Positions 1-64,000 of a DNA stretch of 64,000 bases are shown here, in pieces. A program made the position numbers and the translations under genes. Below the pieces are notes generated by a model. That model did not search any database. It was given only the letters and a program-made list of their open reading frames with translations, and had not been told where the DNA came from. Source of the DNA: Microtetraspora niveoalba (GTDB lineage: Bacteria; Actinomycetota; Actinomycetes; Streptosporangiales; Streptosporangiaceae); the NCBI RefSeq assembly GCF_001570405.1, contig NZ_BBYM01000017.1, positions 62,001-126,000 on the forward strand, in the 5' to 3' direction. Numbering within the stretch: position 1 is the stretch's first letter; each line of letters starts with the position of its first letter.

Positions 1-125
1 TCGACTGCGCGGTCGGCGCCGCGCCCTGCCTGTCCGCGTCGAACGACCACGGCTTCTCGATCGACGAGGCCGAGGTCATCTACTGGGGCCTGTGCTCCGA
101 CTGTTCCACCACTCGCAGTTCCTGA
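1..125 (+). CDS. furA: Fur-family regulator, C-terminal end (partial)
   Basis: Only the last 40 codons are in the window; the frame starts at base 3 and ends with TGA at 123-125. The tail carries two cysteine pairs, the second reading CSDC, and the segment [15 protein letters not shown], which is typical of the actinobacterial FurA/CatR group of peroxide-sensing metal repressors. It lies 33 bp upstream of katG on the same strand. Known FurA proteins repress their own gene and katG and are released by peroxide, so the same arrangement is inferred here. The name rests on the tail and on the neighbour only. Confidence 0.8.
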
Positions 126-134
126 GCATCGTGA

Positions 135-2390
<2,256 letters not shown>

Positions 2391-2394
2391 TCTC

Positions 2395-2432
2395 GACGTC
2401 CGGGCCGGTCCCCGCCGGCCGGCCCGGACGTC
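2395..2432 (+). terminator. katG terminator hairpin
   Basis: A perfect 14-bp inverted repeat (2395-2408 and 2419-2432) with a 10-base loop starts four bases after the katG stop. There is no T-tract, as is common for hairpin terminators in high-GC actinobacteria. Confidence 0.75.
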
Positions 2433-2453
2433 CTCGGTCCGGCGGGCCCGGGC

Positions 2454-2487
2454 CGGCATCCGCGTGATTCCGGCATCCGCGTGATTC
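2454..2487. repeat. 17-bp tandem duplication
   Basis: CGGCATCCGCGTGATTC occurs twice head to tail, and a decayed third copy follows at 2488-2505. It lies in the 255-bp gap between katG and the tRNA gene, which holds nothing else recognisable. Confidence 0.7.
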
Positions 2488-2645
2488 CGACGGCCGATGA
2501 TTCCGGGCGGCCGGTGATGAGGTCTGCGAGCGACGGCCGCCGACGGAACGCGAGATCCGGGGGCGCGTCTCGCGCGCCTGAGCCGTACGCCCTCGGCCGA
2601 GCCGAGGGAAACCGGCGGTCTCCGGATCGGTGTGACAGATGAAAG

Positions 2646-2720
2646 TGCCCCGGGTGGGACTCGAACCCACACTGTACGGGTTTTGAATCCGCTCCCTCAT
2701 GCCAATTGGGGTACCGGGGC
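2646..2720 (-). tRNA. tRNA-Leu (anticodon CAA), atypically short
   Basis: On the minus strand a 7-bp acceptor stem GCCCCGG/CCGGGGC pairs perfectly. The T arm is GTGGG-TTCGAGT-CCCAC and a D arm with GG in the loop is present. The anticodon loop TTCAAAA reads CAA, a leucine anticodon. The variable region is only five bases (2671-2675), whereas bacterial tRNA-Leu normally has a long variable arm. The anticodon stem has an A-C mismatch at its loop end and a G-T pair. CCA is not encoded. The cloverleaf is clear; the amino-acid identity is less sure because of the missing arm. It is convergent with katG and divergent from pdtaR. Confidence 0.8.
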
Positions 2721-2826
2721 TTCAATCCGGACTCTATATGACTCGTCCGAACCCGTCGCCTCGGAGCCTAGCGGATGAGCGATCACCCGCGAACCCCAGG
2801 CGTGGTCCTACTGTAGTGGACATCGG

Positions 2827-2832
2827 TAACCT
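2827..2832 (+). promoter_or_regulatory. -10 box of leaderless pdtaR
   Basis: TAACCT ends seven bases before the GTG at 2840, and there is no Shine-Dalgarno sequence. This supports a leaderless transcript and the GTG start. Confidence 0.5.
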
Positions 2833-2839
2833 CTTGTGC

Positions 2840-3421
2840 GTGACTACGCAGCGGCGAGTGGTGATCGCGGAAGACGAGGCCCTGATCCGCCTCGATCTCA
2901 AGGAGATGCTCGAAGAGGACGGCTACGCCGTCGTGGGGGAGGCCGGCGACGGCGAGACGGCCGTCAAGAAGGCCATGGAGCTGCGCCCCGACCTGGTGAT
3001 CCTCGACGTGAAGATGCCCGTGCTCGACGGGATCTCGGCCGCCGAGCGCATCGTCTCCGAGCGGATCGCGCCCTGCCTCATCCTCACCGCCTTCTCACAG
3101 CGCGACCTGGTGGAGCGGGCCAGGGACGCCGGCGCCATGGCCTACCTGGTCAAGCCGTTCACCAAGGGTGACCTCGTCCCCGCGATCGAGATGGCGGTCA
3201 GCCGGCACGAGGAGATCGCCGCGCTGGAGAAGGAGGTCTCCGGACTCTCCGAGCGGCTGGAGACGCGCAAGCTGGTGGAGCGGGCCAAGGGCCTGCTGAT
3301 GGCGCAGCACGGCTGGACCGAGCCGCAGGCGTTCCGCTGGATCCAGAAGGCGTCGATGGACCGCCGCATGAGCATGCGGCAGGTGGCCCAGGTCGTCGTC
3401 GACGACGCGGCCGAGGGCTGA
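2840..3421 (+). CDS. pdtaR: ANTAR-domain response regulator, PdtaR-like transcription antiterminator
   Basis: A 193-residue regulator made of a receiver domain (about 5-120) and an ANTAR RNA-binding domain (about 130-188). Asp56 in DLVILDVKMP is the phosphorylation site and Lys105 in AYLVKPF the conserved lysine. The linker ETRKLVERAKGLLMAQHG and the closing helices are close to Mycobacterium PdtaR (Rv1626), which binds hairpin pairs in target mRNAs after phosphorylation by PdtaS. The frame stays open upstream to 2699, but that part overlaps the tRNA and does not resemble the family. GTG at 2840 matches the usual length and sits behind a -10 box. No kinase gene is adjacent. Confidence 0.93.
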   Translation: MTTQRRVVIAEDEALIRLDLKEMLEEDGYAVVGEAGDGETAVKKAMELRPDLVILDVKMPVLDGISAAERIVSERIAPCLILTAFSQRDLVERARDAGAMAYLVKPFTKGDLVPAIEMAVSRHEEIAALEKEVSGLSERLETRKLVERAKGLLMAQHGWTEPQAFRWIQKASMDRRMSMRQVAQVVVDDAAEG

Positions 3422-3568
3422 GGCCGGGCGGGCGAGGCCGCCCGGCGCCTCCGACCGCGCCGGGTCATGCCCGGAAGCGCGCGCCGCGATCCGCCGCAAT
3501 ACGGGTAAAAGCACTATCTTGGCGATTCGTGCTGCCCGACAAAAAGGGTACAAAACGGTCTTTGGCAA

Positions 3569-3615
3569 GTTTGTTATCAGATCGATTTTCTCCGGGTTCG
3601 CTTTGCATAACAAAG
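3569..3615 (+). promoter_or_regulatory. AT-rich control region of the liv operon with an 8-bp dyad
   Basis: The 331-bp gap before the binding-protein gene has no gene. Its part from 3500 to 3630 is much richer in A and T than its surroundings. It holds the inverted arms TTTGTTAT (3570-3577) and ATAACAAA (3607-3614) separated by 29 bases. The arms may be an operator or a looped pair of half-sites. I could not assign -35 and -10 boxes with confidence. Confidence 0.4.
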
Positions 3616-3752
3616 CCATAACTGTGATGGCCTCTGTACCGACCTGTGACTTCGCGAGGTTGTACTACCGCTCACGACCCCTGGGCTGACCGCTGTCTTG
3701 GGGCGGACGTGTATCCGATCCCCATGGGGGATCAAGCGAAAGGAAGGCAACC

Positions 3753-4946
3753 TTGCGATCCACGATCGCTCGCCTCGGCGGCGTCGTCGCTGCCGGTACA
3801 GCGCTTGTCCTCGGTCTCGCGGCCTGTGGAAGCGGCACGGAGGAGGCTTCGCCGACCGGTGCTCAGAACGGTGACGGTGTCACCACCCTCAAGATCGGGT
3901 TCATGGGTGACCTGACCGGGGCCAACTCCGCGCTGATGATCCCGCCGTCCCAGGGCGCCCAGCTCGCCGTCGACGAGTTCAACGCCAAGTCGACCAAGGT
4001 CAAGGTCGAGCTGGTGAAGTACGACAGCCAGGGCAACCCCGACCAGGCCGTCACCCAGGTCCAGCAGGCCATCACCCAGGACAAGATCACCGCCCTCGTC
4101 GGCCCCGGTTTCTCCGGCGAGTCGCGCAACGTCGGCCCCATCCTGGAGCAGGCCAAGATCCCGAGCATCTCGGCCTCGGCGACCAACCCCGCGCTGGCCG
4201 ACAACGGCTGGAAGTTCTGGCACCGCGTCGTCGCCAACGACGACGTCCAGGGCCCGGCCGTCGCCGAGTTCCTGGTCAAGGCCAAGTCGGCCAAGAAGGC
4301 CTTCGTCATCGACGACGCCGCGGAGTACGGCGCCGGCCTCGGTGACGCGGTGGCCAAGGGCTTCGAGTCCCAGGGCGTCAAGGTCGAGCGCGACAAGATC
4401 GACCCCGAGGGCTCGGACTACTCCTCGACCGTCACGAAGGTGAAGGCGTCCGCGCCGGACGTCATCTTCTTCGGCGGCTACTACGCCCCGCTCGGCCGGC
4501 TGCTCAAGCAGCTCCGCGACGGCGGCGTGACCGCGGTCGTCTCCTCCGGCGACGGCTCGGTCGACCAGGCGCTCGTCGAGGGCGCGGGCAAGGACGCCGC
4601 CGAGGGCGCGGTCCTCGGCTGCCCCTGCCTCATCCCGTTCGGCTCGGACGTGCCGGAGCTGAAGACCTTCAGCGACAACTACAAGGCGAAGTTCGGCACC
4701 GACCCGCTGATCTACGCCACCGAGGGCTACGACGCGATGAGCGCCTTCCTGAAGGCGATCGAGGCGGGCAACACCACCTCCGAGAAGATCAACGAGTACC
4801 TCTCGACGATCGACTTCAAGGGCGTCTCCAAGCAGATCAAGTTCAACCCGAACGGTGAGATCGCCGCGAGCGTCATTCACATCTACGAGGTGAAGGACGG
4901 CAACGTGACCTGGCTGGGCGACACCTCGAAGGCCCAGCTGAGCTGA
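3753..4946 (+). CDS. livK: Branched-chain amino-acid ABC transporter, substrate-binding lipoprotein
   Basis: A 397-residue extracytoplasmic ligand-binding protein of the Leu/Ile/Val-binding type (Peripla_BP_6). Translation starts at TTG 3753, shown by the strong ribosome-binding site AAAGGAAGG just upstream. Residues 1-24 are a lipoprotein signal peptide ending in the lipobox LAAC, so Cys25 would be acylated and anchor the protein outside the membrane. The opening TLKIGFMGDLTG and the GPGFSGESRNVGPI segment are typical of the fold. It is the first gene of a five-gene liv operon. The ligand (Leu, Ile, Val or a related compound) cannot be decided from sequence. Confidence 0.93.
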   Translation: MRSTIARLGGVVAAGTALVLGLAACGSGTEEASPTGAQNGDGVTTLKIGFMGDLTGANSALMIPPSQGAQLAVDEFNAKSTKVKVELVKYDSQGNPDQAVTQVQQAITQDKITALVGPGFSGESRNVGPILEQAKIPSISASATNPALADNGWKFWHRVVANDDVQGPAVAEFLVKAKSAKKAFVIDDAAEYGAGLGDAVAKGFESQGVKVERDKIDPEGSDYSSTVTKVKASAPDVIFFGGYYAPLGRLLKQLRDGGVTAVVSSGDGSVDQALVEGAGKDAAEGAVLGCPCLIPFGSDVPELKTFSDNYKAKFGTDPLIYATEGYDAMSAFLKAIEAGNTTSEKINEYLSTIDFKGVSKQIKFNPNGEIAASVIHIYEVKDGNVTWLGDTSKAQLS

Positions 4947-4973
4947 GGCGACGAGTAGCGACCTGAGAACGCT

Positions 4974-5005
4974 GAGGAGCGGGAGCGACCCCGCTCCCGC
5001 TCCTC
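4974..5005 (+). promoter_or_regulatory. Intercistronic hairpin between livK and livH
   Basis: A perfect 14-bp stem (4974-4987 with 4992-5005) and a four-base loop lie in the 102-bp gap. There is no T-tract. Such hairpins usually protect the upstream binding-protein mRNA or partly terminate transcription, so that the binding protein exceeds the permease. Confidence 0.7.
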
Positions 5006-5048
5006 ACTGCCCGGCGACCCCGGTTGCCCCGGTTCGAAAGCGACCACC

Positions 5049-6017
5049 GTGCTCAACGACTTCATCAACCAGGTCGGGCCCTCCACTGTGGGCGGCCTGG
5101 CCAGCGGCGCGATCTACGCGCTGATCGCTCTCGGGTACACGATGGTGTACGGCGTGCTGCGCCTGATCAACTTCGCCCACTCGGAAATCTTCATGATCGG
5201 CTCCTTCGCGGCGCTGTTCGTGATCAACTTGATGGGGATCACGGGCCCGCTCAGCGGGATCGCGCTGGTCGGGACGATGCTCCTGCTTCTGCTGGCCTCC
5301 ATGGCCGCCTCGGGCGGCGCGGCCGTCGTGCTGGAGCGGGTGGCGTACCGACCGCTGCGCAGGCGCGGCGCCTCCCGGCTCGCGGCGCTCATCTCCGCGA
5401 TCGGCGCCTCGATCTTCCTCCAGGAGCTCTTCGCCCTGGTGATCATCCCCGAGGTGTTCGACCGTCCCTCCCAGGGCCGCAACCAGGTCCCCGTCCCGCG
5501 GCTCTTCGACCGCGAGACGGTCTTCTCGATCGGCAACACCGACATCAGGAACGACCACCTGTTCATCATCGTCGCCGCCGTGGCGATGATGATCCTGCTC
5601 GACGTCTTCGTGAACCGCACCAAGATCGGCCGCGGCATCCGGGCGACCTCCCAGGACCCCGAGACCGCCGTGCTCATGGGCGTGAACATCGACAGCATCA
5701 TCCGCACCACCTTCTTCGTCGGCGGCGCCATGGCCGGCGTGGCCGCGCTGCTCTACGCCATGGAGTTCGAGAACCTCCGCTTCAACGTCGGCTTCCTGCT
5801 CGGCGTCAAGGCGTTCACCGCGGCGGTGCTCGGCGGCATCGGCAACCTACGTGGGGCGCTCCTCGGCGGGCTCATGCTCGGCCTCATCGAGAACTGGGGC
5901 TCGATCTTCTTCGGCTCCGAGTGGAAGGACGTCATCGCCTTCACCGTCCTCGTCCTCGTCCTCCTGTTCCGTCCCACCGGCATCCTCGGTGAATCCCTCC
6001 AGCGAGCGCGCGCATGA
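5049..6017 (+). CDS. livH: Branched-chain amino-acid ABC transporter, permease LivH
   Basis: A 322-residue inner-membrane permease with about eight hydrophobic segments. The beginning GGLASGAIYALIALGYTMVYG followed by RLINFAHSEIFMIG is the LivH signature, and GGIGNLRGALLGG near residue 275 is the conserved cytoplasmic loop that contacts the ATPases. The start is GTG at 5049, after the intercistronic hairpin. It overlaps livM by four bases, which indicates coupled translation. The cytoplasmic partners are LivG and LivF, and LivM is the second permease half. Confidence 0.92.
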   Translation: MLNDFINQVGPSTVGGLASGAIYALIALGYTMVYGVLRLINFAHSEIFMIGSFAALFVINLMGITGPLSGIALVGTMLLLLLASMAASGGAAVVLERVAYRPLRRRGASRLAALISAIGASIFLQELFALVIIPEVFDRPSQGRNQVPVPRLFDRETVFSIGNTDIRNDHLFIIVAAVAMMILLDVFVNRTKIGRGIRATSQDPETAVLMGVNIDSIIRTTFFVGGAMAGVAALLYAMEFENLRFNVGFLLGVKAFTAAVLGGIGNLRGALLGGLMLGLIENWGSIFFGSEWKDVIAFTVLVLVLLFRPTGILGESLQRARA

Positions 6018-7153
6018 ACGCTAACTCCAACGTCCGATCAGGAAACCCGCTGACGGCCCTCAGACGGACGGTCGGCGGCTACACCGACGGCGTGCGCGAC
6101 TGGTGGGCGACCGCGCCCGGCTGGGCCCGCTGGACCGTGTACGCCCTGCTGATCGCGCTCGCGATCGTCGCGCCCAGCGACGCCATCGGGTCGTTCATGT
6201 CCCCGCACTCGCACTGGGCGTCGCTGCTGTTCAGCCCGATCGGGACGTACGTCCTGCTCGCGGTGGGCCTGAACGTGGTGGTCGGGCAGGCCGGCCTGCT
6301 GGACCTCGGCTTCGTCGCCTTCTACGCCATCGGCGCCTACACCATGGCGATCTTCGGCACCAAGTACGGCTGGACCTTCTGGCCGGTGCTGGTCGTCGGT
6401 ATCTTCATGACGGCGGTGTCGGGCATCATCCTCGGCTCGCCGACGCTGCGGCTGCGCGGGGACTACCTCGCGATCGTCACGCTGGGATTCGGCGAGATCG
6501 TCCGGATCACCGCGCAGAACACCGAGTACATCGGCGGCTCGCGCGGCATCACCAACATCCCCCACCCGGAGCCGATCTTCGGGGTGGAGTTCTTCCTCGA
6601 CCCGCTGCCGTACTACTACCTGCTGCTCGCGGCGATCATCCTCGTCGTCGTCTTCGCGAAACGGCTGGAGCGGAGCCGGGTCGGCCGGGCCTGGGAGGCC
6701 ATCAGGGAGGACGAGGACGCCGCCGAGCTGATGGGCGTGCCGACCTTCAAGTTCAAGCTCCTGGCCTTCTTCATCGGGGCCATGATCGGCGGCCTCACCG
6801 GCGTCATCTGGGCCAGCAAGGTCATCGCGATCCAGCCGCCCAACTTCCCGTTCATCCTGTCGGCCACGATCCTGGCCGCGGTGGTCCTCGGCGGCTCGGG
6901 CAACCTGCCCGGCGTCATGATCGGCGCGTTCCTGATCGCCTGGCTGCCCGAGCGGTTCCGCGGCTTCGCGGACTACCGGATCCTCATCTTCGGCGCCGCG
7001 CTCGTGCTGATGATGGCGCTGCGGCCGGAAGGGCTGCTGCCACCTCGCCGACGCCGCGCCGTCGCGAGCGCGGGCGGGACCAAGCCGGAGACATCCGCCG
7101 CGAGCGGTGACGAGGCCGGCGGCGACCGGCCCGCCGAGGAGGTGGCCAAGTGA
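6014..7153 (+). CDS. livM: Branched-chain amino-acid ABC transporter, permease LivM
   Basis: A 379-residue permease. An N-terminal hydrophobic region is followed by the LivM core [44 protein letters not shown] and the coupling loop [13 protein letters not shown]. The ATG lies in the last codons of livH as ATGA. The C-terminal 35 residues are a charged Ala/Gly/Glu tail typical of actinobacterial versions. It forms the transport channel with LivH. Confidence 0.92.
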
Positions 7154-7935
7154 GCCTGCCGGACAAGACGCTCCTGGAGCTCCGCCAGGTGACCATGCGC
7201 TTCGGCGGCGTCCAGGCGCTCGGCGGAGTCGACCTCACCATCAGGGAAGGGGAGATCTTCGCGCTCATCGGCCCGAACGGCGCGGGCAAGACCACGGTGT
7301 TCAACACGATCACCGGTGTCTACCGTCCGACCTCGGGCGAGATCGTCTTCGACGGCCAGAAGATCAACGGCCTGAAGCGGTTCAAGGTGACCAAGCTCGG
7401 CGTCGCCCGCACCTTCCAGAACATCCGGCTGTTCCACAACATGTCGGCTCTGGAGAACGTCCTGGTGGGCGCGGACGCGCACCACAGGACCGGCGCGGTC
7501 GGGGCGGCGCTCGGGCTGCCGTGGCACCGGCGCGAGGAGAGGCGCGGCCGCGAGCGGGCGATGGAGCTGCTGGAGTTCGCCGGCATCGCCCACCGCGCCG
7601 ACGAGACGGCCAAGAACCTCCCGTACGGCGACCAGCGCAGGCTGGAGATCGTCCGGGCGCTCGCGACCGAGCCCAAGCTCCTGCTGCTGGACGAGCCCGC
7701 CGCGGGGATGAACCCGGCGGAGAAGATCGAGCTGCAGAAGCTGATCAAGGCCATCCGCGACGCGGGCCGCACGATCCTGCTGATCGAGCACGACATGGCC
7801 CTGATCATGGGCATCAGCGACCGCATCGCGGTGCTGGACTTCGGCCAGAAGATCGCCGACGGTCTCCCGGCCGATGTGCAGAACGACCCGCGGGTCATCG
7901 AGGCGTACTTGGGAGCTCCCGCAGATGCTTCTTGA
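7150..7935 (+). CDS. livG: Branched-chain amino-acid ABC transporter, ATPase LivG
   Basis: A 261-residue ABC ATPase. The Walker A motif GPNGAGKTT is at residues 41-49, the signature region reads [15 protein letters not shown], and Walker B is [12 protein letters not shown]. The signature has YGDQR in place of the canonical LSGGQ, which is normal for LivG proteins. GTG 7150 overlaps the livM stop by four bases. The [13 protein letters not shown] segment carries the switch histidine. The protein powers LivHM from the cytoplasmic face together with LivF. Confidence 0.93.
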
Positions 7936-8641
7936 GATCAAGGACATCCACGTCCACTACGGCAAGATCGAGGCTCTCAAGGGCGTGTCGCTGGAGGTCG
8001 GCGAGGGCGAGATCGTCACGCTCATCGGCGCCAACGGCGCGGGCAAGACCACGACGCTCAAGACCATCTCGGGGCTGCGCAACCTGTCGTCGGGCAGCAT
8101 CGTCTTCGACGGCAAGGACATCAGCCGCCTGCCGGGGCACAAGCGCGTGCTCGTCGGCATCGGCCAGTCCCCGGAGGGCCGGGGCGTGTTCCCCGGCATG
8201 ACGGTGACGGAGAACCTCCTCATGGGCGCGTACGCCCGGCGCGGCGACTTCTCCAAGGACCTGGACGAGGTCTTCGAGCTGTTCCCGCGCCTGGCCGAGC
8301 GCAAGAACCAGCACGGCGGCACGATGTCTGGCGGCGAGCAGCAGATGGTCGCCATCGGCCGCGCGCTGATGAGCAAGCCCAAGGTGCTCCTCCTCGACGA
8401 GCCGTCGATGGGGCTGGCGCCCATGCTGGTGGCGCAGATCTTCTCGATCATCAAGCGGATCAACGAGCGGGGCACCACGGTCCTGCTGGTCGAGCAGAAC
8501 GCGCAGCAGGCGCTCCAGCTCGCCCACCGGGCGTACGTCCTGGAGACCGGCACGGTGGTCAAGTCCGCTCCGGCGGCCGACCTCCTGGACGACCCGCAGG
8601 TGCGCGAGGCGTACCTGGGCGGCGCGCTCGGCCAGCACTGA
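7925..8641 (+). CDS. livF: Branched-chain amino-acid ABC transporter, ATPase LivF
   Basis: A 238-residue ABC ATPase with Walker [10 protein letters not shown] at residues 35-43, signature [15 protein letters not shown] and Walker [15 protein letters not shown] chose ATG 7925 because it is preceded by GGGAG and gives the standard LivF N-terminus [13 protein letters not shown]; the frame stays open to 7874 but that extension lies inside livG. It overlaps livG by 11 bases. It is the last gene of the operon and is followed by a strong hairpin. Confidence 0.93.
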
Positions 8642-8691
8642 CGGCGCTGGCGACACTGGCGGTACTGGCGGCACCGAAGGTGCTGCGCTGA

Positions 8692-8727
8692 GGAGGCCGG
8701 CCGGGACGGCGATCCCGGCCGGCCTCC
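8692..8727 (+). terminator. liv operon terminator
   Basis: A perfect 15-bp inverted repeat (8692-8706 and 8713-8727) with a six-base loop lies 50 bp after livF. The lipoprotein gene arrives from the other strand, so it may also stop that transcript. Confidence 0.8.
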
Positions 8728-8736
8728 CGTGTGCGC

Positions 8737-8793
8737 TCGGCCCGCGTGCGCCTCGGCCCGCGTGCGCCTCGTGCGCGTCGGCCCGCTTGCGCC
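8737..8793. repeat. 16-bp short tandem repeat
   Basis: TCGGCCCGCGTGCGCC occurs twice in tandem at 8737 and 8753, and once more with one change at 8778. It fills the gap between the liv terminator and the convergent lipoprotein gene. Confidence 0.65.
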
Positions 8794-8837
8794 TCGTACG
8801 CCGCGGGGCGCGCGCTCCGCTTCTCGCGCACGCGGCC

Positions 8838-9392
8838 TCAGCGGACGGGCAGCTCGACGCCCTTGGACGGTGTGACCGAGCCGAACTGCGGCGCGCCGAA
8901 CAGCCGGACCTTCGTGATCGTGGCGTCCTTCGGGACGTCGAACCAGAGGTCGAACTCCGTGCGCACGAAGCTGCCGATCATCATCTCGTCGGGCTGCCGC
9001 TTCATCGCCTGGGTGAAGGAGTCGACGGGGAACTCGCGGCCGTCGGACGCGATGAGAAGCTGGCGTTTGGCGTCGAACTTCGAGTTGGTCCTGTCGATGT
9101 TCTGGACGACGATCCTGACGCTCGCGAACCGGCCCTTGGCGTTCCACTCCGCGTGGCTGCCGATGAGGCTCGACAAGCCGTCCTGGAAGCCGACGAGCCA
9201 GAACCGGGTGGCGCCGTCGGTCACGAGGGAGGGGCGGAGCACGCGCTCACCGGGGCGGGCGGTCTCGGCCGGGAGCAGGTAGGTGTGGGCGGTGGCGGCC
9301 GGCTTCGGCGGCGGGTCCGAGCATCCGGTCACGAGGGCGCCCGCGGTCACGGTGGTGACCGCGAGCAGTACGGTCCGGGCAAACCACGGCAT
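8838..9392 (-). CDS. Hypothetical lipoprotein, DUF4352-like
   Basis: A 184-residue predicted lipoprotein. Residues 1-23 form a signal peptide ending in the lipobox VTGC with Cys24. The mature part has no catalytic motif. Its pattern of beta strands around FASVRIVVQNIDRTNSKFDAKRQ and ending in LWFDVPKD recalls DUF4352 extracellular beta-sandwich proteins, but I would not insist on that family. It is a single gene that converges on the liv operon, with its own leaderless promoter. Function is unknown; a cell-surface role is inferred only from the anchor. Confidence 0.8.
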   Translation of the reverse strand: MPWFARTVLLAVTTVTAGALVTGCSDPPPKPAATAHTYLLPAETARPGERVLRPSLVTDGATRFWLVGFQDGLSSLIGSHAEWNAKGRFASVRIVVQNIDRTNSKFDAKRQLLIASDGREFPVDSFTQAMKRQPDEMMIGSFVRTEFDLWFDVPKDATITKVRLFGAPQFGSVTPSKGVELPVR

Positions 9393-9398
9393 TACCGC

Positions 9399-9404
9399 AC
9401 GATA
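9399..9404 (-). promoter_or_regulatory. -10 box of the leaderless lipoprotein gene
   Basis: On the minus strand TATCGT is followed by six bases and then the ATG at 9392. There is no ribosome-binding site. Confidence 0.6.
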
Positions 9405-9683
9405 GATCGGAGAGCGGGATCCCGCACTGGGATGTGATCAGGTGTTTCCGGATCGTTTCCCGCGCGCGATCCGCGCGGTCGGAGTGGGGGAGGGGACGGC
9501 GCCGTCCCGTCCGACTCGTCGAGCCCGCGGCGGCCTTTGGGTCCGCGCGCAGCTTCCCCGGCTCCGCACGTTGTCTACTCGGCTCGCCACGGGCTCCGAG
9601 CGAGCTACTACGGTAGCGACGGCACCGCCCGCTGTGCAAAGAAACGGCGCGATCCGTCCCGATCGGCCGGAGGGCGGGCTCGG

Positions 9684-10103
9684 TCAGCCGGCGTCGCGCA
9701 GCATGCACGTGAGCCGCGCCGTGCAGACCCGGCGGCCCTCGTCGTCGGTGATCTCGATGTCGTACGTGGCGAGGCTGCGGCCGCCGTGGATGCGGGTGGC
9801 GACCGCGGTGACGTGGCCGGAGGTGGCGGAGCGGTGGTGCGTGGCGCTGATCTCGATGCCGACCGCGACCCGCCCGGGCCCGGCGTGCAGCGCGGCCCCC
9901 ATCGAGCCCACGGACTCGGCGAGCACGCAGGAGGCGCCGCCGTGCAGCAGGCCGTACGGCTGGGTGTTGCCCTCCACCGGCATGCGCCCGACCACCTTCT
10001 CGGGGGTCGCCTCCAGGAGCTCGATGCCCATCCGATCCGGGAGGTGCCCGCGGCTGATCTGGTTGAGGAAGGTCACGGACTCGTCGGGATTGGTCAGGGT
10101 CAA
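9684..10103 (-). CDS. PaaI-type hotdog thioesterase
   Basis: A 139-residue single hotdog domain. The motif QPYGLLHGGASCVLAESVGSMGA is the helix and active-site region of PaaI/YbgC-type acyl-CoA thioesterases, where Asn or Gln, His-Gly-Gly and Glu act in hydrolysis. The start is TTG 10103, shown by the ribosome-binding site AGGAGG eight bases upstream; no ATG fits. It is transcribed divergently from polA, a linkage common in actinobacteria. The acyl substrate is unknown. The frame stays open far upstream through polA, which is a high-GC artefact. Confidence 0.88.
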   Translation of the reverse strand: MTLTNPDESVTFLNQISRGHLPDRMGIELLEATPEKVVGRMPVEGNTQPYGLLHGGASCVLAESVGSMGAALHAGPGRVAVGIEISATHHRSATSGHVTAVATRIHGGRSLATYDIEITDDEGRRVCTARLTCMLRDAG

Positions 10104-10154
10104 GGGGATGCCTCCTGTGCGCAAGAGCCTGCGGTTTCTGTCGTAGATGGAGAC

Positions 10155-10160
10155 TAGGCT
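10155..10160 (+). promoter_or_regulatory. -10 box of leaderless polA
   Basis: TAGGCT is followed by six bases and then GTG 10167. No ribosome-binding site is present. Confidence 0.6.
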
Positions 10161-10166
10161 GCGGAT

Positions 10167-12845
10167 GTGCCGAACACCGAAGCGACCCCCGACCGTCCCT
10201 GCCTGCTGCTCCTGGACGGTCATTCCCTTGCCTACCGCGCCTTCTACGCCCTGAAGGACGCGAACCTCATGACGACGGACGGTCAGCACACGGAAGCGGT
10301 GTACGGCTTCACCTCGATGTTGACCAATATTCTCCGTGACGAGCGGCCGAGTCACGTCGCGGTCTGCTTCGACCGGAGCGAGCCGACCTTCCGGCACGAG
10401 GCGTTCGAGTCCTACAAGGCGAACAGGTCGGAGACGCCGGAGGACTTCCGCGGCCAGGTGCAGCTCATCTTCGAGCTGCTCGACGCGCTGCGCGTCCCCC
10501 GTATGTCGCTCGCGGGGTACGAGGCCGACGACCTGATCGCGACGCTCGCCACGCAGGCCTCCGGCGCGGGGATGAACGTCCTGATCGTCACCGGCGACCG
10601 CGACGCGCTGCAGCTCGTCGACGACAAGGTGACGGTGCTGATGACGCGGCGCGGCATCAGCGACATGACCCGGTTCACGCCCGAGGCCGTCATGGACAAG
10701 TACGGCCTCACCCCGGCGCAGTACCCCGACTTCGCCGCGCTGCGCGGCGACCCGAGCGACAACCTGCCGAGCATCCCCAGCGTGGGCGAGAAGACCGCCA
10801 CCAAGTGGATCTCCGAGTACGGCTCGCTGGACGAGCTGGTCCGCCGGGCCGACGAGGTCAAGGGCAAGGTCGGCGAGAAGCTCCGCGAGCACCTCGCCCA
10901 GGTGATCCACAACCGGATGCTGACCGAGCTGCGGCGCGACGTCCCCCTCGACGCGGCGCCGGACGCGCTGACGGTGGGCGAGTGGGACCGCGAGGAGATC
11001 AACAAGCTGCTCGACACGCTGCAGATCCGCGGCGAGCTGCGCGACCGGCTCTTCAAGACCCTCGGCACGGCCGAGCCCGAGACGGGTGAGGGCTTCGAGG
11101 TCGAGGTCACGGTGCTCGGTCCCGGCGAGGTCGGCGCGTGGCTGGCCGCGCTGCCCGAGGGCCGCGCCGGCCTCGAGTTCCGCGGCTCGTACGGGAGTGG
11201 CACCGGGCGGCTCGACGGCATCGCGGTCGCCGCGGGGGAGGGCGCCGCCTACATCGACCCGACCCAGCTCACTCCGGAGGACGAGGCCGCCCTGGGCGCG
11301 TGGCTCGCCGACGAGGCCAGGCCGAAGGCCGTCCACGACGCCAAGGGGCCGCTGCTCGCCCTGTGGGAGCTCGGCATGGACCTGCGCGGCCTGACCTGCG
11401 ACACCGCGCTCGCCGCCTACCTGGCGCTGCCGGGGCAGAGCTCGTTCCCGCTGAACGACCTCGTCCTGCGTTACCTTCACCGCGAGCTGCGCAGCGAGAC
11501 CAGCGCGAACGGGCAGACCAGCCTGTTCGAGGAGGACGACGCGGCTGCGGCCGAGCTGGCGCTGCGCGCCCACGCCGTACGCGACCTGGCCGACGAGCTG
11601 GAGGCGCGCCTGTCCAGCCGGGGCGGCACCCGGCTGGTCACCGAGGTCGAGCTGCCCCTGCTGCGGGTGCTCGCCTCGATGGAGCGGGCCGGCATCGCGG
11701 CCGACGGGCAGTACTTCGCGGCGCTGGAGGCGGAGTTCGGCGCGGCGGTCAAGCAGGCGGTCGAGGCGGCGCACGCCTCGGTGGGCGAGCAGTTCAACCT
11801 CGGGTCGCCCAAGCAGCTCCAGGAGATCCTCTTCGTCCGGCTGAACCTGCCCAAGACGAAGAAGACCAAGACCGGTTACACCACCGACGCCGACGCGCTG
11901 GCGTGGCTGGCGGAGCAGACCGAGCACGAGCTGCCGACGATCATGCTGCGGCACCGCGACCAGATGAAGCTGCGCACCACGGTCGAGGGCCTGATCAAGG
12001 AGATCGGCGACGACGGGCGCATCCACACCACGTTCAACCAGATCAAGGCGGCGACCGGGCGGCTCAGCTCGGAGAAGCCCAACCTGCAGAACGTGCCCAT
12101 CCGCACCGCCGAGGGCCGCCGGATCCGCAAGGGCTTCGTCGTGGGGCAGGGGTACGAGACGCTGCTCACCGCCGACTACAGTCAGATCGAGCTGCGGATC
12201 ATGGCGCACCTGTCCGGTGACGAGTCGCTGATCGCGGCGTTCGAGTCGGGGCACGACTTCCACAAGGCGACGGCCGCGCGGGTGTTCGACCTCCCGCCCG
12301 AGCAGGTGGACGCCGACCTGCGGGCCAGGATCAAGGCGATGAACTACGGCCTCGCCTACGGTCTGTCCGACTTCGGGCTGTCCGGCCAGCTCGGCATCCC
12401 GGTCGCCGAGGCGCGCGCACTCAAGGACGAGTACTTCCAGGAGTTCGGCGGGGTCCGCGACTACCTGGAGGAGGTGGTCTCCCGAGCGCGCAAGGACGGC
12501 TACACCGAGACGATCCTCGGCCGCCGCCGCTACCTGCCGGACCTGACCAGCGACAACCGGCAGCGCCGCGAGATGGCGGAGCGCATGGCGCTGAACGCGC
12601 CGATCCAGGGCTCCGCGGCCGATGTGATCAAGGTGGCGATGCTCGACGTGCAGCGGGCGATCGAGGGCATGAGGTCGCGCATGCTGCTCCAGGTGCACGA
12701 CGAGCTCGTCTTCGAGGTCGCTCCCGGCGAGCTGGAGGAGCTCAAGCGCGTGGTGGTCGAGCACATGTGCGGCGCGTTCCAGTTCCGCGTTCCGCTCGAC
12801 GTGTCCGTCGGGGCCGGCCCGACCTGGGAGGACGCCGGCCACTGA
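10167..12845 (+). CDS. polA: DNA polymerase I
   Basis: An 892-residue repair and replication polymerase. Residues 1-290 are the 5'-3' exonuclease (FEN-like) domain with LLLDGHSLAYRAFYAL, GYEADDLIATLA and VTGDRDALQLV. Residues about 310-490 have the exonuclease fold, but the place of the catalytic Asp-x-Glu motif reads LEFRGS, so proofreading activity is probably lost, as in other actinobacterial Pol I. The polymerase domain has motif A TADYSQIELRIMAH, motif B RIKAMNYGLAYG and motif C LLQVHDELVFEV. Tyr stands at the motif B position that is Phe762 in E. coli. GTG 10167 is fixed by the leaderless promoter. Confidence 0.97.
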   Translation: MPNTEATPDRPCLLLLDGHSLAYRAFYALKDANLMTTDGQHTEAVYGFTSMLTNILRDERPSHVAVCFDRSEPTFRHEAFESYKANRSETPEDFRGQVQLIFELLDALRVPRMSLAGYEADDLIATLATQASGAGMNVLIVTGDRDALQLVDDKVTVLMTRRGISDMTRFTPEAVMDKYGLTPAQYPDFAALRGDPSDNLPSIPSVGEKTATKWISEYGSLDELVRRADEVKGKVGEKLREHLAQVIHNRMLTELRRDVPLDAAPDALTVGEWDREEINKLLDTLQIRGELRDRLFKTLGTAEPETGEGFEVEVTVLGPGEVGAWLAALPEGRAGLEFRGSYGSGTGRLDGIAVAAGEGAAYIDPTQLTPEDEAALGAWLADEARPKAVHDAKGPLLALWELGMDLRGLTCDTALAAYLALPGQSSFPLNDLVLRYLHRELRSETSANGQTSLFEEDDAAAAELALRAHAVRDLADELEARLSSRGGTRLVTEVELPLLRVLASMERAGIAADGQYFAALEAEFGAAVKQAVEAAHASVGEQFNLGSPKQLQEILFVRLNLPKTKKTKTGYTTDADALAWLAEQTEHELPTIMLRHRDQMKLRTTVEGLIKEIGDDGRIHTTFNQIKAATGRLSSEKPNLQNVPIRTAEGRRIRKGFVVGQGYETLLTADYSQIELRIMAHLSGDESLIAAFESGHDFHKATAARVFDLPPEQVDADLRARIKAMNYGLAYGLSDFGLSGQLGIPVAEARALKDEYFQEFGGVRDYLEEVVSRARKDGYTETILGRRRYLPDLTSDNRQRREMAERMALNAPIQGSAADVIKVAMLDVQRAIEGMRSRMLLQVHDELVFEVAPGELEELKRVVVEHMCGAFQFRVPLDVSVGAGPTWEDAGH

Positions 12846-12924
12846 CCCCGGCCCGGCCGCCCCCGGCCGGTGCGCGATTCACCCGGAACCCGGGCAGAGA
12901 TGACCTTTCACAAGTTTTGCGCAG

Positions 12925-12930
12925 TATGGT
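12925..12930 (+). promoter_or_regulatory. Probable -10 box of the deacetylase gene
   Basis: TATGGT lies nine bases before GTG 12940 in a short AT-rich patch, and there is no ribosome-binding site. The spacing is slightly longer than in the other leaderless genes of the window. Confidence 0.4.
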
Positions 12931-12939
12931 CAAATCATT

Positions 12940-14022
12940 GTGCGGAAACTTGCTCGGGTGACGCTGGTCGCCAATGCGGCGGTGGTCGCGGTGGGGCTCG
13001 TGGCGCTGATGGCGCTGCCCTCCGCGGAAGGTGACGAGTCCGGAGACAGGAGGATCCCGGCCAGGGCCGAGCCCCCGGGGCAGGGCTCGCCGAGCGCGGC
13101 GGAGCCGCCGCCATTCACCGCGACGGTGGAGTCGGCCCGCGAGGCCGGGGCGAACGAGCTCGGCCTGGTACCGGTGATCATGTATCACCGGCTGCTGAAC
13201 AAGCGGATCGCCTCCATCGACCGGACGCCCGCCCAGCTCCGGGCCGAGCTGGTGCGGCTGGCCAAGGCGGGCTACGTGCCGGTCACGGCCGCCGAGTTCG
13301 CGAGCGGCAGGATCGACATCCCGGCGGGGGCGCACCCGGTCGTGCTCACCTTCGACGACGGGCACCCCTCGCACTTCGCCCTGGACGACCAGGGCAACCC
13401 GAGGAACGACACCGCCGTCGGGATCATCTACGAGGTCGCGGCCAAGTACCCGGACTTCCGTCCCGTCGCGACCTTCTGGGTGAACCGCGCGCCGTTCGGC
13501 CTGCCCGACCGGGAGCGGCAGGAGGCAGCGGTGAAATGGCTGGTAGATCACGGTTTCGAGGTCGCAAACCATACGTATTCGCATCCCGACCTGCGGCGGC
13601 TGCCCACGAAGAAGGTCGCCGAGCAGATCGTCAGGCAGGAGCGGCTGCTCAAGAAGCTCGGGGCCCCGCCGTCCCGCACGCTCGCCCTGCCGTACGGCTC
13701 CCGCCCCCGGAAGGGCGGGACGGCGCTCGCGGGGAAGTGGGACGGCACGCGCTACCGCTTCGACGCCGTCTTCCTGGCCGGGGCCGAGCCGTCGGTTCCG
13801 CCCTACGCGAAAAGCTTCGACCGGTCCGCGATCTGGCGCATCCAGTCCAACGGCAAGAAGGGAGAATGCCGCCGCTGGTGTTCGGCCTACTGGCTGGACT
13901 GGCTGGACAAGCACCCTGACCGGCGCTACACGTCGGATGGGGATCCTGAGCACATCTCCATACCGAAGAGGCTTCGAGGTAATATCATTTCAAAGGCGGC
14001 GAAAAAGGTCATCGCTTACTAG
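12940..14022 (+). CDS. Membrane-anchored polysaccharide deacetylase (NodB domain)
   Basis: A 360-residue protein with one N-terminal membrane segment or uncleaved signal (about 8-28), a short Pro-rich linker and a NodB carbohydrate-esterase 4 domain. The catalytic motifs are visible: VVLTFDDGHPSHF gives the Asp-Asp pair and ANHTYSHPDL the metal-binding His-x-x-x-His. The start of the domain, VPVIMYHRL, is also typical. It probably removes acetyl groups from peptidoglycan or another cell-wall glycan on the outer side of the membrane. It lies alone between polA and rpsA, in a position where actinobacteria often carry lineage-specific genes. Confidence 0.88.
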   Translation: MRKLARVTLVANAAVVAVGLVALMALPSAEGDESGDRRIPARAEPPGQGSPSAAEPPPFTATVESAREAGANELGLVPVIMYHRLLNKRIASIDRTPAQLRAELVRLAKAGYVPVTAAEFASGRIDIPAGAHPVVLTFDDGHPSHFALDDQGNPRNDTAVGIIYEVAAKYPDFRPVATFWVNRAPFGLPDRERQEAAVKWLVDHGFEVANHTYSHPDLRRLPTKKVAEQIVRQERLLKKLGAPPSRTLALPYGSRPRKGGTALAGKWDGTRYRFDAVFLAGAEPSVPPYAKSFDRSAIWRIQSNGKKGECRRWCSAYWLDWLDKHPDRRYTSDGDPEHISIPKRLRGNIISKAAKKVIAY

Positions 14023-14035
14023 TGCTGTGGCCGGA

Positions 14036-14064
14036 TTGACCTGGGACGCGTCGTCTCATATGCT
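14036..14064 (+). promoter_or_regulatory. rpsA promoter
   Basis: TTGACC (14036-14041), 17 bases and TATGCT (14059-14064) make a near-consensus housekeeping promoter. Transcription would start near 14071, giving a leader of about 130 bases before rpsA. Confidence 0.7.
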
Positions 14065-14202
14065 GATCGCTGCGCTGTGGGCTCGCGTGCGCCTCGGACG
14101 GAGCGGGCTCGCGCTCGGTCATCCATACCTTGGTTGAACGAAAAACAAGCCCATCGCGCCTCGGTCACAACGACATCTGTCCGGTTCGGAGCAATTCCAC
14201 AC

Positions 14203-15672
14203 ATGACGAGCAGCACTGAGGCCACCTCGAGCACCCCGCAGGTAGCGGTCAACGACATCGGTTCCGAGGAGGCCTTCCTCGCCGCGATCGACGAGACCAT
14301 CAAGTACTTCAACGACGGCGACATCGTTGAGGGCACCGTCGTCAAGGTCGATCGAGACGAGGTCTTGCTCGACATCGGCTACAAGACCGAGGGTGTCATT
14401 CCTTCGCGTGAGCTCTCGATCAAGCACGATGTCGATCCTGCCGACGTCGTCGAAGTCGGCGAGCACGTCGAGGCCCTGGTCCTCCAGAAGGAGGACAAGG
14501 AAGGCCGTCTGATCCTGTCCAAGAAGCGCGCGCAGTACGAGCGGGCCTGGGGCACGATCGAGAAGATCAAGGACGAGGACGGCATCGTCACCGGCACCGT
14601 CATCGAGGTCGTCAAGGGTGGTCTCATCCTCGACATCGGCCTCCGTGGCTTCCTGCCGGCGTCCCTGGTCGAGATGCGACGCGTGCGCGACCTGCAGCCG
14701 TACGTCGGCCGCGAGCTCGAGGCGAAGATCATCGAGCTGGACAAGAACCGCAACAACGTGGTCCTGTCCCGCCGCGCGTGGCTGGAGCAGACCCAGTCCG
14801 AGGTCCGCCAGACCTTCCTCAACACCCTGCAGAAGGGTCAGGTCCGCAAGGGCGTCGTCTCCTCGATCGTCAACTTCGGTGCGTTCGTGGACCTCGGCGG
14901 CGTCGACGGCCTGGTCCACGTCTCCGAGCTCTCCTGGAAGCACATCGACCACCCGTCCGAGGTCGTCGAGGTCGGCCAGGAGGTCACCGTCGAGGTTCTC
15001 GACGTCGACATGGAGCGCGAGCGCGTCTCCCTCTCGCTCAAGGCGACGCAGGAAGACCCGTGGCAGCAGTTCGCCCGCACCCACCAGATCGGCCAGGTCG
15101 TGCCCGGCCGCGTCACCAAGCTGGTGCCGTTCGGTGCGTTCGTCCGGGTCGAGGAGGGCATCGAGGGCCTGGTCCACATCTCCGAGCTGGCCGAGCGCCA
15201 CGTGGAGATCCCGGAGCAGGTCGTGCAGGTGGGCGACGAGATCTTCGTCAAGATCATCGACATCGACCTGGACCGCCGCCGCATCTCCCTCTCGCTGAAG
15301 CAGGCGAACGAGGGCGCGATGGGCGCCGACGTCGAGTTCGACCCCACGCTCTACGGCATGGCGGCGACCTACGACGACCAGGGCAACTACATCTACCCCG
15401 AGGGCTTCGACGCCGAGACCGGCGAGTGGCTCGAGGGCTTCGACAAGCAGCGCGAGGAGTGGGAGCGGCAGTACGCCGAGGCCCAGGCTCGCTTCGAGGC
15501 CCACAAGAAGCAGGTCGAGCAGGCCCGCGCCGAGGAGGCGGAGGCTCACGAGGCCGCTCCCTCGTCGTACTCCGGCGAGACCTCGGGGGCGTCCCAGACC
15601 GGTGGCGGCGCGCTCGCCTCGGACGAGGCGCTCGCCGCCCTGCGCGAGAAGCTGGCCGGCGGCCAGAGCTGA
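14203..15672 (+). CDS. rpsA: 30S ribosomal protein S1
   Basis: A 489-residue RNA-binding protein with four S1 domains at roughly 38-110, 125-192, 210-280 and 295-367, the last two with the strong motif GAFVDLGGVDGLVHVSELSW and its copy. Actinobacterial S1 usually has four domains against six in E. coli. The acidic and Glu/Ala-rich tail (about 385-489) is of low complexity. I chose ATG 14203 because it gives the usual N-terminus MTSSTEATSS; the frame stays open to 14077 without a good start. Only a weak GGAG lies upstream. A strong promoter and terminator flank it, so it is a single-gene unit. Confidence 0.96.
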   Translation: MTSSTEATSSTPQVAVNDIGSEEAFLAAIDETIKYFNDGDIVEGTVVKVDRDEVLLDIGYKTEGVIPSRELSIKHDVDPADVVEVGEHVEALVLQKEDKEGRLILSKKRAQYERAWGTIEKIKDEDGIVTGTVIEVVKGGLILDIGLRGFLPASLVEMRRVRDLQPYVGRELEAKIIELDKNRNNVVLSRRAWLEQTQSEVRQTFLNTLQKGQVRKGVVSSIVNFGAFVDLGGVDGLVHVSELSWKHIDHPSEVVEVGQEVTVEVLDVDMERERVSLSLKATQEDPWQQFARTHQIGQVVPGRVTKLVPFGAFVRVEEGIEGLVHISELAERHVEIPEQVVQVGDEIFVKIIDIDLDRRRISLSLKQANEGAMGADVEFDPTLYGMAATYDDQGNYIYPEGFDAETGEWLEGFDKQREEWERQYAEAQARFEAHKKQVEQARAEEAEAHEAAPSSYSGETSGASQTGGGALASDEALAALREKLAGGQS

Positions 15673-15703
15673 CCGCTCGGGACGTGAGGTAGACGAACCA
15701 CGG

Positions 15704-15730
15704 AAAGGCCCCGCTTCGGCGGGGCCTTTT
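15704..15730 (+). terminator. rpsA rho-independent terminator
   Basis: An 11-bp stem AAAGGCCCCGC / GCGGGGCCTTT with a TTCG tetraloop ends in a short T-run. It is the most canonical terminator in the window. Confidence 0.92.
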
Positions 15731-15770
15731 CGCGTTCCGATACCGCGTGCCGGCCTCGTTCGCCGGTCGA

Positions 15771-15776
15771 TAGGGT
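15771..15776 (+). promoter_or_regulatory. -10 box of the leaderless GNAT gene
   Basis: TAGGGT is followed by six bases and then GTG 15783. Confidence 0.6.
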
Positions 15777-15782
15777 GCCCCC

Positions 15783-16316
15783 GTGACGGACATCGAGATC
15801 GTGAGGGCGTCGCCCGGCGACGCCGGGGAGATCCTCACCCTGCAACGCGCCGCGTACGTGACCGAGGCCCAGATGTACGGCGATCCCTTCATCGCCCCCC
15901 TCGTCGAGTCGTACGAGCAGGTCCTCGCCGCGATCGCGACCGGTGTGGTGCTCAAGGCCGTCGAGGGCGCCCGCGTCGTCGGGTCGGTGCGCGGCAGGCT
16001 GCCGGACCCCGCGCGGCACGAGGGCGGCCCGCCAGTGCGCCCCGGACGGGAGACGACGTCTTCCACCGGTCCCGCCTGCGTGGTGGGCCGCCTCGTCGTC
16101 GCCCCCGACCGGCAGGGGAACGGCATCGGCACCGCGCTGCTCGACGCGCTCCACGCGGAGATCCCGGAGGCCGCCGCCTTCGACCTGTTCACCGGGCACC
16201 TTTCGGAGGGCAACCTGCGGCTCTACCGCCGGCTGGGATACCGGGAAACGCGCAGAGAGCGGCTCCAGGACCATCTCACCCTGATCCACATGAGGCGCGA
16301 GGCGGCACCGCGATGA
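15783..16316 (+). CDS. GNAT-family N-acetyltransferase
   Basis: A 177-residue single GNAT domain. The acetyl-CoA binding motif A reads GRLVVAPDRQGNGIGTALLDAL, followed by the last strand and helix FTGHLSEGNLRLYRRLGYRE. An insertion of about 28 residues rich in Gly, Pro and Arg (about 80-107) sits between the early strands and motif A. The substrate cannot be told from sequence; it could be a small molecule or a protein N-terminus. It stands alone between rpsA and coaE with its own leaderless promoter. Confidence 0.88.
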   Translation: MTDIEIVRASPGDAGEILTLQRAAYVTEAQMYGDPFIAPLVESYEQVLAAIATGVVLKAVEGARVVGSVRGRLPDPARHEGGPPVRPGRETTSSTGPACVVGRLVVAPDRQGNGIGTALLDALHAEIPEAAAFDLFTGHLSEGNLRLYRRLGYRETRRERLQDHLTLIHMRREAAPR

Positions 16317-16393
16317 CCCAGCCGGTCCCCGGACGTCCGCAGAGCGGGCTTTGGGGCGCTATGGGCCGCCTGCCGGGTACGAGAGGGTCCCGA

Positions 16394-16399
16394 TAGGCT
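16394..16399 (+). promoter_or_regulatory. -10 box of leaderless coaE
   Basis: TAGGCT is followed by six bases and then GTG 16406. The spacing favours this GTG over the ATG that follows it directly. Confidence 0.6.
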
Positions 16400-16405
16400 G
16401 CGGGC

Positions 16406-17002
16406 GTGATGAAGGTGGGTCTCACGGGCGGCATCGGATCGGGCAAGAGCGAGGTCTCCCGGCGCCTCGCCGGGTGCGGGGCGGTCGTCATCGACGCCGA
16501 CAAGATCGCACGAGAGGTGGTGGAGCCCGGCACCGAGGGGCTCAAGGAGATCGTCGAGGCGTTCGGCGACGGTGTGCTCCGCCCGGACGGGAGCCTCGAC
16601 CGGGAGAGGCTCGGCTCCATCGTCTTCGCGGACGCCGGGAAGCTGGCCGTGCTCAACGCGATCGTCCATCCGAAGGTGGGCGCGCGGGTGCAGGAGCTCC
16701 AGGAGGCCGCGCCCGAGGACGCGATCGTGGTCTACGACGTCCCGCTGCTGGTCGAGAACGGGCTCGCGTCGATGTACGACCTGGTTGTCGTCGTGGACGC
16801 GTCCGACGAGATCCGCCTGGACCGCCTCACCCGGCTGCGGGGCATGTCCGAGGGTGACGCGCGGGCCCGCATCGCGGCGCAGGCCGCCAGGGACGACCGG
16901 TTGAAGGTCGCCGACGTGGTCATCGCGAACGAGGGCCCGCTGGAGGACCTGGACGCCCGCGTCGCCGAGCTGTGGGAGGACCTGCGCGCCAGGGCCGCGT
17001 GA
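16406..17002 (+). CDS. coaE: Dephospho-CoA kinase
   Basis: Last enzyme of coenzyme A synthesis, which phosphorylates the 3'-OH of the ribose in dephospho-CoA. The 198 residues carry the P-loop [14 protein letters not shown] at the N-terminus, [13 protein letters not shown] as substrate site, and [12 protein letters not shown] followed by the lid region [17 protein letters not shown]. The protein ends after the kinase domain. The Mycobacterium homologue has an extra C-terminal GrpB/UPF0157 domain that is absent here. The gene lies between rpsA and uvrB as in many actinobacteria. Confidence 0.95.
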
Positions 17003-17087
17003 CCCGCGTGCGGCCGGCGCAGGGGCCGGCGAGCGGTCCCCGGGAACGCGTCGGCGCCCCCGGGCGGGAAATGTCGGTGGCCCGGCG

Positions 17088-17093
17088 TAGGTT
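17088..17093 (+). promoter_or_regulatory. -10 box of leaderless uvrB
   Basis: TAGGTT lies eight bases before GTG 17102 and there is no ribosome-binding site. I saw no actinobacterial LexA box in the 100-bp gap. Confidence 0.5.
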
Positions 17094-17101
17094 ATGCAGA
17101 C

Positions 17102-19213
<2,112 letters not shown>

Positions 19214-19258
19214 CCGTCCCGATCAGGTTGGTGAAGTGACCATCCTGCCCGTGGGCCC

Positions 19259-19368
19259 GCCTGGCCTGAGCGGTGAGGCGGCCCGGTCAGGGGGGCGCCT
19301 GGCCTGAGCGGTGAGGCGGCCCGGTCAGGGGGCGCCTGGCCTGAGGGGTGCGGTGGCAGGCCCGCTCG
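19259..19368. repeat. 37-38 bp minisatellite downstream of uvrB
   Basis: Three tandem copies of a unit containing GCCTGGCCTGAG-CGGTGAGG begin at 19259, 19297 and 19334; the last copy is degenerate. They occupy the gap between uvrB and the zinc-knuckle gene. Confidence 0.75.
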
Positions 19369-19443
19369 CCGGGCGTGCCGCGCCGATGGGTGATCTGACC
19401 CGATACGCTGCCCGGGCGGGTGAGCGCGAGGCGAGGTGAGGGC

Positions 19444-20034
19444 ATGCGGCCGGCGGTGGGCGATCGGCTCCGGCGTTGTTCGGCGTGCGGTTGCTGGGAG
19501 TACGGCGGCGCCCCGGACTGCCCGCGCTGCCGCATCCTGGTGGACGAGGTCGTGGAGAGCGGCTGGCGGGAGTTCCTCACCCGTGAGTTCGGCGCGGTCA
19601 TGCTCGGTGACGAGCAGGGGATCGCCGCGATGGTGGTGGACGAGCCCGACCGGCACGACTGGCGGGTGGTGGACGCCGCCATGGACCGCCTGGTCTGCCC
19701 CGGCTGCGGGAGCCGTCTCGGCGCGGGTCCCGTCGGCTGCGGCGACTGCGACCGCGCCCACGGCTTCCGCTACTCGGCGATCGAGACGGATCGCCCCGGC
19801 GTTCATTGGGGGAACGAGCACGCCATCCGGGTCAACGTGTCCATCGTGCGCGCACCGCACCGCACCTCGGCGGCCGATCTCCTCGCCCGCCGGGTGTCGC
19901 TGGCACCCGTGCTGGTCGGTCACCACTTCACGATCGAAGTGGCCCAGCGCATGGGCGCGATGGTGAAGAGGGGCGCCACCTACGCGGAGCTGGCCTGTCT
20001 CTTCGAACCCCTCTCCGTCCCGGCCGACTCCTGA
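19444..20034 (+). CDS. Hypothetical protein with two zinc-knuckle pairs
   Basis: A 196-residue protein I do not recognise. Cys12, Cys15, Cys26 and Cys29 form one CxxC-CxxC knuckle at the N-terminus, and Cys85, Cys88, Cys99 and Cys102 a second, so it probably binds two zinc ions. The part after residue 110 is cysteine-free. No enzyme motif is visible. ATG 19444 has the purine-rich GAGGTGAGGG upstream; GTG 19420, ten bases after a TACGCT box, is an alternative giving eight more residues. It could be a nucleic-acid-binding or redox-scaffold protein, but this is speculation. Confidence 0.75.
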   Translation: MRPAVGDRLRRCSACGCWEYGGAPDCPRCRILVDEVVESGWREFLTREFGAVMLGDEQGIAAMVVDEPDRHDWRVVDAAMDRLVCPGCGSRLGAGPVGCGDCDRAHGFRYSAIETDRPGVHWGNEHAIRVNVSIVRAPHRTSAADLLARRVSLAPVLVGHHFTIEVAQRMGAMVKRGATYAELACLFEPLSVPADS

Positions 20035-20099
20035 AATGCGCCTGTCGCCGCGGCCGGCCCCGGATCGCTCCCGCGTACGCGGCGGGCAGGAGCGCTCTG

Positions 20100-20321
20100 C
20101 CCGTTCGGTTCGACGAGTTCCGCACCGGTGCCGTCCACCACACCGCCGACCCCGAGGTGATCGTCGCCGAGTACGAGATGACGGGTACGGTGACCACGAC
20201 CGGACGCAGTGCGACCGCGGCGTTCGTGCTGGTTCTGAGGGTCAGGGACGGCCAGGTCGTGCACTGGCGCGAATATCAGGACATGGCCGCCATCGCCCAG
20301 GCGTTCGTGGACGAGCGCTGA
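20100..20321 (+). pseudogene. C-terminal half of a SnoaL-like (NTF2-fold) protein
   Basis: The 73 codons from PVRFDEFRTGAVHHTADPEV to the TGA at 20319 read as the second half of a SnoaL-like domain: strands PEVIVAEYEMTGTV, SATAAFVLVLRVRDGQVVHWREYQ, then the closing helix. The first half is missing, because only 65 bases separate it from the stop of the preceding gene and no start codon or ribosome-binding site lies there. The codon use is still that of a real gene, so the deletion may be recent. It is inferred to be non-functional. Confidence 0.65.
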
Positions 20322-20462
20322 CCTCTGGGCAGCGAATCCGTCGGCAATGCGGACGAGTGCTGACCTTCAGGTCGTGAATCCGTCGGCCGCGCGGGTGAAT
20401 CCGTCGGCCGCGCGGGCCAGGGCTGACCTTCAGGCGGTGAATCCGCCGGCTACGCGAGCGAC
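20313..20462. repeat. 21/42-bp minisatellite
   Basis: Units containing GCTGACCTTCAGG and TGAATCCGTCGGCCGCGCGG recur with periods of 42 bp (20313, 20355) and 21 bp (20374, 20395), and again from 20422. The array begins in the last codons of the SnoaL-like fragment. Confidence 0.75.
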
Positions 20463-20501
20463 GCGGCCGGGTCCGGCGGGCGGCCGTTCGTGAACGCCTG
20501 C

Positions 20502-20909
20502 TCAGTCGATGACCGCGGTGGCCTCGACCTCGACCAGATGGTCAGGTGCGGCCAGCGCCGCGACACCCAGCAGCGTGCCCGGCGGCACCGGGGTGACCCC
20601 GAGCTTGGCGGCCGCCCGAGCGACCCCCTCCAGGAACAGGGGCATCTTGTCGGGGGTCCAGTCGACGACGTAGACGGTGAGTTTCGCCACGTCGTCGAAG
20701 GAACCGCCGGCCTCGGCCAGGGCGATGCCGATGTTGAGATAGCACTGCTCGACCTGGGCGGCGAGGTCGCCCGCGCCGACCGTGACCCCGTCGGCGTCCC
20801 ACGCGACCTGCCCGGCGACGAAGACCAGCTTCGAGCCGGACGCGATCGACACCTGCCGGTAGGCGTCGATCTCCGGCAGTCCGCTGGGGTTCACCAGGGT
20901 GATGGCCAT
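20502..20909 (-). CDS. RidA/YjgF-family protein without the catalytic arginine
   Basis: A 135-residue YjgF/YER057c/UK114 fold protein, normally a trimer. SKLVFVAGQVAWDADG, AQVEQCYLNIGIALAEAGGSFDDVAKLTVYVVD and the end HLVEVEATAVID are family hallmarks. In RidA enimine deaminases an Arg near residue 105 binds the substrate carboxylate; here that segment reads PPGTLLGVAALA with no Arg, as in the Rid subgroups of unknown activity. ATG 20909 follows AAGGAGGA, a strong ribosome-binding site. It is divergent from an HxlR regulator that may control it. Confidence 0.88.
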   Translation of the reverse strand: MAITLVNPSGLPEIDAYRQVSIASGSKLVFVAGQVAWDADGVTVGAGDLAAQVEQCYLNIGIALAEAGGSFDDVAKLTVYVVDWTPDKMPLFLEGVARAAAKLGVTPVPPGTLLGVAALAAPDHLVEVEATAVID

Positions 20910-20980
20910 GCCGCATTCCTCCTTGTCATGAGAGCCCGCGGGCTCGCTTCCACCGAACCGAGACGCTCATGGTCTCTTGT

Positions 20981-20999
20981 GGTTACTCAGGAACCGTAA
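20981..20999. promoter_or_regulatory. Candidate operator between ridA-like and hxlR-like genes
   Basis: GGTTACTCAGGAACC and the overlapping TTAC-N9-GTAA form imperfect dyads in the divergent gap. HxlR regulators usually bind such dyads beside their own gene. Confidence 0.35.
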
Positions 21000-21051
21000 G
21001 AGAGTGGCCGATGACATGGAAGAACGCACTTTTCAGTGACTGGGGCACCTG

Positions 21052-21432
21052 ATGGTGACAAAGCAGCTCAGAGGCTCAGTGGACGATGCGGACCTTCTGC
21101 GCGCGGATTCTTTGGCACGGGAGATCTTCTCGGACGTCGCCAACAAGTGGGCGTTCCTGATCATCGAGTCTCTCGGTGAAGGAACGCTGCGCTTCAGCGA
21201 ACTGCGGAACGAGATCGAGGGCATCAGCCACAAGATGCTCACCCAGAATCTGCGCATGCTGGAGCGCAACGGCCTGGTCGAGCGGACCGTGCACCCGACC
21301 GTGCCGCCGCGGGTCGAGTACACCCTCACTGAGGCGGGCCAGGGCCTGCGCGCGACCGTCGACGGAATGTGCGCCTGGACCCACCGGTACCTCGGTCACA
21401 TCGAGGCCTCTCGCCGCCGTTTCGACGCCTGA
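21052..21432 (+). CDS. HxlR-family winged-helix regulator
   Basis: A 126-residue DNA-binding protein. The HxlR pattern is present: FSDVANKWAFLIIESLGEGTLRFSELRNEIEGISHKMLTQNLRMLERNGLVERTVHPTVPPRVEYTLTEAG, that is helix, recognition helix and wing. Many HxlR members have an N-terminal redox cysteine; this protein has a single Cys near residue 108 (DGMCAWTHR) and none before the helix-turn-helix, so a thiol switch of that type is unlikely. It is divergent from the RidA-like gene, its most probable target besides itself. Confidence 0.9.
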   Translation: MVTKQLRGSVDDADLLRADSLAREIFSDVANKWAFLIIESLGEGTLRFSELRNEIEGISHKMLTQNLRMLERNGLVERTVHPTVPPRVEYTLTEAGQGLRATVDGMCAWTHRYLGHIEASRRRFDA

Positions 21433-21562
21433 CGGGGCGGAGCACTCGCACGCGACCGCCGTCGGCCGGGTCCCACCTCGGCGGTTCCTCGTCGTGCCGG
21501 CACGGGCCGCGGAAGAGGCCCCCTCGGCGCCTCCAGTAGGTACGGCCTCGGGGGAGGCGGGT

Positions 21563-21900
21563 GGCTTCAGGCGGCTTCCGTCCTGGGGGAGCGGCGGGCG
21601 GCCTCAGGCGGGCTGCGCGGTACAGGAGCGGCGGGTGGTTTTCAGGTGGGTTCTGCCGCCCCGGAGCGGCGTTTGTTTCAGGCGGGCTCCGCGGTACGGG
21701 AGCGCCGTGGCGGTTTCAGGCGGGCTCCGCGGTACGGGAGCGCCGTGGCGGTTTCAGGCGGGTTCCGCCGTACGGGAGCGGCGGGTGGTTTCAGGTGGGT
21801 TCTGCCCTCCGGGAGCGGTGGGCGGGTTCAGGCGGGTTCCGCCGTATGGTCAGGCGGGTGGTTTCAGGCGTTCCGCCGTACGGGAACGGCGGGCGGCCCG
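21563..21900. repeat. Minisatellite of about nine 36-39 bp hairpin units
   Basis: Units starting TTTCAGGCGGG recur at 21566, 21603, 21640, 21676, 21714, 21752, 21789 and 21826, then decay to about 21900. The copies at 21676 and 21714 are identical over 38 bp. Most units contain a small inverted repeat such as GCTCC/GGAGC around a GTACG centre. The array fills the 417-bp gap between the convergent hxlR-like and DUF4126 genes and runs about 50 bp into the 3' end of the latter. The unit length is not a multiple of three, so it is not a coding repeat. Confidence 0.85.
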
Positions 21901-22464
21901 GTGGCGGCGCACACGGCGGAGGAGCCGCCAGCCGACGAAGACGAGGACCGCGACCGCGACGACGACCAGCACCGGCAGGAAGATGGCGATGAGGCTCATG
22001 CCGAGCGCGCCCGCGTCCTCGACGGTGCTGACCACCGGGGCGCCCACCCCGGCGGTGGTGACGTTCACCACCGGGCGGGCGCTCGCCTTGACGGCGTGGA
22101 CCACGAGGGCGACGGCGATGCCGAGGATCCAGCCGACGGCGGGATGCTCCGCCATCCAGGCCGAGTTGTCCAGCTCGGCGGCGGCCGCCGTGGCGCTGAA
22201 GACCACGCCCCCGGAGGCGGGGCGCACCGCCGTCTGGATGATGTCGTTGACGTGATCGACGACCGGCACCTTGTCGAGCACGATCTCCGCGACGAGGAGC
22301 ACGGCGACGATCAGCAGGACCCAGCCGTTGGAGAGCCACTCGTAGCCTTGCGGGAGCCGTACGGCATCGGTGAAGTGGGCCACCAGCCCGACGACGAGCA
22401 GCGGGATGTAGGCGTTGAGCCCGGCGGCGGTGGACAGGCCGAGCCCGGTGAGTGCGGCGAACAT
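21850..22464 (-). CDS. DUF4126-family membrane protein
   Basis: A 204-residue protein with about five hydrophobic segments. The start FAALTGLGLSTAAGLNAYIPLLVVGL, the middle LDKVPVVDHVNDIIQTAVRPASG and the segment HAVKASARPVVNVTTAGVGAPVVSTVEDAG are the DUF4126 signature. Function is unknown. The last 25 residues are Arg-rich and are encoded by degenerate units of the minisatellite, so the C-terminus may vary between strains. ATG 22464 lies close behind GGAGGGG; GTG 22467 is an alternative. Confidence 0.85.
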   Translation of the reverse strand: MFAALTGLGLSTAAGLNAYIPLLVVGLVAHFTDAVRLPQGYEWLSNGWVLLIVAVLLVAEIVLDKVPVVDHVNDIIQTAVRPASGGVVFSATAAAAELDNSAWMAEHPAVGWILGIAVALVVHAVKASARPVVNVTTAGVGAPVVSTVEDAGALGMSLIAIFLPVLVVVAVAVLVFVGWRLLRRVRRHRAARRSRTAERLKPPA

Positions 22465-22696
22465 CACCCCTCCAACGAAAACGTCCGCGTGCCGGTGCCC
22501 GGAAGCGCGCGGAAATCCGGCAGGAGACCATCATCCCCGGTGGGCGGAGCGCCGCGGGCGGCCGCCGGGGTGAGGCCGGCGGCCGCCGTGCGCGAGAGGT
22601 CTTCCTGGGCCAGGGCACGTGGATCGGGAGCGGTGGCCGGCCCCGCGGGGATCGCAGGTCCGGGGGCCGGTGGTCGCCGCTGGGCGGAGGGGGGTG

Positions 22697-23434
22697 TCAC
22701 ATGCCGAGGGCGGGACGCGAGGGGGGAAGGTCGAAGTCGTCGTTCCGCATGCGGAGCAGCGCGTACGACGCTCCGGCGAAGCCGGCCGCGGCGACGAGCA
22801 GACCGACGCCCTGGGCGACATGGCCGGGCAGGAACGGATGGGTGAGGCCGCCCACGGCCAGGGCGAGCCCCATCCAGGCAGGGGCGACGCGGCTGCGCCA
22901 CAGCGCGAGGCCCAGCAGCAGCAGGCCGACGACGATGCCCACGATGAAAAGGAGGCCTCCGAGGAGTTGCAGCGGCTCGTTCTCGGTCAGGTCGGAGAGC
23001 CTGGTCATGACGGCGGCGTCGAGCCCGTCCCGGACGGTGAGGTACGCGAGGCGGTTGCCCCCGATGATCAGCGCGATGCCGGAGAAGGAGCCGAGCAGCG
23101 AGATGAAGCCCCCGAACGAGGCGAGCCGCGGGGCGCCCCGCCGGGCCGCCCAGACCACCGCGAACGTGGCGGCGGGGAGCCCGACGACGAAAACGGCGCC
23201 GACGTACTGAAGGACGCCGGCGAGCTCCTGATGGGCCTCGTACGCGGCGAGGGTGTCGGCGAAGGGCGCCCCTCCGTCGACCGGACTGAGCAGGTAGTAG
23301 ACGGCCTGGCCGAGCATGGGCAGCGGTGCGATCACCGCGAGAAGGACGCGCCAGAAGCCGCGCACGTCGCGGGGAGGCGCGGTCGGCGACGAGTCGGCGC
23401 CCGTCGCGGAATCGGGTCGGATATCGGGTTGCAC
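22697..23434 (-). CDS. Hypothetical six-helix membrane protein
   Basis: A 245-residue integral membrane protein with a soluble N-terminus of about 30 residues and six hydrophobic segments (near 35-55, 80-105, 118-138, 170-195, 200-215 and 220-235). I do not recognise a named family; the pattern recalls DUF4386-type membrane proteins. GTG 23434 is chosen because GGAGGA stands four bases upstream. An in-frame ATG at 23617 would add 61 residues of low-complexity Pro/Arg sequence and is less likely. It is divergent from a histidine kinase gene. Confidence 0.75.
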   Translation of the reverse strand: MQPDIRPDSATGADSSPTAPPRDVRGFWRVLLAVIAPLPMLGQAVYYLLSPVDGGAPFADTLAAYEAHQELAGVLQYVGAVFVVGLPAATFAVVWAARRGAPRLASFGGFISLLGSFSGIALIIGGNRLAYLTVRDGLDAAVMTRLSDLTENEPLQLLGGLLFIVGIVVGLLLLGLALWRSRVAPAWMGLALAVGGLTHPFLPGHVAQGVGLLVAAAGFAGASYALLRMRNDDFDLPPSRPALGM

Positions 23435-23655
23435 GGTGTCCTCCGGGATGGGTGTCGTTCCTGCTGGGGGCGGAGCTTCCTCGGGTCGAAGCGAGCGGCG
23501 CCGCGGTCGCGCGGGCCTCCCGTCGTTCGGAGCATGGAAGGCGAGCGCCCCCGCCGTCGTGGGCGCGAGACCCCGGGAACGGTCCCAGACGCTCCCAGGC
23601 GAGATGGGAGCGCGCACCCATGGTCATCGGGCCCCGCGGCCCCGATGATGGGCGC

Positions 23656-25620
23656 ATGGCGGTGAAGCGGGCCGGACCAGTCGCGGTGGTCGCGGTCACA
23701 GGTCTCCTGGACGCCGCGACCTGGGCGTCGTGGTTCGCGGGCGGACTCACCCTGGCCGACGCGGCCGATTCGTACCTGCTGACCAACAGCGCGATATCGG
23801 TGACGTTCACGGCCTTCGGCGCGCTGGTGCTGGCCCACCGGCCGCGGCACCGGATCGGGCTGCTGTTCGTCGCCTACGGAGCCTGCTACACCGTGAGCGT
23901 GGCCTGCCTCGGCCTGCTGTCGGGAGTCTTCACGCTGCCGCCCGGCTGGGAGCGGGCCGTCGACCTCGTCGGCATCACCGTATGGATCCCGGCGCCGGTG
24001 GTCTGCCTGCCCCTGATCCTGCAGCTCTTCCCCGACGGCCGGCCGCTGTCCCCCCGGTGGCGCCCACTGGCGGTGGTGACGCCCGCGCTGGCCCTACTCG
24101 CCCCGGCGGTGACGCTGCAGCCGGGCGGCGACACGGGCGAGCCGACGGCCGATCACAGCCCGCTGCTGCCCGCGGCCATGGGGCGGGTGGCGGCGGCCCT
24201 GGTGCCCGTGTTCGCCGCCGCCGCGGCTCTGGCGCTGCTGGGCGGCCTCATCGCGCTCGGACTGCGGGCCCGGCGGTCCCGGGGCGCGGAGCGGCTCCAG
24301 GTGATGTGGCTCCTGTGGGCGGTGCTGCTCTTCGTGGTGCTGAACCTGCAGCGCATCGTCACCACCGACGGCCCGGTCCTGTTCCTGCTCACCCTGCCGC
24401 TGATCCCCGCGGCCGCCACGGTGGCGATCGTGCGCCACCGGCTCTACGACATCCGGCTGATCATCAACCGCTCCCTGGTGTACGGCGTGCTCACCGTGGG
24501 CGTGGTGGGGGCGTACCTGGGCATCGTCGCGGGCGTGGCGCCGCTGGCCCACGACTGGCTGTCGGCGAGTCCGCTGGTCGCGACCGGCCTGATCGCGATG
24601 GCGTTCGCCCCGGCTCGATCCGCCCTCCAGTCTTTCGTGGACCGGCTGATGTACGGCCGCCGGCGCGACCCCGCCGAGGCGGCCGCGCGGGTGGGGTCGC
24701 GTCTGACGGCGGGGCTGGACGGGGTGCTCACCGCGGTCTGCGAGGCGCTGCGCCTGCCTTACGCGGCCGTGCGATCCGACGGCCGCCTGATCGCGACCTG
24801 CGGAAGCCCCACGCCCGCCTGGCATGTGGTGGCGCTGGAGGTGGCCGAAGGGGAGCGGGCCGAGCTTCTCGTCGGGCTGCGTGCGGGCGAGGCGCGGTTG
24901 TCCGCCGCCGACCGGCGCGCCCTGGACCTGCTGGCGGCGCCGGTCGGACTCGCCCTCCAGTCGGTACGCCTGTCGGAGCGGCTTCGCGAGTCGCGCAGGC
25001 AGATCGTGGCGGCCAGGGAGGAGGAGCGGCGGCGGCTGCGCCGCGACCTGCACGACGGCCTGGGCAGCGCGCTGGCCGCGGTCACCCTCAAGGCGGACGC
25101 GGCGCACAACCTGCTGCGGAGCGACCCGTCCCACTGCGGGCGGCTGCTGCTCGACCTGCGCGGCGATCTCACCGACGCGATCGCGGACATCCGGCGGCTG
25201 GTCTACGACCTGCGCCCGCCCGACCTGGACGAGTTGGGGCTCGCCGGAGCGCTGCGGCAGCGCGCCCAGCAGTCCTGGCGTCGCGACCACGCCGGGTTCG
25301 TGGTCACCGTGGACGTCCCCGACGACCTGCCGCCGCTGCCCGCCGCCGTCGAGGTCACCGCGTACCGGATCGCCACCGAGGCGGTCACGAACGCCCTGCG
25401 CCACAGCCGGGCGAGCACCTGCAGGGTCTCGCTGCGCGCGGACGACGCGCTGCATCTGGAGGTCCGCGACGACGGCGCCGGCCTCTCCGGCGCCTGGACC
25501 CACGGCGTGGGCCTGCGCTCGATGCGCGAGCGCGCCGCGGAGCTGGGCGGGACGCTCACCGCCGGACCGACGAACCAGGGGGGCCTCGTCCATGCCCTGC
25601 TGCCATTGGAGAGCGCATGA
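23656..25620 (+). CDS. NarL-type sensor histidine kinase
   Basis: A 654-residue membrane sensor. About eight hydrophobic segments fill residues 8-320 and include AIVRHRLYDIRLIINRSLVYG, a motif seen just before the last helices of this actinobacterial kinase group. A GAF-like stretch follows (about 350-445), then a HisKA_3 domain with the phospho-acceptor His466 in LRRDLHDGLGSALA and an HATPase_c domain with EAVTNALRHS and DDGAGL. The signal sensed is unknown. ATG 23656 lies six bases after GATGAT, a weaker form of the leaderless -10 box. The cognate regulator overlaps its stop. Confidence 0.92.
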   Translation: MAVKRAGPVAVVAVTGLLDAATWASWFAGGLTLADAADSYLLTNSAISVTFTAFGALVLAHRPRHRIGLLFVAYGACYTVSVACLGLLSGVFTLPPGWERAVDLVGITVWIPAPVVCLPLILQLFPDGRPLSPRWRPLAVVTPALALLAPAVTLQPGGDTGEPTADHSPLLPAAMGRVAAALVPVFAAAAALALLGGLIALGLRARRSRGAERLQVMWLLWAVLLFVVLNLQRIVTTDGPVLFLLTLPLIPAAATVAIVRHRLYDIRLIINRSLVYGVLTVGVVGAYLGIVAGVAPLAHDWLSASPLVATGLIAMAFAPARSALQSFVDRLMYGRRRDPAEAAARVGSRLTAGLDGVLTAVCEALRLPYAAVRSDGRLIATCGSPTPAWHVVALEVAEGERAELLVGLRAGEARLSAADRRALDLLAAPVGLALQSVRLSERLRESRRQIVAAREEERRRLRRDLHDGLGSALAAVTLKADAAHNLLRSDPSHCGRLLLDLRGDLTDAIADIRRLVYDLRPPDLDELGLAGALRQRAQQSWRRDHAGFVVTVDVPDDLPPLPAAVEVTAYRIATEAVTNALRHSRASTCRVSLRADDALHLEVRDDGAGLSGAWTHGVGLRSMRERAAELGGTLTAGPTNQGGLVHALLPLESA

Positions 25621-26288
25621 CCGCCGACGGCCCGATCCGCATCGTCGTGGTGGACGATCATCCGCTGATGCGCGAGGGATTGCGCGCTCTGGTCGCCTCC
25701 CTGCCCGACATCGACGTCGTGGGGGAGGCCGGCGACGGCGAGGCCGCCCGCCGCGAAGCCCTGCTCACCGCCCCCGACGTCGTGGTCATGGACCTCCACA
25801 TGCCCGGGACCAACGGCGTGGAGGCCACCCGTGCGATTCTGCGGAGCGCGCCGTCGACCCGGGTCCTCGTGCTGACCATGTTCGAGGACGACGAGTCGGT
25901 CTTCGGGGCCATGCGGGCCGGAGCCTCGGGCTATCTCGTCAAGGGGGCGCGACAGGACGAGATAGTCCGGGCGATCTGCTCGGTCGCCGCGGGGCACGCC
26001 GTCTTCGGCCCGAGCGTCGCGCGCCGGATCATCGACTTCTTCGCCGGGGCGTCCCGGCCCGTACCGGCCGCCGAGCCCTTCCCCGAGCTCACCGCGCGTG
26101 AGCGCGAGGTCCTCGACCTGATCGCCGCCGGTCACGCGAACTCCGCGATCGCCCGGCGCCTCGTCATCAGCGTCAAGACCGTCAGCAACCACATTTCGGC
26201 GATATTCGCCAAGTTGCGGGTCGCGGACCGGGCCGAGGCCATCGTCCGCGCCCGCCAGGCGGGCCTCGGCGCAGAACCGCGACCGTGA
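25617..26288 (+). CDS. NarL/LuxR-type response regulator
   Basis: A 223-residue transcription factor. The receiver domain has Asp59 in VVVMDLHMP as phosphorylation site and Lys near 110 in GYLVKGARQ. The C-terminal LuxR helix-turn-helix reads FPELTAREREVLDLIAAGHANSAIARRLVISVKTVSNHI. ATG overlaps the kinase stop as ATGA, so the pair is co-translated. Targets are unknown; the divergent membrane protein gene at 22697 is a candidate. Confidence 0.94.
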   Translation: MTADGPIRIVVVDDHPLMREGLRALVASLPDIDVVGEAGDGEAARREALLTAPDVVVMDLHMPGTNGVEATRAILRSAPSTRVLVLTMFEDDESVFGAMRAGASGYLVKGARQDEIVRAICSVAAGHAVFGPSVARRIIDFFAGASRPVPAAEPFPELTAREREVLDLIAAGHANSAIARRLVISVKTVSNHISAIFAKLRVADRAEAIVRARQAGLGAEPRP

Positions 26289-26379
26289 CGCGTGCCCGGC
26301 TCGCTTCCCGCACGGATCCCGCGACCGCGACCCGCCGCTTTCCGCACCGTCTTTCCGCCCCGTCGCCCCGTCGCCCCGG

Positions 26380-26463
26380 CAACCGGAACGAACCGGTCGC
26401 GTCGGGCCGGGAACGGAACGAACCGGTCGCGTCGGACCGGCAACCGGAACGAACCGGTCGCCG
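26380..26463. repeat. 30-31 bp minisatellite, three copies
   Basis: GGAACGAACCGGTCGC occurs at 26385, 26415 and 26446 with closely similar flanks. Each copy contains the palindrome ACCGGT. It lies between the response regulator and the convergent monooxygenase gene. Confidence 0.8.
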
Positions 26464-26483
26464 GGGCGATCAGGAGGGGGCGA

Positions 26484-27638
26484 TCAGGAGCCGGTGATGC
26501 CGCGGAGCCGCTCGACCGCTCCGGCGTACCCCTCGATCATCTCGTAGACCACCTGGCGGGCCGGTTTGACCTGGTTCATCTGGCCGACGACCTGCCCGAC
26601 GAAGTAGTTCGCCAGCTCGCGCGCGCCCGAAGCCCCCGCCTCGGCGGCCCGCCCCACCCGGGCCATCGCCGCCTCGGCGAGCAGCAACTGGAGCGGCATG
26701 CCGAGCGGGCCGGGGCTCTCCGGCGCGCCGTCCCATTCCTCCGTCCAGGCGGACCTGAGCTGACGGGCGGGCTTGCCGGTACGCGAGCGCGACCTGACGG
26801 TGTCGCGGGAGGTCGCCGCGAGCATCTTGCCCTTCACGGCCGGAGGCGTCTCGGCCTCGTCCGTGGTGAGCCACACAGAGCCGCACCACACGCCCTCCGC
26901 GCCGAGCGCGAGCGCCGCGGCGACCTGGCGGCCGTCGGCGATGCCGCCCGCGGCGAGTACGGGGACCGGCGCCACCGCGTCCACGACCTGGGGGACCAGG
27001 ACCATCGTGGAGATCTCACCGGTGTGCCCGCCCGCCTCGGTGCCCTGGGCGACGATGATGTCCGCTCCCGCCGCCACCTGCCGTTTCGCGTGTTCCACGG
27101 TGCCGACGAGCGCCGCGACCGGCACCCCGGCCGCCCGCGCCCGCTCGACCATCTCGGGAGGCGGCGGCCCGAGTGCGCTGGCGATCAGGCCGATGGGGTG
27201 CTTGAGCGCGACGTCGATGAGCCGGGTCGCGCCTTCGTGCGTGACCCTCCGGCCCACGTCGGACCCGTCGGCGGCGCCTCCGATCCCGACGCCTCCGAAG
27301 TCACCGGGACCGCCGGAGACGGCGACGCCGTACTTGCGGAACAGGTGGTCGACGAAGTCGCGGTGCGCCTCGGGGATGAGGTCCGGCAGGCGCGCTGCCG
27401 GATCCGTCGCGGCCGCGTCGATCTTGCCCGGGACCAGCACGTCCACGCCGTACGGCCGGCCGCCGACCTGGGCGTCGATCCAGGTCAGCTCCTCGTCCAG
27501 CCGCTCGGGCGTGTACGCGACGGCGCCGAGGACCCCGAAGCCGCCCGCGTTGGTGACCGCGGCCACCACGTCCCGGCAGTGGCTGAACGCGAACAGCGGG
27601 AACTCGACGCCGAACCGTTCGGTGAGGCTGGTGCGCAT
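26484..27638 (-). CDS. Nitronate monooxygenase-like flavoprotein
   Basis: A 384-residue FMN-binding TIM-barrel of the NMO / 2-nitropropane dioxygenase family. The order VTNAGGFGVLGA, IIVAQGTEAGGHTGEISTMVLVPQVVDAV, PVLAAGGIADGRQVAAALALGAEGVWCGS is diagnostic for the FMN phosphate and substrate sites. The His in EAGGHTG corresponds to the catalytic base of class I enzymes. It may oxidise nitronates or act on another small carbon acid; family members with other roles exist. It has a leaderless promoter and stands alone. Confidence 0.88.
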   Translation of the reverse strand: MRTSLTERFGVEFPLFAFSHCRDVVAAVTNAGGFGVLGAVAYTPERLDEELTWIDAQVGGRPYGVDVLVPGKIDAAATDPAARLPDLIPEAHRDFVDHLFRKYGVAVSGGPGDFGGVGIGGAADGSDVGRRVTHEGATRLIDVALKHPIGLIASALGPPPPEMVERARAAGVPVAALVGTVEHAKRQVAAGADIIVAQGTEAGGHTGEISTMVLVPQVVDAVAPVPVLAAGGIADGRQVAAALALGAEGVWCGSVWLTTDEAETPPAVKGKMLAATSRDTVRSRSRTGKPARQLRSAWTEEWDGAPESPGPLGMPLQLLLAEAAMARVGRAAEAGASGARELANYFVGQVVGQMNQVKPARQVVYEMIEGYAGAVERLRGITGS

Positions 27639-27644
27639 GCCGCG

Positions 27645-27650
27645 AACCTA
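27645..27650 (-). promoter_or_regulatory. -10 box of the leaderless monooxygenase gene
   Basis: On the minus strand TAGGTT is followed by six bases and then the ATG at 27638. Confidence 0.6.
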
Positions 27651-27750
27651 CGCCGCAGAACAACGTTCGGTCCAGGGGTGATCAGGCGTGCGCGGCGGAC
27701 GGCGCCGCGCCCGCGTCAGGTGCGGCCCCCGGGAGACGCCCCGGGCCGGG

Positions 27751-28467
27751 TCATTCGTTCGACGCGAGGAGCCGTACGGCGGGCTCTCCCGGCTCCCCGG
27801 CGTCCGGGCCGCCGTCCGGCCCGTGGGGCATGCCGCCGGGGCGCGGCGGGGTGTGCCAGCCCTCCTCGGGGGAGTACGTGCGGACGAGCCGCGCGGGCAC
27901 CCCGGCCACGACGGAGTGGTCGGGGAACTCGCCGCGCACGACCGCGCCCCCGGCCACCACCGACTGGCGGCCGAGCCGGGTGCCGGGCAGGATGATCGCC
28001 CCGGCGCCCAGCCAGGAGCCCGACCCGATCGAGACGGGGTTGTTGCGCGGCCACTGCCGTCCGATCGGCGTCTCGGGGTCGTCGTAGACGTGGTTCTGGT
28101 CGGTGATGTAGACGTACGGCCCGGTGAAGACGTCGTCGCCGATGTCGATCGACTGGTGGCCGACGATGTGGCTGCCCCTGCCGATCGAGCAGCCGCGCCC
28201 GATCCTGACGACGGAGCCGGGCCCGAGGTCGACGCCCGGCCCCATGCCCGCCGAGATCGAGACGCGCTCGCCGACGAGCGTGTGGTCGCCGATCTCGATC
28301 CACGCCTCCCCGAAGATCGCGCCGAGGGGGAAGGAGATGCAGGCGCCCTCGCCGAGCCGGCGGAACCGGTAGCCCGCGGGGGAGAGCGGGCTGACGGCCC
28401 CGGCGGCCTTCGCGTACGCCCAGCCACGGTGGAGCAAGCGGCCGACGGCACGCTTCACGATCGACAT
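27751..28467 (-). CDS. Acyltransferase with left-handed beta-helix (hexapeptide repeats)
   Basis: A 238-residue protein of the LbH acetyltransferase group. Hexapeptide turns run from about residue 50 to 190 (VGERVSISAGMGPGVDLGPGSVVRIGRG, then SIGSGSWLGAGAIILPGTRLGRQSVVAGGAVV). The His in VGHQSIDIGDDVF and the loop YITDQNHVYDDPETPIGRQ resemble the acceptor site of sugar O-acetyltransferases. The tail from 200 is low-complexity Pro/Gly. The acceptor is unknown, perhaps a cell-surface sugar. It is divergent from pyrG. Confidence 0.88.
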   Translation of the reverse strand: MSIVKRAVGRLLHRGWAYAKAAGAVSPLSPAGYRFRRLGEGACISFPLGAIFGEAWIEIGDHTLVGERVSISAGMGPGVDLGPGSVVRIGRGCSIGRGSHIVGHQSIDIGDDVFTGPYVYITDQNHVYDDPETPIGRQWPRNNPVSIGSGSWLGAGAIILPGTRLGRQSVVAGGAVVRGEFPDHSVVAGVPARLVRTYSPEEGWHTPPRPGGMPHGPDGGPDAGEPGEPAVRLLASNE

Positions 28468-28475
28468 AATGGGAC

Positions 28476-28481
28476 AAGTTA
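28476..28481 (-). promoter_or_regulatory. -10 box of the hexapeptide transferase gene
   Basis: On the minus strand TAACTT lies eight bases before the ATG at 28467. A GAGGAG further upstream is too distant to be the ribosome-binding site. Confidence 0.4.
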
Positions 28482-28524
28482 CTCCTCGGTCCAAGTGCGG
28501 GCTATGGCGGGTTCGTGCACGTAG

Positions 28525-30890
<2,366 letters not shown>

Positions 30891-30925
30891 GTCCGTAGGG
30901 GGACGTCCTGAGCGAGACGGAGGCC

Positions 30926-31837
30926 GTGCTGTCCAGCTACCTCGCCCATCTGGCGGTGGAGCGGGGCCTGGCCGCCAACACGCTCGCCTCCTACCGGCGT
31001 GACCTGCGGCGTTACGTGGACCATCTCCGGTCGCGCGGCCTCGACACGTTCGCCGACGTGGGCGAGGCCGACGTCGTCGCCTTCCTCACGGCGCTGCGAG
31101 AGGGCGACGAGCAGCATCCCGCGCTCGTCGCCAGCTCGGCCGCGCGGGCCGTGTCCGCCGTACGCGGCCTGCACCGGTTCGCGCTGCGCGAGGGGGTGGC
31201 CGGCCACGATCCGGCGCACGAGGTCCGCCCGCCGCGCCAGCTCCGCAGGCTGCCCAAGGCGATCACGGTCGCGGAGGTCGAGCGGCTCATCGCCGCGGCC
31301 GGCCCCGAGGACTCGCCGCTCGCCCTGCGCAACCGCGCCCTCCTGGAGGTGCTGTACGGCACCGGCGCCCGCATCTCCGAGGCGGTCGGCCTCGCCGTGG
31401 ACGACGTGTCGTTCGCAGCCGGGGCGGAGGACCAGGTACGGCTGCGCGGGAAGGGGGGACGGTCCAGGATCGTCCCCCTCGGGCGGTTCGCCCGCCAGGC
31501 GCTCGACGCGTACATGGTCAGGGCGCGGCCCCAGATCGCCGCACACGGCCGGGGCACCTCCGGCCTGTTCCTCAACGCCCGGGGCGGGCGGCTGACCCGT
31601 CAGGGGGCCTGGGAGGTCCTGCAGCAGGCCGCCGAACGCGCCGGGCTTTCCAGAGTTTCCCCGCATATGTTGCGACATTCGTTCGCAACGCATCTCCTGG
31701 ACGGCGGAGCCGACGTTAGGGTGGTGCAGGAATTGCTCGGCCACGCCTCGGTGACGACCACCCAGGTGTACACCCTGGTCACGGTCGACAAGCTCCGCGA
31801 GGTCTACGCGGCCGCCCATCCGCGCGCCCTGCGCTGA
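30926..31837 (+). CDS. xerD: Tyrosine site-specific recombinase XerD
   Basis: A 303-residue recombinase that would resolve chromosome dimers at dif. Catalytic residues are visible: Arg149 in [11 protein letters not shown], Lys176 in [10 protein letters not shown], His247 and Arg250 in [11 protein letters not shown], His273 in [11 protein letters not shown] and the nucleophile Tyr282. The N-terminal SAM-like domain covers residues 1-100. GTG 30926 is used here, but GGAGG lies only two bases before it, while CTG 30908 in the same frame is well spaced behind AGGGGGA and gives the longer N-terminus usual for XerD. The start is therefore open. Confidence 0.92.
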
Positions 31838-31873
31838 AAAACGGCCGAATATCGCGTGTAAGGGCGCGGCGCC

Positions 31874-31902
31874 TTGCCGCATACGTGCCAAGCCTTTAAA
31901 TT
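31874..31902 (+). promoter_or_regulatory. Promoter of the parA-scpA-scpB region
   Basis: TTGCCG (31874-31879), 17 bases and TAAATT (31897-31902) form a good housekeeping promoter. The mRNA would begin near 31909 and carry the ribosome-binding site GGGAGG at 31924. Confidence 0.65.
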
Positions 31903-31938
31903 CGGTCGAGTTCGTGACCGTCAGGGAGGTTCATCAAG

Positions 31939-32832
31939 GTGACTGCGACCACCGATGCGACGTGGACCGCGGGACCCCCCGGCGGTGAGATCGGACCCAC
32001 CGGCCGGGTGCGCCCGGTCTTCCCCGATCCCAGCCCGCCCGAGACGCACGGCCCGGCGCGCATCGTCGCGATGGTGAACCAGAAGGGCGGCGTCGGCAAG
32101 ACGACCACCACCATCAACCTGGGCGCCGCGCTCGCCGAGGTGGGGCAGCGGGTCCTCCTCGTCGACTTCGACCCGCAGGGCGCCCTTTCGGTCGGCCTCG
32201 GCATCGACCCGCGCCCCCTCGAGATGACGATCTACGACCTCCTCATGGAGGAGCCCGACGTCACGACCGACGACGTCCTGCTCAACACCACCGTCGAGGG
32301 CATGGACCTGCTGCCGAGCAACATCTTCCTGTCCGGCGCGGAGATCCGGCTCGTCAACGAGGTCGCCAGGGAGTACGCGCTCCAGCGGTCGCTCGAGCCG
32401 CTGCTTCCGCACTACGACATCTGCCTGATCGACTGCCAGCCGTCGCTCGGCCTGCTCACCGTCAACGCGCTGACCTGCGCGCACAGTGTGATGATCCCGC
32501 TGGAGTGCGAGTTCTTCGCCCTGCGCGGCGTCGCCCTGCTGATGGAGTCCATCGGCAAGGTCCAGGAGCGGCTCAACAAGAACCTGGAGATCGACGGCCT
32601 GCTCGCCACGATGTACGACCCGCGCACGCTGCACGCCCGGGAAGTGCTCCAGACGATCATGCAGGGCTTCGGCGACAAGGTCTTCCACACCGTCATCAAC
32701 CGGACCGTCCGCTTCCCCGACGCGACCCTCGCCGGCGAGCCGATCACCCAGTTCGACCCCGGCTCCATGGGCGCCACCGCGTACCGGGAGCTGGCCCGCG
32801 AGCTGCTCGCCCGCTGGCCGGCCCGCGTCTGA
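31939..32832 (+). CDS. ParA-family ATPase
   Basis: A 297-residue deviant-Walker ATPase. After 40 disordered residues comes IVAMVNQKGGVGKTTTTINLGAAL (deviant Walker A with the signature lysine), LLVDFDPQGALSVGLG (A') and YDICLIDCQPSLGLLTVNAL (Walker B). No ParB gene or parS site is beside it, so it is not the main chromosome-partition pair. Its fixed place before scpAB suggests a role in chromosome organisation, which is an inference. GTG 31939 follows GGGAGG by nine bases. Confidence 0.9.
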   Translation: MTATTDATWTAGPPGGEIGPTGRVRPVFPDPSPPETHGPARIVAMVNQKGGVGKTTTTINLGAALAEVGQRVLLVDFDPQGALSVGLGIDPRPLEMTIYDLLMEEPDVTTDDVLLNTTVEGMDLLPSNIFLSGAEIRLVNEVAREYALQRSLEPLLPHYDICLIDCQPSLGLLTVNALTCAHSVMIPLECEFFALRGVALLMESIGKVQERLNKNLEIDGLLATMYDPRTLHAREVLQTIMQGFGDKVFHTVINRTVRFPDATLAGEPITQFDPGSMGATAYRELARELLARWPARV

Positions 32833-32913
32833 CCCCCGCCGGGCGGGGCGTCACGCGTGAGGCGCGGCGTCACCCGCCCCGCCGATCCGGGCGCGGCCGG
32901 CGACGGCGTACGG

Positions 32914-32919
32914 GACAAT
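32914..32919 (+). promoter_or_regulatory. -10-like box before scpA
   Basis: GACAAT ends seven bases before GTG 32927 without a ribosome-binding site. It deviates from TAnnnT at the first base, so the leaderless reading is only probable. Confidence 0.35.
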
Positions 32920-32926
32920 GGGCGGC

Positions 32927-33745
32927 GTGACCGAGCAGCCCGCCACCGACGCGTTCCAGGTGCATCTGGACGTCTTCGAGGGCCCCTTCGACCTGCTGCT
33001 CGGACTGATCTCCAAGCACAAGCTGGACATCACCGAGGTGTCCCTGCACAAGGTCACCGACGAGTTCATCTCCTACATCCGCGCCCGCGGGCCGGAGTGG
33101 GACCTCGACCAGACGAGCCACTTCCTGCTCGTCGCGGCGACACTCCTGGACCTCAAGGCGGCCCGGCTGCTGCCCACCGGCGAGGTCGAGGACGAGGAGG
33201 ACCTCGCCCTGCTGGAGGCGCGCGACCTGCTGTTCGCCCGGCTCCTGCAGTACCGCGCGTACAAGGAGGTGGCGAAGGTCTTCTCCGCGCGGATGGCGGA
33301 GGAGGCGCTGCGCTTCCCCCGCGTGGTCCCGATGGAGCAGCGGTTCGCGAACCTGCTGCCCGAGCTGATCCTCGGCATCGGCCCGGAACGCCTCGCCAAG
33401 ATCGCCGCCAAGGTGTTCACGCCGAAGGCCCCGCCCTCGGTCTCGGTGACCCACATGTACCAACCGCTCGCCAGCGTCCGCGAACAGGCCGCTATCCTTG
33501 TCGAGCGGCTCAGGCTGGCCCGCACGGCCACCTTCCGGTCGCTGACCGCCGACTGCGCGGGCACGTACGAGGTCGTCGCGCGTTTCCTGGCCGTCCTGGA
33601 GCTGTTCAGGGAGGCCGCCGTCTCCTTCGAGCAACTGGAGCCCCTCGGCGAGCTGTACGTGACCTGGACCGGCGCCGCCGACGGGGACGTGACCGTCGGC
33701 GACGACTACGACGAGGGCAAGAGGACCGACGATGAGCCCGAGTGA
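32927..33745 (+). CDS. scpA: Segregation and condensation protein A
   Basis: A 272-residue kleisin subunit that bridges the SMC heads. The N-terminus FQVHLDVFEGPFDLLLGLISKHKLDITEVSLHKVTDEF is diagnostic, and the C-terminal winged helix near 200-255 is present. The end is acidic. I prefer GTG 32927, behind a -10-like box, to ATG 32918, which lies inside that box. It overlaps scpB by 14 bases. With SMC and ScpB it forms the bacterial condensin. Confidence 0.93.
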   Translation: MTEQPATDAFQVHLDVFEGPFDLLLGLISKHKLDITEVSLHKVTDEFISYIRARGPEWDLDQTSHFLLVAATLLDLKAARLLPTGEVEDEEDLALLEARDLLFARLLQYRAYKEVAKVFSARMAEEALRFPRVVPMEQRFANLLPELILGIGPERLAKIAAKVFTPKAPPSVSVTHMYQPLASVREQAAILVERLRLARTATFRSLTADCAGTYEVVARFLAVLELFREAAVSFEQLEPLGELYVTWTGAADGDVTVGDDYDEGKRTDDEPE

Positions 33746-34319
33746 GTCCGAGAGCGTCGAGGACGCGACGGCCGCGGCCGGCCCCGGCCTCAGATCGGCG
33801 ATCGAGGCCATCCTCCTCGTCGTCGACGAACCGGTCGCCGAGGTGACGCTCGCACAGGTCCTCGAACGCCCCACCGTCGAGATCGCGGCCGTCCTGCGCG
33901 ATCTCTCCGCGGAATACACCGCCGCCGGACGGGGTTTCGACCTTCGAGAGGTCGGCGGAGGCTGGCGCTTCTACACCCGGGCCGACTACGCCCCGGTGGT
34001 GGAGCGCTTCGTCCGGGACGGCCAGCAGGCGCGGCTCACCCAGGCCGCGCTCGAGACCCTCGCCGTGGTCGCCTACCGCCAGCCCGTCAGCCGGGCCAGG
34101 GTGGCGGCGGTCCGCGGCGTCAACAGCGACGGCGTCATGCGGACGCTCGTGGCACGCGGCCTCGTGGAGGAGGCCGGCACGGATCCGGAGAGCCAGGCCG
34201 TGCTCTACCGGACGACGAGTTACTTCCTGGAGAGGCTGGGCCTGCGGGACCTCGGCGAACTGCCGGAGCTCGCCCCCTTCCTCCCCGACGATGTGGAAAC
34301 CCTAGAGGAGCAGAAGTAG
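33732..34319 (+). CDS. scpB: Segregation and condensation protein B
   Basis: A 195-residue protein with two winged helices. LRSAIEAILLVVDEPVAEVTLAQVLERP, LREVGGGWRFYTRADYAPVVERFV and LTQAALETLAVVAYRQPVSRARVAAVRGVNSDGVMRTL are the ScpB blocks. It starts in the tail of scpA and its TAG shares its last base with the GTG of the next gene, so scpA-scpB-rluB are translated as a coupled set. Confidence 0.95.
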   Translation: MSPSESESVEDATAAAGPGLRSAIEAILLVVDEPVAEVTLAQVLERPTVEIAAVLRDLSAEYTAAGRGFDLREVGGGWRFYTRADYAPVVERFVRDGQQARLTQAALETLAVVAYRQPVSRARVAAVRGVNSDGVMRTLVARGLVEEAGTDPESQAVLYRTTSYFLERLGLRDLGELPELAPFLPDDVETLEEQK

Positions 34320-36043
34320 TGGACAGCAGGCGTACCCCGTCCGGTGATGGACGCGGTCGGAGCCGGGGCACCGGCGAGCGCGGCACGCGAGGCGGATCCC
34401 AGGGCGGGTTCCGCGCCGGTCGCGGTGGCGGGTTCCGTTCCCAGGAACCCCGTTCTGACAGATACGGCGACCGCGAGCGCCGATACGACGACGACCGCGG
34501 AGGGTCCTTCCGCTCCGGCGATCGCCAGGCGGGCCGCGGCGCCGACCGCGCCGGCGGCGCCAGGGCCGGCGGCGCCGGCCGCGGGGACTCCCGTGAGTTC
34601 TCGCGCGGCCGCGGCCCCGCCGGAGGCGGCAGGGGCGAGCGCGACTCCTTCCGTGCGGGCCGGTCCGCCCGGCCGACGGGCGACCGCGACCGCGGCCCCC
34701 GCGATTCCCGCGATTCCCGCGACTTCCGTGAGCGCGGCTCCCGTGACTTCGGGGACCGCGGTTTCCGCGACCGGGACTCCCGTGACTTCCGTGACTCTCG
34801 CGACCGTGACTCCCGGGACTTCCGTGACTCTCGCGACCGTGACTCCCGGGACCGCGGTTTCCGCGAGCGTGACTCTCGCGACCGCGATTTCCGCGACCGC
34901 GGCCCGCGCGATTCCCGCGACTCCCGTGACCGTGACTCGCGCGGCTTCCGCGACGGTGACGCCCGGGAACGCGGCGCGGGCGACCGCGACGCGCGGCCGT
35001 CCGGATCCCGCGGGCGGTACGGCCGCCCCGAGGGCGAGCGCCGTGAACGCCGTGAGCGCCGCGACGACGTGCAGACCATCGGCCGCGTCGGCGGCGGGGA
35101 GCGGGGCGGCTCCCGCGGCCGCTTCGGCAGGGACAGCTCGCGCAGCGAGCTGCGCGGCTCCCGGCGGCCCGACTTCCGCGCCGGACCGGCCGGAGGGCGG
35201 CAGGGCGGACGCGACGCGGCCCCGGGGGAGAACCCGTTCAAGAGCGCCCGGCAGCCCCGCAGGGACCCGGACTTCTACGATCCCGGCTACACCGACGAGC
35301 GCGACACCACCGAGGTGCCGGGCGGCGTCCGGCTACAGAAGGTCCTCGCCCAGGCCGGGGTGGCCAGCCGCCGCGCCTGCGAGGAGATGATCGGCGACGG
35401 CCGCGTCACGGTCGACGGGCAGGTCGTGCGTCGCTTCGGGGCGCGCGTCGACCCGGCCAAGCAGGTCATCCACGTGGACGGCAAGCGCATCCCGACCGCG
35501 GCGGACCTCGTCTACTACGCGCTCAACAAGCCGATCGGCGTGGTGAGCACGATGGAGGACCCCGAGGGCCGGCCGTGCCTGCAGGACTACGTGCAGGAGC
35601 TCGCGCCGCGCCTGTTCCACGTCGGGCGGCTGGACACCGAGACCGAGGGCCTGCTGCTGTTCACCAACGACGGCGAGCTCGCCCACCGGCTCACCCACCC
35701 GAGCTACGGCGTGAAGAAGAAGTACTGGGCGAAGGTCCCCGGCCCCGTCCCGCGCGACCTGCACCGGGTGCTGCGCAAGGGCGTCGAGCTGGAGGACGGC
35801 CTGGCCAAGGTGGACGAGTTCCGCATCGTGCAGGAGCACGGCCAGCAGGCGCTGGTCGAGGTCGTCCTGCACGAGGGGCGCAAGCACATCGTCCGCCGCC
35901 TGCTGGAGGAGACGGGCCACCGGGTGATCGACCTGGCCCGCATCGAGTTCGGCCCGGTCAAGCTGGGCCGGCTCAAGCCGGGCACGATCCGCGCGCTCAC
36001 CCTGCAGGAGGTCGGCGACCTGTACGCGGCGGTCGGCCTGTAG
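34319..36043 (+). CDS. rluB: 23S rRNA pseudouridine synthase RluB with a long Arg/Asp/Ser/Gly N-terminal extension
   Basis: A 574-residue protein. The enzyme is C-terminal: an S4 RNA-binding domain from about residue 335 (RLQKVLAQAGVASRRACEEMI) and a pseudouridine synthase domain with the catalytic Asp439 in HVGRLDTETEGLLLFTNDGELAHRL. RluB, RluE and RluF type enzymes share this core; RluB, which acts on helix 80-93 region of 23S rRNA, is the usual actinobacterial assignment at this place. Residues 1-320 are disordered. They contain a stretch of SRD, FRD and DRD triplets (about 120-215) like an RS domain. The start GTG overlaps the scpB stop. Confidence 0.9.
   Translation: MDSRRTPSGDGRGRSRGTGERGTRGGSQGGFRAGRGGGFRSQEPRSDRYGDRERRYDDDRGGSFRSGDRQAGRGADRAGGARAGGAGRGDSREFSRGRGPAGGGRGERDSFRAGRSARPTGDRDRGPRDSRDSRDFRERGSRDFGDRGFRDRDSRDFRDSRDRDSRDFRDSRDRDSRDRGFRERDSRDRDFRDRGPRDSRDSRDRDSRGFRDGDARERGAGDRDARPSGSRGRYGRPEGERRERRERRDDVQTIGRVGGGERGGSRGRFGRDSSRSELRGSRRPDFRAGPAGGRQGGRDAAPGENPFKSARQPRRDPDFYDPGYTDERDTTEVPGGVRLQKVLAQAGVASRRACEEMIGDGRVTVDGQVVRRFGARVDPAKQVIHVDGKRIPTAADLVYYALNKPIGVVSTMEDPEGRPCLQDYVQELAPRLFHVGRLDTETEGLLLFTNDGELAHRLTHPSYGVKKKYWAKVPGPVPRDLHRVLRKGVELEDGLAKVDEFRIVQEHGQQALVEVVLHEGRKHIVRRLLEETGHRVIDLARIEFGPVKLGRLKPGTIRALTLQEVGDLYAAVGL
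34679..34964 (+). repeat. Coding repeat of the RluB extension
   Basis: Short direct repeats built from GACTCCCGTGACTTCCGTG-like units encode the SRD/FRD/DRD triplets. The period is a multiple of three, so length changes would stay in frame. Confidence 0.75.
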
Positions 36044-36116
36044 CCTGTGCGGGCGACAGACGGCGGCGGCACGGCGCCCGGTGAACGGGGCGCGGTGGAA
36101 CAGAGAAGGGGATGAC

Positions 36117-36476
36117 ATGGTGCGGGCGGTCCGGGGAGCCATCCAGGTCGACGGCGACGATCGGGAGTCGATCCTCGCCGGGACGACCGAGCTGGTGACC
36201 GAGGTGATGGCGCGCAACAAGCTCACCACCGACGACGTCATCAGCGTGATCTTCACGGCCACGCCCGACCTGACGGCGGAGTTCCCCGCGCTGGCCGCGC
36301 GGAAGCTCGGCTTCCACGACGTGCCGCTGCTGTGCGCGAGCGAGATCGACGTGCCGGGCGCCCTGCCGCGCGTGGTCCGGTTGATGGCCCACGTGGCCAC
36401 CGACCGGCCGCGGCAGGAGATCCAGCACGTCTATCTCCGGGGCGCGGTCGCCCTCAGGGTGGACATCGCCCAGTAG
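36117..36476 (+). CDS. aroH: Chorismate mutase, AroH type
   Basis: A 119-residue enzyme converting chorismate to prephenate, the first step to tyrosine and phenylalanine. It follows the Bacillus subtilis AroH pattern: MVRAVRGAIQVD with the active-site Arg, SATPDL-like VIFTATPDLTAEFPA, LCASEIDVPGALPRVVRLM with the catalytic Glu, and the Arg/Tyr pair in QIQHVYL-like EIQHVYLRGAVALR. The trimeric pseudo-alpha/beta-barrel form is rarer than the AroQ helical form. ATG 36117 follows AAGGGG. tyrA lies downstream. Confidence 0.94.
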   Translation: MVRAVRGAIQVDGDDRESILAGTTELVTEVMARNKLTTDDVISVIFTATPDLTAEFPALAARKLGFHDVPLLCASEIDVPGALPRVVRLMAHVATDRPRQEIQHVYLRGAVALRVDIAQ

Positions 36477-36519
36477 ACCGCCCGGTGGGCCGACGAGGCC
36501 GGCCGGCGACCGCCTGGGC

Positions 36520-36545
36520 CCCGAGGGGCGCGACAGCCCCTCGGG
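36520..36545 (+). terminator. Hairpin after aroH
   Basis: A perfect 10-bp stem CCCGAGGGGC / GCCCCTCGGG with a six-base loop lies 43 bp after aroH in the 216-bp gap before tyrA. The rest of the gap shows nothing definite. Confidence 0.65.
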
Positions 36546-36692
36546 TGAAGTGAGCACCATAAGTTGGGCCGGGTATCGCAGCCGGACAGGGCGGCACGGA
36601 ACGCCTCGGGTAGGACGACACCTGGCGACTGGGACCTGGCAGGGCCTCCCGCGAGACGGGGCCCGCACGAGACGGCACGGTAGGGCAGCACC

Positions 36693-37784
36693 ATGACTCC
36701 CATCCAGGACGGCACGATCGGCAGCGTCGTCGTTGTCGGCACCGGTTTGATCGGCACCTCCGTCGCGCTGGCGCTCCGCCAGCGCGATGTGCGGGTCTAC
36801 CTCGCCGACCGCGACCCGGCCGCCGTACGGCTGGCCCGGGAGCTCGGCGCGGGGGAGGAGTGGACGCCCGGCATCACCGCCGACCTCGCCGTCATCGCCG
36901 TGCCGCCGCAGTTCGTCGCGGCCCAGTTGCTCGACCTGCAGAAGAACGGGGCCGCCCGCTGCTACACCGACGTGGCGAGCGTCAAGGCGCTCCCGGCGGC
37001 GCGGGCGGAGGAGCTCGGGTGCGACCTGACCTCGTTCGTCCCCGGCCACCCGCTGGCCGGGCGCGAGCGGTCCGGCCCCGCCGCCGCCCGGGCCGACCTG
37101 TTCCTCGGCCGCCCCTGGGCCCTGTGCCCCACCCCGGACACGTCGGCGGACGCCGTACGGACCGTGGAGGAGCTGGTCGCCCTGTGCGGGGGGAACGCCG
37201 TCACGGTGGACGCCGCCGAGCACGACCGCGCGGTGGCCGTCATCTCCCACGCCCCGCACGTGACCGCCGCCGCGGTGGCGGCCCGGCTGGCCGAGGCGTC
37301 GGAGACGGCGCTCGGGCTGTCGGGGCAGGGCGTGCGCGACGTCACCCGCATCGCGGCGGGCGACCCGGCGCTGTGGACCGGCATCCTGTCCGGCAACGCC
37401 GTACCGGTCGCGGAGGTGCTGGAACGCGTGGCGGCCGACCTGGCCGCCGCGGCGCGCTCGCTGCGCGGCCACGCGGGCGAGGGGGCGGCCGTCACCGAGG
37501 TGACCGACCTGCTCAACCGCGGCGTGGTGGGCACCGGAAGGATCCCCGGCAAGCACGGCGGCCCGGCCCGTACTTATGCGGTGGTCCAGGTCGTGATCGG
37601 GGACCGCCCGGGCGAGCTGGCCCGGCTGGTGCAGGCCGCGGGCGAGACCGGGGTCAACATCGAGGACATCCGGCTGGAGCACGCGCCGGGGCTGCCCCTC
37701 GGCGCCGCCGAGCTGTACGTCCAGCCGGAGGCGGCGGAGGGGTTCGCCGAGGCGCTGCGCGAGCGCGGCTGGCAGGTGCCCTGA
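36693..37784 (+). CDS. tyrA: Prephenate dehydrogenase with ACT domain
   Basis: A 363-residue NAD-dependent enzyme making 4-hydroxyphenylpyruvate, next after AroH in tyrosine synthesis. The Rossmann motif is VVVGTGLIGTSVALAL; SVKALPAARAEELG and FVPGHPLAGRERSGP carry the conserved catalytic region with His in GHPLAG. A C-terminal ACT domain (about 288-363, VVQVVIGDRPGELARLVQAAGETGVNIEDI) probably binds tyrosine for feedback control. The ATG at 36693 has only a weak upstream purine run. Confidence 0.94.
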   Translation: MTPIQDGTIGSVVVVGTGLIGTSVALALRQRDVRVYLADRDPAAVRLARELGAGEEWTPGITADLAVIAVPPQFVAAQLLDLQKNGAARCYTDVASVKALPAARAEELGCDLTSFVPGHPLAGRERSGPAAARADLFLGRPWALCPTPDTSADAVRTVEELVALCGGNAVTVDAAEHDRAVAVISHAPHVTAAAVAARLAEASETALGLSGQGVRDVTRIAAGDPALWTGILSGNAVPVAEVLERVAADLAAAARSLRGHAGEGAAVTEVTDLLNRGVVGTGRIPGKHGGPARTYAVVQVVIGDRPGELARLVQAAGETGVNIEDIRLEHAPGLPLGAAELYVQPEAAEGFAEALRERGWQVP

Positions 37785-37963
37785 GGGCGCCCGCCCGGGG
37801 AACCCCGCCCGGGACGCTCCTGTCGTGATCGTCCGCATGCCGTCCGATGCGCGCGGGATCGGCGAGTGCCGGTACTCTCGGGGGCGGACAACGTCGGAGT
37901 GCATCTTGACGCGCTCTTGAGACAGAGCTCGCGATGCAGGGCTCTCGAGGCGGAGGAGCGATC

Positions 37964-38632
37964 GTGTCGGGTCTGGTCGTCGCGATGGACGGGCCTTCCG
38001 GGTCGGGCAAGTCGAGCGCGTCGCGCGGGGTCGCGCGGGCTCTGGGGGTGCGTTACCTGGACACCGGCGCGATGTACCGCGCGGTCACCTGGTGGATGCT
38101 CCAGCGGGGCGTCGACCTGGCGGACCCGGCCGCGATCGCGAGCCGGTCGGGTGAGCCGCGGCTGGACATGAGCACCGACCCGGACGCCCCCGGCGTCACC
38201 GTCGACGGCGTGGACGTGAACGGCCCCATCCGGGGTCCGGAGGTCACCGGGGCCGTCTCGGCGGTGAGCGCGGTCCCCGAGGTGCGCGCCCGCCTGGTCG
38301 CCCTGCAACGGGAGATCATCGCCGGTTCGCTCGCCTCCGGCGGCATCGTGGTCGAGGGGCGGGACATCGGCACCGTGGTCGCGCCGGACGCGACGGTCAA
38401 GGTCTTCCTGACCGCCAGCGCCGACGCCCGCGCCGCCCGCCGTACGGCCGAGCTGACCGGCACCACCGTGGAGGCGCAGAAGGCCGACATGGCCCGGCGG
38501 GACACGCTGGACTCCACGCGCCGCGCGGACCCGCTGGCCATGGCGGCGGACGCCGTGGAACTGGACACGACGCCGCTGGACCTCGACGAGGTGATCGCCG
38601 AGGTGCTGCGGCTGGTCAAGGAACGAGCCTGA
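37964..38632 (+). CDS. cmk: Cytidylate kinase
   Basis: A 222-residue CMP/dCMP kinase. The P-loop [22 protein letters not shown] is at the N-terminus, [13 protein letters not shown] follows, and [31 protein letters not shown] holds the conserved GRDIGT. GTG 37964 is chosen because GGAGGAG is well placed upstream; ATG 37934 would add ten Gly/Arg residues. The order tyrA-cmk-der is widespread in actinobacteria. Confidence 0.94.
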
Positions 38633-38717
38633 GCCCGGAACGGGCCGGGACACCCGGCCCCGAAGGGCGGACGGGCAACAAGCGAACCTGATCCTCTCCG
38701 GATCGGGAGAGGAAGCG

Positions 38718-40139
38718 ATGAGCAGGGACGTGACGGGGGAGTACGGGGACGAGGCCGGCTGGATCGAGGCCGAGCTCGCCGAACTCGCCGCAGACGAGAC
38801 CGAGGAGGCGCCCGACAGCGGGCCGCTGCCGGTCGTGGCCGTGGTGGGCCGCCCCAACGTGGGCAAGTCCACGTTGGTCAACCGCATCATCGGCCGCCGC
38901 GAGGCGGTCGTCGAGGACGTGCCGGGTGTCACGAGGGACCGGGTCACCTATGAGGCGACCTGGCGGGGCCGCCGGTTCACGCTGGTGGACACCGGCGGCT
39001 GGGACCCCGACGCCACCGGCATGGCGCTGCGCATCGCCGAGCAGGCGCAGATCGCGGCCGAGCTGGCCGACGTGATCCTCTTCGTCGTGGACGCCAGCGT
39101 CGGGGTGACCGACTCCGACGAGGCCGTCGGCGGGGTGCTGCGGCGCTCCGGCAAGCCCGTCGTGCTGGCCGCCAACAAGGTGGACAACCAGCTCATGGAG
39201 CTGGAGGCGAGCGGGCTGTGGTCGCTCGGCCTGGGTGAGCCGTACCCGGTGTCGGCGCTGCACGGCCGGGCCAGCGGCGACCTGCTCGACGTGGTGCTCG
39301 ACGCGCTGCCCGAGACGCCGCCGCAGACGTTCGGCGTGCGGAGCGGCCCGCGCCGGGTGGCCCTGCTGGGCAAGCCCAACGTCGGCAAGTCCTCCCTGCT
39401 GAACAGGGTGGCGGGGGAGGAACGGGTCCTGGTCGACCCGATGGCGGGCACGACCCGCGACCCCGTGGACGAGCTGGTCGAGCTGGGCGGCCGGACGTAC
39501 CGGTTCGTCGACACGGCCGGCATCCGCCGCCGCGACCGCGAGCTCAAGGGCGCCGACTTCTACGCGGCGATGCGCACGCGGGCCGCGCTGGAGCGGTCGG
39601 AGGTCGCGGTCGTGCTGATCGACGCCTCCGACGTGCTGACCGAGCAGGACCTGCGCATCATCAGCCTGGTGATCGAGTCCGGCCGCTGCATGGTGGTCGC
39701 CTTCAACAAGTGGGACCTGGTCGACGAGGACCGGCGCTACTACCTGGAGAAGGAGATCGACCGGCAGCTCGTCCGCACGCCGTGGGCGCTGCGGGTCAAC
39801 ATCTCCGCCAAGACGGGCCGGCACGTCGAGAAGCTCACCCCGGCCATCGAGCGCGCGCTCGACTCGTGGGGGACGCGGGTGCCGACGGCCCGGCTCAACC
39901 AGTTCCTCACCGAGCTGGTGCAGGCGACGCCGCCCCCGGTGCGCGGCGGCAAGCAGCCCAAGATCCTGTTCGCGACGCAGGCGTCCAGCGAGCCGCCGAA
40001 GTTCGTGCTGTTCACCTCCGGCTTCCTGGAGGAGACCTACCGCCGCTTCATCGAGCGCCGCATCCGGGAGGAGTTCGGCTTCGCCGGGTCCCCGATCGAG
40101 GTCACGATGAAGATCCGGGAGAAGCGCAAGGGCAAGTGA
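38718..40139 (+). CDS. der: Ribosome-assembly GTPase Der (EngA)
   Basis: A 473-residue protein with two GTPase domains in tandem, unique to Der. The first P-loop is [14 protein letters not shown] near residue 54 with DTGGWD, the second [16 protein letters not shown] near 218 with DTAGIRRR. The C-terminal KH-like domain ends [21 protein letters not shown]. It assists assembly of the 50S subunit. The first 40 residues are acidic and disordered, an actinobacterial addition. Confidence 0.96.
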
Positions 40140-40210
40140 CCCCCGCGCCGAGCCGTCCGCCGGCGGCGGGCCCCCCGGGGTCCGCCGACCGGCCCCGCCG
40201 GACGGTCGCC

Positions 40211-40228
40211 GGTAGGGCTGGCCCTACC
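40211..40228. promoter_or_regulatory. 18-bp palindrome upstream of the kinase/regulator pair
   Basis: GGTAGGGC and GCCCTACC face each other across two bases. The site lies about 45 bp before the -10 box of the next gene, a suitable place for an activator, possibly the regulator encoded in the same operon. Confidence 0.55.
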
Positions 40229-40273
40229 ATCGGGAGGCCGGTGGGCAGGCTCGTCCGCGCGGGCGGAGAAACC

Positions 40274-40279
40274 TAGTTT
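40274..40279 (+). promoter_or_regulatory. -10 box of the leaderless kinase gene
   Basis: TAGTTT is followed by seven bases and then ATG 40287. The spacing selects this ATG over TTG 40278 and ATG 40281. Confidence 0.55.
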
Positions 40280-40286
40280 GATGGGC

Positions 40287-41534
40287 ATGCGACGATCTCT
40301 GCGACGGCTCACCGCCGACACCACATATCTCCTGCTGGGCTTCCCCTTCGCGGTCATGGCCTTCTGCATGTTGTCCGCCGGCATCTCGGCCGGCCTCGGG
40401 CTGGTGGTCGTCTGGATCGGCGTCCCGTTGCTCGCCGTCACCCTGCTCGGGGCGCGGGCCTTCGGCGACATCGAGCGGGTGCGGATGAGCAACGTGCTCG
40501 GCAAGCCCCTGATCCGGCCCCGCTACCCTGAGCCGCCCGCCGGGGCCGGATGGCTGCGCAGGACGGCGAACCCGATCCTGGTCGGCCAGTCCTGGCTCGA
40601 CGCGCTGCACGGATTCCTGGTCTTCCCCCTCGCGACGATCACGTTCTCCCTCGCCATCACGTGGTGGGCGGCGACGATCCTCGCCCTCACGTACCCCCTC
40701 TACGGGTGGATCACCTCCAACATCCCCGGCAACCACCAGCTTCCCGAACTGCTCGGGTTCGGCACCGGATACACCGTGGACAGCGTCTTCTACGTCATCG
40801 TGGGCCTGGTCTTCGCGATCACCCTCGTGCCGGTCATCCGGGGGTGCGCCGTGATGCAGGCGTCGCTGGGCCGGGCGCTGCTGAGCGGGGTGGCGGAGCT
40901 GCACGAGCGCATCGAGGGGCTGACGGAGGGCCGCAACGCCGCCGTCCACGCGGAGGCGGACGCGCTGCGCCGGCTGGAGCGCGACATCCACGACGGGCCG
41001 CAGCAGCGTCTGGTCCACCTCGCGATGGAGCTGTCCCGGGCGCAGCGGGAGTTGCGGCGGGACGCGACCGCGGCGCACGAGACGATCGGCCAGGCGATCA
41101 ACGCGACCAGGGAGACCCTCGACGAGCTGCGCGCGCTGTCGCGCGGCATCGCCCCGCCGATCCTCGCCGACCGCGGGCTCGCCTCCGCGCTGGCCGCGCT
41201 GGCGGGCCGCTGCACGGTGCCGGTCGAGCTCGACGTCCAGGTCGAGGAGCGGTTCCCGGCCCTGGTGGAGAACACCGTGTACTTCCTGACCGCCGAGGCG
41301 CTCACCAACGTCGCCAAGCACAGCCGGGCGACCACCTGCTCGGTGACGCTCAGCCGGATCGGGGACTCGCTGCTGCTGACCATCGGCGACGACGGCGTCG
41401 GCGGGGCGCACGTCGCCAAGGGGCACGGGCTGGCCGGGCTGGCCGACCGGGTCCGCGTGGTCGAGGGAGAGCTGACCGTAAAGTCGCCGGCCGGTGGGCC
41501 GACGCTGATCGTCGCGGAGGTGCCGTGCGCGTAG
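40287..41534 (+). CDS. Sensor histidine kinase with four-helix putative sensor domain
   Basis: A 415-residue kinase. Two pairs of hydrophobic segments (near 12-55 and 100-190) enclose a short loop, as in the Pfam 'putative sensor' domain of actinobacterial kinases. His235 in RLERDIHDGPQQRLV is the phospho-acceptor of a HisKA_3 domain, and the ATPase domain has EALTNVAKHS and GDDGVGGA. Kinases of this build often respond to cell-envelope stress, but the signal here is unknown. It overlaps its regulator by ten bases. Confidence 0.92.
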   Translation: MRRSLRRLTADTTYLLLGFPFAVMAFCMLSAGISAGLGLVVVWIGVPLLAVTLLGARAFGDIERVRMSNVLGKPLIRPRYPEPPAGAGWLRRTANPILVGQSWLDALHGFLVFPLATITFSLAITWWAATILALTYPLYGWITSNIPGNHQLPELLGFGTGYTVDSVFYVIVGLVFAITLVPVIRGCAVMQASLGRALLSGVAELHERIEGLTEGRNAAVHAEADALRRLERDIHDGPQQRLVHLAMELSRAQRELRRDATAAHETIGQAINATRETLDELRALSRGIAPPILADRGLASALAALAGRCTVPVELDVQVEERFPALVENTVYFLTAEALTNVAKHSRATTCSVTLSRIGDSLLLTIGDDGVGGAHVAKGHGLAGLADRVRVVEGELTVKSPAGGPTLIVAEVPCA

Positions 41535-42172
41535 TCGTGGCCGATGACGCCGTCCTGATCCGGGAGGGCCTGGTCCGCCTGCTGGAGGAGTTCGGCTGCG
41601 AGGTGGTGGCGACGGCTGGCGCGGGCGACGAACTCGTACGCGCGGTCGTCGAGCTGCGGCCCGACGTCTCCGTCGTGGACGTGCGGATGCCGCCGACGTT
41701 CACCGACGAGGGGCTGCGCGCCGCCGTGGAGGCCAGGGAGCGGGTCCCCGGCGCGCCGGTGCTGATCCTCTCCCAGTACGTCGAGGTCTCCTACGCCGAC
41801 GACCTGCTGGCCGACGCGCGCGGCGCGGTCGGCTACCTGCTGAAGGACCGGGTGGTCGACGTCGAGGAGTTCATGGAGGGGCTGCGGCGGGTCGCCGGGG
41901 GCGGCACCGTCTTCGACCCCCAGGTGGTCGCGCAGCTCATGGTGCGCCGCCGCAGGGACGACCCCCTGGCCTCGCTCACCCCGCGCGAGCGCGAGGTGCT
42001 CGGCCTCATGGCGGAGGGCAGGTCCAACCCGGCGATCAGCCGCCAGCTCGTCGTCACCGAGGGTGCGGTCGAGAAGCACATCCGGGGCATCTTCCAGAAG
42101 CTCGGCCTGCACGCGGAGGACTCCGACCAGCACCGCCGCGTCCTGGCGGTGCTGGCCTACCTGCGGTCCTGA
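41525..42172 (+). CDS. NarL/LuxR-type response regulator
   Basis: A 215-residue regulator. The receiver has Asp52 in SVVDVRMPP and Lys in GYLLKDRVVDV; the linker with TVFDPQVVAQLMVRRR and the helix-turn-helix LTPREREVLGLMAEGRSNPAISRQLVVTEGAVEKHI follow. GTG 41525 lies within the kinase gene, ten bases before its stop. It may bind the palindrome at 40211 and regulate its own operon. Confidence 0.93.
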   Translation: MRVVVADDAVLIREGLVRLLEEFGCEVVATAGAGDELVRAVVELRPDVSVVDVRMPPTFTDEGLRAAVEARERVPGAPVLILSQYVEVSYADDLLADARGAVGYLLKDRVVDVEEFMEGLRRVAGGGTVFDPQVVAQLMVRRRRDDPLASLTPREREVLGLMAEGRSNPAISRQLVVTEGAVEKHIRGIFQKLGLHAEDSDQHRRVLAVLAYLRS

Positions 42173-42216
42173 CCCGCGGCCCCGGCCGTACAGCCCGGCC
42201 GTGCCGGGCGCCGCGG

Positions 42217-42310
42217 GCCGTTCAGGCGCCGCGTGTCGTTCAGGCGCCGTCGGGCCATTACGCGCTGTGGGTCGTTCAGGCGCCGTCGGGCCTTTACGCG
42301 CCGCGGGTCG
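42217..42310. repeat. 18/36-bp minisatellite
   Basis: GTCGTTCAGGCGCCGTCGGG occurs at 42235 (in part with a preceding copy at 42217) and 42271 with a 36-bp period. It fills the convergent gap and enters the last codons of the membrane protein gene at 42294. Confidence 0.7.
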
Positions 42311-42755
42311 CCGCGACCGGCGCCACGGGGACGGCGCCCTTGACGAGCGCCCGCGCCCGGCGGACCAGGGCGGCGGCGACGGCCAGGATGGACACCCCGA
42401 CGAGGGAGTGGAACCCGAGGACGATCAGGCCGCCCGTGGTGCTCTGGCCGTCCGTGTGGCCGGCCAGCTCGGCGAGTGAGAAGACGACGAAGAGCTGGAC
42501 CACGACCAGCGCGAACGGCGTGATCGACAGGCCGACGAGCCTGCCGCCGACCCGGGCGATCGCCGCGACGATCGTGGTCAGCAGCGACAGCAGCGGGACG
42601 ACCATCTCGCCGACGATGATGTGGTAGTCGATCAGCGCTCCCTCCGCACCCGGCAGCTTGGCGGGCCGTTCGAACGCGCCGAACGTGACGAGATAGAAGA
42701 GAACGAGCACGGCGACGAGCTGCACCACCGTGAACCCGTAGTAGACCTTGCGCAC
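42294..42755 (-). CDS. DUF6220-like four-helix membrane protein
   Basis: A 153-residue protein with four hydrophobic segments (near 7-28, 45-70, 78-100 and 112-135). MRKVYYGFTVVQLVAVLVLFYLVTFGAF with the later VVVQLFVVFSLAEL resembles DUF6220 proteins; I am moderately sure. GTG 42755 is chosen because AGAGGAG stands just upstream; the frame stays open to 42947 but the extra part is low-complexity. Function unknown. Confidence 0.75.
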   Translation of the reverse strand: MRKVYYGFTVVQLVAVLVLFYLVTFGAFERPAKLPGAEGALIDYHIIVGEMVVPLLSLLTTIVAAIARVGGRLVGLSITPFALVVVQLFVVFSLAELAGHTDGQSTTGGLIVLGFHSLVGVSILAVAAALVRRARALVKGAVPVAPVAATRGA

Positions 42756-42948
42756 AGGGGCTCCTCTGATGTGGGAAACGGGCCCCGGGGGTTCGTGGAC
42801 GGGGCTGGTCGCGCACATCTTGCGCCGTGCCGCGTCCTGGGCGCATGGGACGCGGGTCCCCGGCCCGCGGGAACTTTCCGGCGCCGGGCGGGCGACCGTC
42901 CCGGGACGACCACCGTTCCGGAACAGCGTCCGGGGGCATGCGCCCAAC

Positions 42949-43025
42949 GCGGGAGACCCGTCGGCCCGCCCGAGGACCGTCAGCCCGCTGCGGGAGACTC
43001 GTCGGCCCGCCCGAGGACCGTCAGC
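42949..43025. repeat. 41-bp direct duplication at the 3' end of the MFS gene
   Basis: Two copies of a 36-bp sequence starting GCGGGAGAC and ending CGAGGACCGTCAGC lie at 42949 and 42990. The second copy includes the stop codon of the MFS gene. Confidence 0.75.
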
Positions 43026-44571
43026 GTGTCGTCGCCCGGCGGGGGAGGAGCAGGGCCGTCAGCGCGCCCGCCGCGCACAGCACCGCGGTGATCAGGAAGA
43101 TCTCGGAGTACTCCGTGTGCAGGGCGGCGTGCACCTCGGCCGTGTACGCGGACAGCCTCCGGGCGTACTCGGCGGCGTCCACACCGATCGGGAGCGGCGT
43201 GTCGAGGTCGGCGGTGAGCGACTGGAACCGGTGGAACCCCCACGCGGACAGCGCCGCCACCCCCAGCAGCATGCCCATCATGCGGGCCACCACGACCGCG
43301 GCCGAGGCGACGCCGTGCCGCGCGGCCGGGACGACCCGGAGCACCGCGGAGGACACCGGCGCGACGACCAGTCCGAGCCCCAGTCCGGCGACGACCAGGT
43401 CCACGTCCATCCGCGTCCCCGCGGAGGCGAGGTCGAGCGGCCACTGGGAGATCCGGACGTAGCCCACGGCGGCGACGGCGAGGCCGCACGCCGCGACCGC
43501 GCGCTCGCCGAACCTCCCGGCCAGCAGGCCCCCGAGGAGCGCGGCGACGGCCAGCGCGGCCAGGAACCGGGTGAGGACGAGCGCGCCGCCGACCGTGTCC
43601 AGGCCCAGCAGCGTCTGCGCGGTGAACTGCACGTCCACCAGGGTGACGAGCAGCGCGGCCCCGGAGAGGAAGCTCACGCCGAGGGTCGCGAGCACCGGCC
43701 GCCGCGCCGCCCCCGCGAGGTCGAGCAGCCGGACCGGCGAGCGTACCTCCCAGACGGCGAACGCCGCCGCCGCGACCAGACCGGCGACGAGACACGGCAC
43801 GCCCCACGGAGGGAGCACCGCCCGGTCAGGGGAGGGGTTGTACAGCCCCGCGACGAGCAGCCCGAGCGCGGCCGCGAGCAGCAGCCCGCCGACGACGTCG
43901 ACCGCCGCCCCGCCGCGCGGCTCCCGCCCGCCGGGCAGGCCCCGCTGTACGGCCACCGCCGCAAGCGCGGCCAGGGGGATGTTGACCCAGAAGATGAGCC
44001 GCCATCCGCCGATCGGCAGGCCGAGCCAGGCCGTGCCGGCGGGGATCAGCGAGGCGACGGCCACGCCGTACAGGGGGCCGAGGACGCTGCCGAGCTCCTG
44101 GGCCGCGCCCACCGCGCCCAGCGCCGCCGGACGGGCCCGCTCGTCCCACAGGTCGCCGATGAGCGCCATCGTGATCGGCAGCAGCGCCCCTCCTGCGACG
44201 CCCTGGAGCGTGCGGCCCGCGACCAGCAGGGGCACGCCGTCCGCCAGCGCGGTGACCAGCGAGCCGGCGGCGAACCCGGCCAGGCAGGCGTGGATCAGGG
44301 GCCGCCGGCCGTACCGGTCGGACAGCCCGCCGAGCAGCGGCATCGCCGCCACGTAGCCGAGCAGGAACCCGGTCACGATGGGCGTCGCCCGCTCCAGGTG
44401 GTTCAGCGGGACCCCGGCGTCCGCCGCCACGTCGATCAGCACGGTCACCACGACGTACGCGTCGAGCGCGGCGAGCAGCACCGCCGTGCCGCCGACGCCG
44501 AGCGCGATCCCGCGGGCCGCGCGCGCGGGGGCGGCGGGGGCGGCGTCGTCGGGAGAGGAGGAGGCGGTCAT
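43021..44571 (-). CDS. DHA2-type MFS exporter, P55-like
   Basis: A 516-residue drug:H+ antiporter-type transporter with about 14 helices. [17 protein letters not shown] is the loop 2-3 MFS motif and [21 protein letters not shown] the DHA2 motif C region. It starts four bases after the stop of an LprG-like lipoprotein gene. In mycobacteria the same pair, lprG-Rv1410c (P55), exports triacylglycerol-type lipids and affects drug tolerance. The pairing supports a lipid-export role here, by analogy. Confidence 0.9.
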
Positions 44572-44575
44572 GCGG

Positions 44576-45247
44576 TCAGGACGCCGGGGGCGCGATCGTC
44601 ACCGGCGCGTCGTAGTCGGCGAGGCTCACGACGACCTTGCCCCCGCTCAGCGGCAGGTCCATCTTGAGCAGCCGGCCGGTGGCCTCGTCGATCCAGACGG
44701 TGCCGTTGACCCCCTGCGCGACGCCGGGGATCAGCTTGGCCAGGATCCGCTGGGAGAGCGTGACCGGGACGCGGTAAGCCTCCGCCCCCGCGACCTTCTC
44801 CACGGCCTCGGTGCGCGCGTCGGTCGCGGTGGACAGCAGCTCGGGCAGCCCGCTCAGCACCGCGGACGGATCGTAGATCGCGGCGAGCTCCTCGCGGGTC
44901 ATCCGCTGGAAGCCGCCCGTCGGGCCCTTGAAGTGGACCGCGTCCCCGACCAGGACGAACTCCAGCTCCTGGAGGGAGCCCATGATGTCGATCTGGAGGC
45001 TGCCCTTCGCGTCGCCCTCCTTGGTGAGGCTGCCCTCGGCGTGCTTGACCGAGACCGACGGCTTGCCCTCGGTGTCGATGGTGAACGCGACCGTCTTCAC
45101 CGCCGCCATCGCCGTGGCGGCCTTCTTCATCAGGTCGGGACCGGCGGGCAGGCCGGCCTCCGCCGACCCGCCGCAGGCCGGCACCAGGAGGACGGCGAGG
45201 ACGAGCCATACGGCGCCGGCCAGGCGGCGTGTCAGGAGTCTTGTCAC
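44576..45247 (-). CDS. LprG/LppX-family lipoprotein
   Basis: A 223-residue lipoprotein with lipobox VPAC and Cys25. The mature part fits the LppX/LprA/LprF/LprG fold: [59 protein letters not shown] and [19 protein letters not shown]. The fold has a hydrophobic pocket that carries lipids. GTG 45247 is fixed by a leaderless promoter. It is the first gene of a two-gene operon with the MFS exporter. Confidence 0.9.
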
Positions 45248-45253
45248 AGGCGG

Positions 45254-45259
45254 ATCGTA
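45254..45259 (-). promoter_or_regulatory. -10 box of the leaderless lprG-like operon
   Basis: On the minus strand TACGAT is followed by six bases and then GTG 45247. Confidence 0.6.
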
Positions 45260-45380
45260 GCGATCGGGGCCGCGCGGGGCCCGGGTCCTGACGTATCGGT
45301 TTGGAACCATGACCCGGCCGTGACGGGCGCGGTCTTCCCGCGTCAGGCGACGGCCGGGCGCCGCGGCGGCGGCGCGCGGG

Positions 45381-45854
45381 TCAGGAGGCCCTTCCGGCGC
45401 GTACCCGCTGGAGGTGGTCCACGATCGGCGCGTAGATCGTCTCCAGCGTGGTGATCTGGTCGGCGGTGAGCCGGTCGATGAAGTGGCGGCGGACTCCCGC
45501 CACATGGTCGCGCGCGACCCGGCGGATGGTCTCCCAGCCGAGGTCGGTGAGCGCGGCGAACGTGCCCCGCCGGTCGTCCTCGCAGAGCTCCCTGGTCACC
45601 AGCCCGGCCGCCTCCATGCGCGAGATCTGGTGGGAGAGCCTGCTCCGCGACTGCACGGTCGCGTCGGCGAGGTCGCTCATGCGCATCCGGTGCCGGGGGC
45701 TCTCGGAGAGGTACACCAGGATCTCGTAGTCGTTCAGCGACAGTCCGGCCCCGTGCAGCTCGCGGTCGAGCTGGTGGGACAGCAGCCGGTGAACGGTCAG
45801 GTGCGCGCGCCAGGCCCGCTGCTCCTGAGGGGTGAGCCAGCGAGGGTCGTCCAT
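45381..45854 (-). CDS. MarR-family regulator
   Basis: A 157-residue winged-helix regulator. The block LSLNDYEILVYLSESPRHRMRMSDLADATVQSRSRLSHQISRMEAAGLVTRELCEDDRRGTFAALTDLG is typical MarR, including the wing with DDRRG. ATG 45854 is seven bases after TATGCT. It lies upstream of the lprG-MFS operon on the same strand with a 133-bp gap, so control of the exporter is plausible but unproven. Confidence 0.92.
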   Translation of the reverse strand: MDDPRWLTPQEQRAWRAHLTVHRLLSHQLDRELHGAGLSLNDYEILVYLSESPRHRMRMSDLADATVQSRSRLSHQISRMEAAGLVTRELCEDDRRGTFAALTDLGWETIRRVARDHVAGVRRHFIDRLTADQITTLETIYAPIVDHLQRVRAGRAS

Positions 45855-45861
45855 GCCGACC

Positions 45862-45867
45862 AGCATA
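45862..45867 (-). promoter_or_regulatory. -10 box of the leaderless marR-like gene
   Basis: On the minus strand TATGCT is followed by seven bases and then the ATG at 45854, which selects it over a GTG or ATG further upstream. Confidence 0.55.
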
Positions 45868-46008
45868 AGATCACGCCGTTCCGGCGCGTCCGGGAAGGAC
45901 GGCGTACGCCGGGAGGGAACGGGGCGCCGTAAGCACGAGGGCGCGGGCCGGACGGCCCGGCGGGTCGCGAGCCGGGGACGGGCAGGGGGCGCGGGGCGTA
46001 CCCGGGGC

Positions 46009-46671
46009 TCAGGCCCGGGTGGCGGCGTGGCCGCCCGGCAGCCGCAGCCGGGCCGGGCTGTCGGTGATCGCGCCCGCGATGACGCTGCCGGCCGTCCATT
46101 CGAGCAGGTGCCTGCCCTCCCATTCCAGGGTCGCCGAGCCGGCGTCGAGCGGCAGGCCGGACAGGTCCGTCTCGCGCAGCCGGTCGAGGGTGAGCTCGCC
46201 CCGCTTCACCAGGGCCTCCTTGCGCACCCACTGCCGGATCAGCTTGCGGTTGTCCAGCCCCACCAGCCCCGCCTCGGCGGGGGTGAGCGCGAGGGAGGCC
46301 AGGCCCGGGTCGGCCGGGCCGTCCGCGGCGTGCTCGGCGTCCACGCCGACCCGGCCGTACCCGACCGCCGCGCAGACGTATCCCCTGGTGTGGGACATGC
46401 TCACGGACAGGTCGGGCTCCTCCGCCAGCCGGGGCCGCCCGTGCGGCCCGCCGCACTCCTCGCACCGCTGCACCAGCGTGAGCGCGCAGGCGCGCGCGCC
46501 GAGGAACTCGGCCGCGCAGTGCCGTACGAGGAGGTGGGCGGCGACGAAGTCGCGCCGGTCCCGCTCGCGGGTGAACCGCTCGGCCCGGGCGCGCTCGGCT
46601 TCGGTGAGCGTCCCCCCGGCCATCTCGAGAATCTCGTCGGTGTGTCCGGCGAAGATCAGGGGGGAGCGCAC
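46009..46671 (-). CDS. Sfp-type 4'-phosphopantetheinyl transferase
   Basis: A 220-residue PPTase that would activate carrier proteins of polyketide, peptide or fatty-acid synthases with coenzyme A. The two signature motifs are present: VGVDAEH and RQWVRKEALVKRGE. SVSMSHTRGYVCAAVGYG is the preceding conserved block. Sfp-type enzymes have this double-domain length. No synthase genes are near, so it acts in trans on targets elsewhere. The start is GTG 46671, six bases after a -10 box; GTG 46677 would lie at the box itself. Confidence 0.92.
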   Translation of the reverse strand: MRSPLIFAGHTDEILEMAGGTLTEAERARAERFTRERDRRDFVAAHLLVRHCAAEFLGARACALTLVQRCEECGGPHGRPRLAEEPDLSVSMSHTRGYVCAAVGYGRVGVDAEHAADGPADPGLASLALTPAEAGLVGLDNRKLIRQWVRKEALVKRGELTLDRLRETDLSGLPLDAGSATLEWEGRHLLEWTAGSVIAGAITDSPARLRLPGGHAATRA

Positions 46672-46677
46672 GGCCAC

Positions 46678-46683
46678 ACCCTA
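46678..46683 (-). promoter_or_regulatory. -10 box of the leaderless PPTase gene
   Basis: On the minus strand TAGGGT is followed by six bases and then GTG 46671. Confidence 0.55.
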
Positions 46684-46746
46684 TTCGAGCGATGTGACCG
46701 TCGCGTAAACCGCCTCCGTCCCGCGCCCCCGGAACCGGTGGCCCGG

Positions 46747-48138
46747 TCAGCCGAGCAGGCCGGCCATCCACGCCTCGATCTCGTCCGGACGCCTGGGCAG
46801 GTCCGCCGACATGAGGCGCGCGCCGTCCGCGGTGATGACGAGGTCGTCCTCGATGCGCACGCCGATGCCGCGCAGCTCGGGCGGCAGCGTGAGGTCGTCC
46901 GGCTGGAGGTAGAGGCCGGGCTCGACGGTGAGCACCTGCCCCTCCTCCAGCACGCCGTCGAGGTAGGCGCCGGCCCGCGCCGCCGCGCAGTCGTGGACGT
47001 CGAGGCCGAGCATGTGCCCGCTGCTGCAGAGCGTGTAGCGGCGGTAGAGCCCGCTCTCCAGGTCGGGGTTGGACAGCACGCCCCAGTCGTGCAGTCCCTC
47101 GGCGATCACCCGCATCGCGGCCTGGTGGAACTCGCGGAACCGGACGCCCGGGCGGAGGGTCGCGATCGCGGCGTCCTGCGCCGCGAGGACGAGGTCGTAC
47201 ACCTGCCGCTGCAGCGGGGTGAACCGGCCGGACAGCGGCAGCGTGCGGGTGATGTCGGCGGTGTAGAGGTTGTCGCCCTCCACGCCCGCGTCGAGGAGCA
47301 GCAGCTCGTCGGGGTTCAGCCGCCCGTCGTTGCGGATCCAGTGCAGCACGCAGGCGTGCGCCCCGGAGGCCACGATCGACTGGTAGCCGACGGCGTTGCC
47401 CTCCAGCCGGGAGCGCAGCCCGAAGACGCCTTCGACGTACCGCTCGCCGCGCGGGTGGGCGATGGCGGCGGGCAGCGCGCGGACCACGTCCTCGAAGCCG
47501 CGCGTGGTGGCGTCCACCGCGTGCTGCAGCTCCGCCACCTCCCACTCGTCCTTGACGAGCCGCGCCTCGGCCAGGAACGCGGCCAGCTCGCCGTCGCCCT
47601 CGCCGGGGGTCAGCAGGGTGTCGACCGAGGCGTCCACGCCGCGCAGCACCCGGGCCGGCCCGGTGAGCGCGCCGGCCAGGCGGTCGATGTGGACGCACTC
47701 GATCTGGTACAGCTCCTCCGCCTCGGCGAGGTCGGGACGGCGGCCCACCCAGAACTCGCCGTACCGGCGGTCGCGGTAGAACTCCTGCCCCTCCGAGCGC
47801 GGCGACCGCGGCCGCATGAAGAGCCGGGACGCGCCGGACGGCTCGACGACCAGGACGTCGTCCGGCTGCTGGTCGCCGGTCAGGTACGTGAAGGCGCTGT
47901 GCGGCCGGAACCGGTAGTCGTCGTCGTTGCTGCGGACCTTGAGCGTCCCGGAGGGGATCACCAGCCGCTCTCCGGGGAAGCGGGCGGCGAGCGCGGCGCG
48001 CCGTTTGGCCGTGTACGCGGCGAGGGGCAGCGGCCGTACGTCGGACCGGCTGGTGTCGGCCCAGCCGGTCGTCATGAACTCGGCGAGGGCCTCGGTGATC
48101 GGAAGGTCGTGGCTTCCGGTGTTGAGCTTGTCCGTCAT
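46747..48138 (-). CDS. pepP: Xaa-Pro aminopeptidase (M24B)
   Basis: A 463-residue metallopeptidase that removes an N-terminal residue before proline. The N-terminal creatinase-like domain includes GERLVIPSGTLKVRSNDDDYRFRPHSAFTYLTGDQQPDDVLV. The pita-bread catalytic domain has the metal ligands in LLDAGVEGDNLYTADITRTLPLSG, SSGHMLGLDVHDC, LTVEPGLYLQ and GIGVRIEDDLVIT. ATG 48138 has GGAG upstream; GTG 48153 is an alternative. A TGTGA/TCACA palindrome lies 26 bp upstream. Confidence 0.93.
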   Translation of the reverse strand: MTDKLNTGSHDLPITEALAEFMTTGWADTSRSDVRPLPLAAYTAKRRAALAARFPGERLVIPSGTLKVRSNDDDYRFRPHSAFTYLTGDQQPDDVLVVEPSGASRLFMRPRSPRSEGQEFYRDRRYGEFWVGRRPDLAEAEELYQIECVHIDRLAGALTGPARVLRGVDASVDTLLTPGEGDGELAAFLAEARLVKDEWEVAELQHAVDATTRGFEDVVRALPAAIAHPRGERYVEGVFGLRSRLEGNAVGYQSIVASGAHACVLHWIRNDGRLNPDELLLLDAGVEGDNLYTADITRTLPLSGRFTPLQRQVYDLVLAAQDAAIATLRPGVRFREFHQAAMRVIAEGLHDWGVLSNPDLESGLYRRYTLCSSGHMLGLDVHDCAAARAGAYLDGVLEEGQVLTVEPGLYLQPDDLTLPPELRGIGVRIEDDLVITADGARLMSADLPRRPDEIEAWMAGLLG

Positions 48139-48163
48139 CGTTGTCTCCGGCACGGCGAGTAAC

Positions 48164-48177
48164 TGTGATATTTCACA
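48164..48177. promoter_or_regulatory. TGTGA-N4-TCACA palindrome upstream of pepP-like gene
   Basis: TGTGATATTTCACA is a perfect 5-bp-arm palindrome in an AT-rich patch. Beside it TAATAT on the minus strand (48178-48183) could be the -10 box of the aminopeptidase gene, so a repressor bound here would block initiation. Confidence 0.5.
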
Positions 48178-48234
48178 TATTACTGGTCCGGCACCCGAAT
48201 ATCACCAGCGTACGCACTGGACGGTGGTGACAGG

Positions 48235-48603
48235 TCAGCCCACCGGGACGGTGTACTCCCCGGCCAGATCCGACACCGCCGCCTCCCTGTAGATCACCGC
48301 GCCGCCGACCGCCTCCTTGTCCGGCTTGACGATGTACGTGGCGCGGGTGGCGGGCTTGTCGACCACGGAGAAGTCCATCTCGGTGCCGTAGCCGCCGTCC
48401 CAGGCGCCCCTGGCGCGGTGGACGGTCAGGACGCCCTCCCTGCTGAGGTCCCCGGCCTCGCACGCCTTCTTCAGCGCCTCGCCGACGATGGCCGCCGCCG
48501 GGTAGCCGGCGGAGACGCCGCCGTCCAGGGCCTCGCCGGGATACTTCGCCCGGTAGTCGGAGACGAGCTTCCGCATGGACGCCGTACGGCTGCTGCCCGT
48601 CAC
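48235..48603 (-). pseudogene. C-terminal remnant of a branched-chain amino-acid binding protein
   Basis: The 122 codons match only the last third of a Peripla_BP_6 ligand-binding protein: LVSDYRAKYPGEALDGGVSAGYPAAAIVGEALKKACEAGDLSREGVL and the closing beta strands. The signal peptide and the first lobe are missing, and the upstream CBS gene begins 99 bases away. GTG 48603 could start a frame, but there is no ribosome-binding site. It is probably decayed; it is distinct from livK at 3753. Confidence 0.7.
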
Positions 48604-48701
48604 CTGAGCCGCGCCCGCGCAGGGACGGGGCGCTTAGGGGGAACGCGCGGAGGGCAGTTTCCAGGGAAAACCGTGCCGGTGGCAGAGCCGAGGTGGTGCC
48701 G

Positions 48702-49130
48702 ATGCTGATCAGAACAGTTCTGCGGGGCAAAGGGACGGACGTGGCGACCGTGCGGCCGGACGCCACCGTCACCCAACTGCTGGCCGTCCTGGCGGAACGG
48801 AACATCGGGGCCGTGGTCGTCTCGGAGGACGGCGCGACCATCATCGGCATCGTCTCCGAGCGCGACGTCGTGCGGCGGCTGGCCGACCGGGGCGCCTCGG
48901 TCCTGGACCTCCCCGTCTCCGCGATCATGACGTCCGAGGTGCACACCTGCTCGCCCGAGGCGAACGTGGACGAGCTGCGCCGCACGATGACCAACCACCG
49001 CGTCCGGCACGTCCCCGTCACGCGCGAGGGGCGGCTCGCCGGCATCGTCAGCATCGGCGACGTCGTCAAGAGCACCATCGAGGAGCTGGAGACGGAGAAC
49101 GAGGCCCTGGTCGGCTACATCCACAGCTGA
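48702..49130 (+). CDS. Two-CBS-domain protein
   Basis: A 142-residue protein of two CBS motifs: TVLRGKGTDVATVRPDATVTQLLAVLAERNIGAVVVSEDGATIIGIVSERDVVRRL and VSAIMTSEVHTCSPEANVDELRRTMTNHRVRHVPVTREGRLAGIVSIGDVVK. Such stand-alone pairs bind adenosine nucleotides and regulate a partner that cannot be told from sequence. ATG 48702 has a purine-rich AGGTGG upstream; GTG 48693 is also possible. It is followed by a perfect palindrome terminator. Confidence 0.88.
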   Translation: MLIRTVLRGKGTDVATVRPDATVTQLLAVLAERNIGAVVVSEDGATIIGIVSERDVVRRLADRGASVLDLPVSAIMTSEVHTCSPEANVDELRRTMTNHRVRHVPVTREGRLAGIVSIGDVVKSTIEELETENEALVGYIHS

Positions 49131-49149
49131 CCGGGACCGCCGGAGAGGG

Positions 49150-49179
49150 GGAGGGGCCCGGCGCGCGCCGGGCCCCTCC
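49150..49179. terminator. Bidirectional terminator between CBS gene and subtilase
   Basis: A perfect 30-bp palindrome with arms GGAGGGGCCCGGCGC. It lies in the convergent gap, so it can end transcripts from both sides. Confidence 0.8.
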
Positions 49180-49252
49180 TCGACTCGGTCCGATTCACGC
49201 CGTCCGCCGGAGGCCGTGACGGTCCTCGCGGCGGACGGCGCGCCGGCCGTGG

Positions 49253-52200
49253 TCAGCGCACTGTGATCTTGTCCACCTCCAGGGTGATGCCGCGCACCTG
49301 CGGGGTCGAGGTCGCCGTCGTCACCTCACCGGTGCCGGCGGACGAGCCCTTGACCGTGAACGAGTAGGTGAGGGAGCCGCCGGGCGCGCCCGGCGTGCTG
49401 GTGATCCGGTAGTCGCCCGCCGGAGCGCCGGTGATCTGGCCGCCGGCCGTGCCGTCGGCGTTCTCCGCTCCCACCGTCAGGCCGTAGTCGTCGCCGGGGT
49501 GCGGCGGCAGCGCGGCCGGGTTGTAGGCGAAGCTGATGTCCTCCGTGCCGTTGAGCCCGATCCACTGCTGGAAGACCTTCTGCGCGCTGTCGCCGTACAG
49601 GTGGACGCGCCACTCGACGACGAGCCACCGGTTGACGCCGTCCGTCAGCGACGCCGCGTACACGCCGGGCGCCCCGCCGCCGTCGAGGTCCGTCCAGTAC
49701 GGCGCGAGCACGCCGTTCGGCGCGGTCGCGTCGGGCAGCGTCTGCGGGCTGTACGCGATGTCCGCGGAGCCGCTCGTGCCGCCCGCGACGGTGTAGCCGT
49801 TCGACACGACCCCGATCCGCGTGTACGTCTTGCCCGCGTACACGAAGGCCGGGACGGTGTAGTTGATCGCCTCCTCGTCGCCGATCGGCGTCGGCGCGAC
49901 GCCGAGGGAGGCCAGCGAGAGCCAGCCGCCCGCCGGGTTGGTCCCCGGCGCGATGCCGGGCCGGTCGGGCTGCCGCGCCGCGAGCGTGGTCTTCGCCGTC
50001 ACGAGGTGGGTCCCGGACAGTTGCGCGCCGGTGGCGCCGGTGGCGCGCAGCTTCGGGCTGAGCGTGCTGACGGCGGTGACCTCGGCGTTCTCCAGGGTCT
50101 CGTTCCGCACGGTCACGGTGCAGGTGGACGTGCCGGTGTTCTTCGCGATCGTGTCGGGCGCGCAGGTCTGGTCGATCGGCACCGCTCCCTGCCGGCGGTG
50201 GAACGCGACCGGGAGGTGCTGCGTCCGGTCGCCGTTGACCTGCTTGAGGTTCACCTGGCCGAAGTACTGCCCGTCGGGCAGGTCCGGCGCGGCGATGACG
50301 ACGGTGAGCTTCACGCTCTTGCCGGGCTTGACGGTGAACAGCGGCGGGAGCACGGTGACGCTCGCCCCGGCGACCGTGGTGCCGCTCGCCGTGTAGACGA
50401 GTGTCTTGTCCGTCGTGTTGACCAACGTACGCTTCGCGGTGATCACGCCCGGCATGACCGGAGCGTTCACCGAGGGAAGGTTGAGGTCGATCCGGCCCAT
50501 CGGGTCGGTCGCCGAGGCCGCGAAGCCGGCCGCGGTCTCGTCCAGGGTCAGGGCGGCGTCGGCGGCCTTCGACAGGTCGACCCGGCCGCCGCCGTAGTCG
50601 AACGGGTCGGCGGGCGTGGTCCGGTCCTGCTTGGTGACCTTCGTCGTGGCCGTCGTCTCCAGCGCCGACTTGATCTGGCCGGGCGTCCAGTCGGGGTGCA
50701 GGGCCGCCATGAGCGCCCCCGCGCCCGCGACGTGCGGCGACGACATCGACGTGCCGGCGATCACCTGGAACAGGTTGCCGGGCGGGCCCTCCAGCTCCGA
50801 CTCCGGCGTGGGCGTCTGCCCGGCGAGGATGTGCAGGCCGGGCGCGGTCACGTCCGGCTTGAGGAAGTCGCCGCCCGGGCCGCGCGAGGAGAACGTCGTG
50901 ATCGCGTCGCCCTGCCAGGTCGCCTTCTCGCCCTGGGTGAAGCTCGCCGTCGCGCCCGGGTGGGCGGTGAGGAAGGCGAGCAGCGCGTCGGTCTCCGGCT
51001 TGTCGATGTGGACGGTCGGCACCCAGTGGTTGTCCGTCATCACGTCGAGCGGCGCGGAGTTGTAGAGGATCATCCCCGCGGCGCCGCCCTTCTTGACCTG
51101 GGCGCTCTTGAGCACCCGGTTCGGGCCGCGCTCACAGGCGACGATCTTCCCGGTGAACTGCCCGGCCGGGGGTGTGCCGACGCACAGCGCGTCGTTGTAC
51201 GGCGGGGCCGAGGCGAGCACGATCGGCAGCGGCGTCGCCGCACCCGCCGTGATCGACGCCCCCTTGATCGTGGCGGTCGCGCCGCCGCCGGTGAGGGTGA
51301 TCGTCGACTGGAAGGTCCGGGTCTGGGTCGAGGCGGCCACCGTCGTGACCCACGGGCTGCGGTGGTCGGTCGTGTTCGCGCCCGGGCCGGAGTTCCCGGC
51401 CGAGGCGGCCACGAAGACGCCCGCCGCGTACGCGTCGAGGAACGCCAGCTCGACCGGGTCGCTGTAGGGGTCGGACCCGCCGGAGATCGAGAAGTTGATC
51501 ACCCGGACGCCGTCCGCGATCGCCTGCGCGACCGCCGCGGCCGAGTCCGACTGGTAGCAGCCCTCGGCCCCGCACACCTTGTACACCGCCACGTGGGCGG
51601 CCGGCGCGACGCCGCGGATCGCGCCGCGGTCGATGCCCAGCGGGTTCGCGTGCTCCACCGGGCCGCCGGCCGAGGTTGTGGCGGTGTGCGTCCCGTGGCC
51701 GTTGGAGTCGCGGGCGCTGTCCGGGTACATCTCGCCGCCCACGAGCGCGTTGTACGTCGCGAGGAAGGGCTGGCCGGAGATCAGCTTGTTGTTGCAGACG
51801 AAGACGTCCGCGGCCGGGGTCAGCGGGTTGTCGCCGAACGAGCAGGTCCGCGGGGTGCCGTCGGCCTTGGCCGGCGGCGCGGGCAGGTTGCCCGGGTCGG
51901 CGAACGACGGGTGCTCGGGCCACGCGCCCGAGTCGAGGATGCCGACGATCACGCCCTTGCCGGACGAGCTCGCCCCGCCGAGCCGGTTGTAGACCGTGTC
52001 CGCGCCCATGAACGAGGCGCTGGAGTCGGTGAGCGGCTGCTCCCTCTTGTCCTCCTGCACCGCCGCGACCCCGGGGAGCTTCAGCAGCTCGGCCGCCTTC
52101 TCACCGGGTACGGTGAGCGCCACGCCGCCGTAGACGGTGCGGAGCCGCTGGCCCACCTTGGCGCCGGGGACCTTCTCGGCCAGCTCTCGGAGGAAGGTGT

Positions 52201-52594
52201 TCTCGACCTCCTCGATGTGCCTGCCGTACTTCGCCGCGTCGGCGCTCTTCAGGTCGAGGGACTTCCCGGTGACCGCCGGGCTGGTGCCGGGCAGGCCGGG
52301 CAGGTCGCCCCGGTACGCCGCGAGGGAGTCGTAGTCCAGTTTCACGACGACGTTCACCGGCGCCGTCGAGCGCGATTTGAGCAACTGGGCGTCGCTCTCG
52401 GCCAGTCGGCCGGTCGCGGACTTGGCTCCCTGGACGCGTTCACCTCCGGTGAGCGCGGTGGCCGACCAGGAGCCGGTGGGGCCGGGGGTGGGTTCCGCCG
52501 TCGCGGAGACCGCGGGGATCGTCGCCGCGACGAGGGCGAGACCGCTCGCGACGGCGGCCAGGCGTAAGTAGGTGGACGGGGTCTTCCTTGGCAC
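49253..52594 (-). CDS. Secreted subtilisin-like serine protease with PA domain
   Basis: A 1113-residue exported protease. Residues 1-33 are a signal peptide, an I9-type propeptide follows (to about 190), and the S8 catalytic triad is Asp221 in GILDSGAWPEHPSF, His300 in DSNGHGTHTATT and Ser616 in GTSMSSPHVAG. A protease-associated insertion lies near 430-560 between the His and Ser blocks (KIVACERGPNRVLKSAQVKKGGAAGMILYN). After 640 come Fn3-like and other beta domains to the end, none with a cell-wall anchor motif. GTG 52594 follows GGGAGG; the frame stays open to 52681. It probably digests external protein. Confidence 0.93.
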   Translation of the reverse strand: MPRKTPSTYLRLAAVASGLALVAATIPAVSATAEPTPGPTGSWSATALTGGERVQGAKSATGRLAESDAQLLKSRSTAPVNVVVKLDYDSLAAYRGDLPGLPGTSPAVTGKSLDLKSADAAKYGRHIEEVENTFLRELAEKVPGAKVGQRLRTVYGGVALTVPGEKAAELLKLPGVAAVQEDKREQPLTDSSASFMGADTVYNRLGGASSSGKGVIVGILDSGAWPEHPSFADPGNLPAPPAKADGTPRTCSFGDNPLTPAADVFVCNNKLISGQPFLATYNALVGGEMYPDSARDSNGHGTHTATTSAGGPVEHANPLGIDRGAIRGVAPAAHVAVYKVCGAEGCYQSDSAAAVAQAIADGVRVINFSISGGSDPYSDPVELAFLDAYAAGVFVAASAGNSGPGANTTDHRSPWVTTVAASTQTRTFQSTITLTGGGATATIKGASITAGAATPLPIVLASAPPYNDALCVGTPPAGQFTGKIVACERGPNRVLKSAQVKKGGAAGMILYNSAPLDVMTDNHWVPTVHIDKPETDALLAFLTAHPGATASFTQGEKATWQGDAITTFSSRGPGGDFLKPDVTAPGLHILAGQTPTPESELEGPPGNLFQVIAGTSMSSPHVAGAGALMAALHPDWTPGQIKSALETTATTKVTKQDRTTPADPFDYGGGRVDLSKAADAALTLDETAAGFAASATDPMGRIDLNLPSVNAPVMPGVITAKRTLVNTTDKTLVYTASGTTVAGASVTVLPPLFTVKPGKSVKLTVVIAAPDLPDGQYFGQVNLKQVNGDRTQHLPVAFHRRQGAVPIDQTCAPDTIAKNTGTSTCTVTVRNETLENAEVTAVSTLSPKLRATGATGAQLSGTHLVTAKTTLAARQPDRPGIAPGTNPAGGWLSLASLGVAPTPIGDEEAINYTVPAFVYAGKTYTRIGVVSNGYTVAGGTSGSADIAYSPQTLPDATAPNGVLAPYWTDLDGGGAPGVYAASLTDGVNRWLVVEWRVHLYGDSAQKVFQQWIGLNGTEDISFAYNPAALPPHPGDDYGLTVGAENADGTAGGQITGAPAGDYRITSTPGAPGGSLTYSFTVKGSSAGTGEVTTATSTPQVRGITLEVDKITVR

Positions 52595-52764
52595 GAACAC
52601 CTCCCATGAGGGCACTGCGCGGAATCGCCGCCCGCAGGGTGAGGTGTCGTGCCGCCGCCGTGTACGCACGGGAAGGTGCACGACCCTCCCCGTTGGGCGA
52701 CGACCGGCCGGTCGCCCCGGAAGGCGGCCGGACCTGACTGGGAGTCTAACTAGAGATCAATTTT

Positions 52765-52799
52765 CCGCATAGATCACTATTTATGCTGACTTTATGCGG
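52765..52799. promoter_or_regulatory. Dyad in the divergent subtilase/Smr promoter region
   Basis: CCGCATA (52765-52771) and TATGCGG (52793-52799) face each other across 21 bases in an AT-rich patch, the only one nearby. It may be a shared operator. Confidence 0.35.
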
Positions 52800-52826
52800 C
52801 TCTGTTGGGTGGAAGTTGCCAAGCCC

Positions 52827-52832
52827 TACACT
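52827..52832 (+). promoter_or_regulatory. -10 box of the leaderless smr-like gene
   Basis: TACACT follows TTGGGT (52805-52810) by 16 bases and is seven bases before GTG 52840. Confidence 0.6.
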
Positions 52833-52839
52833 CGGTCCC

Positions 52840-53094
52840 GTGAAGCTGAAGCTGGATCTCCACGACATCTACAACAACAGCCGAGAGATCGACCGGGCGC
52901 TGCGCGACATCATCCAGGAGGCCGTCCGGATCAAGGCCACCCAGGTGGAGATCATCCCCGGGAAGGGCTCCGGCCAGCTCAAGAAGAAGGTGCTGCGCTT
53001 CCTCGACCAGAAGGAGATCAAGGCGCTCTACCACCGCATCGACAAGGACGCGAAGAATCACGGCCGCCTTTTCGTCTACTTCCAGTGGAAATGA
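52840..53094 (+). CDS. Small Smr-domain protein
   Basis: An 84-residue stand-alone Smr domain (MutS2 C-terminal type). The LDLHD motif and IIPGKGSGQLKKKVLRFL with the HxGxG-type loop replaced by PGKGSGQ are typical, and the rest is a compact alpha/beta fold. Smr domains bind or nick nucleic acids; whether this one is a nuclease is unknown. GTG 52840 is fixed by a leaderless promoter. Confidence 0.85.
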   Translation: MKLKLDLHDIYNNSREIDRALRDIIQEAVRIKATQVEIIPGKGSGQLKKKVLRFLDQKEIKALYHRIDKDAKNHGRLFVYFQWK

Positions 53095-53289
53095 GCCGTC
53101 GGCTTCCCGGGCGCGACACCGAGCAGGCGCGATCTCGCGCCGCCCGCCGCACGAGGTCGGATGAACTGCCGATCATGGCGTGGTGACGGGCCCGGGGACC
53201 GGTACGCGACACGACGGGGTCACCTGATCATCCACACAGAGATCATGGCGTCGCTTGGCGCACACCGTCGACGAGGAAGAAGAAGCGGT

Positions 53290-53604
53290 ATGAGCGAGCA
53301 GGAGAGTTGGCGGGAACTCCGAGAGCGCCGGATGGCCGAGTCAGGCGCGGCGGAGGCCTATGAAGCCGCACGCCTCGCCTACGAGTTGGGTAGGACGGTC
53401 CGGGGCATGCGGGAGGGGCGTGGCTGGAGCCAGAACGACCTGGCACGCGAGGCCGGCATGACGCAGTCGGCGGTGGCACGGTTGGAGGCGGGCGGCACCA
53501 TTCCCAGCGGCACCATTCCCACGTTGCCGGTTCTGGAGCGCCTGGCAAGGGCTTTGGACGCGGATGTCGAGGTTCGTCTGACGCCACGGGCCCCGGCGGC
53601 TTGA
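53290..53604 (+). CDS. XRE-family helix-turn-helix regulator, antitoxin-like
   Basis: A 104-residue protein. A charged helix (1-40) precedes the HTH_3 domain GRTVRGMREGRGWSQNDLAREAGMTQSAVARLEAGGTIPS...LPVLERLARALDADVEV. This build is common for antitoxins of HigA type that pair with an upstream toxin. No toxin-like frame is visible upstream (53095-53289). ATG 53290 lies after a purine-rich GAAGAAGAAGCGG. It is probably an orphan antitoxin or a general regulator. The 115 bp after it show nothing. Confidence 0.82.
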   Translation: MSEQESWRELRERRMAESGAAEAYEAARLAYELGRTVRGMREGRGWSQNDLAREAGMTQSAVARLEAGGTIPSGTIPTLPVLERLARALDADVEVRLTPRAPAA

Positions 53605-53721
53605 AGAACCCGATCGAGGTGGAGTCAGGAGTGGAATCCGAAACGGGTGCCCGGCCGTCGTAGGCCGCTGACGCTCCAGGCCTGCGGGGTTCGACTGGAG
53701 GAAGGCGCCGGGGATCCGGGA

Positions 53722-54096
53722 TCACATCTTGCGGATGGTCCTGGCCTCCTCGGCGGCGGCGAGCACGGCGTCCAGCGTCGCGCCGCACCCGGCCGCCACG
53801 GCCGCCGAGACGGCGCCCTCGACGAACGGCGCGTCCGCGACCACGACCGAACCGGGCTGCTCCAGCAGCCGCGCCGTCAGCACGGAGCTGCCGAGATCCG
53901 GGATGAGGAGCACGCCGTCCCCCTGGTCCGCCTTCTCGACGGCCGCCGCGACCTTGTCCACGCTCGTGCCGAACTCGCCGTCGTCGGTGCCGCCCGCCGC
54001 CAGGATCGGCACGTCCGTGCCGCAGATGCCCCTGGCCAGCACGACCGTCTCCGCGGCGAGGCCGCTGCTGTGTGAGATGAGAACGATGCCCACCAT
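53722..54096 (-). CDS. dhaM: Dihydroxyacetone kinase phosphotransfer subunit DhaM (single domain)
   Basis: A 124-residue EIIA-Man-like domain with the phospho-acceptor His9 in VLISHSSGLA. GVLLIPDLGSSVLTARLLEQ and VADAPFVEGAVSAAVAAGCG are the DhaM blocks. E. coli DhaM also has HPr and EI-like domains; here only the first is present, as in Gram-positives. It takes a phosphate from HPr of the PTS and passes it to ADP on DhaL. It is the last gene of dhaKLM, 229 bp after dhaL. Confidence 0.9.
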   Translation of the reverse strand: MVGIVLISHSSGLAAETVVLARGICGTDVPILAAGGTDDGEFGTSVDKVAAAVEKADQGDGVLLIPDLGSSVLTARLLEQPGSVVVADAPFVEGAVSAAVAAGCGATLDAVLAAAEEARTIRKM

Positions 54097-54325
54097 TCCG
54101 CTTCCCTGAGAGTCGTCTTCCCCTGAGAGTCGTCGAACGCGTCGCCTGGCGGTCTTCCCGGCCATGTTCCCCTTCCCGGGGCCTGCGCCACCACGACGAG
54201 ATCGGCCTGCCGAGGGCCGATGAACGCACCGCGCCGGGGCATCGCCGCCACACCGAGCGCGACCTTGCACCGGCTCCGGCCGCGTGTGTCCGGGGTGCCC
54301 TCCCCGTGTCCCGTCAGCTTGGCCG

Positions 54326-54970
<645 letters not shown>

Positions 54971-54997
54971 GGGGGACTCCAGAGGGTCGGGTGTCGG

Positions 54998-55990
54998 TCA
55001 ACGGCCCCAGCGCAGCGCCGGCGTCTCCACCGGGGCGTCCCAGAGACGGGCGAGCTCGTCGGTCAGCGCGCACGTCGTCACCGAGAAGCCCTGCATGTCC
55101 AGGCTGGTGACGTAGTCGCCCACCAGGCGGCGCGCGGCGGTCGCGCCCTTCTCCTCCAGGTACGCCGCGACCTCGGCGAAGACGATGTACAGCTCCATGA
55201 GCGGCGTGCCGCCCATCCCGTTGACCATGACCAGGGTCTCGCCGGAGAGGGGCAGGTCGTCGTCGATCGCGTCCATCGCGACGCGGACCAGCTCGCGCGC
55301 CTTCCGGTGCGGGGCGCGGGCCCGGCCGGGCTCCCCGTGGATGCCGATGCCGAGCTCGATCTCCGCCCCGCCGAGCTCGAACGTGGGCATTCCGGCGGCG
55401 GGGGTGGTGCACGCGGTCAGCGCGACGCCGAAGGAGCGGCTGCGCGCGTTGACCTCCCTGCCGACGCGGGCCACCTCGGCCAGCGGCGCCCCGCTCTCGG
55501 CCAGCGCCCCGGCGATCTTCTCGACGAACAGGGCGGCCCCGGTGCCCCTGCGCCCGGCCGTGTAGAGCGAGTCGCGCACGGCCACGTCGTCGTCCACCAG
55601 GACGCCCATCACCTCCACGCCCTCGTCGCCGCTGAGCTCGGCCGCCATCTCGAAGTTGAGCACGTCCCCGGTGTAGTTCTTGACGATGTGCAGCACGCCG
55701 GCGCCGCCGTTCACGCCGGTGGTCGCCTCCACGATCTGGTCGGGGACGGGGCAGGTGAAGATCTCTCCGGGGCAGGCGGCGTCGAGCATGCCGTATCCGA
55801 CGTATCCGCCGTGCAGCGGCTCGTGACCGGATCCGCCGCCGGAGACGAGGCCGACCTTGCCCGGCCGGGGAGCGTCCCGCCTGAAGATGATCTTGTTCTC
55901 GATGTCCACCCGGAGAGAGGGATGCGCGGCCGCCACGCCGCGCAGAGTGTCGGTGACCACCGAGCCGACATCGTTGATGAGCTTCTTCAT
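54998..55990 (-). CDS. dhaK: Dihydroxyacetone kinase subunit DhaK
   Basis: A 330-residue subunit that binds dihydroxyacetone covalently. The substrate histidine is His218 in [42 protein letters not shown] and [24 protein letters not shown] are diagnostic. It is the first gene of dhaKLM, 27 bp ahead of dhaL. The operon would send glycerol-derived dihydroxyacetone into glycolysis at the cost of PEP through the PTS. No DhaR/DhaS regulator gene is adjacent. Confidence 0.95.
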
Positions 55991-56064
55991 GCCGCCGTCC
56001 TTGTGTGGGGGGCCGTCGCCTCCTTTACGCCTGCCCTGTCGCAAGGGACGGCAAGCCTCGAACC

Positions 56065-56130
56065 CGGCCCCCTGCCCCCGGCCCCCGGCCCCCGGCCCCC
56101 GGCCCCCGGCGCCCGGCGCCCGGCGTCCGC
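56065..56130. repeat. Heptamer microsatellite (GGCCCCC)n / (GGCGCCC)n
   Basis: About five copies of GGCCCCC pass into three copies of GGCGCCC. The minus strand has five runs of G5 separated by two bases, so a G-quadruplex is possible. It lies in the divergent gap between dhaK and the PAP2-like gene. Confidence 0.85.
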
Positions 56131-56240
56131 GACGGTGGACCGCCCCGGGGAAGATCGCGATACTGTCGGTGGCCGGTCGAACCCCCGGCGTCCTCGTCCC
56201 CGGTACGCCGCGGCGTCGTTGCGAGCGATGGAGGAAAGCG

Positions 56241-56855
56241 GTGACGACTCCCCTGAAGGCGGCGCGTCCCCCCGCCCGCGAGTCCCGGGCGGCCCGGGTC
56301 GTCACCGAGGTGCTCAACCCCTTCCACGTGGTGATCCCGCTTCCCGTGGCGGTGGGCTGGCACCAGTCCCACCCCGCCGTCACCGGCCTGCTGTGGGGCC
56401 TGTTCGCCGCCGTCTCCGGCGGCGTGCTGCCGTACGCGCTGGTGTTGTGGCGCGTGGCGCGCGGGCGGGCGAGCGACCGGCACATCACCCGCCGCGAGCA
56501 GCGCCTCGTCCCCCTGGCGATCAGCATCGCGCTGGTGCTCGGCGGCCTCGTCGTGCTGGTGGCCGCGGACGCGCCCGACGCCGTTCTGGCGGTGCAGTAC
56601 GCGCTGCTCGGCATGGGCGTGGTCATGCTGCCGATCACCCGCGTGTGGAAGATCTCCTTCCACACGGCCGCCGTCGCGGGGGCCGCGGCCGTCCTCACGG
56701 TGGAGTTCGGCGCGTGGGCGTGGGCCTGCTGGCCGCTCGCGGCGCTGGCCGGCTGGTCGCGGATCGTCCTGCGCGACCACACGCCCGCGCAGGTCGTCGC
56801 GGGCGCGGTCGCCGGCGCCGCCGTCTGCTGGCCCGTCTACGCCCTGATCGGCTGA
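56241..56855 (+). CDS. PAP2-like membrane protein
   Basis: A 204-residue protein with about five hydrophobic segments. Lys137 and His141 in [11 protein letters not shown] and Arg174 and His180 in [18 protein letters not shown] match the phosphatase motifs of PAP2 lipid phosphatases in position. The final motif normally ends with Asp but has Gln184, and no PSGH motif is complete, so activity is uncertain. GTG 56241 follows GGAGGA by five bases. It stands alone, in front of the cyclase operon. Confidence 0.8.
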
Positions 56856-56947
56856 TCCACGGCCCGCGGCGCCGCCGCCGGCACGCTGGCGCTCGGGACG
56901 GCGGCTGTAGGAGGATTCTGGGGATCTGCGATGAATGGGAGGCGGGC

Positions 56948-57721
56948 ATGTCGGTGTTGCGGGATCTCATGGAGGGCATCAGAGGCGGCGGGATCGAGGT
57001 GGTCGACCTCACCGCGCCGCTGTCGGACACGACGCCGATCCTGATGCTGCCCGAGCCGTTCGGCAACACCGTCCCGTTCGGCCTCCACGAGATCAGCAGG
57101 TACGACGACCGCGGGCCCGCGTGGTACTGGAACAACATCACGACGGGCGAGCACACCGGCACCCACTTCGACGCCCCGATCCACTGGGTCACCGCGCGGG
57201 ACGGCGAGGACGTCGCGCAGGTCGCCCCCGCCCGGCTGCTCGCCCCCGCCGTCGTCCTCGACTTCACCGCCGAGGCCGCGAAGGACCCCGACTTCCTGCT
57301 GGAGGTCGAGCACGTCACCGCCTGGGAGGAGGAACACGGCCCGCTGCCCGACGGAGGCTGGCTCCTCTACCGCACCGGCTGGGACGCCCGCGCGCACGAC
57401 CAGGAGAGCATCCTCAACGCCGACGAGAACGGCCCGCACACCCCCGGCATCTCCGCGGACTGCGCCCGCCACCTCGCCGAGCGCACGCCGATCATCGGGC
57501 TGGGCGTGGAGACCGTCGGCACGGACGCCGGGGCGGCGCACTCCTTCGACCCGCCGTTCCCCTGCCACTCGTTCCTGCTCGGGGCGGGCAAGTACGGCCT
57601 GACCCAGCTCCGCAACCTCGACCGGCTGCCGCCCACCGGAGCGGTCGTCGTCGCTGGCCCCCTCCCGATCGTCGGCGGCTCCGGCAGCCCGGCCCGCGTC
57701 CTCGCCCTGGTGGAGCGGTGA
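56948..57721 (+). CDS. Cyclase-family metal hydrolase (PF04199)
   Basis: A 257-residue enzyme of the kynurenine formamidase/isatin hydrolase superfamily. The metal motif HxGTHxDxPxH is complete: His69, His73, Asp75 and His79 in EHTGTHFDAPIHW. Further conserved parts are VVDLTAPLSDTTPI and LLYRTGWD. Members hydrolyse N-formylkynurenine, cyclic amides such as isatin, or related small rings; this one cannot be placed exactly. ATG 56948 has GGGAGGCGGG upstream. It overlaps the next gene by four bases, so the two enzymes likely act in one pathway. Confidence 0.9.
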   Translation: MSVLRDLMEGIRGGGIEVVDLTAPLSDTTPILMLPEPFGNTVPFGLHEISRYDDRGPAWYWNNITTGEHTGTHFDAPIHWVTARDGEDVAQVAPARLLAPAVVLDFTAEAAKDPDFLLEVEHVTAWEEEHGPLPDGGWLLYRTGWDARAHDQESILNADENGPHTPGISADCARHLAERTPIIGLGVETVGTDAGAAHSFDPPFPCHSFLLGAGKYGLTQLRNLDRLPPTGAVVVAGPLPIVGGSGSPARVLALVER

Positions 57722-59526
57722 ACGTCGCCGAGGCCGTGGGCGCGGTCCTCGCCTCGCTCGGAGTCGACACCGCCTTCGGCGTCGTCGGCAGCGGCAACTT
57801 CCACGTGACCAACTCCCTCACCGCGCACGGCGTGCGCTTCGTCGCCGCCCGCCACGAAGGCGGCGCGGCCACCATGGCCGACGCGTACGCGCGGATGAGC
57901 GGCACCGTGGCGGTGCTCAGCGTCCACCAGGGACCGGGCCTCACCAACGCGCTCACCGGGGTCACCGAGGCCGCCAAGAGCCGCACGCCGCTGCTGGTGC
58001 TGGCCGGCGAGGCCACCGCGCCGGGCTCGAACTTCCGGATCGACCAGCCGGGCCTGGCGTCGGCCGTGGGCGCGCTCGCCGCCCGGGTCGGCTCCGCCGA
58101 GACCGTCGTCGAGGACACGGTGCTGGCCTTCCTCACCGCGCTGCTCGGCCGCCGCACCGTCCTGCTCAACCTGCCCCTCGACGTGCAGGAGGCGGTCCTG
58201 CCCGACGATGCCGTGCAGGCCGTACGCGAGCTGCGGTCGAGCCGGATCAGCGACGTGGGGGAGCAGGGGAGCCGCGCCTGGGCCGCCGTACGCGACCTGC
58301 GGGACCGGGCGCGGCGCGACCTGGCGGAGGATCTCGGCGAGCCCGCCGACCTGGCTCCGGCCGACTCCGCCGTGTCGGTCCCGGAGGGGCCGCTCCCGGG
58401 CGGGCCGGAGGCGACGCCGCCCGGACCGGCCCCGGCCGACTCCGTCAGCGAGCTGACCCGGCTGCTCGCCCGCGCGGAACGGCCGGTCTTCATCGCCGGC
58501 AGGGGAGCGCGCGGCGCGCGCCGGGAGATCGAGGCGCTCGCCGACCGGTCGGGCGCGCTGCTCGCGACGTCGGCCGTCGCGCGCGGCCTGTTCCGCGGCA
58601 GCCGGTGGGACCTCGACGTGAGCGGCGGCTTCGCCTCGCCGCCCGCCGCCGAGCTGATCCGCGACGCCGACCTGATCGTGGCCTGGGGCTGCGCGCTGAA
58701 CATGTGGACCACCCGGCACGGCACGCTGGTCGGCCCGGACGCCACCGTGGTACAGGTCGACCTCGACCCGGACGCCGTCGGCGCGCACCGCCCGGTCCAC
58801 CTCGGCGTGATCGGCGACGCGGCCGAGACCGCGCGTGCCGTGACCCTGGCCCTCGGCGCGCCCCGCGACGGGTACCGCACCGCCGAGTCGGCCGCGCGGA
58901 TCGCGGCGGGGATCCGCTGGCGGGACATCCCGTACGAGGACCGGAGCGGGGACGGGCGCATCGACCCGCGCACGCTCACGATCGAGCTGGACGACCTGCT
59001 GCCTGCCGAGCGGATCGTCTCCGTCGATTCCGGGAACTTCATGGGATATCCGTCGATGTTCCTGTCGGTGCCGGACGAGAACGGCTTCTGCTTCACGCAG
59101 GCGTTCCAGTCGATCGGGCTCGGCCTGGCCACCGCGATCGGCGCGGCGCTCGCCCGGCCCGACCGGCTGCCCGTGGCCGCGCTCGGCGACGGCGGCGCGT
59201 TGATGGGCGTCGCCGAGCTGGAGACGGTGGTGCGGCTCGGCCTGCCGATGATCGTCGTGGTCTACGACGACGAGGCGTACGGCGCGGAGGTCCACCACTT
59301 CGGACCGGACGGCCACGCGCTCGACACCGTCACCTTCCCGCCCGTCGACATCGCGGCCATCGCCCGCGGTTTCGGCTGCGAGGCGGTGACCGTACGCGAG
59401 CGGGCCGATCTGTCGGGGGTCGCCGAGTGGCTGAAGGGGCCGCGCGAGACACCCCTGGTCGTCCAGGCGAAGGTCACCGCCGACCGGGGCGCGTGGTGGC
59501 TGGAGGAGGCGTTCCGCGCCCACTGA
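57718..59526 (+). CDS. Thiamine-diphosphate-dependent enzyme, benzoylformate decarboxylase/acetolactate synthase-like
   Basis: A 602-residue TPP enzyme in three domains: PYR domain with the catalytic Glu47 in AARHEGGAATMADAYAR, a central domain near 230-370, and the PP domain with ALGDGGALMGVAELETVVRLGLPMIVVVYDDEAYG as cofactor motif. The last motif has Asp and Glu where Asn is usual in acetolactate synthases, so it is probably a decarboxylase or lyase of another 2-keto acid. A low-complexity Pro/Ala insert (about 205-240) splits the domains. GTG 57718 overlaps the cyclase stop. Confidence 0.9.
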   Translation: MNVAEAVGAVLASLGVDTAFGVVGSGNFHVTNSLTAHGVRFVAARHEGGAATMADAYARMSGTVAVLSVHQGPGLTNALTGVTEAAKSRTPLLVLAGEATAPGSNFRIDQPGLASAVGALAARVGSAETVVEDTVLAFLTALLGRRTVLLNLPLDVQEAVLPDDAVQAVRELRSSRISDVGEQGSRAWAAVRDLRDRARRDLAEDLGEPADLAPADSAVSVPEGPLPGGPEATPPGPAPADSVSELTRLLARAERPVFIAGRGARGARREIEALADRSGALLATSAVARGLFRGSRWDLDVSGGFASPPAAELIRDADLIVAWGCALNMWTTRHGTLVGPDATVVQVDLDPDAVGAHRPVHLGVIGDAAETARAVTLALGAPRDGYRTAESAARIAAGIRWRDIPYEDRSGDGRIDPRTLTIELDDLLPAERIVSVDSGNFMGYPSMFLSVPDENGFCFTQAFQSIGLGLATAIGAALARPDRLPVAALGDGGALMGVAELETVVRLGLPMIVVVYDDEAYGAEVHHFGPDGHALDTVTFPPVDIAAIARGFGCEAVTVRERADLSGVAEWLKGPRETPLVVQAKVTADRGAWWLEEAFRAH

Positions 59527-59574
59527 GCCGCCCCCGGCCCCGGGGCGTCCGCGCGTGCCGGTCGCCTCGGGGCC

Positions 59575-59600
59575 GCCGGTCGGCGGGCCCGCCGACCGGC
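59575..59600 (+). terminator. Terminator after the cyclase/TPP operon
   Basis: A perfect 26-bp palindrome with 13-bp arms lies 49 bp after the TPP-enzyme gene. There is no T-tract. Confidence 0.7.
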
Positions 59601-59684
59601 CCCCGGCGTCGCCGCCCGGCGATCTCCCGTCCCCGAGGCGGGCTTTCGCCCGGGGGCGGATCGGGAGGTTACGGTGGCGTAAGT

Positions 59685-59690
59685 TACCGT
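59685..59690 (+). promoter_or_regulatory. -10 box of the leaderless acyltransferase gene
   Basis: TACCGT is followed by six bases and then ATG 59697. Confidence 0.6.
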
Positions 59691-59696
59691 TCGGTC

Positions 59697-60539
59697 ATGG
59701 CTGAGATCGTGTATCCCCCGGTGATCCGGAGCGCGCTGGTGCTCTTCAAGGCGCTGGATCTCAAGATCCGCATCGAGGGCGCCGAACGTGTGCCCAGGAC
59801 GGGCGGGGCGGTGCTCGTCAGCAACCATGTGAGCTACCTCGACTTCATCTTCGCGGGGCTGGCCGCCTGGCCGTCCCGGCGTCTCGTCCGGTTCATGGCG
59901 AAGAAGGAGGTCTTCGACAACCCGGTGGCCGGGCCGCTGATGCGCGGCATGCACCACATCCCCGTGGACCGCTCCGCCGGGGCCGGGGCGTACGGCGCGG
60001 CCGTGCGCGCGCTGAAGGACGGCGAGATCGTCGGGAACTTCGCCGAGGCCACGATCAGCCGCTCGTTCACCGTCAAGGAGATCAAGAGCGGCCCGATCAG
60101 GATGGCCGCCGACGCGGGCGTCCCGCTCATCCCGGTCGCGGTGTGGGGGCCGCACCGGCTGTGGACCAAGGGCCGCCCGCGCAGGCTCCTGCAGCGGCAC
60201 GTGCCCGTCACGATCCTGGTCGGCGAGCCCATGCTCCCGGAGCCCGCCCCGCCCCTCGCCGACCCGGGGTACGCCGAGCCGGCCGCGCCCCTCGCCGAGC
60301 CGGGGCAGCCCGAGCCGGGCGCGCGGCCGACCGACCTTGCCGGGCTGAACGCCGAGCTCCGGCGGAGGATGGCGGAGCTGCTCGACCGGGCGCAGCGGAC
60401 CTACCCGGAGATCCCGCCGGGCGTCTGGTGGCAGCCCGCCCACCTCGGTGGCACCGCCCCCACCCCGGAGGAGGCCGCCGTCATGGACTCCCCCCGCAAG
60501 GCCCGCTCCGCCGGGCCGGGCTCCGGCGAGGTGTCCTAG
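59697..60539 (+). CDS. 1-acylglycerol-3-phosphate acyltransferase (PlsC-like)
   Basis: A 280-residue acyltransferase. The catalytic His44 and Asp49 are in SNHVSYLDF, and MAKKEVFDNPVAGPLMRGMHHIPVDRS and GNFAEATISRSF match the later PlsC blocks, with EAT in place of the usual EGT. A Pro/Glu/Ala-rich insert of about 27 residues near 185 is low-complexity, as is the C-terminal tail. It probably adds the second acyl chain in phospholipid or triacylglycerol synthesis. The start is fixed by the leaderless promoter. Its TAG overlaps the stop of a broken convergent gene. Confidence 0.88.
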   Translation: MAEIVYPPVIRSALVLFKALDLKIRIEGAERVPRTGGAVLVSNHVSYLDFIFAGLAAWPSRRLVRFMAKKEVFDNPVAGPLMRGMHHIPVDRSAGAGAYGAAVRALKDGEIVGNFAEATISRSFTVKEIKSGPIRMAADAGVPLIPVAVWGPHRLWTKGRPRRLLQRHVPVTILVGEPMLPEPAPPLADPGYAEPAAPLAEPGQPEPGARPTDLAGLNAELRRRMAELLDRAQRTYPEIPPGVWWQPAHLGGTAPTPEEAAVMDSPRKARSAGPGSGEVS

Positions 60540-60728
60540 CGCTGTGACCGGAAATGATCATAATCACCGGGGTACTCGATGTTGAACTGGAGGAAGGCCG
60601 ACTTCCCGCGGATCCGTTCCCGGGTCTGCGGCATCTCGTACACCACATCCTCGCCGGGCAGGGCACCGAAGCGCTCCCAGTCACGCCCCTCGGCGCTGTC
60701 CGAACGCTCGTGGGCCGCGCGCAGACCC
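60537..60728 (-). pseudogene. N-terminal half of a SnoaL-like (NTF2-fold) protein
   Basis: The minus-strand frame reads RDWERFGALPGEDVVYEM, PQTRERIRGKSAFLQFNIEYPGDYDHF and stops. This is the first half of a small NTF2-fold protein, which should continue with about 60 more residues. No good start codon precedes it. The frame stays open upstream to about 60840 with unrelated sequence. I regard it as a fragment cut by the acyltransferase gene end; its family is probable, not certain. Confidence 0.5.
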
Positions 60729-60849
60729 GGCCGACGCTTGTCGAGCCCGAGGACGTCTTCGGTGCGGTACCCCTGCTTCTCGGTCTCCCCCTTCGATCGC
60801 CCCAGTCGGTCCCAACCAGTCCTTAGGGGTCGCTGTTCATGATCTGATC

Positions 60850-61461
60850 ATGGGGAAGACGACGCGGGAGCGCCGTAACAGATGACGGCGATGGGAAGCG
60901 GCCCGAGCGCAGGCGAAGGCGCAGGAGCGGCGCCTCAACACGAACGGCTCTTCTTCGACGGGCGAGGTCGGCGCGAAGCTGTTCGCCGCGTTGGGGATGC
61001 TCATGCCGCTCTTCGCGCTGGTGGGAATTCCGTTCCTCATCTTCGACTCCACCCTGCCCGAGATGCAGACGGCGCTCGGCATGAGGGGCGTGCCCGGGAC
61101 CGCGACCGTCCTGTCCTGCAGGGCGTACCGGAGCGGACGCAGCACCCACCACGACTGCAGGGCCCGGTTCGTTTTCGAGGACCCGGCCAGAGCACCGATC
61201 GTCATCAAGACCGTGGCGGACGTGGAGGTGGGCGAGACATTCCCGGCCGCGATCGGTCCGCTGGGAGACCATGTCATTCCCACCGGCGCCCGAGGCGTAT
61301 GGAAGGCCATATTGGTGATGAGCGTCGTCCTGCTCACCCCGGCCATACTGCTGTTCTGCTTCGGCCTCCTGGAGGGGTCCAGGCCGATGAAGATCGGAGC
61401 GGGCGTGCTGACGGCGGTCATGGTCGCGGCCATGCTCGGAGGATTCGCATCCGGCCGGTGA
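60850..61461 (+). pseudogene. Two-helix membrane protein gene interrupted by an in-frame TGA
   Basis: ATG 60850 opens a frame MGKTTRERRNR, then TGA at 60883-60885, then continues without a further stop for 192 codons (RRWEAARAQAKAQERRLNTN and on). The second part has hydrophobic segments near codons 45-63 and 155-190 with a soluble domain between. CGA to TGA is a single C-to-T change. Without readthrough the only start codons left are TTG 60991, ATG 60997 and ATG 61003, which drop the basic N-terminus. A CATGAT box lies six bases before ATG 60850. The family is unknown. Confidence 0.7.
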
Positions 61462-61474
61462 ACCGCCGGCCGGA
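61450..61474 (+). terminator. Hairpin spanning the stop of the interrupted gene
   Basis: A perfect 9-bp inverted repeat TCCGGCCGG / CCGGCCGGA with a seven-base loop contains the stop codon. Confidence 0.55.
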
Positions 61475-61680
61475 CCGGTGCGGCCCGGGGCATGACGGGC
61501 ATCGGAACGAAAAGTCCGAGCACCGGTCGGTCATGCCCCGTAGGTCGGTGGTCCCAGAGCGCGTCACACGAAATCGTGGCCGGCCCCGGAACGGCCCACC
61601 GGTCGACGATCAGAATCTTCCGCCGCGGCAGTACCAGTCACGCTGCTGCTCGCCGCAAGTGAGCGCCAAGTCATGATCGG

Positions 61681-61686
61681 TAGCTT
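61681..61686 (+). promoter_or_regulatory. -10 box of the leaderless secreted-protein gene
   Basis: TAGCTT is followed by seven bases and then ATG 61694. Confidence 0.55.
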
Positions 61687-61693
61687 CCGGGGC

Positions 61694-62299
61694 ATGAGGA
61701 AACGATCTGCTGTCCTGGCCGTCCTGACCACGGCGGTCACGCTGGCCGTTCCCGCCGCCGCCTCGGCCGCGGTGGGAGCACCGCCGGCCGGGATCCCGTC
61801 GGGCGCGAGCGCGCTGCCGGCCCGCGGGACCACGACCTTCTCCTTCCGGGGGATGAACCTGAGGATGCCGTCGGCGTGGAAGGTGCGCCGTTACGGGGAC
61901 ACGGCCAGGGTGATAACCGGTCCGTGCACCGATCCCGAGTACTTCTACGCCGACTGCAAGAGCTTCTGGCTGGTCGGCCCCAAGACGCTGGCCTACTGGG
62001 GCTACACCGGAAAGGACCGGTACGTTCCCACTCTCACGCAGCCGTCGTGCCCCTTCGGAGGCATGTCCCTCACGGTTCTCGGAGACAAGGCCACCTCGAG
62101 AGGGCTGCGGCAGGTCGGACGCGGGCACGCGGCCGCGTACACCGCCTGGCCCGGTTACTGCGAGGCGCAGGGAAGTTCGGGGCGGAAGGTGCATTTCACG
62201 CAGCGGGAGTGGTTCCTGCCGACCTCGAAGATCCTGGTGGTGGACCTGTGGGACCACAAGGGCCTGTCCGGCGTACTCAAGAACGCCACCTGGAGCTGA
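61694..62299 (+). CDS. Small secreted protein of unknown function
   Basis: A 201-residue protein with a signal peptide (1-26, cut after ASA) and a mature part with five cysteines (PCTDPEYFYADCKSFW, PSCPFGG, YCEAQG) that could form two disulphides. I see no enzyme motif. ATG 61694 is seven bases after a -10 box; the in-frame ATG 61673 would place the box inside the gene. Function unknown, extracellular by its signal. Confidence 0.82.
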   Translation: MRKRSAVLAVLTTAVTLAVPAAASAAVGAPPAGIPSGASALPARGTTTFSFRGMNLRMPSAWKVRRYGDTARVITGPCTDPEYFYADCKSFWLVGPKTLAYWGYTGKDRYVPTLTQPSCPFGGMSLTVLGDKATSRGLRQVGRGHAAAYTAWPGYCEAQGSSGRKVHFTQREWFLPTSKILVVDLWDHKGLSGVLKNATWS

Positions 62300-62308
62300 T
62301 CGGGCACA

Positions 62309-62340
62309 CCCCGGGACGGCCGGTGAGGGGCGTCCCGGGG
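62309..62340. terminator. Bidirectional terminator
   Basis: A perfect 10-bp stem CCCCGGGACG / CGTCCCGGGG with a 12-base loop lies between the secreted-protein gene and the convergent carboxypeptidase gene. Confidence 0.65.
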
Positions 62341-62363
62341 GGTGACCGGTCGATGGGGCGGGG

Positions 62364-64000
62364 TCAGCGGCCGTCGCCGGCCACGACCCTGGCCTTGTTG
62401 TAGTTCTTGCCGTTGCCGTCGGGCTTGTAGTTCTTCTCGTTGTTGCCGGCGATGTCCACGGCGAACCAGTGCACCTCGGTGGTCGCGCCGACGCTGATCT
62501 GCTGCGCTCCCTCACGCATCCCCGCCGCGGTCAGCTTGGGGGAGGAGAGGGTCGGCCGGCTGCCGTCCAGCGTGTAGTACACGTTGGCCGGCTCGTCCAC
62601 CGTGAACGTGAACGAGGTGGAGCCGGCGGTCCGCCCCGTGACCTTCAGCTCGGACCTGGGCGCCTGCCGGTCGTCCGCGTACGCCCGGGCGACCTCCAGG
62701 ATGGCGATCTGCCCGGAGGAGAACTCCATCGCCTCCTCGTGCCCCTCGCTGAACGGCGGCTGGAAGCCGACCGCCTGGAACCGCTTGGTCTCGGCGTTGT
62801 ACACGTCCGCGCCGACCTCGAAGTCCCAGCCGATGATGCCCCGGTTGTACCAGTGCTCGTCGGCGCTGTTCCCGGCCGCCGAGTAGAGCACGTCGGGGAC
62901 CGGGCCGGTGCGGCCGGGCCAGATCGCCGTGCCGCGCCAGGTCTGCACGGCCGAGAGGATGTGGCTGGACGCGCTCCAGAAGAAGCTCTCCGTGCCGTAG
63001 TCCACGCGCGGCAGCAGCTCGCGCCCGGCCGCCTTGTACGCCCCCGGAGGCCACATGAAGTAGCCGCCGTACGAGTGCGTGTTCATCGCGAACTTGATGT
63101 TCGGGAACCGCTGAGTCAGCCACACCTCGTTCTTCGCCTCGGGCTCGGACAGCTCGTCCGGACCGGCGAAGGTGTCGCTGGTGCAGCTCGTCGAGGCCCC
63201 GCTGTACCCGTCGAAGACGGACCCGACGGAGAAGTTGCGGTTCAGGTCGACGCCCCACGAGTTGCGGGCCGCCGGATCGCCGAAGTTGGCCGCGCAGTGG
63301 TTCGTCATGTTCCTGCGCTGCATGTTGTAGTCGTAGAAGGAGTAGTGCGCCCCGTCGGGGTTCACCGTCGGCAGGATGAAGATGTCGAGGTCGTCGACCA
63401 GCTTCCTGGTCGCCGCGTCCCCGGCGTAGTTGCGCAGCAGCCGCTCCGCCGTCTCCACGCAGGTCAGCGGGGTCACCCACTCGCGCGCGTGCTCCTGGCA
63501 GTAGAGGAACACGCCGGTCTTCGACCCGTCCCGCCGCTTGCCGACGCGCAGCGCCTTCATCTGGAACGGCTCCCGCGAGACGGAGGCGGGCGCCTTCAGG
63601 TTGTCGGTCAGCCTCGTCGCCGGCGCGGCGGCCACCAGGCCGGCCCCCGCGTTGCCCCGGTAGGTCGCGGCGGTCACCAGCGCGGAGGCGGCGGCGTCGC
63701 CGTTGATCGCGTCCACGACCTGCCTGGCGGTGCTGGCCGCCGCTCCGGAGGCGTCCGTGGCCAGCGAGACCGCGATGGCCTTGCCCGTGACGGAGACGCC
63801 GAGCGGCGAGGAGGTGGCATCGGGCTTCGTCACCGCCACGCTGACGTCGTTGCCGCCCTCGTGCCCGTACGCCTTGGAGCTGACGTACAGCGTGCTCGCC
63901 GCGGCGGTGCCGAACTGCGCCTGCGCCGCCCGCCGGTAGCCGTTCGTCTTGTACGGCAGGTCCACGATCTCGGCGATCTTCGGGAACTCGCGGGCCAGCG
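62364..64000 (-). CDS. Secreted M14 zinc carboxypeptidase (N-terminus outside the window)
   Basis: About 544 codons are visible; the start lies beyond base 64000. The M14 ligands are His and Glu in CQEHAREWVTPLT and His in MNTHSYGGY, and the catalytic Glu is in GQIAILEVARAYAD. Between the first visible strand (EIVDLPYKTNGY) and the zinc site lies an insert of about 110 residues rich in Ala, Thr and Val, probably an extra beta domain. The C-terminus has a chitobiase-like Ig segment (FTVDEPANVYYTLDGSRPTLSSPKL). It would release C-terminal residues from external peptides. Confidence 0.9.
   Translation of the reverse strand, partial: LAREFPKIAEIVDLPYKTNGYRRAAQAQFGTAAASTLYVSSKAYGHEGGNDVSVAVTKPDATSSPLGVSVTGKAIAVSLATDASGAAASTARQVVDAINGDAAASALVTAATYRGNAGAGLVAAAPATRLTDNLKAPASVSREPFQMKALRVGKRRDGSKTGVFLYCQEHAREWVTPLTCVETAERLLRNYAGDAATRKLVDDLDIFILPTVNPDGAHYSFYDYNMQRRNMTNHCAANFGDPAARNSWGVDLNRNFSVGSVFDGYSGASTSCTSDTFAGPDELSEPEAKNEVWLTQRFPNIKFAMNTHSYGGYFMWPPGAYKAAGRELLPRVDYGTESFFWSASSHILSAVQTWRGTAIWPGRTGPVPDVLYSAAGNSADEHWYNRGIIGWDFEVGADVYNAETKRFQAVGFQPPFSEGHEEAMEFSSGQIAILEVARAYADDRQAPRSELKVTGRTAGSTSFTFTVDEPANVYYTLDGSRPTLSSPKLTAAGMREGAQQISVGATTEVHWFAVDIAGNNEKNYKPDGNGKNYNKARVVAGDGR

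Follow-up and report, generated by a model that had tools for sequence, protein, structure and literature searches.

Two overlapping genes in the genome of Microtetraspora niveoalba encode a PF04199 metal-dependent hydrolase and a ThDP-dependent enzyme, and their adjacency across genomes is far beyond chance. The pair lies in the 64,000-nucleotide stretch of contig NZ_BBYM01000017.1 that was analysed as a whole (the window). The balance of evidence tips slightly towards a two-enzyme module, in which isatin, or a close indole-2,3-dione, would be opened to isatinate and the isatinate decarboxylated towards anthranilate.

The metal, substrate, product and physiological role that we infer for the pair would combine as follows. 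In the hydrolase, His69, His73 and Asp75 would coordinate a single divalent metal, by analogy Mn2+, and His79, His207 and Asp193 would activate a water; ring opening at the lactam of isatin, or of a closely similar indole-2,3-dione, would then give isatinate (2-aminobenzoylformate). In the ThDP enzyme, the cofactor ylide would add to the keto group of isatinate and CO2 would be expelled, with Ser25 close to the carboxylate and His70 at the oxyanion hole, the roles described for their counterparts in benzoylformate decarboxylase. Plain decarboxylation would give 2-aminobenzaldehyde, and oxidation of the carbanion would give anthranilate; either product would feed anthranilate metabolism. In some lineages the genes stand side by side with those of the 2-aminobenzoyl-CoA pathway. 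The features of the pair are as follows:

56948–57721, + strand: PF04199 metal-dependent hydrolase gene, 257 aa (ATG start at 56948, stop codon ending at 57721)
57152–57184, + strand: metal and catalytic motif HTGTHFDAPIH, residues 69–79 (from the sequence; ligand roles from PMC6117287)
57596–57607, + strand: GLTQ, residues 217–220, where isatin hydrolases have the GLQC/GLAS signature (from alignment; signature from PMC6117287)
57718–57721, + strand: GTGA overlap of the hydrolase stop and the ThDP gene start codon (from the sequence)
57718–59526, + strand: ThDP-dependent enzyme gene, 602 aa, three TPP_enzyme domains (GTG start at 57718, stop codon ending at 59526); proposed 2-aminobenzoylformate (isatinate) decarboxylase
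57790–57792, + strand: Ser25, at the alignment position of Ser26 in benzoylformate decarboxylase, invariant in 42 aligned rows
57856–57858, + strand: Glu47, cofactor glutamate, invariant in 42 aligned rows
57925–57927, + strand: His70, at the alignment position of His70 in benzoylformate decarboxylase, invariant in 42 aligned rows
59188–59271, + strand: ThDP/metal segment, Asp491 (in GDGG) through Asp518 (from alignment)
59284–59301, + strand: AEVHHF, residues 523–528, in which His527 aligns with the benzoylformate decarboxylase pocket residue Phe464

The hydrolase and its isatin hydrolase relatives

The assignment of the first gene to PF04199, with a complete HxGTHxDxPxH motif, had been made in the preliminary description and is borne out by a score of 133.7 bits (Pfam gathering score 23.1) and by HTGTHFDAPIH, which matches the HxG[T/A]HxDxPxH metal motif of isatin hydrolase. 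The four best solved matches are all isatin hydrolases (E 7e-84 to 8e-73). With the isatin hydrolase A/B set (Labrenzia aggregata 5nna, 5nnb and 4j0n; Ralstonia solanacearum 5nmp) the protein shares its fold (Z 29 to 30; 43–50% identity in structural alignments), the metal motif, the proton-transfer residues and the WxW pocket motif, and its predicted model, poor at residues 30–69, gives Z 29.6 against both 5nna and 5nmp. The roles of the metal ligands, proton-transfer residues and tryptophan pocket have been described for isatin hydrolase (PMC6117287). In 36 aligned hydrolase rows, the metal ligands, the proton-transfer residues H79, D193 and H207, and W59 are invariant, while W61 is kept in at least 90%; W59 and W61 together correspond to the aromatic pocket motif WxW/FxW, a few relatives having WxH.

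Unlike the isatin hydrolase A/B set, the window hydrolase carries GLTQ in place of the GLQC/GLAS signature tied to isatin hydrolase activity by Sommer et al. 2018 (PMC6117287), its gene is coupled to a ThDP gene, and in sequence comparison it belongs to a separate clade, sister to the isatin hydrolases and outside the tested ones. GLTQ or a variant is present in 110 of 111 hydrolase rows from loci with a ThDP match, a count in which some genomes appear twice and matches shorter than 200 aa are left out; the sole GLQC row comes from a locus where the hydrolase and ThDP genes are not adjacent. Both the replaced signature and the position of the clade apart from isatin hydrolases of tested activity weaken the isatin reading. 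The change to GLTQ could signal another substrate.

Such a substrate might be another indole-derived amide of the dioxindole or N-formyl-2-aminobenzoyl type, the ThDP enzyme then acting on the product, perhaps a CoA ester and perhaps by 2-hydroxyacyl-CoA lyase chemistry. This would suit the GLTQ change, the clustering of related hydrolases with ring-hydroxylating dioxygenase, AMP ligase and thiolase genes, and the presence of a 2-hydroxyacyl-CoA lyase among the nearest solved ThDP enzymes. It would also suit the Providencia PF04199 cyclase whose product was assigned as N-formylanthranilate, an isomer of isatinate (PMC9871250), a product that weakens the isatin/isatinate reading. We nevertheless judge it unlikely, since a kynurenine formamidase label fails (TIGR03035, KynB, 26.9 bits against a cut-off of 223.05), the KynB motif I(L/I)E is absent at the GLTQ/GLQC signature position, and the ThDP enzyme reaches 147.1 bits against a cut-off of 600 for the 2-hydroxyacyl-CoA lyase equivalog NF058623. 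Furthermore, six proteobacterial stretches contain no match to the ThDP protein, while Agrobacterium pusense has one, a 59% ThDP relative located 4.3 kb from a GLQC hydrolase.

The ThDP-dependent enzyme

The TPP_enzyme_N, _M and _C domains of the ThDP enzyme all exceed their Pfam gathering cut-offs. Its proposed likeness to benzoylformate decarboxylase holds for three active-site residues and not for overall similarity: Ser25, Glu47 and His70, kept in 42 of 42 rows of the family, match Ser26, Glu47 and His70 of the Pseudomonas putida enzyme (1bfd), also a three-domain ThDP protein, whereas the benzoylformate decarboxylase equivalog NF005485 is matched at 136.3 bits, far from its NCBIfam cut-off of 493. 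Glu28, Phe464 and Asn455 of that enzyme are replaced by Asn27, His527 and Asp518, the last of which is invariant in 42 aligned rows. We take Asn455 to be a metal ligand. His281 has no histidine counterpart in the alignment, which is poor over that stretch, and this, with the loss of Glu28 and Phe464, weakens the isatin/isatinate reading. Phe464 is a pocket residue, and some substitutions of Ser26, His70 and His281 cost benzoylformate decarboxylase little activity (PMC6028569). The nearest solved relatives by profile are BbmA (ThDP-dependent HKA synthase, 8x3x) and an actinobacterial 2-hydroxyacyl-CoA lyase (7pt1), both at E about 1e-56, which differ in having Gly and Thr opposite Ser25 and His70 in the profile alignments.

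The predicted model has its highest structural scores against glyoxylate carboligase, acetohydroxyacid synthase and pyruvate oxidase (Z 37.4, 35.9 and 35.2; rmsd about 12), and fits many ThDP fold classes alike (Z 33 to 37), the rmsd near 12 perhaps reflecting a domain shift in the model. Structure comparison of this model does not distinguish the kind of reaction, and the absence of benzoylformate decarboxylase from the best 50 structural matches listed excludes nothing. The best superpositions, and the lack of anthranilate neighbours at most loci, could be explained by an enzyme of acetolactate-synthase or oxidase type whose adjacency to the hydrolase reflects a different pathway. This is quite improbable, given that the acetolactate synthase model is matched at 181.3 bits (TIGR00118, cut-off 538.35), that none of the best 25 of 53 curated families has its cut-off passed, that Ser25 and His70 match benzoylformate decarboxylase, and that the partner is an isatin hydrolase relative to which adjacency survives reversed gene order.

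Conservation of the pair

The GTGA coupling noted in the preliminary description is confirmed, and because the genes overlap they are probably translated together. In the window, the pair is preceded by a PAP2-family gene ending at 56855 and followed, from 59697, by an acyltransferase gene; no promoter emerged from a simple sigma-70 scan. A dihydroxyacetone kinase gene beside it is found at 9 of the 21 first-set loci, which is taken as synteny. The remark that the operon has neither a transporter nor a regulator is right for the window and fails in Rhodococcus erythropolis R138, where a LysR gene and ABC transporter genes adjoin the pair.

Whether the two genes co-occur in other genomes had been raised at the outset, and they do. 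When the search used only the ThDP family, the ThDP and hydrolase genes were adjacent on the same strand in 78 of the 80 loci kept. They are also adjacent in 24 of 28 other genomes with a ThDP gene in a phylum draw (reversed order in 10), and in 60 related genomes, the window's own included, a ThDP gene adjoins 30 of 32 strong hydrolase genes. At least 576 loci encoding relatives were confirmed. Nine hydrolase genes in eight phylum-draw genomes lack a ThDP match at E 1e-70, which weakens the isatin/isatinate reading. No constant third gene was found in 80 named loci with a rough gene call, where the widest neighbour family covers seven genus labels, all of the Streptosporangiaceae group, and 15 chosen neighbour proteins from other genera share no common theme.

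Anthranilate and indole gene neighbours

Descriptions of indole-3-acetate breakdown going back to 1995 place isatin and isatinate as intermediates before anthranilate (Jensen et al., cited in PMC8383072), while a 2018 review left the involvement of isatin in indole degradation open and saw value in identifying the function of the isatin hydrolase gene (PMC6221969). Indole can also be converted enzymatically to anthranilate by a known route without isatin (PMC12538310). A literature search found no described enzyme that converts isatinate to anthranilate. The pair is a testable candidate for the isatinate step of indole breakdown, and a lead for annotating many pairs of 'cyclase family protein' and 'thiamine pyrophosphate-binding protein'.

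In several families of actinobacteria the pair has genes of the 2-aminobenzoyl-CoA pathway next to it, and Deinococcus psychrotolerans carries the pair in a same-strand run of nine genes (2-aminobenzoyl-CoA-type monooxygenase, SDR, MarR, enoyl-CoA hydratase, acyl-CoA dehydrogenase, AMP ligase, hydrolase, ThDP enzyme and RidA); a second Deinococcus pair is without anthranilate-pathway neighbours. Clusters for this pathway occur in Azoarcus evansii and on pAL1 of Arthrobacter Rue61a, the latter being used for comparison. Counterparts of the pAL1 ligase, monooxygenase/reductase and RidA lie beside the pair in some lineages, and the Deinococcus ligase is 53% identical to a pAL1 ligase, presumably the enzyme assayed as an anthranilate-CoA ligase (PMC3534580). 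Of the 19 genomes with the monooxygenase, 8 encode it no more than 12 kb from the hydrolase, against 0.12 expected, and six of these eight have the pair. The two-step logic of ring opening and decarboxylation, put forward in the preliminary description, gains from these neighbours in some distant lineages and from the Ser/Glu/His residues common with benzoylformate decarboxylase; it loses by the missing GLQC/GLAS signature, isatin itself being a conjectured substrate. The isatin/isatinate reading is also weakened because few loci have anthranilate neighbours: most, including the window's, have none, and the monooxygenase is found in only 3 of 100 loci of one set, two of these being duplicates of each other (several genomes occur twice in the set).

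The same neighbours could potentially place the pair downstream of the 2-aminobenzoyl-CoA monooxygenase/reductase, where the hydrolase, in the manner of dihydrophloroglucinol cyclohydrolase, would split a C–C bond of an alicyclic intermediate by a retro-Claisen reaction, with a dione as the substrate of the ThDP enzyme. A PF04199 'cyclase' with C–C hydrolase activity is known (PMC10470551). This placement is very improbable, as the 17.6 kb of pAL1 that was read encodes the ligase, monooxygenase and RidA but has neither a hydrolase nor a ThDP gene annotated, and 17 of 36 genomes searched, the window's included, lack such a monooxygenase at E 1e-100. In addition, the hydrolase is close to isatin hydrolases, whereas the Clostridium C–C hydrolase has a reported 25% identity to one.

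Returning to isatinate decarboxylation, the nine-gene Deinococcus run that includes the CoA ligase has no annotated aldehyde dehydrogenase, and the ThDP enzyme may therefore give anthranilate directly by oxidative decarboxylation; an aldehyde dehydrogenase is annotated near the Rhodococcus pair. The broader proposal of a portable isatin-to-anthranilate module (found in Actinomycetota and carried on plasmids of Deinococcus and Rhodococcus), with the ThDP enzyme as the missing isatinate-converting enzyme of indole and indole-3-acetate breakdown, is rather unlikely.

In favour of the isatin reading, related hydrolases also belong to a cluster with an indole monooxygenase, or have genes for indolepyruvate oxidoreductase or a ring-hydroxylating dioxygenase as neighbours. 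Among relatives, an association of indole monooxygenase with hydrolases at 56% identity or more (6 of 7 against 23 of 53, p 0.04; cut picked after the list was seen) vanishes at the looser threshold of E 1e-40 (9 of 20 against 20 of 40). In the window genome itself, an indole/styrene-type monooxygenase (63% identity) speaks for the isatin reading, and ligase matches of only 30–33% identity speak against it.

The gene pair and its conservation

The preliminary coordinates of both genes were reproduced exactly, and the complete metal motif claimed for the hydrolase is HTGTHFDAPIH (residues 69-79). GTGA is common to the two genes, at the end of the hydrolase gene and the start of the ThDP gene. 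As previously described, neither a transporter nor a regulator gene adjoins the pair in the window, the flanks being PAP2-family and acyltransferase genes:

ends 56855: PAP2-family gene, upstream of the pair
56948-57721, + strand: hydrolase gene, PF04199 above the Pfam cut-off
57718-59526, + strand: ThDP gene, three TPP_enzyme domains above the Pfam cut-off
starts 59697: acyltransferase gene, downstream of the pair

Dihydroxyacetone kinase genes (Dak1, Dak2 and EIIA-man domains) also adjoin the pair on the minus strand (53725-56782), and Dak1-family genes are also present at 9 of 21 loci from close relatives. The host genome is 8.47 Mb, with the window on contig 17; its second-best ThDP match has 29% identity over part of the protein only. 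Among the matches listed, the closest named loci to the pair are from Microtetraspora.

The preliminary description had raised the case that the two genes do not co-occur elsewhere; adjacency was instead found in every scan, each gene being used as a query on its own. The named-genome scan used the ThDP family alone, and 80 loci were kept from at least 576 confirmed; in 78 of them the hydrolase gene adjoins the ThDP gene, both on one strand (upstream in 77, downstream in locus L126). The exceptions are L156, where the ThDP match starts 83 bases from the contig end, and L079, where an internal part of the hydrolase gene is missing in frame. The kept loci span Streptosporangiaceae, Streptomyces, Nonomuraea, Kribbella, Amycolatopsis, Pseudonocardia, Nocardia, Blastococcus and Georgenia, and include MAGs with the database labels Bacillota and Acidimicrobiia. 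L079 lies in Microtetraspora sp. NBRC 16547 (8807-8968, the same place as G001:C2:382027-382185). About 200 codons of its hydrolase ORF are lost in frame; what remains, about 53 aa, still overlaps the start of an intact ThDP open reading frame. The loss may be genuine or may reflect faulty assembly.

Sixty related genomes, the window's own included, contain 32 hydrolase genes of at least 63% identity in 29 genomes (two of them incomplete; neither weaker hits nor a 51-residue fragment were counted), and a ThDP gene adjoins 30 of these. The non-adjacent genes are one lying 460 bases from a contig end, with the ThDP gene on another contig (G014), and a second copy without a partner (G027). An even draw of 396 genomes across the phylum was searched with the hydrolase and with the last 362 residues of the ThDP enzyme, accepting matches up to E 1e-60 and 1e-70, respectively. 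The hydrolase was found in 33 genomes besides the window's (34 genes) and a ThDP match in 28, of which 24 have the genes adjacent (hydrolase first in 14, ThDP first in 10). In the other four, the genes are on different contigs (G355), the match lies 100 bases from a contig end (G114), or identity is 43% (G303) or 49% (G419). Ten hydrolase genes in nine genomes have no adjacent partner: that of G355, and nine in eight genomes with no ThDP match at E up to 1e-70. The pair is also plasmid-borne, in two Deinococcus strains and Rhodococcus erythropolis R138. That adjacency survives the reversal of gene order is strong evidence for a functional link between the two genes.

Relationship to isatin hydrolases

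The four best solved matches of the hydrolase are isatin hydrolases (E 7e-84 to 8e-73), and its AlphaFold2 model (36 sequences, mean pLDDT 75, with residues 30-69 poorly modelled) matches the Labrenzia aggregata (5nna) and Ralstonia solanacearum (5nmp) enzymes at Z 29.6. Sommer et al. (2018; PMC6117287) give isatin hydrolase metal ligands as His69, His73 and Asp75, proton-transfer residues as His79, His207 and Asp193, a WxW pocket motif and the activity signature GLQC/GLAS. The window hydrolase shares the ligands, the proton-transfer residues and WxW, but has GLTQ in place of the signature; one of the altered positions is a partial metal ligand, Gln219, in LaIHA, and the same paper ties the other to proton flow.

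Signatures were tabulated in 124 rows, which include two PDB sequences, count some genomes twice and omit hydrolase matches shorter than 200 aa. The locus contains a ThDP match in 111 rows, and 110 of these carry GLTQ, GLAQ, GVTQ, GITQ, GITS or GLTS. The sole GLQC row among them, Agrobacterium pusense, has its ThDP gene 4.3 kb away on the other strand. GLQC occurs in three of the 13 rows without a ThDP match, two of the three being the PDB sequences. Ten GLQC/GLAS-side proteins, including that of L199 with its signature visible only in part, form one clade in a tree of 130 sequences (support 1.0, midpoint rooting), with the other 120 outside. By this placement, the window hydrolase belongs to a clade sister to the tested isatin hydrolases and is not a proven member of theirs.

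The class of the ThDP enzyme

None of the best 25 of 53 matching NCBIfam families reaches its cut-off for the ThDP enzyme, which scores 202 of 676 bits against the sulfoacetaldehyde acetyltransferase model, 181 of 538 against acetolactate synthase, 147 of 600 against 2-hydroxyacyl-CoA lyase and 136 of 493 against benzoylformate decarboxylase (BFD). Of the solved sequences, those of BbmA, an actinobacterial 2-hydroxyacyl-CoA lyase and pyruvate oxidase lie closest to it, and fold comparison does not separate the ThDP classes. Forty-two family members (the window's and 41 chosen from the 80 loci) were aligned with P. putida BFD, identical in sequence to 1bfd. Ser26, Glu47, His70, Tyr458 and Ala460 (BFD numbering) are common to BFD and all 42, whereas Glu28 is replaced by Asn, Phe464 by His527 and Asn455 by Asp518, and no His stands opposite His281, in a poorly aligned stretch. 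PMC6028569 has the BFD substrate hydrogen-bonded by Ser26, His70 and His281, and reports that several substitutions there reduce activity little, so the kept residues are only suggestive of a likeness to BFD. The preliminary label "benzoylformate-decarboxylase-like" stands for Ser26, Glu47 and His70 and fails on the BFD model score.

The linker between the N-terminal and central domains (58189-58437) is long and differs greatly from one orthologue to another, and residues 208-230 within it are of low confidence. ThDP relatives without an annotated cyclase nearby occur in Thermomicrobium, with a ligase and enoyl-CoA hydratases (L201), on a Streptomyces plasmid (L202) and in Bosea, with a TRAP transporter (L164), which suggests that the family is wider than its hydrolase-paired members.

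Neighbouring genes and the proposed route

From the observed sequence similarity, structural similarity and gene context we infer every chemical step of a route that we consider marginally probable, in which the hydrolase would convert isatin to isatinate and the ThDP enzyme would convert isatinate to anthranilate or 2-aminobenzaldehyde. The main reservations concern the altered hydrolase signature, the missing BFD residues and the window context, no anthranilate-pathway genes adjoining the pair there or in most loci. Among loci L058-L157 (100, several genomes twice), a monooxygenase of the 2-aminobenzoyl-CoA type occurs only in L069, its duplicate L106 and L074. Deinococcus psychrotolerans has a same-strand run of genes for a bifunctional salicylyl-CoA 5-hydroxylase/oxidoreductase (above the NF006101 cut-off, its reductase half NamA-like), SDR, MarR, enoyl-CoA hydratase, acyl-CoA dehydrogenase, AMP ligase, the hydrolase, the ThDP enzyme (4-base overlap) and RidA. 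Its AMP ligase is 53% identical to a ligase of the Arthrobacter Rue61a plasmid pAL1, presumably the anthranilate-CoA ligase assayed in PMC3534580, and the next pAL1 gene is annotated identically to the Deinococcus monooxygenase. Homologues adjoin the pair in L069, L074, L177, L178, L182, L185 and L187, and the ligase alone in L181.

Proximity was counted in the 36 genomes of the phylum draw with a hydrolase or ThDP match (own included, G303 excluded). One monooxygenase match (E 1e-100) was found in 19, and in eight of these (G293, G097, G218, G334, G131, G282, and G089 and G137, both without a ThDP match) no more than 12 kb separates it from the hydrolase, against 0.12 expected. The eight represent five of ten families; binomial values of 2e-13 by genome and 3e-9 by family are only indicative given kinship. 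Since the 17.6 kb of pAL1 read has no annotated hydrolase or ThDP gene, and such a monooxygenase is missing at E 1e-100 from 17 of the 36 genomes, the pair is not just a component of the lower pathway.

On the indole side, the Azospirillum GLQC hydrolase sits in an indole/styrene monooxygenase cluster, the Paracoccus GLAS hydrolase adjoins indolepyruvate oxidoreductase, and those of Ruegeria and Roseibium (GLQC) occur with a ring-hydroxylating dioxygenase, ligase and thiolase. A Tsukamurella GLTS hydrolase without a ThDP gene adjoins indolepyruvate oxidoreductase and an aminobenzoyl-CoA-type monooxygenase. The Providencia rettgeri indole cluster includes a PF04199 cyclase to which PMC9871250 assigns the product N-formylanthranilate, of the same formula as isatinate. 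This assignment favours an alternative that we think unlikely, namely that the hydrolase opens another indole-derived amide and the ThDP enzyme takes the product. Contig 18 of the window genome itself encodes a monooxygenase with a Smoa_sbd domain, which shares 63% identity with that of Azospirillum:

G000:C18:83467-86341 (L189 7468-10342): indole/styrene-type two-component monooxygenase, flavin reductase and divergent AraC gene

Among the 60 relatives, 6 of the 7 genomes in which such a monooxygenase reaches 56% identity have the hydrolase, compared with 23 of the other 53 (p 0.04), the cut having been picked after the list was inspected; at the search threshold of E 1e-40 the counts are 9 of 20 and 20 of 40, and the link, now gone, was given no weight. 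Because of its disappearance and the Providencia assignment, the isatin reading was lowered slightly and the other-amide alternative raised slightly. Intermediates of the isatin route are reported in Bradyrhizobium japonicum and Pseudomonas LY1 (PMC8383072), the involvement of isatin in indole degradation is called an open question (PMC6221969), and a cited route to anthranilate may leave isatin as a dead end (PMC12538310). No enzyme for the isatinate step was named in the paper listings searched, drawn mainly from open-access literature, and one may be described elsewhere.

None of the anthranilate-pathway genes lies near the second Deinococcus pair, and the Rhodococcus R138 pair is accompanied by LysR, ABC transporter, thiolase, acyl-CoA ligase and aldehyde dehydrogenase genes.
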